A DNA stretch of 36,676 nucleotides from an uncultured Rhodobiaceae bacterium (GTDB lineage Bacteria; Pseudomonadota; Alphaproteobacteria; Parvibaculales; Parvibaculaceae). The notes below the pieces were generated by a model. It was given only the letters and a program-made list of their open reading frames with translations, was not told where the DNA came from and made no database searches. Both the position numbers and the translations under genes were made by a program. Below are positions 1-36,676 of this stretch, piece by piece (positions within the stretch are counted from its first letter, which is position 1; every line of letters begins with the position of its first letter). Location of the stretch: assembly GCA_913057645.1 (NCBI GenBank), contig CAJXOU010000031.1:1-36676 (forward strand), written 5' to 3'.

Positions 1-494
1 TGTGTCGCTCTAGTGCTCACCGTCAGTAGCTTTGTGAACGATTTTGGATCTGTGTCTTATTTTTTCGTATTGTAGTTTGCAAAACGGTGAGAGCGGGGGT
101 TGGCGGCAAGGCCAAACCGCGCCGCCGCATCGGCAGGCGGGAGTTTCGGTGCGGCAATACAGGCCGACACAATCGCGAGCGCCGTATCCTTCGTCTTGCC
201 GATTCGCCCGACGAGTTCGCCTCCGACCTTTTCGAGACCGGCCGAGGAAACAGCCGCCGATTTACCCAGCCCTGCCAGAAGCACCCGACTTGCGCCAATA
301 CCCTGCGGTCCCACGAGTTCGACATATGTCCCCGACTTGCCGGTGAAGCCGGCTGCCTTCACCGCCCGCTTGAGAGCTCCACCGAGCTTCCCGTCAATAT
401 CTGCTGCTACCCCCTGCAATGCGGCGCCTTCGGTGACAAGCACAGCCAGCGCCCCTGGCTTCGCAAGCGAGATGTCGGCGAAAGTAATATTCAT
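1..494 (-). pseudogene. pepA: Leucyl aminopeptidase (M17) N-terminal part, interrupted by an in-frame stop
   Basis: The start is ATG at 494 (MNITFADISLAKPG), preceded by a GGAAAGAGG ribosome site. The 145-residue frame resembles the non-catalytic N-terminal macro-like domain of M17 leucyl aminopeptidases, ending in the motif SHRFANYNTKK. A TAA at 57-59 then stops it. Past that stop the same frame continues to the window edge as DTDPKSFTKLLTVSTRAT, which still looks like the PepA linker leading into the catalytic domain. This suggests a single nonsense change with no frameshift. If real, only the N-terminal domain is made and the two-metal peptidase domain (outside the window) is not translated from this start. 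A pepA divergent from lptF is a common arrangement in proteobacteria, which supports the assignment. A sequencing error at 57-59 is the alternative. The 252 bases up to lptF hold no gene that I can support. Confidence 0.75.
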
Positions 495-746
495 TTGGGG
501 GCCTCTTTCCTGATTCTCTCCGGTGCCGACACCGAAGAACGAACGTTGCGACATATCTTGCAGCGACGACGCTGCCTTCCCGCCTTTTCCCGGGCTTCAA
601 AATGGGATAACCATTTCTCTCAACGAAGCTCGGCAATCCGGCGCGTATCCTAACCGAATCGCCGCCAAGGGAAAGTCGTCCGTCGTCGAGGTGGCATTCA
701 GGCAGAGTGGCCTGACAACCCGGACGCCGGTCAGGAACTCGATTTC

Positions 747-1925
747 ATGCCCACCAGCCTGTCGAGATATCTTTTCCTGCAGACGCTTGGGCCGTTTCTC
801 GTGGCAAGCTTCGTGCTCACGGGGATTATCTGGCTCACTCAGGCCTTGCGCATGCTCGATGTGCTCATCACGCAAGGGCAAACGCTGCTCACGTTCTTCG
901 AGCTGACGGCTCTGGCCCTGCCCAGCACTCTCATCATCGTGCTTCCGATTTCGCTCTTTTGCGCGATCCTCTACACGCTTCACAAGCTGATTGGCGACAG
1001 CGAGATCGTGGTCATGTTCTCGGCCGGTGTTAGCCGATGGGTTGTCGCGACCCCTCTTCTCACTGTGGCCGTCGCGACCTCAATAGTCGTTCTGATGTTT
1101 TCCATACACATAGCTCCGTCCGGAATGCGCGCGCTCAAGAACCGCCTCTATGAAATCAGGAGCGATGTCGCGACGTCGGTGATCCGCGAGGGAACCTTCA
1201 GCAACCCTGCTTCGGGTCTTACCGTCTATGTCCGCGAACGGGATGCCGATGGCACGACCTACGGGATCCTGGTTCACGATGGACGCAATCCAGACGAGCC
1301 AATCACCTACATGGCGGAAACAGGAAGTCTGGTTGAAGGCCCAAACGGGCCCCTACTCGTCATGTTCAATGGAAATATCCAGCGTGTCTCGCGTGAGAAC
1401 GGCGAGAATGCAGCGGGTGCCGCCACCCTCCTCTATTTCGACAAGTATACCTATGACCTTTCACAGTACGTCGACGATCAGCCGACTTTTTCCTACGAAG
1501 GCCGGGAACGTTACTTCCATGAGCTCGTGAACCCGGCGCCGGACGACTTCTATGCGCGGCAGAACCGATCGAAACTGTTGGCTGACGCGCATGAACGCGT
1601 CGTTGAGGGTTTATATCCCGCGATGCTGGCACTTATCGCACTTGCCGCGCTTCTCCCGGCGCCCTTCAACCGGCGTGGCTATGCATCACGCATGGCCATT
1701 GCTGCAGCGGCGGCTCTCCTGATCAGAATACTTGGATTTGCACTGGCCAATGCCACAAGCCGGGACCTCTATCTGGCGCCGCTGATGTACCTTCTGCCGC
1801 TATCAGTATGTGGCATCTGTGTCGCCATCATAAGCGGCGTCCGCTTCGACTTCCTGTGGCAAAGAGCACGCTGGGCCCTTACCAATCGAACCGGCTCCGC
1901 CAAGGACGAAGGGCCAGCGCCGTGA
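747..1925 (+). CDS. lptF: LPS export ABC transporter permease LptF
   Basis: This 392-residue inner-membrane protein is one of the two permeases of the LptB2FG complex, which extracts lipopolysaccharide from the inner membrane and pushes it into the periplasmic Lpt bridge. It begins MPTSLSRYLFLQTLGPFLV, has hydrophobic segments near residues 13-35, 50-75 and 95-120, a soluble periplasmic portion (about 125-280), and further membrane segments in the last 110 residues, as in the YjgP/YjgQ family. Length is normal. It is the first gene of lptF-lptG-lptD-surA-pdxA-rsmA; its TGA stop overlaps the GTG start of lptG, indicating translational coupling. The start is the first ATG of the frame, though no strong ribosome site precedes it. 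I see no clear promoter between it and the divergent pepA. Confidence 0.93.
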   Translation: MPTSLSRYLFLQTLGPFLVASFVLTGIIWLTQALRMLDVLITQGQTLLTFFELTALALPSTLIIVLPISLFCAILYTLHKLIGDSEIVVMFSAGVSRWVVATPLLTVAVATSIVVLMFSIHIAPSGMRALKNRLYEIRSDVATSVIREGTFSNPASGLTVYVRERDADGTTYGILVHDGRNPDEPITYMAETGSLVEGPNGPLLVMFNGNIQRVSRENGENAAGAATLLYFDKYTYDLSQYVDDQPTFSYEGRERYFHELVNPAPDDFYARQNRSKLLADAHERVVEGLYPAMLALIALAALLPAPFNRRGYASRMAIAAAAALLIRILGFALANATSRDLYLAPLMYLLPLSVCGICVAIISGVRFDFLWQRARWALTNRTGSAKDEGPAP

Positions 1926-3016
1926 ACCTTTCCTGGACACTCTCGCGCTATCTCGGCCGTCAATTTTTTTTCGTCGTGATGGTGACGTTCGGCGTATTTC
2001 TAGCGCTCATATTCATGATCGAACTTGTCGAGCTACTGCGTCGCAGCAGCGACAAGCCGGACGTATCCTTTGGATTGCTGATTTCCATGGCACTCATGGA
2101 AGTCCCGCGGCTTGGCGGCAAAACGTTGCCCTTCGCGGTACTGTTCGGGGGAATGGCTGCTTTTCTGCGCCTAAGCCGAAACAATGAACTGGTCATAGCG
2201 CGCGCAGCCGGGGTCTCGGTCTGGCAGTTCATCACCCCTGCCCTGGTCGTATCCTTCATCGTCGGAGCTTTCGTCGTCACGGTATACAATCCCGTGTCGT
2301 CCACGCTGACAACACGCTTCGGCCAGCTTGAGTCGAAGTATCTGGAGCAGCGGACGAGTTTCGTAGCGGTCTCCTCCAACGGTCTTTGGCTTAGACAGGC
2401 GGACTCGACGGGGCAATCGGTCGTTCACGCTCTCAGGATGGACGGCCAGGGGCTGACGCTCGAAGAAGTGACAATCTATCTCTACGGCGAGGGCAACCGC
2501 TTTCTGGGTCGCATCGACGCAGAGTCGGCCGCTCTCCGGCCCGGCCATTGGGAACTCCACGATGTCTGGGTGCTCATGGTCGACGACCAGCCGCGCAAAT
2601 ACGAAACCTTCGAGCAAGAAACCTCGCTTACCGAGAAGCAGATTGAGGAGAGCTTTGCCCGGGAGGAGACGATCTCCTTCTGGGAGTTGCCGCATTTCAT
2701 CAGCACCGCTGAAGCCGCAGGATTTTCGGCGCGTCGGTACCAGATCTATTTTCACCAGTTACTGGCCACACCGGCCATGCTCTGCACCATGGTGCTGGTG
2801 GCCGCGGTATTTTCCATGCGAGTATCGCGAATGGGGGGAATGCTGCAGATGGTTCTGGGCGGCATAATGGCCGGTTTTCTGGTCTATTTTCTGGGCAACC
2901 TGTCGATTGCGCTCGGTCTGTCCGGCATCTTGCCAGCCGCGCTCGCGGCCTGGGCTCCCTCTATCGTGGTTATGCTATTGGGGCTTGCGGTTCTCTTTCA
3001 CCTCGAAGACGGTTAG
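1922..3016 (+). CDS. lptG: LPS export ABC transporter permease LptG
   Basis: This 364-residue YjgP/YjgQ-family membrane protein partners LptF in the LptB2FG transporter. I chose the GTG at 1922, in a GTGA overlap with the lptF stop, because it gives the family-like N-terminus VNLSWTLSRYLGRQF; the longer frame back to 1808 lies inside lptF and adds a non-homologous, arginine-rich stretch. Hydrophobic segments lie near residues 14-36, 55-80 and 95-120, a periplasmic domain spans about 125-270, and three further membrane segments fill the C-terminus. The next gene, lptD, starts 84 bases after the stop, so all three LPS-export genes are probably transcribed together. Confidence 0.93.
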   Translation: MNLSWTLSRYLGRQFFFVVMVTFGVFLALIFMIELVELLRRSSDKPDVSFGLLISMALMEVPRLGGKTLPFAVLFGGMAAFLRLSRNNELVIARAAGVSVWQFITPALVVSFIVGAFVVTVYNPVSSTLTTRFGQLESKYLEQRTSFVAVSSNGLWLRQADSTGQSVVHALRMDGQGLTLEEVTIYLYGEGNRFLGRIDAESAALRPGHWELHDVWVLMVDDQPRKYETFEQETSLTEKQIEESFAREETISFWELPHFISTAEAAGFSARRYQIYFHQLLATPAMLCTMVLVAAVFSMRVSRMGGMLQMVLGGIMAGFLVYFLGNLSIALGLSGILPAALAAWAPSIVVMLLGLAVLFHLEDG

Positions 3017-3100
3017 AAATCAGGGTGACGCTCGCAATTGCTGAGCGATTCTAACAGACAGGCCGGGGGCGGGGCGTTCAAGGTGACGGAGGGGGTATCG

Positions 3101-5305
3101 ATGAGTTCAGCCGGCCAGCGCGGCGCAGTTCTACTCGCGATGACGCTGGCTGCGGCTATGGCATTTGCGTCACCATCGAATGCCCAGCAAGGGCCTCAGG
3201 AGGAAGTCGGATTTGCCGACTCCCGTGAGGTGCTCATGCAAGCCGACGAACTAACTTATGACCGCGAAACGCGCGTCGTGACGGCGACCGGTCATGTCGA
3301 ACTCGCTTATGGCGAAAGAGTTCTGCTCGCAGATCGCGTGACCTACGACGAAACGACGGGTGTCGTGACGGCGGACGGCAACGTTTCCCTTCTTGACCCT
3401 CAAGGCGATGTTGCATTCGCAGACCACATTGTTCTGCGCAACGAAATGCGCGACGGCGTGATCCAGACATTGCAGGTCTTGCTCAGTGACGACTCGCGGC
3501 TTGCCGGCAGCAGCGTCGTAAGAAGCGGCGGGAACATGACTACGCTTCATAGGGGTGTCTATAGCCCTTGCGATGTCTGCGAGAAAAAAGGTCAAACGAC
3601 TCCGCTCTGGCAGATCAAGGCCTTCCGAGTCATTCACAACAAGGAAGAGAAACGGATCATCTACGAAGACGCTTTCATGGAGTTCTATGGCGTTCCGGTA
3701 CTCTATATTCCGTATTTCTCACAACCCGATCCCTCGGTGAAGCGTCAGTCCGGCTTTCTGACGCCTACGCTGATGAGTTCAACGGAACTCGGTCAGCAAG
3801 CCGAAATTCCCTATTACTGGGCTATCAGCCCCGATAAAGACGTAACTCTCATTCCGAGATTCACCACGAAAGAAGGCACGGTTTACCAGGGCGAATACCG
3901 GCAACGGTTCGAAGACGGACGCATACAGATGTTCGGCACCGCAACCTGGCCCAGAACCCAGCAGGCAGGAACACCGGCCGATGACGATTTTCGGGGCAGC
4001 CTCTTCGGTAACGGCAATTTCGACATCGACGAGAACTGGAGCTGGGGTTTTCGTTCCGAGTTGACTTCCGACGACACCTATTTGCGCAAGTACGATCTGT
4101 CAGACGCCACGGACCTGGTCAGCAACCTCAACGCGACCTACGCAAACGGACGCAACAGCTTCACTGCGGATGCGTATTATTTCAGAGGTCTGCTTTCAAC
4201 GGACAGCACGGCGACCACGCCGTGGGTGGCACCCATCCTTCAATATGATTACTCCTATCCGGATCAGATTCTTGGCGGTCGCATCGGGTTTTCTGCCAAT
4301 GCGATGGTTCTCGAAAGGCAGCAAGGCGCGAAATCCCGGCGAATTTCGAGCTCGGTCCGCTGGGACCACCGGGAAACAACCAGGTCCGGTTTCGTCTACC
4401 GCCTCTTTGCCAGCCTTCGCGGTGACCTTTACTCGGTCGAAGATGTGCCCAACACGGCAGTTCCGGGAGCAACTTTCGACGAAACGACGATTGCCCGCGC
4501 CTTGCCGACCATTGGCGCCGAATGGTCGTATCCATTGATGCGCGTGGATGGAGACGTGAGACACGTACTCGAGCCGATTGCCCAGATCATCTACTCCCCC
4601 AACGTCGGCAACACGGTTGAAATACCGGACGAAGATTCGCAGAGCTTCGAGTTCGACGACACGAATTTGTTCTCCGAGGATAGATTTGCCGGCCTCGATC
4701 GCTGGGAAACTGGCGCGCGCGCCAATGTTGGTTTGCGCTACTCGATCTATACGGCGGGCGGTGGTCAGGCGAATGCTCTGTTCGGACAGAGTTTCCGGGT
4801 AGAGGACAACAACAGCCTGGCGGCAGGGACAGGCTTGAGGGACGAATCTTCGGACTATGTCGGACGCGTCATGGTTTCGCCCAACAAAGACCTGCTCGCC
4901 GTTTACCGCTTCAGACTTGACGATCAGAAGCTGAAAATCCGGCGTAACGAGGTAAGCCTGCTCGGCCGCCGCGGGCCTGTGACCGGCGAACTTGGATACG
5001 CCTATTTTGCCGCGGACCAGTCCGTCTCATTCACCCCTCGCGAAGAAATCTATGCTGGGTCGGTATTGAGACTCGACGAGTATTGGCGCGTGTTCGGGCA
5101 AACGAGGCGAGATCTCGCCAACAGTCGAACCGTCGCCAACAGGGTGGGAATTGGTTACGAAGACGAATGTATCGATTTCTCCATCGGATTCTCACAGTCG
5201 TTCTATCGCGATCGGGACATCGAGCCCGACAAATCGGTCGTCCTGCGTATCACCTTCAAGACGCTGGGTACCGCCCGGGTCGCGGGATCGACCGATTCCG
5301 AATAA
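3101..5305 (+). CDS. lptD: LPS-assembly protein LptD (outer-membrane translocon)
   Basis: This 734-residue outer-membrane beta-barrel inserts lipopolysaccharide into the outer leaflet together with the lipoprotein LptE. The ATG at 3101 follows a GGAGG ribosome site and gives a clear signal peptide, with a hydrophobic core at residues 9-23 and probable cleavage after SNA-28. A TTG at 3038 in the same frame is rejected because it would bury the signal peptide. Residues about 45-145 form the OstA/LptA-like beta-jellyroll, with repeats of the type ADELTYD and ADGNVSLLD; the remainder is the barrel, with alternating aromatic strands. Cysteines are C157 and C160 (in SPCDVC) and C690 near the C-terminus, so a disulfide between the periplasmic domain and barrel is possible, as known for the family. 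Length is typical for alphaproteobacteria. Confidence 0.95.
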   Translation: MSSAGQRGAVLLAMTLAAAMAFASPSNAQQGPQEEVGFADSREVLMQADELTYDRETRVVTATGHVELAYGERVLLADRVTYDETTGVVTADGNVSLLDPQGDVAFADHIVLRNEMRDGVIQTLQVLLSDDSRLAGSSVVRSGGNMTTLHRGVYSPCDVCEKKGQTTPLWQIKAFRVIHNKEEKRIIYEDAFMEFYGVPVLYIPYFSQPDPSVKRQSGFLTPTLMSSTELGQQAEIPYYWAISPDKDVTLIPRFTTKEGTVYQGEYRQRFEDGRIQMFGTATWPRTQQAGTPADDDFRGSLFGNGNFDIDENWSWGFRSELTSDDTYLRKYDLSDATDLVSNLNATYANGRNSFTADAYYFRGLLSTDSTATTPWVAPILQYDYSYPDQILGGRIGFSANAMVLERQQGAKSRRISSSVRWDHRETTRSGFVYRLFASLRGDLYSVEDVPNTAVPGATFDETTIARALPTIGAEWSYPLMRVDGDVRHVLEPIAQIIYSPNVGNTVEIPDEDSQSFEFDDTNLFSEDRFAGLDRWETGARANVGLRYSIYTAGGGQANALFGQSFRVEDNNSLAAGTGLRDESSDYVGRVMVSPNKDLLAVYRFRLDDQKLKIRRNEVSLLGRRGPVTGELGYAYFAADQSVSFTPREEIYAGSVLRLDEYWRVFGQTRRDLANSRTVANRVGIGYEDECIDFSIGFSQSFYRDRDIEPDKSVVLRITFKTLGTARVAGSTDSE

Positions 5306-5329
5306 ACTGCGAGCACCGCGCCCAAGCCA

Positions 5330-5350
5330 CTGAAAATAGCCCGTTTTCAG
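5330..5350. repeat. Inverted repeat between lptD and surA
   Basis: CTGAAAA (5330-5336) and TTTTCAG (5344-5350) are perfect seven-base complements around a seven-base loop. It lies 25 bases after the lptD stop and just upstream of the candidate surA promoter. There is no following T-run on the plus strand, so it is a weak terminator candidate at best; an operator or RNA-processing stem is equally possible. Confidence 0.35.
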
Positions 5351-5362
5351 GATTCTGATCGG

Positions 5363-5390
5363 TTGATTGGGGCCTTGATTCAAGTATTCT
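5363..5390 (+). promoter_or_regulatory. Candidate sigma-70 promoter for surA
   Basis: TTGATT (5363-5368) and TATTCT (5385-5390) are spaced by 16 bases and lie about 55 bases upstream of the surA ATG. The boxes match the -35 and -10 consensus at four or more positions each. This would let surA-pdxA-rsmA be transcribed independently of the lpt genes. It is a pattern match only. Confidence 0.4.
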
Positions 5391-5444
5391 GTCGGCCCGT
5401 GAGATCAAGCTGACAGCGGGCCGAAGGCTCAGAAGAAAGACGCA

Positions 5445-6797
5445 ATGACCCCAAAAGACAAGTACGCGCGCAACCTCATGCCGCGCCGACTCCGGGCTAT
5501 TAACACCGTCCCGGGTATCATTGTCGCGCTTCTGGTCGGCTTTGCCATGTTGCCTGCCAGGTCAGCCATCGCACAGGAAACTGCATCCAGTACGCTGGGC
5601 TCTGGCTCAGACACCCAGGGCATTGCAGCGATCGTCAACGACCGCGTGATATCCTCATATGATCTCGACCAACGAGTGAAACTGGTCCTCCTGAGCTCCG
5701 GCATCCCGGACAACCGCGAAAACATCTCCCGTATTCGCGGACAGGTTCTCCGTTCTCTGGTCGACGAGTATCTGCAGATGGAAGAGGCGCAACGGCTCAA
5801 CGTCGAGGTGACGGCGGAAGATATCGACAGCGCTTTCGAGCGTATCGCACAGCGCTCCAACATGAACCTCGAACAGATTGACCAGTTTCTTAAGGAAGGT
5901 GGCGTCGCACGAGAAACGCTCGAACGGCAGATCAGGGCGGATATCGCGTGGAACCGGGTTGTCCAGCAACAATTCGGCCCGCTTATTACCGTCGGCGAGA
6001 CCGAGATTGATGAGGTGATGCGCCGTTTGCAGGAGGACTCCGGACAACCCCGATATCTTGTGTCTGAAATTCTCATCACCTTTGACAACCCCACCCACGC
6101 CGAAGAAATTGCCGCAGGCACCGAACGGCTGGTGAGGCAGATTCGTGAGGGAGCGCCTTTTGAGGCCGTCGCCAGACAGTTCAGTCAGTCAGCTTCGGCA
6201 GCGAGTGGCGGTGACATTGGTTGGATCCATGCAAGCCAGTTGCCCGAAGGGGTCGGCGAGGTGGTCAGGCAGATGCAACCCGACATGGTGTCGGACCCTA
6301 TCCGCACGCTGAACGGTTTCTACATCATTCAACTCAGAGCAATGCAGACTGGAACGGGTGCGGATCCGATGCGGGATCAGTACGAGCTGATGCAAGTAAT
6401 TCTGCCGCTGGCACAGAACGCAGATCAGCAAGCCGTTAGCAGGCGCGCCCGCGAAGTCAACGAATTCCGTTCCCAGGTAACTTCCTGCGACGACGCACCG
6501 AAACTGATTGAAAAGTACATCAGCGGCAGCGCCGGCCCCAAGAGACAGGTTATTGCCGGGCAATTGGAGCCCAGGCTTCGGCAAGCGCTTGCGAATACCG
6601 AGGTGGGCGGCACAACCGAGCCCATCCGATCCGAGCGTGGTGTCGAGATGATAGTCGTCTGCGCCCACAAGGCCGCTCAAGGCGAAATGCCGACGCGCGA
6701 GCAAATCGACAATACGCTCTATGAACAGCAGCTTTCGATGATGGGCCGCCGACACTTGCGCGACCTGCGCCGAGATGCAGTGGTCGTCTACAGATAG
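5445..6797 (+). CDS. surA: Periplasmic chaperone/peptidyl-prolyl isomerase SurA
   Basis: This 450-residue exported protein is the SurA-type chaperone that guides outer-membrane proteins, LptD among its known clients, across the periplasm. A signal peptide spans residues 1-43 (hydrophobic core 22-37, AIA cleavage motif). The SurA N-terminal chaperone domain follows (about 58-180, beginning IAAIVNDRVISSYDLD), and then a parvulin isomerase domain (about 203-300, with SEILI and SGGDIGWI motifs). The last 150 residues are a poorly conserved second parvulin-like segment, as usual in alphaproteobacteria. The ATG at 5445 follows a purine-rich AGAAGAAAGA. The next gene, pdxA, begins 41 bases after the stop. 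Confidence 0.93.
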   Translation: MTPKDKYARNLMPRRLRAINTVPGIIVALLVGFAMLPARSAIAQETASSTLGSGSDTQGIAAIVNDRVISSYDLDQRVKLVLLSSGIPDNRENISRIRGQVLRSLVDEYLQMEEAQRLNVEVTAEDIDSAFERIAQRSNMNLEQIDQFLKEGGVARETLERQIRADIAWNRVVQQQFGPLITVGETEIDEVMRRLQEDSGQPRYLVSEILITFDNPTHAEEIAAGTERLVRQIREGAPFEAVARQFSQSASAASGGDIGWIHASQLPEGVGEVVRQMQPDMVSDPIRTLNGFYIIQLRAMQTGTGADPMRDQYELMQVILPLAQNADQQAVSRRAREVNEFRSQVTSCDDAPKLIEKYISGSAGPKRQVIAGQLEPRLRQALANTEVGGTTEPIRSERGVEMIVVCAHKAAQGEMPTREQIDNTLYEQQLSMMGRRHLRDLRRDAVVVYR

Positions 6798-6838
6798 TTT
6801 CGCAACAGCCGCTTGGCAGCTTGGGCAGTACGGCCGAA

Positions 6839-7858
6839 ATGGCAGATCCAGCTTCCGCATTGCCTCTCGCGATCAGCATGGGAGATCCGGCCGGCATCGG
6901 GCCGGAGATTACAGTCAAGTCCTGGGCGGAACGGAAGCGCGAGAACCTTGCCGTCTTCTTTGCGGTGGGGAACGCTGACCTATACAGGGAAACGGCGCGA
7001 CTTCTGAAGCTGGATATAGACATCCAGGAGATATCATCGCCCGGTCAAGCCGGGCAGGTGTTTTCCGACGCGATGCCTGTTCTGCCGATTGATCTGGCCG
7101 AACCTGCCGCATCGGGCATTCCTTCACCGGCCAACGCCACCTCGGTACTCGCTTCGATCGACACTGCCTGCGATTTCGCTCTTGATGGCAGTATCGCCGG
7201 CATGGTTACCAACCCAATACACAAACGCACGCTGTATGAGGGCGGACTTCGCGTCCCGGGGCATACCGAGTATCTCGCCGAACGATGCGGCGGTGCCACG
7301 CCTCTCATGATGCTATCCTGCCCGGGACTTCGTGTTGTTCCCGTCACTGTGCACCTCTCGCTCGGCGAAGCGGTGGAGTCTCTCCGTGCGGATGCAATCG
7401 TCGAGCAAGGCCGGATTTTGGCAGAGGCGCTGAAGCGGGATTTTGGCATTGAACGCCCACGGATCGCAGTCGCCGCACTCAACCCCCATGCGGGCGAGGA
7501 AGGGCATCTGGGTCGCGAGGAAATCGAGGTTATCGCGCCTGCCGTTGAAGCTCTGAGAGACTTGTGCCCGGATGCAAGATTCACAGGGCCAAGCCCGGCA
7601 GACACACTCTTTCACGCGGCGGCACGCTCCCGCTATGACGCCGTGCTCTGCATGTATCACGATCAGGCGTTGATCCCCTTGAAGACGATCGACTTCGAGA
7701 ATGGTGTCAACACCACGCTGGGCCTTCCGATCATTCGTAGTTCACCAGACCATGGCACCGCTTTCGACATAGCTGGCAAAGGGATTGCCCATCCCGGCAG
7801 CCTCATTGCCGCAATACGCACCGCGAGCGAAATATCCTATCACCGGGCGAACGCATGA
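6839..7858 (+). CDS. pdxA: 4-hydroxythreonine-4-phosphate dehydrogenase PdxA
   Basis: This enzyme oxidises 4-phosphohydroxy-L-threonine with NAD+ in the DXP-dependent route to pyridoxal phosphate. The frame reads 339 residues from the ATG at 6839; a TTG at 6821 adds six residues and is the alternative. Family motifs visible are [11 protein letters not shown] (residues 13-23), NPIHK (125-129), the metal-binding His142 in PGHTEYLAE, and [10 protein letters not shown] (271-280) with His274. The downstream rsmA start overlaps the stop in an ATGA. The surA-pdxA-rsmA order is also known from gammaproteobacteria. Confidence 0.95.
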
Positions 7859-8706
7859 CGGCGCATCCATCCGGGCTTCCGCCTTTGCGCGAGGTGATCG
7901 CCAAGCATGGTCTTGCCGCCCAGAAATCACTCGGCCAGAATTTTCTACTCGATCTCAATCTTACCGGCCGAATTGCCCGCGCTGCCGGACAACTCGATGG
8001 GCACGACGTTCTTGAAGTGGGTCCGGGGCCAGGCGGCCTGACGCGTGCCTTGCTGGCGTCGGGTGCCCGCCGTGTAGTTGCGATCGAACGCGACCGCCGG
8101 TGCATTGCGGCGCTTCAGGAGATCGCCCTGGCCTACCCGGACAGACTCGTCATTGTTGAGGGTGACGCCCTCGTAACCGACATGCGAGCGCTGGTAAGCA
8201 CTCCGGCCCGTATTGTGGCAAACCTGCCCTACAATATCGCAACCCCGCTTCTTGTGGGATGGATGCAGACGGAACCTTGGCCTCCCTGGTTTGAAAGCCT
8301 GACCCTCATGTTTCAACGGGAGGTCGCCCAAAGGATTACGGCACGGCCGGGCACGAAGGCTTATGGCCGCCTGTCCGTGCTCACCCAATGGCGAACAAAG
8401 CCGCGTATTCTGTTCGACGTGGACCGCAGAGCATTCACTCCTCCCCCCTCCGTCACTTCATCGGTCGTTGAGCTCATACCCCGTGACAAGCCACTGGCAG
8501 AGGCCAATCCCGCCGCGCTCGAGCGAGTCGTCGCCGCAGCGTTCGGGCAGCGGCGCAAGATGCTGAGGGCGAGTCTGAAGACATTGGGGAGAGGCAATCC
8601 CGCCGCCCTTCTGGAAACAGCCGCCATCGCCCCTACCCGGCGAGCGGAAGAATTGACGGTCGAAGAATTTTGTTCGCTTGCCCGGGCCTTCGCAGATCGT
8701 ATGTGA
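7855..8706 (+). CDS. rsmA: 16S rRNA (adenine(1518)-N6/adenine(1519)-N6)-dimethyltransferase RsmA (KsgA)
   Basis: This 283-residue SAM-dependent enzyme dimethylates two adjacent adenines in the 3'-terminal hairpin of 16S rRNA during late 30S assembly. Motifs in order: SLGQNFLLD (25-33), the SAM-binding [12 protein letters not shown] (52-63), the acidic ribose-binding AIERD (76-80), and the catalytic NLPYNI (123-128). The C-terminal helical domain contains FGQRRKMLR. Its ATG overlaps the pdxA stop (ATGA), implying coupled translation. It is the last gene of the conserved lptF-rsmA run; in many relatives the next gene is a convergent gmk, which here lies about 12 kb away. Confidence 0.96.
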
Positions 8707-8805
8707 TCTCCATTTGCGAGGTTGTTAGGGACGGCGCTGCATGCCACATTGGCGTCGAAATCGGCGGTCCCAAGCCGAAAACATCACGTCCCGGAGGCAG
8801 GTTTC

Positions 8806-9855
8806 ATGAAGTCCGAAGCGATCGTCGAATACGGTGCCCCCTTGCAGCTCGTCGATAGCGACACGCCGCAGCCTCAGGGTACCGAAGTGCTCCTCAAGGT
8901 CACTCATTGTGGCGTCTGCCATTCCGACGTTCACATTCATGACGGCTATTTCGATATGGGCGGCGGCAACAAACTGGACGTCCGCGCCGGACGGAAGCTG
9001 CCATTTACGCTCGGTCACGAAATCGAGGGTGAGGTGATCGCCACGGGCCCCGACGCCGGTGAAATTGAAATCGGAACCCAACGGGTGGCCTATCCATGGA
9101 TTGGCTGCGGCGAATGTCCCACCTGCAATCGCGGCGACGAACATCTGTGTAACAAGCCACGTGCGTTGGGTATTCAGGTGGCGGGCGGATACGCGACCCA
9201 CGTGCTGGTACCCCATCCTCGCTACCTGCTGGACTACAGTGGCGTCGCGGAGGGCTTGGCTGCGACCTATATGTGCTCTGGCCTCACCGCTTACAGCGCG
9301 ATGAAGAAGCTTGGCGATATCAGCGCCGAAGAACGCGTGATGGTGGTAGGCCTCGGCGGCGTCGGCATGATGGGCCTGCAGTTCGCGAAGGCTCTCTTTC
9401 CTTCGGCGCCTCTCGGTGCCGATGTCGATGAAAACAAACTTCAGTCCGCTCGGGGCGCCGGGGCCCACGAGGTCTACAACCCGAAAGACGCCGAAGCGAT
9501 CAAGAAGGTTCTCGCCGATACGAATGGCGGCGTGCCCGCCGCGGTCGATTTCGTCGGCTCCGAAGCCTCTCTCAAGTTCGCATCAAGCGTCGTACGGAAG
9601 GGTGGGAAGGTCATCGTGGTCGGGCTATTTGGCGGCGGCTTCTCGATGCCGATTCCGTTGTTCCCGATGCGCGCCATCTCCATCGGTGGTTCTTATGTCG
9701 GCTCTCTCGACGAGACGAAGGAGATGATGGAATTGGTGAAAGCAGGAAAGATCGACCCTATCCCGGTCAGCGAACGTCCGCTTGGTGAGGGCTCGAAGTC
9801 GCTCGACGACCTCCGCAATGGGTCAGTGATGGGGCGGGTGGTACTGAAACCGTGA
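8806..9855 (+). CDS. Zinc-dependent alcohol dehydrogenase (MDR superfamily)
   Basis: This 349-residue NAD(P)-dependent medium-chain dehydrogenase starts at an ATG behind a GGAGG-type site; the longer frame from 8722 adds a non-homologous leader. Catalytic zinc ligands are Cys38 (HCGVCHSD), His71 (GHE) and Cys157. The structural zinc site is C101/C104/C107/C115 in GCGECPTCNRGDEHLC. The cofactor loop GLGGVG is at residues 182-187, with an acidic Asp in GADVDENK favouring NAD+ over NADP+. The substrate cannot be read from sequence; this subgroup is usually annotated as an alcohol or aldehyde dehydrogenase. It stands alone, 99 bases after rsmA and convergent with the sulfotransferase, and may mark the edge of the core block. 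Confidence 0.9.
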   Translation: MKSEAIVEYGAPLQLVDSDTPQPQGTEVLLKVTHCGVCHSDVHIHDGYFDMGGGNKLDVRAGRKLPFTLGHEIEGEVIATGPDAGEIEIGTQRVAYPWIGCGECPTCNRGDEHLCNKPRALGIQVAGGYATHVLVPHPRYLLDYSGVAEGLAATYMCSGLTAYSAMKKLGDISAEERVMVVGLGGVGMMGLQFAKALFPSAPLGADVDENKLQSARGAGAHEVYNPKDAEAIKKVLADTNGGVPAAVDFVGSEASLKFASSVVRKGGKVIVVGLFGGGFSMPIPLFPMRAISIGGSYVGSLDETKEMMELVKAGKIDPIPVSERPLGEGSKSLDDLRNGSVMGRVVLKP

Positions 9856-9950
9856 TATCGTCGATTTTTCGATCTGGCGGATCGCAATAGGATGTACGCT
9901 CGATGTGGTTGCACGAAGACGGCACTTTCAATGCGTGTGTCCTGCCAAGC

Positions 9951-10781
9951 CTAAGGAAGATTGCTCAGTCTCCTGAAATGTTCGTAGACGATCAAATCGG
10001 CTTCAACCAGCGGCCTGGCGAGATCCCTCATTTCGTCATCGAATGAGCGCATCGCTTCGCTCCTTTTTTCAGCCGATCTCACGAACGATGCCGTAACGTT
10101 CATTTTTCTGCCCGCAGGGGGCTGAGGCAGACCCGCAATGTCTGCAACTTCCAAAAAGGCTGAGTCGAAGTTGTCGTTGAATCCAATCAGGTCGACCGTC
10201 GACAGGTTATGAATCGCCGCCTCTGCGAGGCTCAATCTTTCCTCTCTAGATTTCGGGATGTATCCCAGAGAACCCGCAAACTGCCGCGCGACGAAATTGT
10301 CCGCCCCGGAGACCACGACGGGGTGCCTGGAGACGAGGAATTCCTTCAAGGACATCGTCTTTACGAGCCTGACGTCGTTATCATCTCTGACGCTCGGCGG
10401 CAGATGAGCCACATACTGATAAAGCGACCGCAATCGATCGTATGGGTCTCTCAGGAAAGTCAGGGAATAGGTGGATTCGTCCCTGAAACTCTCGAAAGCT
10501 GTCCATGGCATATGACCGGTAACGAACCTTGCCTTGCGTGCCTGCTCCGCGAACACATTCAACGGCAGTTGTGAAAAGTCGTCATAGAATACAATTCGTC
10601 CACTGCGCTTCGACCCGACATATTCCTTAAAATAGCTGTTGATCGACGTTCCGCCTGTCTTCGGCGTATGGATGAAGGCGATGCGTGGAGGGCGCTCTCC
10701 GGTCGTGACCGCTTTCCGGGCACATGACAGTCTGTATCCGGCGCGGCGGAGCGTTTTTCTCGTTTGCCTTAACAGTCCCAT
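9951..10781 (-). CDS. Sulfotransferase family protein
   Basis: This 276-residue protein has the two PAPS-binding signatures of sulfotransferases: the 5'-phosphosulfate loop TPKTGGTS (residues 39-46) and a 3'-phosphate-binding segment RDPYDRLRSLY (111-121). The FIHTPKTGGTS context is that of the Sulfotransfer_2-like bacterial carbohydrate sulfotransferases. It would transfer sulfate from PAPS to a hydroxyl of a sugar or similar acceptor in the cytoplasm. The first 30 residues are basic, with no signal peptide. The start ATG at 10781 has only a weak upstream site. It is divergent from the glycan operon across a 161-base region with tandem operator-like repeats, suggesting co-regulation. No PAPS synthesis genes are present in the window. 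Confidence 0.8.
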   Translation of the reverse strand: MGLLRQTRKTLRRAGYRLSCARKAVTTGERPPRIAFIHTPKTGGTSINSYFKEYVGSKRSGRIVFYDDFSQLPLNVFAEQARKARFVTGHMPWTAFESFRDESTYSLTFLRDPYDRLRSLYQYVAHLPPSVRDDNDVRLVKTMSLKEFLVSRHPVVVSGADNFVARQFAGSLGYIPKSREERLSLAEAAIHNLSTVDLIGFNDNFDSAFLEVADIAGLPQPPAGRKMNVTASFVRSAEKRSEAMRSFDDEMRDLARPLVEADLIVYEHFRRLSNLP

Positions 10782-10805
10782 ATTTTAACCGCGTTCACCT
10801 CAGCC

Positions 10806-10843
10806 TCGAATCCGTAGTCAGTACATCCTGAATCCGTATTCAG
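10806..10843. promoter_or_regulatory. Tandem operator-like repeats between sulfotransferase and glycan operon
   Basis: Two related 16-base boxes, TCGAATCCGTAGTCAG (10806-10821) and CTGAATCCGTATTCAG (10828-10843), lie 22 bases apart start to start, about two helical turns, so a dimeric regulator could sit on one face. The second box is a perfect palindrome (CTGAAT and ATTCAG around CCGT); the first is a degenerate copy. They lie in the divergent intergenic region, upstream of a TATACT (10876-10881) that could serve as a -10 for the aminotransferase gene. The cognate regulator is not in the window. Confidence 0.45.
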
Positions 10844-10942
10844 CGCGCTCTGTTTTTGCTAGTAATAGGTCCTTGTATACTCCGGCCGCGCCGACATAAC
10901 AAAGGTCGGCTGGCTGCAACCTTGCGAGCGAGCGGACAAATC

Positions 10943-12085
10943 GTGATTCGAGCAAATGCCCCTATTCCTGTGGCGGGTCCGTGGATCACCGAACGGGAAA
11001 TCGAGTATGTCACGGAAGCCGCCCGAACCGCCTGGTTCAAGGATCACTACACCTTCAACGCCCGCTTTGAGAAGGCATTTGCCGAATATGTGGGCGTGAA
11101 GCATGCCGTTTCCCTGCCTCATTGCACCGCCGCTATTCATCTTTCCCTTGCAGCCGGCGGCATTGGTCCCGGAGACGAAGTAATTGTTCCAGACGTTACC
11201 TGGATCGCCTCGGTCGCTCCTGTCGTCTATGTCGGAGCGACACCGATATTCGCCGACATAAAGAAAGATACATGGTGCATTGATCCCTCCTCGGTCGAAG
11301 CCGCAATCACGGACCGAACGAGGGCTATCATAGGTGTCGATCTGTACGGATCGATGGCGGATTGGGTCGAACTGCGGCGTATTGCCGACCAATACGATCT
11401 TCTCCTTGTCGAAGACTCGGCTGAAGCACTCGGATCAGAGTATGCCGGGCAGAAGGCTGGTGCGCTCGGCGATACCGGCGTCTTTTCCTTCCATGGATCG
11501 AAAACCGTAACCACCGGTGAAGGAGGAATGCTGGTCACCGACGATAATCACCTTCACCAGCGCGTCATGACACTTCGTGATCACGGACGCCCGCCTGGCG
11601 ACAAGCTCTTTCTCAACACGGAGATTGGCTTCAAGTACAAGATGAGCGCGCTTCAGGCAGCGTTCGGTCTTGCACAAATCGAACGAGTGGACGAGCTTAT
11701 TTCCCGGAAGCGAGAGATATTCCGTTGGTACAAAGATGAACTCGAGACCGTTGACGGCGTCACCCTCAATGCCGAGCCTCAAGGCACGCGAAACTCGTAC
11801 TGGATGATCACAATCATCCTCGACCCGCGGATCGGCATGGATAAATTTTCTTTGATGGATGCCCTTGGCAAAAGAAACATCGACACGAGACCGTTTTTCT
11901 CACCTCTGTCTACCTTGCCAGCGTTTTCAGACTACCCCCACTCTTCAGCCCACATGCCCGAAAACCCCGTCGGCACCGAGATTTCCAAATACGGCGTTAA
12001 TCTTCCTTCAGGCTATCACGTGGACAGGGAGACAGTCGAAATCGTGACCGGCGCCCTGAAGGAAATACTGGCTGAAGCAAGATGA
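10943..12085 (+). CDS. DegT/DnrJ/EryC1/StrS-family sugar aminotransferase
   Basis: This PLP-dependent aminotransferase family converts nucleotide-linked keto-sugars to amino sugars. I take the GTG at 10943, giving 380 residues that begin VIRANAPIPVAGPWIT, like family members; a TTG at 10856 would add 29 residues of unlikely leader. Visible motifs are the N-terminal substrate loop (TFNARFEKAFAEYVG), VDLYG, the PLP-contacting EDSAEALGS, and the Schiff-base lysine in FHGSKTVTTGEGG (Lys187). It leads the lower-GC glycan module; the next gene is 82 bases on. The amino-sugar product is not predictable. A glutamine:scyllo-inosose-type role is less likely but possible. Confidence 0.88.
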   Translation: MIRANAPIPVAGPWITEREIEYVTEAARTAWFKDHYTFNARFEKAFAEYVGVKHAVSLPHCTAAIHLSLAAGGIGPGDEVIVPDVTWIASVAPVVYVGATPIFADIKKDTWCIDPSSVEAAITDRTRAIIGVDLYGSMADWVELRRIADQYDLLLVEDSAEALGSEYAGQKAGALGDTGVFSFHGSKTVTTGEGGMLVTDDNHLHQRVMTLRDHGRPPGDKLFLNTEIGFKYKMSALQAAFGLAQIERVDELISRKREIFRWYKDELETVDGVTLNAEPQGTRNSYWMITIILDPRIGMDKFSLMDALGKRNIDTRPFFSPLSTLPAFSDYPHSSAHMPENPVGTEISKYGVNLPSGYHVDRETVEIVTGALKEILAEAR

Positions 12086-12167
12086 TCCGCTTTTTGACCA
12101 CGCCCCCTTCGCTAGCCACTCCGGACAAGAAAATAGTGCACCGGGTAGCCTCCTCGGCGACAAGACA

Positions 12168-13202
12168 ATGAACAGATCTGACTCATTTTTATCGGTGATG
12201 ATCGCAGGTGTAGGCGGTGCATCTCTTGGCACCGAGATTAGCAAGTGCCTGGCGTTGGCCGGGGGGTACAAGATATTCGGCTGCGATGTATCCCCTACTG
12301 CCTATGGCCTTTATGACAAACACTTCTCTGCAACATTTCGAGTAGATCGCAACAATTACATCGAGAGCGTAACCGCCGCCTGTTCACAGGCTGGAGCCGA
12401 ATGGCTCGTCGCGGGTGGCGAGCAACCCATGGCGCTGCTGAGCAGCGCCTCAACTCAACTCGCAAAACACGGCATCCACCTTGTCGCAAATACTCCTGAC
12501 ATCGTTCAAGCGTTTTCCGACAAGGCAATGACATTCGAAAGACTCTCCCATGCCGGAATTGCAGTTCCCCGTACCATGATCATATTGGGCGAGCTTGATA
12601 TCTTGGCTGTCGGCCTACCATGTATCGTGAAGCCGGCGACGGGGTCGGGAGGGAGCGTCTCTGTTTTCTTTGCCATCACGAGTGACGAGGCGATGATATA
12701 CGCCGATTTCATTCGCCGTAGCGGAAACGTGCCTATCGCTCAGGAATATATTCCGGAGGATGAGGGAGAGTTCACGATCGGCGTCCTGTCCCTGCCGAAT
12801 GGCAGTATCGCCGGTTCGATTGCACTCAAACGCGCACTGGATGCCAAGCTATCTGTGTCATATCGCGGCCGGGGCGGTCTTGTATCGAGTGGCTATTCCC
12901 AAGGCCACATTGATGATTATGCCTTTCTTCGTTCACAAGCGGAACATATTGCAGAAACGATTGGCAGCCGCGGTCCCATCAATATTCAAGGTCGCGTAAA
13001 GAACGGGGTCCTGATCCCATTCGAAATCAATCCGCGCTTCTCTGCCTCGACCTACCTGCGCGCTCTCGCGGGTTTCAACGAGATCGACCTCCTGCTCCGA
13101 TTCATGGCGTTCGAGGAAAAGCCTGGCCCGATGTCAATCACGCCGGGCTGGTACCTTCGGAGCCTGACCGAAACATACGTACCGGATAGTCAAATCAAAT
13201 GA
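12168..13202 (+). CDS. ATP-grasp domain protein (carbamoyl-phosphate-synthase-like)
   Basis: This 344-residue protein has an N-terminal pre-ATP-grasp Rossmann-like domain (VMIAGVGGASLG at 10-21) and an ATP-grasp fold. The glycine-rich phosphate loop is IVKPATGSGGS (153-163), the substrate or ATP contact is QEYIPEDEGEFTIGV (192-206), and the metal-binding strand EINPRFSAS is at 286-294. Such enzymes ligate a carboxylate to an amine, amide or other nucleophile through an acyl-phosphate. In glycan clusters they are proposed to attach amino acids or other groups to amino sugars, which fits the preceding aminotransferase, but the substrate is an inference. Its ATGA overlaps the next gene's start, suggesting the two products work together. 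Confidence 0.85.
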   Translation: MNRSDSFLSVMIAGVGGASLGTEISKCLALAGGYKIFGCDVSPTAYGLYDKHFSATFRVDRNNYIESVTAACSQAGAEWLVAGGEQPMALLSSASTQLAKHGIHLVANTPDIVQAFSDKAMTFERLSHAGIAVPRTMIILGELDILAVGLPCIVKPATGSGGSVSVFFAITSDEAMIYADFIRRSGNVPIAQEYIPEDEGEFTIGVLSLPNGSIAGSIALKRALDAKLSVSYRGRGGLVSSGYSQGHIDDYAFLRSQAEHIAETIGSRGPINIQGRVKNGVLIPFEINPRFSASTYLRALAGFNEIDLLLRFMAFEEKPGPMSITPGWYLRSLTETYVPDSQIK

Positions 13203-14458
13203 CGGTCCGCTGGATCACGCCTCTACTCGGCACAACATCGGCATCTCAAGTCGGATCCACCTCCGACATGACCGTGATCGACGTGCGCGAGCTCGTGGAC
13301 CGTGCCGGCAACGCAGCGAACACATTGCGCGACAAGATTGCCGCTGGCTCGGCCTCGTTGCGCGACGGCCGCAAGACGGTCATTTGTTGCGATCATGGAA
13401 TCTCGCGGAGCAATGCGGTCGCTGCGGGTGTTCTCTCGCAGGCGGAAGGGATTTCATTCGAAGCCGCAATCAGAAGAGTCATTGCGGCAACGGGTGAAAG
13501 CGAAATGCGTCCGGAAGTCGTCGAAGCGGTTCGCCGATCGCTTTCCTCATCGGCGGCTGCAGACTTTCCGACATTTGAGCGGGAACGATGGTTGCTCACG
13601 GGAGGAAGCGGCGCTCTTGGCGGTGTCATAGCAGCGACTACTCCTGACAACATCGAAATACTCTCTCCAAGCAGAGAGGAACTCGATCTCCTGCGGGGAG
13701 CCGTACCGTTGGGACTCTACACGGGAGAGGCCGGCGTCTCGCGCATTCTCCATTTTGCGGCCCCCCGTATCGGCAATACCAACACTGCGGTCGGCGAAGC
13801 ATTGACCATGTTTCGCAACGTTCTCGAAGTTGCATCTATTCAGCAATTGCCGGTCGTCATTCCGTCGCGATGGGAAGTCTTCGGTGGCTATCGGGGCGAA
13901 ACGATGGAAGCTACTGAAGAGACGCCGTCCCGTCCCGCAGGCGCCCTTGGAGACGCCAAGTATCTATTGGAAGCCCTGGCTCTCGCCTGGGCCGCTCAAC
14001 GGCAGGCTAACGTCACAATTCTGCGAAGCGGACTTGTCTTTGGCAACGGTATCGCCCCCAACTTCATGCGTGCGTTTGTCCGCAAAGCTTGCTCCGGCGA
14101 AACGATCACCACTCATGTTTACGACAACGGCGAGCCGCTGCTCGACCTGATGGCGGCGGCGGATTGGACTTCTGCATTCTGGGCTCTGGTCAGGTCAGGA
14201 GAAACTGGTCTTTTTCACGCCGGCGGAGGCGCCCTAACCGGCACCCGAGAGATCGCAGAGATGGCTGCGGCCAGCTCCGGCCAGGGGTGCCAAATCGCGG
14301 AACTTCATGTAGAAGGCAAGGCAGCCAACGTCAGACTGGACTTCGGCAAGCTGGAAAAGGCGGTCGGCTGGCGGCCTTCCCGGCCAGCAGTCGATCTTCT
14401 AGCCGATTTTCTGGGTCAGGCGTGCGGAGATCGGACATACACTGAGAAGGATCGGTGA
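13199..14458 (+). CDS. Fusion of phosphatase-like (CX5R) domain and NAD-dependent epimerase/SDR-like domain
   Basis: This 419-residue protein joins two domains. Residues about 1-120 resemble dual-specificity phosphatases: the signature CDHGISRS (Cys64, Arg70) fits the CX5R loop, preceded by VIC at the end of a strand and followed by an alpha-helix. Residues about 128-410 form an extended SDR, with the nucleotide loop TGGSGALG (134-141), HFAAP (185-189) and SRWEVFGG (223-230) in the place of the usual SSxxVYG. In the catalytic YxxxK the lysine is present (Lys254), but Leu250 replaces the tyrosine. The SDR half may therefore not catalyse normal oxidoreduction or epimerisation. The start overlaps the ATP-grasp stop, and the stop overlaps the methyltransferase start (TGATG). 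Its function is unknown. Confidence 0.7.
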   Translation: MTVRWITPLLGTTSASQVGSTSDMTVIDVRELVDRAGNAANTLRDKIAAGSASLRDGRKTVICCDHGISRSNAVAAGVLSQAEGISFEAAIRRVIAATGESEMRPEVVEAVRRSLSSSAAADFPTFERERWLLTGGSGALGGVIAATTPDNIEILSPSREELDLLRGAVPLGLYTGEAGVSRILHFAAPRIGNTNTAVGEALTMFRNVLEVASIQQLPVVIPSRWEVFGGYRGETMEATEETPSRPAGALGDAKYLLEALALAWAAQRQANVTILRSGLVFGNGIAPNFMRAFVRKACSGETITTHVYDNGEPLLDLMAAADWTSAFWALVRSGETGLFHAGGGALTGTREIAEMAAASSGQGCQIAELHVEGKAANVRLDFGKLEKAVGWRPSRPAVDLLADFLGQACGDRTYTEKDR

Positions 14459-15243
14459 TGAATACCGAAGAGAAAGCACGGCAAGAAACGTTTATGTGGT
14501 CCCGAACCACATTCCACAGCGAATACAATCGCTATCTTGCGCAGTTTAAAGTCGAGTCGTGTCTGGAAAACATTCGAGGTACGTCACTACTCGACCTCGC
14601 TTGCGGCGATGGTTTGATGACCCAGATGTTCGCTCAACGGATGCCCCGCGTCGTTGGCGTCGATGCAAACGGGAAAATTCTCGCTGAAGCGAAGAAACGA
14701 CTGCCCGACGTAGAGTTTCACGAAAGCCTGGTTGAAGATCTCGATATCAATGAGAAGTTTGACACCGTCACCATGCTCGACTTGCTCGAGCATGTGGTCG
14801 ACCCAATTGCCCTGCTTAAGAAAGCAGCCAGTTTCCTTAATGACGATGGCGTTCTGATTATCCACGTCCCGAACGCGCAGGCTATCAACAGGCGTCTCGC
14901 TGTGCTGATGGGTACGCTGGAAAGCTGCGAGGAACTCTCCCCTTTCGATATTCAGGTCGCAGGTCATAGACGCTCCTATTCACTCCCGACGTTGACGAAA
15001 GATATCGAGGCCGCAGGACTGAAATGCGCGTCGACCGGTGGAATCTTCTACAAAATTCTTTCCACGCCTCAAATGGACTGGTTCCTGAAAAACGGTCTCT
15101 GGGACGAAGGCGGCTTCGGCTGGGGGCGAGTCGGCGCCGAAGGCACGCGTGACTGGAAAGAAGCTTTCTGCCGTGCATCCTTCGAGCTTGGAAAACAGCA
15201 TCCAGAAGACTGCAACATCATCTACGCTTGCGTAACGCGGTAG
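14458..15243 (+). CDS. Class I SAM-dependent methyltransferase
   Basis: This 261-residue protein starts at the ATG in TGATG, sharing one base with the previous stop, behind an AAGGA site. Motif I is LLDLACGDG (44-52), followed by VVGVDAN (65-71) with the acidic ribose-binding residue. The segment LDLLEHVVDP (near residue 105) and the post-II LIIHVPN are typical of Methyltransf_11/23-like enzymes acting on small molecules, including sugars. Its position inside a sugar-modification operon suggests O- or N-methylation of the glycan or its precursor. The acceptor cannot be read from sequence. Confidence 0.85.
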   Translation: MNTEEKARQETFMWSRTTFHSEYNRYLAQFKVESCLENIRGTSLLDLACGDGLMTQMFAQRMPRVVGVDANGKILAEAKKRLPDVEFHESLVEDLDINEKFDTVTMLDLLEHVVDPIALLKKAASFLNDDGVLIIHVPNAQAINRRLAVLMGTLESCEELSPFDIQVAGHRRSYSLPTLTKDIEAAGLKCASTGGIFYKILSTPQMDWFLKNGLWDEGGFGWGRVGAEGTRDWKEAFCRASFELGKQHPEDCNIIYACVTR

Positions 15244-15287
15244 CCCGATATTTCGGGAGAGCCATTCAACTTGAAAAGCGATTGACA

Positions 15288-16037
15288 ATGGATCCGGTCG
15301 AGTCATTCCGTAAGCAAGTCAACGAGAATATCAAGCGCCTCGGCGACGACAAGGAAGTGCAAAATCTGTCGCGCGTCTGGTCGAGAGAAACCAACCGAAA
15401 CGGCTATACCTACAACTTTTCGTGGCTGGGGCGGCCGATAATTCAATATCCGCAAGATATTGTGGCGATGCAGGAAATCATCTGGTCGACGCAACCGGAC
15501 TTGATCGTGGAGACCGGGATTGCCCACGGCGGCTCCCTGATTTTTTCTGCCTCGATGCTGGAGCTCAATGCGGCATGCGGCGGAAAGAAGGATGCACGCG
15601 TCCTGGGTATCGACATCGACATTCGCTCTCACAATCGCGAAGCGATAGAAGCGCACCCGCTTGCCCGCCGCATCGACATGATTCAAGGGTCAAGTGTATC
15701 GGACGATGTGACGGCCAGAGTGAAAGAGGCAGCGCGCGGCAAGGAAAGCGTGCTGGTCATTCTCGACTCCAACCATACGCACGAACACGTCCTCGCGGAA
15801 CTTGAGGCTTACGCCCCGCTCGTCACTTTGGGTAGTTACTGCCTCGTATACGATACACTGATCGAAGACATGCCGGCGGAACTCTTTCCGGATCGCCCAT
15901 GGGGGCCCGGTGACAATCCGAAAACCGCGGTATGGGAGTACCTCAAGTCGCACCCTGAATTCGAAATCGATGAATCCATTCCCAACAAGCTTCTGATAAC
16001 AGTCGGACCTGACGGATATCTCAAGCGCATCAGTTGA
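15288..16037 (+). CDS. CmcI-like (cephalosporin hydroxylase family) putative methyltransferase
   Basis: This 249-residue protein has the CmcI fold pattern: the N-terminal SWLGRPIIQYPQD, the SAM-binding ETGIAHGGS (75-83), VLGIDIDIRSHN (105-116), and LDSNHTHEHV (159-168), whose acidic and histidine residues are the family's metal-binding region. Despite the name from antibiotic biosynthesis, many members in glycan loci are SAM-dependent O-methyltransferases for sugars. The start is the ATG at 15288; a TTG at 15228 lies inside the preceding gene. Only five bases separate its stop from the GT2 gene. Confidence 0.82.
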   Translation: MDPVESFRKQVNENIKRLGDDKEVQNLSRVWSRETNRNGYTYNFSWLGRPIIQYPQDIVAMQEIIWSTQPDLIVETGIAHGGSLIFSASMLELNAACGGKKDARVLGIDIDIRSHNREAIEAHPLARRIDMIQGSSVSDDVTARVKEAARGKESVLVILDSNHTHEHVLAELEAYAPLVTLGSYCLVYDTLIEDMPAELFPDRPWGPGDNPKTAVWEYLKSHPEFEIDESIPNKLLITVGPDGYLKRIS

Positions 16038-16041
16038 TCAG

Positions 16042-17211
16042 ATGACGAGCCGTTCGGGTGCACCCAAAATCACTGTCATCATTCCCACTCGAGAGCGCTG
16101 CGATGTCTTTACTTCGGCGCTCCGTACTGTTGTGGCGCAAGACTACGACAACCTAGAAATTCTCGTCAGCGACAACTTCAGCACAGATGACACGCACGAA
16201 ATCGTGGAGTGCATCGCTGATCCGCGAGTCCGGTACCTGAACACCGGGAAGCGCCTGAGCATGTCGGGCAACTGGGAATTTGCACTTTCGCATGTTACGG
16301 GCGATTGGGTCACCATCATTGGCGACGACGACGGTTTGCTACCTGATGCGTTGAACCGTGCCTCTGAATTCATTCGAGAGATGGACGTCCTCGCCTTCCA
16401 GTCGACCATATGCCGGTACCGCTGGCCCGGAAACAAGGGGCGACAATACGGTCGCATTCGAGTTCCGCTGACGCGCGGCGAAGAGGTGCGGCTCAGCAGA
16501 ACCTGGATGAATCGTGTTCTCCAGGGCCAGGTTGTCTATGCAGAGTTGCCAATGCTCTATACGGGCGGCTTTGCAGACATGAGGGTCCTGGCCGATCTAA
16601 AGAGACGAATGGGTGCATTCTACAACTCTTGCGTTCCCGACGTTTATTCCGGCTTTGCCATCGCCTCTTTGCTTCCGCGGTATGGATTTTCACGTTCTCC
16701 CCTTGCGATTGCGGGTATTTCCAAACACAGCATCGGCGTGGACCATTTCCGGAAGCAGGAAAAAATAGAAACCTCGCCGTCGCAGAAGTTTGCAGCGGAA
16801 GAAAATATTCCCTTTCACAAAGATATTCCCCTGATGGACGACGGTGGTTATCCGCCTTCGCTTCAAGTAACTGCGCTGGAAGCCTATCTGCAGAGCGCTC
16901 CGCTACGGAACGACCATCCTGCCGCGCTCTTCGATCAGCAACTTGAAGTGATACTTTCTGCGACAGATGCAGATGACTGCAATATTACCAGTTGGGCTCG
17001 CAAATTTGCCGCGATGCACGACCTTGACTACGAGCACGCCCGCAACAAATCGCGGAGGAGGCGCCTGCTACGGAAATTCGAGGAACTGCCCGTCAATTTC
17101 ACTCGCCGGATAAAGCGCCGCACTTTAGGTTCGCCAACGCAGCCTCTCGAGAACGTCTATGAAGCAAGCCTCGCAGCAGATGCATTGCTCCGAAAAAAAG
17201 CACTGCGCTAG
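16042..17211 (+). CDS. Family 2 glycosyltransferase
   Basis: This 389-residue cytoplasmic enzyme has a GT-A fold N-terminus: ITVIIPTRERCDVF (10-23), the nucleotide-binding LVSDNFSTDDT (41-51), and the metal-binding acidic run GDDD (94-97). It probably transfers a nucleotide-activated sugar made by this cluster to a growing glycan. The C-terminal 200 residues are not family-conserved and lack membrane segments; the end is basic (RRRRLLRKFEEL). It closes the plus-strand module, and its TAG stop is interleaved with the stop of the convergent C-methyltransferase gene in the tetramer CTAG (17208-17211). Confidence 0.87.
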   Translation: MTSRSGAPKITVIIPTRERCDVFTSALRTVVAQDYDNLEILVSDNFSTDDTHEIVECIADPRVRYLNTGKRLSMSGNWEFALSHVTGDWVTIIGDDDGLLPDALNRASEFIREMDVLAFQSTICRYRWPGNKGRQYGRIRVPLTRGEEVRLSRTWMNRVLQGQVVYAELPMLYTGGFADMRVLADLKRRMGAFYNSCVPDVYSGFAIASLLPRYGFSRSPLAIAGISKHSIGVDHFRKQEKIETSPSQKFAAEENIPFHKDIPLMDDGGYPPSLQVTALEAYLQSAPLRNDHPAALFDQQLEVILSATDADDCNITSWARKFAAMHDLDYEHARNKSRRRRLLRKFEELPVNFTRRIKRRTLGSPTQPLENVYEASLAADALLRKKALR

Positions 17212-18437
17212 CTCGACACCGCCAGTTCCGGCACAGCCGTCACAAAACGCGCACCCCGCCCGCTCGCACCGGACAACTGCTTCATCACCTCTTCCTTGAT
17301 ATTCCAGGGCAGAATAATGATGAGATCCGGCCGATCCGCTTCCATATGCGTTTCAGCGACGATGGGAATCCGGCTGCCTGGCATGAACTTGCCCTGTTTC
17401 GCGGCGGCCCGGTCGACGACGTAAGGGATGAGATCGGGGCGAATACCGGCAAAATTCATGAGAGTGTTGCCCTTGGCAGCTGCGCCATAAGCGCCCACCT
17501 TCAAGCCCTTGCGCCTTGCGTCGATCAGGAAAGCAAGGAAATCATTCTTCACATTCTCCGCACGTGCCTGAAACCCCGAATAAAACTCGGCATTCTCAAC
17601 GCCTGCCGTTGCTTCCGTATTCAGCATCTCGGCTAACCGTTCGGTGCGTTCGCGCCTGCCCGTTTCGGCTTTCTGCGCAAACACCCGCAGACTTCCGCCA
17701 TGCGTCGGTAGCTCCTCGACATCGAATACACCGAGTCCGTTCGCCGCAAAGATGCGCGCAACCGAGGTCAGCGAAAGGTACGAGTAGTGCTCGTGATAAA
17801 TCGTATCGAACTGGTTCTCCGCGACGAGCTTCAGAAGATGCGGAAACTCGAACGTCGCAACACCATCTGGTTTCAACAAGGCAGCGAAACCTGAAACGAA
17901 ATCATTGATATCCGGGACATGCGCAAGCACGTTGTTTGCAACCGTCAAATCCGCCTGTCGCCCTTCCGCCACAAGTTCGAGAGCCAGTTCGACACCGAAG
18001 AATCTTTCCTCGATCTCGATTCCCTTCTCACGCGCCGCCGCCGCCGTGCTCGCCGTCGGCTCGATCCCATAGCAAGGAATGCCCGCCGCCATCACATATT
18101 GCAGGAGATAGCCGTCGTTGGCTGCAACTTCGACGACCATGCTTTCTGGTCCGAGTCCAAAGCGTCCGGTCATTCGTTCGACATAGGACTTCGAATGGGA
18201 AAGCCAGCTCGCAGACGTCGAACTGAAATACGCATAGTCGTCGGCGAACAGTTCTTCGCGCCCGGCATGATCTTCGGTCTGTACCAGCCAGCAGGTTTCG
18301 CAAACGAGCACTCTCAGCGGGTACCACGTTTCAGGCGCAGTCAACATCTCCGGAGTCAGATAGGCATTCGAAGGTGGCGCCGATCCCAGGTCGACAAAAA
18401 CGAGATTCAACGGCGATCCACAATGGCGGCACTTCAC
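17208..18437 (-). CDS. Sugar C-methyltransferase (TylC3-like, class I SAM)
   Basis: This 409-residue protein has the three-part architecture of NDP-hexose 3-C-methyltransferases. First is a zinc-binding N-terminus with C3/C6 (CRHC) and C46/C49 (CETC). Next is a SAM domain with VVEVAANDGYL (101-111) and the active-site stretch YHEHYSYLS (214-222). Last is a C-terminal Rossmann-like domain with GAYGAAAKGNTLMN. It would methylate carbon 3 of a 4-keto-6-deoxyhexose nucleotide, matching the CDP-4-keto-6-deoxyglucose made by rfbF and rfbG upstream. The start is GTG at 18437, in a GTGA overlap with the stop of the rfbC-like gene, so translation is coupled. Confidence 0.88.
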   Translation of the reverse strand: MKCRHCGSPLNLVFVDLGSAPPSNAYLTPEMLTAPETWYPLRVLVCETCWLVQTEDHAGREELFADDYAYFSSTSASWLSHSKSYVERMTGRFGLGPESMVVEVAANDGYLLQYVMAAGIPCYGIEPTASTAAAAREKGIEIEERFFGVELALELVAEGRQADLTVANNVLAHVPDINDFVSGFAALLKPDGVATFEFPHLLKLVAENQFDTIYHEHYSYLSLTSVARIFAANGLGVFDVEELPTHGGSLRVFAQKAETGRRERTERLAEMLNTEATAGVENAEFYSGFQARAENVKNDFLAFLIDARRKGLKVGAYGAAAKGNTLMNFAGIRPDLIPYVVDRAAAKQGKFMPGSRIPIVAETHMEADRPDLIIILPWNIKEEVMKQLSGASGRGARFVTAVPELAVSS

Positions 18438-18997
18438 GTCTTGCTTCCTTCCTGCAACGACTTGAGATTGGGGAAATTCGCGTCCCGCTCCGACCTTTCC
18501 ACAATCTCCAGCGGCCAGTCTATTCGCAGTGCCGGGTCGTCGGCCCGCACGCCGCCTTCCGCCTCCGGGGCATACGCAGCCGAGTGGGCATAGAACATTT
18601 CCACATCGTCCGTAAGCGTCTGGAAACCATGTGCAAATCCAGGGGGAATCAGAAGGCTTGACGCATTGTCGTTCGACAGGCGTTCACCGTACCAGCGGCC
18701 ATAGGTTGGCGAGCCCGGGCGGAGGTCCACAGCGACGTCGAAGACCTCCCCCCGCAGGCATGTCACGAGCTTCGCCTCTTCGTGAGGCGGATGCTGGAAG
18801 TGCATGCCGCGAATGGTGCCCCTCTTCGCAGTCAGCGTCCGGTTCAACTGCGCGATCGGCCAAATCCAGCCCGCGGCTTCCAGTTCCTCAGAACAGAACA
18901 GTCTCTCGAGCCAGCCTCGCTCGTCACCCATTCGCTTGCGGCGGACAACGGAAAGTCCTTCTAGCGGCGTTCCCTTGATATCAAACCGGCCGCTCAC
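18434..18997 (-). CDS. rfbC: dTDP-4-dehydrorhamnose 3,5-epimerase-like protein (RmlC family)
   Basis: This 187-residue cupin starts at a GTG in a GTGA overlap with the rfbG stop; the longer frame to 19111 lies within rfbG. RmlC-family features are RKRMGDERGWLERLF, the catalytic-histidine strand TIRGMHFQHPPHEEAKLV (His66), VFDVAVDLRPGSPTYG, and IPPGFAHGFQTL. Because its neighbours make a CDP-linked rather than a dTDP-linked 4-keto-6-deoxyhexose, it more likely epimerises carbon 3 and/or 5 of the CDP sugar, so the usual dTDP-rhamnose name may mislead. The symbol follows family naming only. Confidence 0.85.
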   Translation of the reverse strand: MSGRFDIKGTPLEGLSVVRRKRMGDERGWLERLFCSEELEAAGWIWPIAQLNRTLTAKRGTIRGMHFQHPPHEEAKLVTCLRGEVFDVAVDLRPGSPTYGRWYGERLSNDNASSLLIPPGFAHGFQTLTDDVEMFYAHSAAYAPEAEGGVRADDPALRIDWPLEIVERSERDANFPNLKSLQEGSKT

Positions 18998-20076
18998 GCC
19001 GTCGTTCCCATGTGAAGGGTCTCGAAGAGCTCGATTTGCGCCAGCGTCTTTTCGCGCATATCCGCCCCGGCGTTCAGCGCGCGATACCAATCCGACAGCC
19101 AGGAAACACACCGGTCTCCCGCGAGACGATCATGCCAGCCAAGACATTCGCGTGCCTTCGTGCTGTCAATACTGAGCGCCATCATCTCGAGCGGGCCGGG
19201 ATCGTTCGCCGGCTTCCAGCCTGCCCCCCCGAGTGCTGCCTGCACGGCTTCCGCGAGCTCGGCGACCGTTATGGCAGGCGCATCGGACGCGGGGCCGAAG
19301 TTCAGAGCTGCCGGAACGGCCGCTCCCTCCGCAAGGCCGCGGGCAAAAGTGAAATACCCGCACAAGCAATCAAGCACGTGTTGCCACGGCCGCGCGGCCT
19401 GCGGATTGCGTAGCATCAGTGGCTCGCCTGCCCTGAGCGCCCGCCAGATGTCGGGGACAAGGCGATCTTCGGAGAAATCACCGCCGCCGATCACATTGCC
19501 ACCGCGCGCCGTCGCGACGCGCACGCCTTGTTCTTCGAGAAAGGATCGCGCGTAGGACGAGGTCACGATTTCCGCCGCTGCCTTGGAAGCCGCATAGGGG
19601 TCGTGCCCACCCAGAGCGTCGTCCTCGCGGAAAGCAGCGCCAGTTTCGTCATTCTCGTAAACCTTGTCGGTCGTAACGACCAGAACAGTCTGGAGCCCCT
19701 CTCTGCCGCGCAGGGCGTCCAGCAGCCTCGCCGTACCCATCACGTTGACGTCGAACGTACCGATCGGATCCGCGTAGGAGCGTCGCACGAGAGGATGTGC
19801 CGCCATGTGGATCACGATTTGAGGATCTGCTTCGGCGACGGCCTGCCTCAAGGCTTCTTCATCGCGCAAATCGCCTGTAATCGAACGCACGACGCTTTCC
19901 ACCGCGGCAAGGGAAAAGAGATTGGGTTCCGTATCCGGCGCAAGCGCATAGCCCGTTACATCCGCGCCGAGCCGCGAAAGCCAGAGCGAAGCCCACGACC
20001 CCTTGAAGCCCGTATGCCCCGTCAGGAGAACGCGCTTGCCGTTCCAGAATTCCCTGTCGAGGCCGTCCAGCCGCAA
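18994..20076 (-). CDS. rfbG: CDP-glucose 4,6-dehydratase
   Basis: This extended SDR converts CDP-glucose to CDP-4-keto-6-deoxyglucose. The TTG at 20076 follows a GGAAGG site and gives 360 residues, the family length, beginning RLDGLDREFWNGKRVLLTGHTGF in shifted form; the frame can be extended to 20121, but only inside rfbF. The NAD loop TGHTGFKG (19-26), TTDKVY (135-140) and the catalytic YAASK (Tyr161, Lys165) are all intact, and RPWQHVLDCLCGY is characteristic of RfbG. It lies two bases after the rfbF stop. Confidence 0.93.
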   Translation of the reverse strand: MRLDGLDREFWNGKRVLLTGHTGFKGSWASLWLSRLGADVTGYALAPDTEPNLFSLAAVESVVRSITGDLRDEEALRQAVAEADPQIVIHMAAHPLVRRSYADPIGTFDVNVMGTARLLDALRGREGLQTVLVVTTDKVYENDETGAAFREDDALGGHDPYAASKAAAEIVTSSYARSFLEEQGVRVATARGGNVIGGGDFSEDRLVPDIWRALRAGEPLMLRNPQAARPWQHVLDCLCGYFTFARGLAEGAAVPAALNFGPASDAPAITVAELAEAVQAALGGAGWKPANDPGPLEMMALSIDSTKARECLGWHDRLAGDRCVSWLSDWYRALNAGADMREKTLAQIELFETLHMGTTA

Positions 20077-20078
20077 GA

Positions 20079-20858
20079 TCAGTCCTTCCAGGTCTTCCAG
20101 GGCGCATCTCCACGCGCCCACAGGTCTTCCAGGTGGTTCTTGTCGCGCAGCGTATCCATGGGCTGCCAGAATCCGGTGTGAGGAAAGCTCATCAGTTCGC
20201 CATCACCTGCAAGCTTCATCAACGGCTCGCCTTCGAACGAACTCCGGTCGCCCTCGATCCGGTCAAGCACGGACGGTTCGAGCGCGAAGAATCCTCCATT
20301 GATCCAGGCGTTGTCGCCCGGCGGTTTTTCAATGAAGCAGGCCACCGTGTCACCGCTGAGCTCCAGAGCGCCGTAACGTCCGGGGGGCACCACCCTGGTC
20401 AAGGTGGCCTCCTTGCCATGCTTCTTGTGGAACGCAAGAAGAGCATTGATGTCGACATCGGCGACTCCGTCGCCATAGGTCATGAAAAAGGTTTCACCAG
20501 GATCGAGATAATCCTTCACACGCTTTACGCGCCCGCCTGTAAGTGTGTCGGCGCCGGTATCGACCAGGGTCACACGCCAGGGCTCGCTCGCCTTCTGGTG
20601 AAAGATGACCTCTCCCGTTGCCGCGTCGATCGTCACGTCCGACGAATGCAGCACATAGTTCGCAAAATATTCCTTGATCATGTAGCCGCGATAGCCGAGG
20701 CAGATCACGAAGTCCGTGTGCCCGAACTGTGTGTAGATTTTCATGATGTGCCAGAGGATCGGACGGCCGCCGACCTCGATCATCGGCTTGGGCCGCAGCT
20801 GACTTTCCTCGGATATTCGTGTCCCGAGACCCCCAGCCAGTATCACTACCTTCGTCAT
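20079..20858 (-). CDS. rfbF: Glucose-1-phosphate cytidylyltransferase
   Basis: This 259-residue nucleotidyltransferase makes CDP-glucose from CTP and glucose-1-phosphate. It shows the family's LAGGLGTRISEES loop (8-20) with RPKPM, the metal-binding MTYGDGVADVD, and INGGFFALEP and FWQPMDT near the C-terminus. The ATG follows a GGGGGA site. It starts only 16 bases after the gmk stop on the same strand, so the CDP-sugar genes are probably transcribed by read-through from yicC-gmk unless a promoter lies within gmk. The operon order rfbF-rfbG-rfbC-like-C-methyltransferase recurs in O-antigen loci. Confidence 0.95.
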   Translation of the reverse strand: MTKVVILAGGLGTRISEESQLRPKPMIEVGGRPILWHIMKIYTQFGHTDFVICLGYRGYMIKEYFANYVLHSSDVTIDAATGEVIFHQKASEPWRVTLVDTGADTLTGGRVKRVKDYLDPGETFFMTYGDGVADVDINALLAFHKKHGKEATLTRVVPPGRYGALELSGDTVACFIEKPPGDNAWINGGFFALEPSVLDRIEGDRSSFEGEPLMKLAGDGELMSFPHTGFWQPMDTLRDKNHLEDLWARGDAPWKTWKD

Positions 20859-20874
20859 TCGTGTTCCCCCGGCC

Positions 20875-21525
20875 TCACAATGCTTCGCGAAGCTGCTTCA
20901 CGAAATTCGACAGGCCTGTCAGCCGGCGCCGCCGAAGCCGCTCCGCTCGAAGTATCGCCTGCAGTTCGGCAAAGGCCTTGTCCATGCTCTCGTTGATGAT
21001 GATGTAGTCGTACTCCTGATAGTGACTAATCTCATCAGATGCCTTCGCCATGCGCGCCGCCACGACGTCTGCCGGATCCTGTGCGCGTTTCTCAAGGCGG
21101 CGTTCCAGTTCCTGTACGGAAGGAGGCAGGATGAATACCTTTACCAGGTCTTCGGGCGCTGTTTCATCCAGCTGCTGCGTTCCCTGCCAGTCGATATCAA
21201 AGAGAACGTCATGGCCTTGCGCCAACGCTTCTTCGACCGGTTTGCGTGGCGTCCCGTAATAATTGTCGAAAACCTTTGCGCTTTCGAGGAAGTCGCCCTT
21301 GTTGCGCATGATGCCGAAGTCTTCCGTGGTCAGGAAGAAATAGTCTTTTCCTTCCACCTCGCCCGGTCTCGGCTTGCGTGTGGTAGCCGATACGGACATG
21401 TCGATCTCGCGGTCGCTTTCGAGAAGGCGGCGCGAAAGCGTCGTCTTGCCCGCGCCGGAGGGCGAGGACAGCACGAGCATCAGACCACGGCGATGTATGG
21501 CGATCCCCGTCATTTCCCCGATCAC
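20875..21525 (-). CDS. gmk: Guanylate kinase
   Basis: This enzyme phosphorylates GMP to GDP, an essential step for GTP, dGTP and (p)ppGpp pools. The P-loop SSPSGAGKTT is at residues 20-29, followed by SVSATTRKPRPGE and the GMP-binding YFFL and FLESAKVFDNYYGTP. The GTG at 21525 overlaps the yicC stop (GTGA), a junction style used repeatedly here; the ATG at 21513, four codons in, is the alternative start. About 216 residues is normal length. In many alphaproteobacteria gmk faces rsmA; here the glycan island separates them. Confidence 0.94.
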   Translation of the reverse strand: MIGEMTGIAIHRRGLMLVLSSPSGAGKTTLSRRLLESDREIDMSVSATTRKPRPGEVEGKDYFFLTTEDFGIMRNKGDFLESAKVFDNYYGTPRKPVEEALAQGHDVLFDIDWQGTQQLDETAPEDLVKVFILPPSVQELERRLEKRAQDPADVVAARMAKASDEISHYQEYDYIIINESMDKAFAELQAILRAERLRRRRLTGLSNFVKQLREAL

Positions 21526-22412
21526 TCCACGTTCTGAATCTGTTCGCGAAACTGGTCGATCACCGCCTTCAAACCGAGGCCGATCCGCGTCAGACTGACA
21601 TCGGCCGCCTTGGAGCAGAGCGTGTTCGCCTCACGGTTGAATTCCTGGGTGAGAAAATCCAGGCGGCGGCCGACCGGCTCTGTGCTGTCCATCAGCTCGC
21701 GAGCCTGTGCAACATGTGCGGTCAACCTGTCGAGCTCTTCCCGCACATCGGCCTTCGTTGCAAGAAGCGCCACTTCCTGCGCGAGGCGTTCGTCGGAAAG
21801 CGCAGGCGATGTCCCGAGTAATTCCCTGAGTTGCTCGGAGAGGCGGTTTTGCACAGCCTGAGGCATTGCTCCGGGACTCGAGGCCGCTTGCCCGGTCAGC
21901 CGTTCGATTTCATCGACTTGGGCGCGCAATACGCCTTCGAGCTTCGTACCTTCCTGCGCGCGGGCCGCGGCGAGTGCCGCAACGGCGTCGGCAAAGGACG
22001 CGACGAGAGCGTCGTCGAACTCTGCCCGGCTCTCCTCGTCCTCCTTCGCCTCTTCCGAATTCTCAAGGACGCCCTTCAGCGCAAGTATGCCTTCCGGCCG
22101 AGGAGGCATCACCTCCATCTCGCGTTGCAACTCGCCGATCGCTTCCAGAACCACGCGAAGCGCCTGCCGGTTCACCCTGAGGGGCACCGTCTCCGCCGTC
22201 CGGTCGAGCGTCAGGGTCACCTGACAGTTTCCCCGGCGCAGATGCTTCGCAAGTTCGGTCCGCAGCCGGGGCTCAAGCGTGTCCATGCCCTGAGGGAGAC
22301 GCAAGCGGGCGTCCAGCCCCTTGCCGTTGACGCTGCGCAATTCCCAGTGCCAGCGCGCGGCGCCCAGCGTGCCTTCGACGCGGGCAAAGCCTGTCATGCT
22401 GTTCAGCGGCAT
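21522..22412 (-). CDS. yicC: YicC family endoribonuclease-like protein
   Basis: This 296-residue protein has the YicC N-terminal signature MPLNSMTGFARVEG and RSVNGKGLDARLRLP, and the DUF1732 C-terminus with GRRLDFLTQEFNREANTLCSK. Family members are reported as endoribonucleases acting on structured RNAs; that role is taken from the family. The centre (about residues 120-200) is acidic and helical and may be coiled. It is coupled to gmk by a GTGA overlap, the usual yicC-gmk pairing, and follows mltG after 68 bases. Confidence 0.92.
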   Translation of the reverse strand: MPLNSMTGFARVEGTLGAARWHWELRSVNGKGLDARLRLPQGMDTLEPRLRTELAKHLRRGNCQVTLTLDRTAETVPLRVNRQALRVVLEAIGELQREMEVMPPRPEGILALKGVLENSEEAKEDEESRAEFDDALVASFADAVAALAAARAQEGTKLEGVLRAQVDEIERLTGQAASSPGAMPQAVQNRLSEQLRELLGTSPALSDERLAQEVALLATKADVREELDRLTAHVAQARELMDSTEPVGRRLDFLTQEFNREANTLCSKAADVSLTRIGLGLKAVIDQFREQIQNVE

Positions 22413-22480
22413 CGGGTCTCTCCGGAATCACATTCTCGCGTCACGCGACTATAGCAGCCTAAGGGCTTCTTTCTGCACGC

Positions 22481-23554
22481 CTATTCGGCTCGCTGGCGTT
22501 CGATCCGCCGCCATTCACGCACGCGCTCCTGATGCTCTTTCAGGGTGCGCGAGAAAGCATGCCCGCCGGTACCATCGGCCACGAAGTAGAGCTCTTCCGT
22601 CTCGGGAGGATTGAGCACCGCTTCGATGGAAGCCCGGCCCGGATTGCAGATCGGCGTTGGCGGCAGGCCGTCCACGAGGTAGGTGTTGTACGGCGTCAAC
22701 CGGTCGAGCTCGCTGCGCCGGATCGGGCGGCCAAGAGCGCCTTTCCCGCCGACCAGGCCGTAGATGATCGTGGGGTCGGACTGGAGCCGCATTGGCGTCT
22801 TGAGCCGATTGACGAAGACGGCGGCAACGCGCGGCCGCTCCGAGGCCACGCCCGTCTCCTTCTCCACGATGGAGGCGAGGATAATCGCCTCCTCCCTGGT
22901 ATCGAAAGGCAGGCCCTCGGCGCGGCCTTCCCATGCCTCGTCGATGAGCTGCTCTGCGGCGGTCATCATCTCCGCCACGATTTCCTTGCGGGTTTCGCCA
23001 CGCGTGAAGCTGTAGGTCTCGGGCAGCAGCGCGCCCTCGGGCGGCGTTTCCGGCATTTCGCCAACAAGGACGGGGTGGGCTTCCACCAGCTGCATGGCCT
23101 GCTCGCTGGTCAGGCCTTCCGGTATCGTGATCCGATGCAGGATCGAACGTCCCTCGCGCAGGATGCCCATGATCGCGGCCATGCTCGCATGGGCGGGGAT
23201 ATCGTATTCCCCGGCCTTCAGGCTGCTGTCGGCACGATTGAGACGGACGCCGACGAGGAAGATACGGGCGTTGGAAATGACCCCCTCTCTCTCCAGGCGG
23301 TTCGCAATGGCGCGCACGCCCATGCCGGGCTCCAGCATGACGATTTCCGCCTCGTCATGGGGACCATCTGCCTCGAAGAGATATTTGCCGTAGAGAAAGG
23401 CTCCTCCGGCCGCGAGCAGTGCACCCAAGGGCAAGGCGACCAAAAGAGCGAGGATAATGCGTGCGAGGCGCCCGCGCCGTTTGGGGGATGCCTCCGTCGC
23501 GGCTTCGGCGCCACCGGTCTCGGGCGCGTCAGGCGTGGTATCGTCGCCCGTCAA
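22481..23554 (-). CDS. mltG: Endolytic murein transglycosylase MltG
   Basis: This 357-residue inner-membrane enzyme cleaves nascent glycan strands and is thought to set peptidoglycan strand length. It has a cytoplasmic basic head (KRRGRLAR), one membrane anchor at about residues 33-56, a LysM-like segment (LEPGMGVRAIANRLEREGV), and the YceG catalytic domain with Glu231 in ASIVEKETG, then RLQSDPTIIYG and YNTY. The start is TTG at 23554, overlapping the fabF stop as TTGA; no later in-frame start keeps the anchor. Downstream is yicC. Confidence 0.92.
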   Translation of the reverse strand: MTGDDTTPDAPETGGAEAATEASPKRRGRLARIILALLVALPLGALLAAGGAFLYGKYLFEADGPHDEAEIVMLEPGMGVRAIANRLEREGVISNARIFLVGVRLNRADSSLKAGEYDIPAHASMAAIMGILREGRSILHRITIPEGLTSEQAMQLVEAHPVLVGEMPETPPEGALLPETYSFTRGETRKEIVAEMMTAAEQLIDEAWEGRAEGLPFDTREEAIILASIVEKETGVASERPRVAAVFVNRLKTPMRLQSDPTIIYGLVGGKGALGRPIRRSELDRLTPYNTYLVDGLPPTPICNPGRASIEAVLNPPETEELYFVADGTGGHAFSRTLKEHQERVREWRRIERQRAE

Positions 23555-24807
23555 CCATCGACCTTTTTCATCACCAGCGATGCGTTGGTACCGCCGAAGC
23601 CAAAGGAATTGCTGAGCGCGTAGTTCACTTCCTTGTCGCGTGACTTGTTCGGCACCAGGTCGATCAGCGTCTCGACCGCCGGGTTCTCGAGATTGATCGT
23701 GGGCGGCAGTTTGCCGTCACGCATGGCGAGCAGGCAGAAGATCGCTTCCACGGCACCGGCTGCGCCCAGCAGGTGGCCGATAGAAGATTTCGTCGACGAC
23801 ATCGACACCTTCTCGACCGCATTTCCGAGAAGCCGCGTTACAGCGCCAAGCTCGATTGTGTCGGCCATGGTCGATGTGCCGTGGGCATTCACATAGTCGA
23901 GGTCGGAAGGAGATATCCCCGCCCGCTTCAGGGCGGCCTGCATGGAGCGGAAGCCGCCCTCGCCATCTTCCGGCGGCGCCGTTACGTGGTAGGCATCGCC
24001 CGAAAGGCCATAGCCGACGATCTCGCCATACATCTTCGCGCCACGCGCCCTGGCGTGTTCGTATTCCTCGAGCACGACGACGCCAGCGCCCTCGCCCATC
24101 ACGAAACCGTCGCGATCGGCATCGTAGGGCCGCGATGCCTTTTCAGGCGTATCGTTGTACCCGGTGGAGAGGGCCCGGCAGGCCGCGAAACCGGCAATGC
24201 CGATGCGGCAGATGGCCGACTCCGCACCACCCGCGACCATCACGTCGGCATCGTCGAGCGCAATCAGGCGCGCTGCGTCGCCGATGGCATGTGCGCCTGT
24301 CGAGCACGCGGTCACGACGGAGTGGTTCGGTCCCTTGAGGCCATGCTCGATCGAGACATAGCCGGACGTGAGATTGATGAGACGACCGGTGATAAAGAAG
24401 GGACTGACCCGGCGAGGGCCTTTTTCCTGCAGGGTGATCGCCGTTTCGGCAATGCCCTCAAGGCCGCCGATACCCGAACCGATCATGGTGCCGGTGCGGC
24501 ACTTTTCTTCCTCGGTGGAAGGCTTCCAGCCGGCATCTTTCAGCGCCTGCGTCGCGGCCGACATCGCGTAGACGATGAAATCGTCGACCCGCTTCGATTC
24601 CTTCGGATCCATCCAGTCGTCTGGATTGAACGCTCCCTCGCCTTCGCGGGGAACGGGCATTGCGATCTTGCAGGGAAGGTCCGAGACGTCGAATTTCTCG
24701 ATTTTCCGCGCACCGGATTCACCCTTGAGAATCCGGTTCCAGGTGGTCTCAACGCCGCAACCGAGCGGCGACACCATTCCCAATCCAGTGACGACGACCC
24801 GTCTCAT
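23551..24807 (-). CDS. fabF: Beta-ketoacyl-ACP synthase II
   Basis: This 418-residue condensing enzyme elongates acyl-ACP with malonyl-ACP in type II fatty-acid synthesis. The thiolase-fold triad is complete: Cys168 (TACSTGAH), His309 (NAHGTST) and His345 (SSIGHLLGAAGA). I start at the ATG at 24807 (MRRVVVTGLGMVSPLG), with GGAG upstream; a GTG at 24825 would add six residues. It follows acpP, with a stem-loop in the 102-base gap, and overlaps mltG. Confidence 0.96.
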   Translation of the reverse strand: MRRVVVTGLGMVSPLGCGVETTWNRILKGESGARKIEKFDVSDLPCKIAMPVPREGEGAFNPDDWMDPKESKRVDDFIVYAMSAATQALKDAGWKPSTEEEKCRTGTMIGSGIGGLEGIAETAITLQEKGPRRVSPFFITGRLINLTSGYVSIEHGLKGPNHSVVTACSTGAHAIGDAARLIALDDADVMVAGGAESAICRIGIAGFAACRALSTGYNDTPEKASRPYDADRDGFVMGEGAGVVVLEEYEHARARGAKMYGEIVGYGLSGDAYHVTAPPEDGEGGFRSMQAALKRAGISPSDLDYVNAHGTSTMADTIELGAVTRLLGNAVEKVSMSSTKSSIGHLLGAAGAVEAIFCLLAMRDGKLPPTINLENPAVETLIDLVPNKSRDKEVNYALSNSFGFGGTNASLVMKKVDG

Positions 24808-24864
24808 GCCGATGAACACTCCCACCTCGATCCGAAGGCCGGAACGACTTACAGGAACGACCGC

Positions 24865-24886
24865 CCGGGAGCGCTTGTGCTCCCGG
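24865..24886 (-). other. Strong stem-loop between acpP and fabF
   Basis: CCGGGAGC (24865-24872) and GCTCCCGG (24879-24886) are perfect eight-base arms around a six-base loop, starting 24 bases after the acpP stop in the minus-strand transcript. No T-run follows, so it is not a standard intrinsic terminator. It could protect the 3' end of an acpP transcript or be an RNase processing site that makes acpP mRNA more abundant than fabF. Confidence 0.5.
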
Positions 24887-24909
24887 ACATGTCGTCAGAA
24901 AACCGAAGA

Positions 24910-25149
24910 TCAGGACTTCGCGTTCGCCTTAACGAACTCGATCGCGTCCTTCACCGTCAGGATCTTTTCGGCGGCATCGTCAGGGATTTCCACGCCGAAT
25001 TCTTCCTCGAACGCCATCACCAGCTCGACGTTGTCGAGACTGTCCGCGCCCAGATCATCGATAAAGCTTGCGTTCTCGGTGACCTTGTCGGCGTCGACGC
25101 CCAGATGCTCGACGACGATCTTCTTCAAGCGTTCAGCGATATCACTCAT
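24910..25149 (-). CDS. acpP: Acyl carrier protein
   Basis: This 79-residue acidic four-helix protein carries growing acyl chains on a 4'-phosphopantetheine. The attachment serine is Ser37 in GADSLDNVE (Ser36 after loss of the initiator Met). Length and sequence are canonical. It sits between fabG (258-base gap) and fabF. The gap probably contains its own promoter, as is common for this abundant protein, but I could not identify convincing boxes. A short hairpin near the fabG stop is listed separately. Confidence 0.97.
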
Positions 25150-25387
25150 TTCAAGTCCTCAGATCTCTTGGTTTTAACCGGCCTCGCACATCCCGCTGCT
25201 CGCTTTAGGCAATCGAGGACTGGATGTGATCGAATACGGCGGAAAGGTTGCCCCTCTTCTGGCCCATTTCAAGGCAGGACCGCAAGCCAAATCGAGGGCT
25301 TAGGTAACACACTTTTCGGCCCTGCACCAGCAAACGCAGAAGGGCCGCAACGTACACTATACTCCTGAATTCGTTGACCTTTCCGGT

Positions 25388-25400
25388 GTCCTGTCAGGAC
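25388..25400 (-). other. Short hairpin after fabG
   Basis: GTCCTG and CAGGAC flank a single base, realistically a four-pair stem with a five-base loop. They are bracketed by CCGG (25383-25386 and 25404-25407), which can extend the stem with small bulges. It begins right after the fabG stop in the minus-strand transcript and has no T-run. It may attenuate read-through into acpP. Confidence 0.3.
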
Positions 25401-25407
25401 CGTCCGG

Positions 25408-26145
25408 CTAGATCATCGCCATACCGCCGTTCACGTGCAGCGTCTGGCCGGTCACATAGGCGGCTTCCTCGCTCGCCAGATAGACGGCGGCCGCCGCAAT
25501 CTCGCTTGCCTCGCCGAGCCGTCCGGCGGGAATCGTCGACATGATCCGGGATTGCTGGTCCTCGTTCAACGCGTCGGTCATGGCGCTGCGGATGAAACCC
25601 GGCGCGATGCAGTTCGCGGTGATGTTGCGGCTCGCCACTTCCTGCGCCAGCGATTTGGTCATGCCGATCATGCCCGCCTTGGATGCGGCATAGTTTCCCT
25701 GCCCCGGATTGCCCGTCACGCCGACAACCGACGTGATTCCGACGATGCGGCCCCAGCGGCGTTTCATCATCCCGCGCAGCACGCCGCGCGACAAGCGGAA
25801 GGCCGCGGTGAGATTGACGCGGATGACCTCGTCCCACTCCTCGTCCTTCATGCGCATGAAGAGATTGTCGCGCGTGAGGCCGGCGTTGTTGATCAGAACA
25901 TCGAGGCTTCCCATAGCCTCTTCTGCCTGTTTCGGCAGCGCATCCACGGCCTCCGCATCGGAAAGGTTGCAGGGAACGACGTGCGTGCGCTCACCCAGTT
26001 CGCCCGCAAGCGCATCCAGCGCTTCCTTCCGCGTGCCCGACAGCGCAACTACGGCTCCCTGCGCGTGAAGGGCGCGTGCGATGTCCGAACCGATGCCGCC
26101 GGAAGCCCCGGTCACCAGCGCGCATTTGCCTGTGAGATCGAACAT
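25408..26145 (-). CDS. fabG: 3-oxoacyl-ACP reductase
   Basis: This 245-residue classical SDR reduces beta-ketoacyl-ACP with NADPH in each elongation cycle. It has the cofactor loop TGASGGIG (12-19), NNAG (86-89), and the catalytic Ser139, Tyr152 and Lys156 (YAASK). It ends HVNGGMAMI, as is typical of FabG. It follows fabD by 13 bases, clearly in one transcription unit. Confidence 0.96.
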   Translation of the reverse strand: MFDLTGKCALVTGASGGIGSDIARALHAQGAVVALSGTRKEALDALAGELGERTHVVPCNLSDAEAVDALPKQAEEAMGSLDVLINNAGLTRDNLFMRMKDEEWDEVIRVNLTAAFRLSRGVLRGMMKRRWGRIVGITSVVGVTGNPGQGNYAASKAGMIGMTKSLAQEVASRNITANCIAPGFIRSAMTDALNEDQQSRIMSTIPAGRLGEASEIAAAAVYLASEEAAYVTGQTLHVNGGMAMI

Positions 26146-26158
26146 GCCGGCTCCTTTG

Positions 26159-27100
26159 TCAGATCGTCTTCAAAAATGCTTCAACATCGCCCGGCGTTCC
26201 GACCGAGAGGATTTCGGGTTCTTTCGCGATGCGCTTGACCATGCCTGAAAGCGCCTTGCCTGCACCGACTTCCACGAAACTCGATACGCCTTCAGCTTCC
26301 ATATAGAGAACGCTCTCGCGCCAGCGCACCATGCCGGTCACCTGCTTCACGAGCAGATCGCGGATCGTCGCCGGATCGGCGACGCGCGACGCGGTGACAT
26401 TCGCGACCAGCGGTACGGAGGGCGACCTGAGATCGACGCCGCCGAGAGCTTCCGCCATTTCGTCCGCTGCGGGCTGCATCAGCGAACAATGGAACGGTGC
26501 GCTCACGGGCAGCAGCATGCTCCGCTTTGCGCCCTTCGTCTTCGCAATCTCGATCGCCCGTTCGACGGCCGCCTTCGCGCCAGAGACGACGACCTGGCCG
26601 CCGCCATTGTCGTTCGCCGCCGCGCAGACATCGCCTTGCGCGGCTTCGCTTGCGACTTCCGCCGCCTGGTCGAATTCGAGTCCGAGCAGCGCCGCCATGG
26701 CGCCCTCGCCCACCGGAACCGCGCGCTGCATTGCCTGGCCACGACGCTTCAGGAGACGCGCCGTGTCGGCGATGCTGAACGAGCCTGCCGCGGCGAGCGC
26801 CGAATATTCGCCGAGCGAGTGACCGGCGACGAAGGCCGCCTTGTCCGCGAGAGCGAAGTTACCTTCCTTTTCGAGGGTGCGGATAACTGCAAGGCTGACG
26901 GCCATGATCGCGGGCTGCGCGTTCTCGGTGAGCGTCAGATCCTCCTGCGGACCTTCCCACATCAGCTTCGAGAGGTTCTGGCCGAGCGCCTCGTCCACCT
27001 CGCCGAAGACTTCGCGCGCCGAAGCGAACGTCTCCGCGAGTTCGCGGCCCATTCCGACCGCCTGCGATCCCTGTCCCGGAAAGGTGAAGGCCCTCGTCAT
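26159..27100 (-). CDS. fabD: Malonyl-CoA:ACP transacylase
   Basis: This 313-residue alpha/beta-hydrolase-like enzyme loads malonate onto ACP. The start is the ATG at 27100 (MTRAFTFPGQGSQ), with a GGGAGCGAGG site; the frame runs back to 27214, but that leader is non-homologous and overlaps the promoter. The nucleophile is Ser95 in GHSLGE and the catalytic His204 lies in APFHCSLM. It is the first gene of the minus-strand fatty-acid/cell-wall run and is divergent from rpsF. Confidence 0.96.
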   Translation of the reverse strand: MTRAFTFPGQGSQAVGMGRELAETFASAREVFGEVDEALGQNLSKLMWEGPQEDLTLTENAQPAIMAVSLAVIRTLEKEGNFALADKAAFVAGHSLGEYSALAAAGSFSIADTARLLKRRGQAMQRAVPVGEGAMAALLGLEFDQAAEVASEAAQGDVCAAANDNGGGQVVVSGAKAAVERAIEIAKTKGAKRSMLLPVSAPFHCSLMQPAADEMAEALGGVDLRSPSVPLVANVTASRVADPATIRDLLVKQVTGMVRWRESVLYMEAEGVSSFVEVGAGKALSGMVKRIAKEPEILSVGTPGDVEAFLKTI

Positions 27101-27186
27101 CCTCGCTCCCTGCTTACCGTTAGCCCGCAAAGACCGCAGGTTTCCGGCTTTTTTGTGGTCAGGCCGAGGCCCGTTTCGTGCGCCAA

Positions 27187-27214
27187 GTGATACTCCCTGA
27201 CCGGCTCGAGTCAA
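27187..27214 (-). promoter_or_regulatory. Candidate sigma-70 promoter of the fabD operon, with inverted repeat on the -35
   Basis: On the minus strand TTGACT (27209-27214) and TATCAC (27187-27192) are 16 bases apart, about 87 bases upstream of the fabD ATG. The -35 lies within an inverted repeat, CGGCT and AGCCG (27202-27206 and 27214-27218), which could be a repressor or activator site. Confidence 0.45.
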
Positions 27215-27238
27215 GCCGAGCCCGTGGCGTTAAATCCC

Positions 27239-27266
27239 TTGCCTTGCCTCGCATTTTCCGTATATT
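27239..27266 (+). promoter_or_regulatory. Candidate sigma-70 promoter of rpsF-rpsR-rplI
   Basis: TTGCCT (27239-27244) and TATATT (27261-27266) are separated by 16 bases and are the best promoter match in this region. Transcription from it would give a leader of roughly 165 bases before rpsF, long enough for the structured elements found there. Confidence 0.55.
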
Positions 27267-27307
27267 GCCGCCCTTCTGAAGGCCTTGGTTGGAGGCTGAA
27301 CGGAACA

Positions 27308-27439
27308 CCATGCCTCAGGCGGCATGGCGGGATGAAAATCCGGGTTCCGGTGTCTCCGCTTCTTTGGTGGTCCTTTCGAGCCTTTTTGAGGGCTCAAAGG
27401 GGGCTTTGCGCCGGGGCCGGACAAAAAAGGAAAAGGCTC
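27308..27439 (+). promoter_or_regulatory. Structured rpsF leader with competing stems over the ribosome site
   Basis: A perfect hairpin, CCATGCC and GGCATGG (27308-27314, 27321-27327), lies near the start of the leader. Further down, GAGCCTTTT (27378-27386) is perfectly complementary to AAAAGGCTC (27431-27439), which abuts the rpsF ATG and includes the ribosome-site purines. The same GAGCC can instead pair with GGCTC at 27391-27395. A third hairpin, CAAAG and CTTTG, spans 27395-27408. These alternatives fit a translational switch. S6:S18 binding to rpsF leaders is known in other bacteria, but I cannot confirm that this RNA matches that motif. Confidence 0.5.
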
Positions 27440-27440
27440 A

Positions 27441-27908
27441 ATGGCTCTCTACGAGCACGTTTTCATTGCGCGGCAGGACGTGTCGCAGCAGCAGGTCGAG
27501 GCGCTCACCGAGCAGTACTCGACCCTTATCAAGGAACAGGGCGGTTCCGTCGGCAAGACCGAATACTGGGGTCTTCGCAACCTTGCGTTCAAGGTGAAGA
27601 AGAACCGGAAAGGTCATTACACGCTGATGAATATCGACGCGCCGCACACCGCGGTCGCGGAGATGGAACGCCAGATGGGCATCAGCGACGATGTCATCCG
27701 CTTCCTCACGATCCGCGTGGACGAACACGAGACGGACCAGTCGGCGATGATGCAGAGCCGCGGCGACCGCGGTGATCGCGGCGGCCGCTTCGGCGACCGT
27801 GGCGATCGTGGTGACCGCGGCGATCGCGGCGGCGACCGCAGCAGCCGCTTCGGCGACCGCCCGCCGCGCCGCGACCGTGAAGAAAGCACCGAAGGAGGCA
27901 ATGAATAA
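27441..27908 (+). CDS. rpsF: Small ribosomal subunit protein bS6
   Basis: Residues 1-100 are a normal S6 domain ([36 protein letters not shown]). S6 binds S18 on the 30S platform. Residues 107-140 are a tandem RGD/RFGDR tail encoded by roughly nine-base DNA repeats (27759-27860), ending in [10 protein letters not shown]. The total of 155 residues is longer than the common 95-135. Such tails vary among alphaproteobacteria, and slippage could change their length. The TAA stop shares its last base with the rpsR ATG. Confidence 0.96.
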
Positions 27909-28150
27909 TGGGCACCTCGCAACCCGCACGCCGGCCGTTCTTCCGCCGCCGCAAGACCTGCCCGTTCTCCGGCGCCAACGCTCCGAAGATCGACTACAAG
28001 GACGTGAAGCTCCTGCAGCGCTACGTTTCCGAGCGCGGCAAGATCGTCCCCTCGCGTATCACGGCCGTTTCGGCCAAGAAGCAGCGTGAACTCGCCCGCG
28101 CCATCAAGCGCGCCCGGTTCCTGTCGCTTCTTCCCTACGTCATCAGCTAA
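27908..28150 (+). CDS. rpsR: Small ribosomal subunit protein bS18
   Basis: This 80-residue protein has the S18 core [41 protein letters not shown] and ARFLSLLPY. It binds S6 as a heterodimer on 16S rRNA. Its start overlaps the rpsF stop (TAATG), giving the coupled, equimolar synthesis expected for partners. Only one cysteine is present, so no zinc ribbon. Confidence 0.97.
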
Positions 28151-28172
28151 GGCCCGGAAAGGAGACTGAGCG

Positions 28173-28787
28173 ATGCAAGTCGTACTTCTGGAACGGGTGG
28201 AAAAACTCGGCCAAATGGGCGATGTCGTCAAAGTAAAGGACGGCTTCGCGCGGAATTTTCTGTTGCCGCGGAAAAAGGCGCTCCGCGCCACCAAGGCGAA
28301 TATCGAGCAGTTCGAGAGCCAGCGCGCGCAGCTTGAAGCCCGCAATCTGGAACTCAGGAAGGAAGCCGAGCAGGTCCACGCCAAGGTGGACGGCCAGGTC
28401 TTCATCGTCCTGCGTCAGGCCGGCGAAACCGGCATTCTCTACGGTTCGGTCAGCACGCGCGACATCGCGGATGCGATGACGAATGGCGGCTTCTCCACGG
28501 CCCGCAACCAGGTCGTCCTCGACAAGCCTATCAAGACCATCGGCCTGCATGACATTCGCGTCATGCTGCACCCCGAGGTTTCCGCCACGATTTCGATCAA
28601 TGTGGCGCGGACCGAAGAGGAAGCGCAGCGCCAGGCGGCCGGCGAGGACCTGACCCAGCGCCGCGACGAAGCCGACGAAGACGCCCACGAAGCGGCCGAA
28701 TTCTTCGAATCCGAAGAGCTTGCCCCGTCGGAAGACGAGGAAGGCGCGGAAGAAGCGTCCGCCGACGAGGACGCGGCAAAAGAGTGA
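28173..28787 (+). CDS. rplI: Large ribosomal subunit protein bL9
   Basis: The first 150 residues are a complete L9: the N-terminal 23S-binding domain ([32 protein letters not shown]), the long connecting helix (about 40-75) and the C-terminal domain ([12 protein letters not shown]). Residues about 160-204 add a strongly acidic low-complexity tail, making 204 residues against a usual 150. An AAGGAG site precedes the ATG. It is the last gene of the rpsF operon, followed by a terminator. Confidence 0.96.
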
Positions 28788-28821
28788 ACCTTCCGGCCCC
28801 GGCCGGCATGTGACCGAGATG

Positions 28822-28850
28822 AAAAGGGGTGCCTCGCGGCGCCCCTTTTT
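28822..28850 (+). terminator. Intrinsic terminator of rpsF-rpsR-rplI
   Basis: AAAAGGGGTGC and GCGCCCCTTTT form an 11-pair stem (one G-U pair) around a short CTCGCG-type loop. The stem runs into a T5 tract about 35 bases after the rplI stop, the classical Rho-independent layout. Confidence 0.8.
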
Positions 28851-28853
28851 GCT

Positions 28854-28879
28854 GGAACCCCCCGCGAAGCCTGCGCGTT
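28854..28879 (+). promoter_or_regulatory. Candidate EcfG-type general-stress promoter upstream of cfa
   Basis: GGAAC (28854-28858) and CGTT (28876-28879) are separated by 17 bases, matching the consensus of the alphaproteobacterial general-stress sigma factor EcfG (GGAAC-N16/17-CGTT). It lies directly after the rplI terminator and about 125 bases upstream of cfa. The match is exact in the core boxes but short, so chance is possible. Confidence 0.42.
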
Positions 28880-29002
28880 CCCACTTGCAACGGGCGGAGG
28901 ATTAACTTTAGATAAATTCCAGAAAGCCTGTTCGCGCCCTCCCCGCCAACGGGATTCCGGACGCGAAAATCTGAACTTCAATCCTCGGTACGGGAGGGTT
29001 CG

Positions 29003-30253
29003 ATGCTTTTCAGCGCGCTTCTGCGGAAAATCGTCAAGCGCGGGTCGCTGACGGTCGTGAGTGCGAACGGCAAACGGCGGGATTTCGGCGACGGCTCCGG
29101 TCCCCCCGTCACGATCAGATTGCACGACGCCACCGTGCCTTACGAACTGGCGTTCAATCCCTATCTGAAGCTCGGCGAAGCCTATATGGACGGCCGGATG
29201 ACGATCGACCGGCCGGCGACCATCTACGAGCTGCTGGACCTGCTGACGGGCAATCTCGGCAACCAGTTCGCGGGGCCGGTTTTCGAGGCGTATGGCGCGC
29301 TCAGGCGCATGAAACGGCGGCTCGACCAGCACAATCCCGTGGGCAAGGCGGAGAAGAACGTCGCCCATCACTACGACCTCGACGGCGGCATCTACGATCT
29401 CTTCCTCGACAAGGACAAGCAGTATTCCTGCGCCTATTTCCGCGAGCCTGAGATGACGCTGGAAGAGGCGCAGCTCGCGAAAAAACGGCACATTGCCGCC
29501 AAATTGCAGATCGAACCGGGCATGCGCGTGCTCGATATCGGCTGCGGCTGGGGCGGCATGGCGCTGACGCTGGCGGAGGAAACGGGCGCGGAAGTCCTCG
29601 GCGTGACGCTGAGCCGCGAACAGCTGAAGGTGGCGCAGCGCCGCGCGGAGGAGCGCGGAGTGGCGGAAAAGGTGGAGTTCCGGCTGCAGGACTACCGCGC
29701 GATCAAGGAGAATTTCGACCGCATCGTCTCGGTCGGCATGTTCGAGCATGTCGGCGTCGGCCACTATGCGGAGTACTTCGGCGGGGTGCGGCACCTGCTC
29801 GCGCCGGAGGGCGTCGCGCTGATCCACACGATCGGCCGGCTGGACCCGCCGGGCGCCACTAACCCATGGATTGCAAAGTATATTTTCCCGGGCGGCTACA
29901 TCCCTGCCTTGAGCGAAATGGCGGGCGCCGTGGAGCGCAGCGGGCTCTTGATGACCGATGTCGAGGTGCTGCGGCTGCACTATGCCGAGACGCTCCGGGA
30001 ATGGCGGAAACGCTTCATGGAGAGGCGCGAGACGGCGGCGCGGATCTATGACGAGCGGTTCTGCCGGATGTGGGAGTTCTATCTCGCAGGGTCCGAGACC
30101 TCGTTCCGCAACGAGGGCATGGTCGTCTTCCAGATGCAGATCGCAAAAAGCCTGCAATCATTGCCACTTAGCAGGGAGTACATGGTGGACGAGGAGCGCC
30201 GGCTGAACGCGGGCGCGGAGCGGGCACCGAGACGGCTGCTCGCCGGCGACTGA
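29003..30253 (+). CDS. cfa: Cyclopropane-fatty-acyl-phospholipid synthase family protein
   Basis: This 416-residue SAM-dependent enzyme methylenates double bonds of membrane phospholipid acyl chains. An N-terminal lipid-binding domain (about 1-110) is followed by VAHHYDLDGGIYDLFLD (120-136), YSCAYF (141-146) and the SAM loop LDIGCGWGGMAL (177-188). Later motifs SVGMFEHVG and YIFPGGYIPAL match CFA synthases. The ATG follows a GGGAGG site. It is a single-gene unit between two terminators. Cyclopropane formation is typically a stress or stationary-phase response, in keeping with the candidate EcfG promoter. Confidence 0.92.
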   Translation: MLFSALLRKIVKRGSLTVVSANGKRRDFGDGSGPPVTIRLHDATVPYELAFNPYLKLGEAYMDGRMTIDRPATIYELLDLLTGNLGNQFAGPVFEAYGALRRMKRRLDQHNPVGKAEKNVAHHYDLDGGIYDLFLDKDKQYSCAYFREPEMTLEEAQLAKKRHIAAKLQIEPGMRVLDIGCGWGGMALTLAEETGAEVLGVTLSREQLKVAQRRAEERGVAEKVEFRLQDYRAIKENFDRIVSVGMFEHVGVGHYAEYFGGVRHLLAPEGVALIHTIGRLDPPGATNPWIAKYIFPGGYIPALSEMAGAVERSGLLMTDVEVLRLHYAETLREWRKRFMERRETAARIYDERFCRMWEFYLAGSETSFRNEGMVVFQMQIAKSLQSLPLSREYMVDEERRLNAGAERAPRRLLAGD

Positions 30254-30276
30254 GCGGAAATCGCGGACAGAAAACC

Positions 30277-30304
30277 AAGGGCGGGCCCCGAAAAGCCCGC
30301 CCTT
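30277..30304. terminator. Bidirectional terminator between cfa and doxX
   Basis: AAGGGCGGGC (30277-30286) and GCCCGCCCTT (30295-30304) are perfect ten-base arms around an eight-base loop, with T-rich sequence after the stem on the plus strand. It sits between the convergent cfa and DoxX genes, so it probably ends both transcripts. Confidence 0.8.
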
Positions 30305-30328
30305 TCAATGTTTTAGACGCGTGCCCGC

Positions 30329-30721
30329 TCAGGCGCCGCGGCGGCCGTCGAGGCTGAAGCCGCCCGCGCCATGGGCGAAGACGAAGAGCATGCCGCCGGC
30401 AATGGCGAAATTCTTAAGCAGCATCGCCTGCTGCACGGGATCGCTGAAGTCGAGATGGAAGACAAGCGCCGAAGCCACGCAGAACACGGCGAATGCCAGC
30501 GCCACGAGCCGCGCCTGGAAGCCGACAAGCAGCAGCAAACCGCCGCCCAGTTCGAGCGCCACCGTGCCCGCATAGGCCACGGGCGCAAGCGGCAAGCCCT
30601 TGGATTCTATATAGGAAATGGTCCCCGCGGGGGCCGCCGCCTTGCCGATGCCGGCAAGAATGAAAAGAACGCTCAGAAACACGCGACCGATGGCGGTCGC
30701 CACGCCGAAAGAGCCACTCAC
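30329..30721 (-). CDS. DoxX family membrane protein
   Basis: This 130-residue integral membrane protein has four hydrophobic segments (about residues 10-28, 45-66, 69-88 and 97-117) and the DoxX pattern GRVFLSVLFILAGIGK at the N-terminus. The family's biochemical role is unclear; members are linked to quinone-related or redox-stress functions. The start is GTG at 30721 with an excellent GGGGGAGG ribosome site. It is convergent with cfa and divergent from dnaB. Confidence 0.85.
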   Translation of the reverse strand: MSGSFGVATAIGRVFLSVLFILAGIGKAAAPAGTISYIESKGLPLAPVAYAGTVALELGGGLLLLVGFQARLVALAFAVFCVASALVFHLDFSDPVQQAMLLKNFAIAGGMLFVFAHGAGGFSLDGRRGA

Positions 30722-31100
30722 GGGTTATCCTCCCCCCAAGGTGTTGACGCGAAAGACATTATGCGCACCGGGGGCGAATACAAGCGGCCCGACTGTCACC
30801 GAACTGTCATCTAAACGTCACAAACAGGTTCCGGCCCGCCGCGCGCGGCCGGTGCGTGACGCCCCGTCAGCGAAAACGGGGATAAACGCCCTCCCCGCGC
30901 GCTTTCCGCCTGACGGCCCGCGACTCACGGTAAAATCGAATCGATCCACAGCCTAGTCCCGCGCAAAGCCCAATGGTTTCAGGGGCTTCGCCGAATCCTG
31001 ACGGGTTATGCACAGGCTCTGGAGAAGAAAGCCGGGGATAAGCGCGCGGCGCACCGGATTCGCCCGCGAAGCGCGCCGCGCCATCCGCTAGAAGTGGACC
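30722..31100. promoter_or_regulatory. Intergenic region upstream of dnaB with DnaA-box-like sites
   Basis: This 379-base region has no gene. It holds TTATGCACA (31006-31014, matching TTATNCACA), a weaker CGATCCACA (30942-30950), and two identical CGGGGATAA 9-mers (30877-30885 and 31033-31041) that read TTATCCCCG on the minus strand, seven of nine matches to the consensus. Such a cluster could make dnaB or doxX responsive to DnaA. It does not look like a full origin: no AT-rich unwinding element is apparent. Confidence 0.4.
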
Positions 31101-32594
31101 ATGGAAAACGCAACGCACGCCTATTCGACAGAGCCCGGCGAGGGCACCGACACCGCCTACCGGGTGCAGCCGCACAATATCGACGCGGAGCAGGCGCTCT
31201 TGGGCGCCATCCTCGTCAACAACGAGAGCTACGACCGGGTGGCGAGCTTTCTCGAGGCGACGCATTTCTTCGATGCCGTACACGGACGAATTTACGAGGC
31301 GGCGGCGAAGCTGATCACGCAGGGCCACCTCGCCTCGCCGGTGACGCTGAAGAACTTCTTCGAGCGCGACGCGGCGCTGGCCGAGATCGGGGGCCCGCAA
31401 TATCTCGCCCGGCTCGCGGGCGCGGCGACGACGATCATCAACACGGAGGAATACGGGCGCACGGTCTACGACCTCGCGGTCAGGCGCGAACTCATCAATG
31501 TCGGCACCGACATCCACAACCGCGCCTATGACGCGCCGGTGGACGACACGCCGAGCGCGCAGATCCTCGACGCGGAACAGGCGCTCTATCAGCTCGCCGA
31601 AAGCGGCAAATACGAGGGCGGCTTCCAGAGCTTCCACGAGTCGCTCAAGGTCGCGATCGACATGGCGGCCGAAGCCTACAAGCGCGACGGCGGGCTTTCC
31701 GGCATCTCGACGGGCCTGCGCGATCTCGACCAGCGCCTGGGCGGGCTGCAGCCTTCCGACCTCGTGATCCTTGCGGGGCGCCCGTCGATGGGCAAGACCG
31801 CGCTTGCGACCAACATCGCCTTCTCGGCGGCGAAGGCCTACAAGGCCGAGCACCACGCCGACGGCAGCGTCGAGGCGATTGACGGCGCCATCGTCGGCTT
31901 CTTCTCGCTCGAAATGTCGGCGGAGCAGCTCGCGACGCGCCTGCTCGCGGAACAGTCCGGCGTGCCGTCGGAGCGCATCCGCCGCGGCAACATTCACGAG
32001 GACGAGTTTCACCAGCTCGTCGACGCCTCGCGCGAGCTGCAGAGCATTCCGCTTTACATCGACGACACGGGCGGCCTCACCATCGCGACGCTGGCGGCGC
32101 GCGCCAGGCGGCTGAAGCGGCAGCGCGGGCTGGGGCTGCTCGTCATCGACTACCTGCAATTGCTCGCGGGCTCGGGCAAGTTCGGCGAGAACCGCGTGCA
32201 GGAAGTGACGCAGATCACGACCGGGCTGAAGGCGCTGGCGAAGGAACTGAACGTGCCCGTGCTGGCGCTGTCGCAGCTTTCGCGCCAGGTGGAGGCGCGC
32301 GACGACAAGCGGCCGCAGCTATCGGATTTGCGCGAGTCGGGCTCCATCGAGCAGGACGCCGACGTCGTCATGTTCGTCTTCCGCGAGGAATATTACGTCT
32401 CGCGGCGCGAACCGACCGAGGGCACGCCGGAACATCTTCAGTGGCAGGAGGATATGAACAAGGTGCACGGGCTGGCCGAATGCATCATCGGCAAGCAGCG
32501 CCACGGCCCGACGGGCACAGTGAAGCTGCAGTTCCAGGCGGATGTGACACGGTTCTCGGACCTGGATCAGGTGCATACGGAGGGGTTTGAGTGA
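31101..32594 (+). CDS. dnaB: Replicative DNA helicase DnaB
   Basis: This 497-residue protein is the hexameric 5'-3' helicase of the replication fork. The N-terminal DnaG-interacting domain begins RVQPHNIDAEQALLGAIL. The RecA-like domain has Walker A AGRPSMGKT (225-233), FFSLEMS with its base-sensing residues, the Walker B region LLVIDYLQL, and the C-terminal QRHGPTGTVKLQF. There are no intein or frame breaks. In relatives alr and radA often follow; here a low-GC insertion follows instead. Confidence 0.96.
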   Translation: MENATHAYSTEPGEGTDTAYRVQPHNIDAEQALLGAILVNNESYDRVASFLEATHFFDAVHGRIYEAAAKLITQGHLASPVTLKNFFERDAALAEIGGPQYLARLAGAATTIINTEEYGRTVYDLAVRRELINVGTDIHNRAYDAPVDDTPSAQILDAEQALYQLAESGKYEGGFQSFHESLKVAIDMAAEAYKRDGGLSGISTGLRDLDQRLGGLQPSDLVILAGRPSMGKTALATNIAFSAAKAYKAEHHADGSVEAIDGAIVGFFSLEMSAEQLATRLLAEQSGVPSERIRRGNIHEDEFHQLVDASRELQSIPLYIDDTGGLTIATLAARARRLKRQRGLGLLVIDYLQLLAGSGKFGENRVQEVTQITTGLKALAKELNVPVLALSQLSRQVEARDDKRPQLSDLRESGSIEQDADVVMFVFREEYYVSRREPTEGTPEHLQWQEDMNKVHGLAECIIGKQRHGPTGTVKLQFQADVTRFSDLDQVHTEGFE

Positions 32595-32664
32595 GGGGGA
32601 AACACTACATCAAAAACTAAATTCTATATCCACCTCACTCGGGATTTCGACGTGCTTTTTGCTA

Positions 32665-32690
32665 TTTTGTTAAGCATACTCTTAACAAAA
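32665..32690. repeat. Perfect inverted repeat just upstream of the accessory ATPase
   Basis: TTTTGTTAAG (32665-32674) and CTTAACAAAA (32681-32690) are perfect ten-base arms around CATACT, 24 bases before the chosen start codon. With TGC and GCA it extends outward across a two-base bulge. It could be an operator, or a leader hairpin just ahead of the ribosome site (GGAGAA at 32701-32706). Confidence 0.5.
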
Positions 32691-32713
32691 GCAAGCTTTT
32701 GGAGAACATATCC

Positions 32714-34021
32714 TTGTCAAAAGAAGTCTATACCACAGACGAAGTTTTTGGAGTTGGCCGCGATCTACCGCTCAATTATGTCTCTCGCGACATGGTCGAC
32801 ACTAAGTTTGTGGAAAGTCTCGGCAATCAAAAACACATCGTTATCTATGGGAGTTCTAAGCAAGGCAAAACATCACTTCGCAAGAAGTGGCTCACAGACG
32901 AAGACTACGTCGTAATTTCATGTCAGAATCGGTGGTCTCTTGCGGAAATGCATGCTGCCGTTCTAAAGGAATGTGGCTTCGAAGTTCGTCAGTCTACAGA
33001 GAAAACGGTATCAGGAATCCACAAGATTACAGTTGGCCTTGATGCTAAAGGTAAAATTCCGTTCTTCGCTGAAAGCAAGGTCAAGGGCGAATACGACTAT
33101 CAGCATTCCGATCACGACAAGGAAGTGTTTGCCCCGTTGCAACTAGACCCTTCCGATCCAAACGATATTATTCGTGCACTGAATGAAGCAAAGTTCAGCA
33201 AGTTTGTCGTATTAGAAGACTTTCACTATCTTCCGGACGAAACCCAACGTGACTTTAGTTTCTCCCTGAAAACCTTTCACGAACAATCCAAACTCTCATT
33301 TATTATTGTAGGCGTTTGGAGAGAAGAAAATAGGCTGATCGGATTCAACGGCGACCTCACAGATAGGCTGCTGTCCGTCGACGTAGATACGTGGAAAGCA
33401 GACAGTCTGCGCGAAGTTATTGACGCTGGAGCTACACTATTGAATGTAACGTTCGATGAAACGTTCGTTGAGCAACTTTTGAGTCGCTCATTCGATAGCG
33501 TTCATATTGTGCAAGAAGGTTGTCGCCGCGCCTGCCATGCTGACGACGTTTTACGCACTGCAGAGAAAGAAGGCACTATCGTCGGCGCTACAGCGGATGT
33601 AATTGAGATCGTTGGCCAAGTGGTTGCTGAGCAGGCGGGACGATACCAAGGTTTCTTGATGGGGTTTGCTGACGGCTTTCAGGAAACTGACCTCGAAATG
33701 CCAAGGTGGATAATATATGCCTTGCTGTGTTCTCCAATTGACGAATTGGAGTCTGGGGTTCGCTTACGAAGGATCAGCAAGATAATAAAGAGCAAGCACC
33801 CCCGAGGTGCACAGCTCAATAATGGCAATATCACGCAGATTCTTAAGACAGCCGCCTCTCTTCAAAACAAGAAGGGGACTAGGCCCTTGGTGATTGATTA
33901 CGATGCCGCGAACACAAGTCTGAACGTGGTCGACAAAGGATTTCTAATCTTGCTGTCTAGCCAGAATATCCCCGAACTACTTGAAGATTTGAACTTGCCT
34001 GATCCGGTTAATGCTGAGTGA
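32714..34021 (+). CDS. STAND-like P-loop NTPase of unknown function
   Basis: I start at the TTG at 32714, seven bases after GGAGAA; a TTG at 32699 gives five extra residues. The 435-residue protein has Walker A GSSKQGKT (46-53), a Walker B strand FVVLEDFHYL (164-173), and a sensor-like IIVGVWREENRL (197-208). These are features of the AAA+/STAND NTPase group. The C-terminal 110 residues (from about WIIYALLCSP) are predicted helical, perhaps winged-helix, but this is inference. No nuclease, transmembrane or other effector motif is visible. Base composition is much poorer in GC than dnaB (about 45% in a sampled line), indicating recent acquisition. A role in defence is a guess based on context. 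Confidence 0.75.
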   Translation: MSKEVYTTDEVFGVGRDLPLNYVSRDMVDTKFVESLGNQKHIVIYGSSKQGKTSLRKKWLTDEDYVVISCQNRWSLAEMHAAVLKECGFEVRQSTEKTVSGIHKITVGLDAKGKIPFFAESKVKGEYDYQHSDHDKEVFAPLQLDPSDPNDIIRALNEAKFSKFVVLEDFHYLPDETQRDFSFSLKTFHEQSKLSFIIVGVWREENRLIGFNGDLTDRLLSVDVDTWKADSLREVIDAGATLLNVTFDETFVEQLLSRSFDSVHIVQEGCRRACHADDVLRTAEKEGTIVGATADVIEIVGQVVAEQAGRYQGFLMGFADGFQETDLEMPRWIIYALLCSPIDELESGVRLRRISKIIKSKHPRGAQLNNGNITQILKTAASLQNKKGTRPLVIDYDAANTSLNVVDKGFLILLSSQNIPELLEDLNLPDPVNAE

Positions 34022-34104
34022 AGCGTGTTCCCATAGTCGTTTTCCTTACGGCGACCTCGCGACGAGCCGGCTCCCCCGCAGCAATTGATGCGTCACAGAA
34101 GCGC

Positions 34105-34118
34105 GGTGGTAAACCACC
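34105..34118. other. Hairpin between the convergent accessory genes
   Basis: GGTGGT (34105-34110) and ACCACC (34113-34118) are perfect arms in the 132 bases between the two convergent genes. No T-run follows on either strand, so it is only a weak terminator candidate. Confidence 0.3.
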
Positions 34119-34153
34119 CCTACCCGTTCGGCAAAAGTCCGGCGCAGATAGAA

Positions 34154-34675
34154 TCATCTGTCATTGGGAGTTGCATCCCGTTCGAACTTTTTAGCGCCTC
34201 CCTCCTCGAAGGGCAGGTGGCCAATCCCCAATCGAGCGATACCGAGAGCTAGCTTCTCTAGACTTTCAAATATTTTTTCGTGTTCGGTGGCGCTGCGCCG
34301 TCCAATCTTGCAGCGCTCTTGGGAAAGAGCCTTTCCAGTAATGGCGGAATGCCAGTCCTTCACAACATCGTCCAGTGCCCCTGAGTAGCTCGTGTGTCGC
34401 CGCACTATCAACACACGGGTCTCGTTCTGCAAGGTAAGACGAAATCGATAGCCAAACTTAACCAGTGAGGAAAATTGGGAGAATTCGTCTTTAAATCTTT
34501 GCGCACTAACTTCGACTGCAGGCAACCGCTTGGCTGAATTTATCGGGTCCAATGTAAGGAAACACTTTCCTGATTTATCTTTGACGTAGATTTTCTGGTT
34601 GAGTTCAAGCGCCCGCCGACAAATTCCGAGAAACTTAGCTTTTGCATTTGACTGGGATAAAAACACGCTCGCCAT
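34154..34675 (-). CDS. Small protein resembling tandem Phd/YefM antitoxin domains
   Basis: The start is the ATG at 34675 behind GAGGGG; an upstream ATG at 34699 lies inside the operator. Residues about 2-45 (SVFLSQSNAKAKFLGICR, then KIYVKDKSGKCFLTLDP) follow the beta-alpha-beta-beta pattern of Phd/YefM antitoxins. Residues about 53-97 (VEVSAQRFKDEFSQFSSLV, then FRLTLQNETRVLIVRRH) look like a second copy. The remaining 75 residues are unassigned. Phd-type proteins bind DNA as dimers and repress their own promoter, fitting the palindrome on its promoter. No toxin gene adjoins on this strand. The assignment is by pattern only; an unrelated fold is possible. Composition is low-GC like the ATPase. 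Confidence 0.5.
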   Translation of the reverse strand: MASVFLSQSNAKAKFLGICRRALELNQKIYVKDKSGKCFLTLDPINSAKRLPAVEVSAQRFKDEFSQFSSLVKFGYRFRLTLQNETRVLIVRRHTSYSGALDDVVKDWHSAITGKALSQERCKIGRRSATEHEKIFESLEKLALGIARLGIGHLPFEEGGAKKFERDATPNDR

Positions 34676-34691
34676 TTTTTGCCCCTCATGT

Positions 34692-34736
34692 CCGGTCATT
34701 ATGACCGGTTATAATGACTTTCGATGTTGGCTGCAA
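34692..34736 (-). promoter_or_regulatory. Strong promoter with overlapping palindromic operator for the Phd-like gene
   Basis: On the minus strand TTGCAG (34731-34736) and TATAAC (34708-34713) have an ideal 17-base spacer. Immediately after the -10 lies the palindrome CCGGTCATTATGACCGG (34692-34708), perfect eight-base arms covering the expected start site. It overlaps a second inverted repeat, TCATTAT and ATAATGA (34696-34702 and 34711-34717), that includes most of the -10. The layout is that of an autorepressed promoter. Confidence 0.65.
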
Positions 34737-34804
34737 GCAGCTTTGACCACGGATCTGCTTGAGAAAACAGAGTGCACACGGAGCCGCAGAGGGCGCAGCG
34801 AAGA

Positions 34805-34908
34805 GGCGTCGTTGCGAGGGGCGGCACAGCCGTGACGCGACAATCCACAGAAAGGCTGCTGCCAATAGGGTGGTCCAATGAATTGCTTCGCTTTGCTCCC
34901 AATGACGG
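34805..34908. repeat. REP/MITE-like inverted intergenic element
   Basis: A left copy around GTCGTTGCGAGGGGCGG with CGACAATCCA (34809-34847) and a right copy around CCAATGAATTGCTTCG with CTCCCAATGACG (34875-34907) face each other. The right copy read in reverse gives CGTCATTGGGAGCAAAGCG. This resembles the widely distributed bacterial repeat with a GTCATTGCGAG head and AAGCAATCCA tail. No gene is visible here. Confidence 0.5.
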
Positions 34909-34960
34909 GGTTGGGGCTGGTATCGGAGTGCGACCGTAGACACTGTCCCCTCACCCTTCC

Positions 34961-35006
34961 GACGCCTGCGGCGTCTCCCTCCCTCTCCCCGACGGGGAGA
35001 GGGAGG
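34961..35006. repeat. Paired hairpins with a 29-base perfect palindrome
   Basis: GACGCC-TGC-GGCGTC (34961-34975) is followed at once by arms CCTCCCTCTCCCCG (34978-34991) and CGGGGAGAGGGAGG (34993-35006) around one A. Pyrimidine-rich CCCTCTCCCC/GGGGAGAGGG palindromes are common intergenic repeats in proteobacteria. The surrounding bases from 34909 to 35083 hold no gene. Confidence 0.55.
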
Positions 35007-35068
35007 CCGCGTTCACGCCGGACGATCCCGACTGCGCGGGGCATTCGGTGCTGCTGGCGGTGCGGTGA

Positions 35069-35155
35069 AGACGCGAAGACATTTTTTTGCACGCAGAGGC
35101 GCAGAGACGCAGAGAAGAGAAGGTTTTTGCACGCGAAGCCGCGAAGGAGAAAGGC
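35069..35155. repeat. Imperfect direct repeats of CGCAGAG/CGCGAAG type
   Basis: TTTTTGCACGC occurs at 35084-35094 and 35124-35134, a 40-base period. The first copy leads into three CGCAGAG units with an eight-base period (35093-35114), the second into CGCGAAG/CCGCGAAGG units. A related patch lies at 34771-34806. The spacing is too short and the units too degenerate for CRISPR. No gene is seen between here and the MBL-rhodanese stop. Confidence 0.5.
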
Positions 35156-35218
35156 GTGGATGGTCCGCGCTTCTGGGCATTCAAGGTGGGCGGGCCATGA
35201 CGATCTTCTAGAAGAGCG

Positions 35219-36481
35219 TTACGCCGCTTTCTCCGTGGGCAGATCGAGTTTGTTCCAGGCGGTCATGCCGCCCAGCAGGTTCGAGACGTTGGTGTAGCCG
35301 GCGCGGGCGAGGAGGCTGGCGGCGAGGCCGCCGCGGTGGCCGACGCTGCAGGTGACGGCGACGGGCTCGTCGCGGTCGAGGCCGAGATCGTCGAGCTTTT
35401 CCTCGAGGCGGCCGGCATGGACGTGGCGGGCGCCGGGGATGTGGCCTTCCTTGAAGGCGCTTTCCTCGCGGACGTCGAGGACGGCGGCGCCCTCCCCCTT
35501 CAGGCGCTCGGCGAGCTTGCGCGGGGTGGTGGTCGCGAGCGCCGCGACCTCGCGGCCCGCGTTGCGCCAGGCGGGGAAGCCGCCCGCGAGCGCGCCCTCG
35601 ACGCGGTCGAGGCCGATGCGGGCGAGCGCGAGGCGGGCGTCGAGCGCGGCTTGCGGATCATCGGCGACGAGCCAGACGGGATCGTGCGCGCAGCCGATCC
35701 AGCCGCCATAGATCGCCATGCCGCCCTGCCAGACATTGACGGAACCGGGAATATGGCCGCCGGCGAAGGCCTCGACGTCGCGCGCGTCGATGACGACGCC
35801 GTTGGCGCAGCGGCCTGCGAAGTCCTCCGGCGAGAGCCAGGCGAGCGGGCGGCCGTCGAGCGGACGGCCGGCATGGAGATTGACCTCCTCCATCAGCCGG
35901 AAATATGGCGGGCGCGCCATCCGCTCCGACAGCTTGTGGCGGATGAAGCCGTCGCGGGTCAGGCGGCCGGCGGCGTTCGCCTGGCGCTCGATGCCGAGCG
36001 TGGACCATTCGCGGCCGGCGACATTGCCGCCGCAGGCCGAGCCCGGCCCATGCGCGGGCAGTACCAGCGCCTGATCGCCGAGGGGAAAGATCTTCTCGTG
36101 GAGGCCGTCGTAAAGCTCGCCCGCATGCTCGCCGGTCTTTTCCGCGTCGGTGAGATCGGTGCGGCCGGTGTCGCCCATGAAGAGCGCATCGCCCGTGAAG
36201 ACGGCCCAGACGGCGTCCGGCGCCTCGTCGAGGGTGACGGCGAAGCACATGCTTTCCGGCGTGTGGCCCGGCACATGGAGCGCGCGGAAGGAGATGCCGC
36301 CGCCGAGGGCGAACGTCTCGCCGTCCCTCAGCTTCCTGTCGGCATGGGGCATGATCTCGTGATCGCAGGCGGCGATTTCCGCGCCCGTGATGGCGCGCAG
36401 CGCCGCGCCGCCCCTCTCGCAATCCTCCTGGCGGTGCGTCCCCAGCCCGTAGCGCACCCTCACGCCCTCCCTTCCCAGCAT
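35219..36481 (-). CDS. Metallo-beta-lactamase fold protein with two rhodanese domains, N-terminus apparently missing
   Basis: This 420-residue frame matches persulfide-dioxygenase-like MBL proteins fused to rhodanese domains. MBL motifs are THRQEDC (15-21, in place of THxHxDH), PGHTPE (71-76, His73), TGDALFMGD (97-104, Asp98) and LPAHGPG (141-147, His144). Rhodanese domain 1 (about 215-310) has no active-site cysteine; domain 2 (about 320-415) has Cys378 in TCSVGHRGG. The frame opens at MLGREGVRVRYGLGTH, already at the metal motif, and a TGA sits five codons upstream. About 30-40 residues that normally form the first strands and the VDP-type motif are absent and not found in the other frames. 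The ATG has an AAGG site. The gene may be 5'-truncated or misassembled. A role in sulfide or persulfide metabolism is from the family. Confidence 0.75.
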   Translation of the reverse strand: MLGREGVRVRYGLGTHRQEDCERGGAALRAITGAEIAACDHEIMPHADRKLRDGETFALGGGISFRALHVPGHTPESMCFAVTLDEAPDAVWAVFTGDALFMGDTGRTDLTDAEKTGEHAGELYDGLHEKIFPLGDQALVLPAHGPGSACGGNVAGREWSTLGIERQANAAGRLTRDGFIRHKLSERMARPPYFRLMEEVNLHAGRPLDGRPLAWLSPEDFAGRCANGVVIDARDVEAFAGGHIPGSVNVWQGGMAIYGGWIGCAHDPVWLVADDPQAALDARLALARIGLDRVEGALAGGFPAWRNAGREVAALATTTPRKLAERLKGEGAAVLDVREESAFKEGHIPGARHVHAGRLEEKLDDLGLDRDEPVAVTCSVGHRGGLAASLLARAGYTNVSNLLGGMTAWNKLDLPTEKAA

Positions 36482-36676
36482 GCCGACCGACCTTCAGCCC
36501 TCGCCGGCGGGGCCGGCGCCGGTAGCCGCGGAGCCTGCGGTTATGCGTCGTCCTGCGGCCGTCGGCATGGCGCCAGCCGACATTCCGCAGCCAGCTGAAG
36601 CGATTGGTCGGGGACGCCCTGCGGCAGCCGAGGCCGCCCCCATCGTGCGGAGGCGTCCAGCGGCCGCTGTTGGAGG
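36480..36676 (+). CDS. Low-complexity Ala/Pro/Arg-rich open frame running off the window
   Basis: From the ATG at 36480 the frame stays open to the end (about 65 codons), reading MPTDLQPSPAGPAPVAAEPA and then imperfect repeats around RRPAA (MRRPAAVG, GRGRPAAAEAAP, VRRRPAAAVG). The frame is closed by a TAG at 36450-36452 upstream. There is no ribosome site, and its ATG shares the CATG with the start of the divergent MBL gene, leaving no promoter space. It may be the start of a Pro/Ala-rich linker protein, or coding by chance in repetitive GC-rich DNA. Confidence 0.25.
   Translation, partial: MPTDLQPSPAGPAPVAAEPAVMRRPAAVGMAPADIPQPAEAIGRGRPAAAEAAPIVRRRPAAAVG

Follow-up and report, generated by a model that had tools for sequence, protein, structure and literature searches.

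A fusion of a DSP/PTP-fold domain to an altered extended SDR, coupled to an ATP-grasp ligase in a glycan cluster of a Parvibaculum-like bacterium

In Campylobacter jejuni, an ATP-grasp ligase and a phosphatase act one after the other. The ATP-grasp domain of Cj1438 (Cj1438C) couples either (S)-serinol-P or ethanolamine-P to glucuronic acid as an amide, after which Cj1435 hydrolyses that phosphate (PMC11800379). Searches of the open-licence PMC literature returned no title or abstract start that describes the fusion reported here, and likewise none on a pairing of ATP-grasp with phosphatase or on an exchange of phosphatases. No characterised member was found for the 'carbamoyl phosphate synthase-like' ATP-grasp family. 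The window analysed here is a stretch of 36,676 nucleotides from a Parvibaculum-like genome. It carries a gene, open throughout from 13199 to 14458, whose product is a protein of 419 aa with the following parts.

13199..14458, + strand: DSP-SDR fusion gene, 419 aa (open reading frame, alignment of members)
13199..13552, + strand: DSP/PTP-fold domain, residues 1-118 (DSPc, PDB profile matches, model, structure matches)
13298..13300, + strand: Asp34, candidate general acid (alignment to an Asp of the mouse DSP 2hcm)
13388..13411, + strand: phosphatase P-loop C64-D-H-G-I-S-R70-S71, CX5R (sequence, member alignment)
13586..14455, + strand: extended SDR half, residues ~130-419 (PF01370 profile, MoeE5 alignment, structure matches)
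13598..13621, + strand: dinucleotide loop TGGSGALG, residues 134-141 (TGGSGxxG in 5/5 members)
13868..13870, + strand: Arg224, where a catalytic Ser/Thr is usual (alignments)
13946..13948, + strand: Leu250 at the catalytic Tyr position (alignments)
13958..13960, + strand: Lys254 of the YxxxK motif, kept (alignments)

The fusion of a DSP/PTP-fold domain to an altered extended SDR is confirmed as real. C64, R70, R224, L250 and K254 do not vary across the five members, made up of the window protein plus four relatives (59-85% identity), and these residues are therefore due neither to sequencing error nor to chance. An earlier note, made from this DNA alone, had set the fate of the active-site Cys and Arg in relatives as one refuting test of its reading, and both are kept. 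The translational coupling that it had claimed on both sides is seen in the overlaps of starts and stops. The ATP-grasp stop (13200-13202) overlaps the ATG of the fusion by 4 bp, as ATGA at 13199-13202, and the TGA of the fusion (14456-14458) overlaps the start of a methyltransferase, whether GTG at 14455 or ATG at 14458.

The sequence evidence for the N-terminal domain is weak but consistent. Against DSPc, the window protein scores 17.3 bits (E 0.0045), below the gathering cut-off of 33.5, and all five members match at an E limit of 1, the best with E 0.00058. PDB profile matches include ShufPTP (E 3.4e-4) and the mouse DSP 2hcm (E 7.1e-4). A separate model of residues 1-124, predicted from a three-sequence alignment with pLDDT 74.2 and pTM 0.72, superposes on human DUSP28 over 118 residues (Z 11.4, rmsd 3.2), and its top Foldseek match is 9e9l (E 5.9e-4). 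This predicted structure settles the fold as DSP/PTP, which bears out the phosphatase-like domain proposed earlier. By model and P-loop, the N-terminal half belongs to the DSP/PTP fold class while failing the Pfam score cut-off. Across the five members there is no variation in the P-loop CDHGISRS, in Asp28 or in Asp34; Asp34 lies 30 residues before Cys64. Cys63 precedes the loop, at a place where His is usual.

The SDR half scores 47.2 bits against PF01370 (cut-off 20.9; E 2.5e-12), so that the Epimerase-family search proposed in the earlier note came out above the cut-off. The full-length structure model is poor (pLDDT 50.1) and was drawn on solely for the SDR fold; its SDR part matches SDRs with Z up to 11.9. 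The catalytic Lys is present as Lys254 (AAG in the window) in every member. The Tyr column holds Leu250 (CTT) in 5/5 fusions, against Tyr in 17/17 unfused SDRs compared. Arg224, three residues before V227 and at the catalytic Ser/Thr column in alignments with MoeE5 and the 17 unfused SDRs, is likewise found in all five fusions, while the unfused SDRs have Ser/Thr (13/17) or Gly (4/17). The earlier note had seen the missing tyrosine, the intact loop and the lysine correctly, and had overlooked Arg224. By profile, this half belongs to the extended SDRs, yet it lacks the Tyr and Ser/Thr that mark active members. Because both residues are lost while the dinucleotide loop and Lys254 are kept, it is probably no classical oxidoreductase, and more likely serves binding or non-canonical chemistry. 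The fused SDRs stand on a stem of 3.17 in the SDR tree, and the joins there are too weak to place their origin.

Five of the 27 genomes sampled from the genus, among them the window's own, have the fusion, and its neighbours are the same in all five, with the ATP-grasp before it and two methyltransferases after it. This was the outcome of the family search that the earlier note had suggested. Searches of 387 genomes of the class and of 397 genomes of the phylum (E limit 1e-12), in both of which scoring was limited to the best four first-look candidates of each genome, returned the window's own genome as the sole full-length match. The remaining matches of the broad searches beyond the genus were SDR-level or otherwise partial. 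The fusion was not found in the plasmids, viral contigs and phages searched, and a scan of the genome contigs gave no members beyond two relatives already known (G024 and G016). A weak N-terminal match was recorded at G165:C1:299-550 (locus L057, E 6.5e-4).

In the closest pair of members, the DSP half has an omega of 0.12 and the SDR half one of 0.19, compared with 0.10 in the ATP-grasp and 0.02 in the methyltransferase, and both halves of the fusion are under purifying selection. For the SDR half, omega is 0.13-0.19 in the five of ten pairs where dS gave a value (the other five gave none), with dS above 1.5 in four of those five, which leaves the closest pair as the only unsaturated one. Constraint acts on the SDR half, though it is weaker there than on its neighbours. 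The idea of a decaying SDR half is countered by this range, one pair of which is unsaturated.

The same constraint has been weighed for an SDR half that is still an enzyme, in which Lys254 and other residues, perhaps Arg224, would serve in the epimerisation, dehydration or reduction of a CDP-sugar, with the phosphatase fused for channelling. Besides the omega values, the invariant TGGSGxxG loop and Lys254 are consistent with it, and four fusion-less Parvibaculum clusters (G010, G011, G013, G023) hold a separate SDR with YxxxK intact. There is also a precedent in the SDR-related eugenol synthase, reportedly an active enzyme without the Tyr. A paper on that enzyme (PMC1991597) uses the term 'short-chain dehydrogenase' together with the words 'lacks the catalytic tyrosine'. 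We nevertheless consider a surviving SDR enzyme unlikely. Both the Tyr and the Ser/Thr are replaced throughout the fusions, as against a Tyr kept in every unfused SDR compared, and in a distant cluster with much the same pathway genes (G656, below) a 14-kb stretch has no SDR-profile match other than RfbG. A module for binding, or for non-classical chemistry, is the reading of the SDR half that we carry forward.

The fusion lies in a glycan cluster situated between ksgA and gmk. Its genes, apart from the fusion, are as follows.

10856..12085, + strand: DegT/DnrJ/EryC1 sugar aminotransferase (profile match)
12168..13202, + strand: ATP-grasp ligase, PRK12767/NF009402 family (NCBIfam 305.1 bits against a cut-off of 218)
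14455..15243, + strand: class I SAM methyltransferase (MT1), overlapping the fusion stop (profile match, start/stop overlap)
15228..16037, + strand: RMNT_CmcI family methyltransferase (profile match)
16042..17211, + strand: GT2 glycosyltransferase (profile match)
17208..18437, - strand: C-methyltransferase, Methyltransf_13/14 (profile match)
18434..19111, - strand: RmlC-like 3,5-epimerase (profile match)
18994..20121, - strand: CDP-glucose 4,6-dehydratase (TIGR02622, above the equivalog cut-off)
20079..20858, - strand: glucose-1-phosphate cytidylyltransferase (TIGR02623, above the equivalog cut-off)

The + strand also carries an alcohol dehydrogenase gene, clustered with the DegT aminotransferase and the ATP-grasp, and the - strand shows a weak sulfotransferase match. 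Since TIGR02622 and TIGR02623 pass the NCBIfam equivalog cut-offs, the pathway starts from CDP-glucose, and these RfbG and RfbF homologues uphold the glycan pathway suspected from the first. Read off the family names, its product would be a 3-C-methylated, 4-aminated sugar.

The role of the phosphatase half gains support from an association that the earlier note had missed, the recurrent pairing of related ATP-grasps with other phosphatases. Outside the genus, 26 loci with a relative of the window's ATP-grasp were sampled. A same-strand phosphatase of another fold stands beside the ATP-grasp in 14 of them, a metallophosphoesterase in ten (L049, L050, L051, L083, L085, L086, L087, L088, L093, L097) and a PHP protein in four (L084, L094, L102, L103). 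In 13 of the 14, the profile matches of phosphatase and ATP-grasp are at most 6 bp apart, and ten of these overlap; at L050, an SDR gene lies between the two and the distance is 884 bp. All these distances are between profile matches and not annotated gene ends. The other 12 loci have no metallophosphoesterase, PHP or DSP neighbour, and among them is L089, the nearest ATP-grasp relative outside the genus.

The pairing varies with the search. Phosphatases were present in 3/5 loci of a class search with the window's ATP-grasp alone, in 4/4 new loci of a further search, in 4/4 plasmid records examined (76 plasmids matched the ATP-grasp, 73 of them Sinorhizobium), in 0/4 viral-contig loci, and in 3/9 loci of the last group. 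Within these nine, a phosphatase accompanies the three strongest relatives (E <=1e-53) and is absent beside the six weaker ones (E ~1e-36 to 1e-42). The 26 loci cannot be counted as independent: Rhizobiaceae plasmids supply three of the four PHP loci, and two loci come from one genome (G470). Later finds are also biased because the query A6 was built from rows that all had a phosphatase neighbour. The metallophosphoesterase profile was built from seven of the ten loci, leaving L051, L093 and L097 as new finds; the PHP proteins at L094, L102 and L103 are likewise new. The call at L051 was made by the custom profile alone, and the metallophosphoesterase at L087, scanned against NCBIfam only, matched a phosphodiesterase model below its cut-off.

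Single-protein Pfam scans named six metallophosphoesterases and one PHP protein. In a Pfam control, 92 ORFs within 1.5 kb of an ATP-grasp included eight Metallophos and four PHP matches, the same counts as the custom profiles gave in the near ORF list. Among 120 far ORFs there were at most two of each, neither family being among the 25 commonest, the last of which had 2. Control ORFs had at least 180 aa, and the far set was 120 of 169, chosen at random after ORFs of at least 700 aa had been dropped. The near counts are low because the ORF picker took the wrong overlapping frame at four loci, losing metallophosphoesterases at L051 and L087 and SDRs at L084 and L103. One far ORF (L085:14-787) carries a GNHD/E motif and could account for one of the far metallophosphoesterases, of which there are two at most. 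The custom metallophosphoesterase and PHP profiles gave no matches more than 2.5 kb away in the ATP-grasp loci (192 kb) and none in 293 kb of 23 other loci.

A contiguous SDR is present in 9 of the 14 phosphatase loci. A general triad of SDR, ATP-grasp and phosphatase was rejected, as SDRs are about equally common far off: 9/92 ORFs near the ATP-grasp against 12/120 far from it, with at least two near SDRs missed. Because SDRs show no clear enrichment, we claim the phosphatase link alone. A HAD protein, of the fold to which Cj1435 belongs, was considered as a further phosphatase type at L048. It was left uncounted, as its gene lies behind another gene and has no overlap with the ATP-grasp. By its sequence, we take the intervening gene to resemble a ribulose-phosphate 3-epimerase.

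Two distant proteobacterial clusters, G656 and G466, have the CDP-sugar, C-methyl, DegT and CmcI genes in common with the window and a metallophosphoesterase in the slot. The shared pathway genes (RfbG, RmlC, CMT14, DegT, CmcI) are 45-66% identical to those of the window. In G656, these genes surround WbqC, the ATP-grasp and the metallophosphoesterase, and the identities are 65% for RfbF, 49% for RfbG, RmlC and DegT, 55% for CMT14 and 57% for CmcI. G466 holds the RfbG-to-DegT genes, WbqC, a methyltransferase, an SDR with YxxxK, the ATP-grasp, the metallophosphoesterase and CmcI (66%). Since the ATP-grasps are only 24% (G656) and 23% (G466) identical to the window's and lie elsewhere on the ATP-grasp tree, the slots resemble one another in gene content and are not strictly orthologous. 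That tree groups the DSP rows in a single clade (97/96) and places L050, with its metallophosphoesterase, as the sister of three PHP rows (100/98); the PHP distribution needs two changes. The phosphatase type has switched on the tree, and unrelated phosphatases occupy a similar position in some other bacteria.

These neighbours bear on two other accounts of the DSP half. One would make it a protein phosphatase that regulates polysaccharide assembly, as its fold and its best structural matches, mostly protein phosphatases, might suggest. We regard this as very improbable, given that the domain is fused to a metabolic-type SDR and its gene overlaps that of a ligase, that related loci hold a metallophosphoesterase or PHP protein there, and that a Pfam scan of 20 window ORFs left of ~22.4 kb gave no protein-kinase family. 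By the other account, neither half is catalytic: phosphate would simply be bound by the P-loop, and the ATP-grasp and the methyltransferase would use the protein as a scaffold. Some eukaryotic DSPs are pseudophosphatases, and this precedent is joined by the two catalytic positions lost in the SDR half and by the Cys63 in place of His. Such a scaffold is still improbable, with Cys64, Arg70, Ser71, Asp28 and Asp34 all invariant and with the other occupants of the slot coming from phosphoesterase families.

Because other phosphatase folds adjoin the same ATP-grasp family, the DSP half is most likely a real phosphatase serving ligation by the ATP-grasp and then dephosphorylation, a proposal made because the pairing fits the logic of Cj1438 and Cj1435. 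The ATP-grasp ligase would join a phosphorylated building block, or make an amide on a phosphorylated one. The DSP half would strip the phosphate from a group that the ATP-grasp has ligated or is about to ligate. The SDR half may bind a nucleotide (sugar or NAD), position the substrate, or run a non-classical reaction. With confidence a little above even, we infer a working DSP phosphatase that acts on a small phosphorylated surface-glycan intermediate in step with the ATP-grasp, its SDR half being for binding or non-classical chemistry. The phosphatase part of this proposal is better supported than the SDR part. A wider and more speculative version, which we would not yet expect to hold, is that PRK12767 ATP-grasps perform a widespread and hitherto undescribed step of glycan decoration in which a phosphorylated block is ligated and then dephosphorylated, the three unrelated folds metallophosphoesterase, PHP and DSP being interchangeable. 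In Parvibaculum, the phosphatase would be anchored to a pseudo-SDR, whose part would be to keep hold of the nucleotide sugar and present the phosphorylated group to the active site.

The finding is of moderate interest, and of higher interest if the phosphatases are indeed exchangeable. It offers a candidate function, dephosphorylation after ATP-grasp ligation, for 'carbamoyl phosphate synthase-like' ligases and the phosphatases adjoining them. In one and the same pathway slot, unrelated phosphatases appear to substitute for one another, and an SDR without its usual catalytic residues is yet under selection after fusion.

Among known systems, the DSP/PTP fold (PF00782; DUSP28, ShufPTP, Tk-PTP) has in common with the fusion the fold, the CX5RS P-loop and the aligned Asp. 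The fusion's domain differs in falling below the Pfam cut-off, in being short (118 aa), in having Cys for His before the P-loop Cys, and in its SDR fusion and bacterial glycan context. With the extended SDRs or NAD-dependent epimerase-dehydratases (PF01370; MoeE5, RmlD), it has in common the fold, the TGxxGxxG loop and the Lys, whereas Tyr is changed to Leu and Ser/Thr to Arg in all five members. The same ATP-grasp family is found with phosphatase and SDR adjacent in Sinorhizobium meliloti (CP050561.1; PHP, ATP-grasp, SDR) and with phosphatase adjacent in Smac51 (CP026658.1; metallophosphoesterase, ATP-grasp). Unlike the fusion, these are separate genes with unrelated phosphatase folds, and the Sinorhizobium SDR keeps YxxxK. 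In Campylobacter, Cj1438C is a TupA-like ATP-grasp and Cj1435 a separate protein of another fold, with no SDR fusion. The pairing in the window is an adjacency of genes, and it would bring together, as do Cj1438C and Cj1435, an ATP-grasp and a phosphatase in surface-glycan synthesis.

The glycan locus between ksgA and gmk (window 7855-21525) varies within the genus, as a comparison of this region across loci L058-L077 showed. In some genomes (L062, L066, L070, L074), gmk directly follows the alcohol dehydrogenase gene. The CDP-sugar core, RfbF-RfbG-RmlC-CMT14, is present in seven genomes that do not carry the phosphatase-SDR fusion (L059, L060, L061, L063, L065, L075, L076), and the decorating genes around it vary. 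One such gene, in four Parvibaculum clusters without the fusion, encodes an unfused SDR with an intact YDTSK, YDTAK or YDAAK motif:

L060:4359-5363, separate SDR
L061:4581-5507, separate SDR
L065:5779-6684, separate SDR
L076:7803-8810, separate SDR

A sulfotransferase-like gene of the window is 51-57% identical to its homologues in two fusion-less clusters (L061, L076):

window 9951-10781, minus strand, weak sulfotransferase match, between the alcohol dehydrogenase and DegT aminotransferase genes

Clusters with DegT also hold WbqC-like proteins, which may be an alternative to, or a partner of, the ATP-grasp ligase:

L059:11735-12445, L063:9610-10320 and L075:8414-9220, WbqC-like by eye, Parvibaculum clusters without the fusion
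L086:5062-5823 and L087:3680-4405, WbqC-like, named by Pfam

Outside the genus, the closest relative of the ATP-grasp ligase (48% identity) is encoded by a viral contig (L089:5007-5981), where its gene comes after a B12-binding/radical SAM gene, and a profile search of that locus found no phosphatase match adjoining it. On Sinorhizobium/Rhizobium plasmids, genes for a PHP-family phosphatase, an ATP-grasp protein and an SDR are consecutive:

L084:5276-7943, PHP, ATP-grasp, SDR
L102:5270-7877, PHP, ATP-grasp, SDR
L103:5240-7914, PHP, ATP-grasp, SDR

In the S. meliloti record, sulfate-activation genes adjoin this row.
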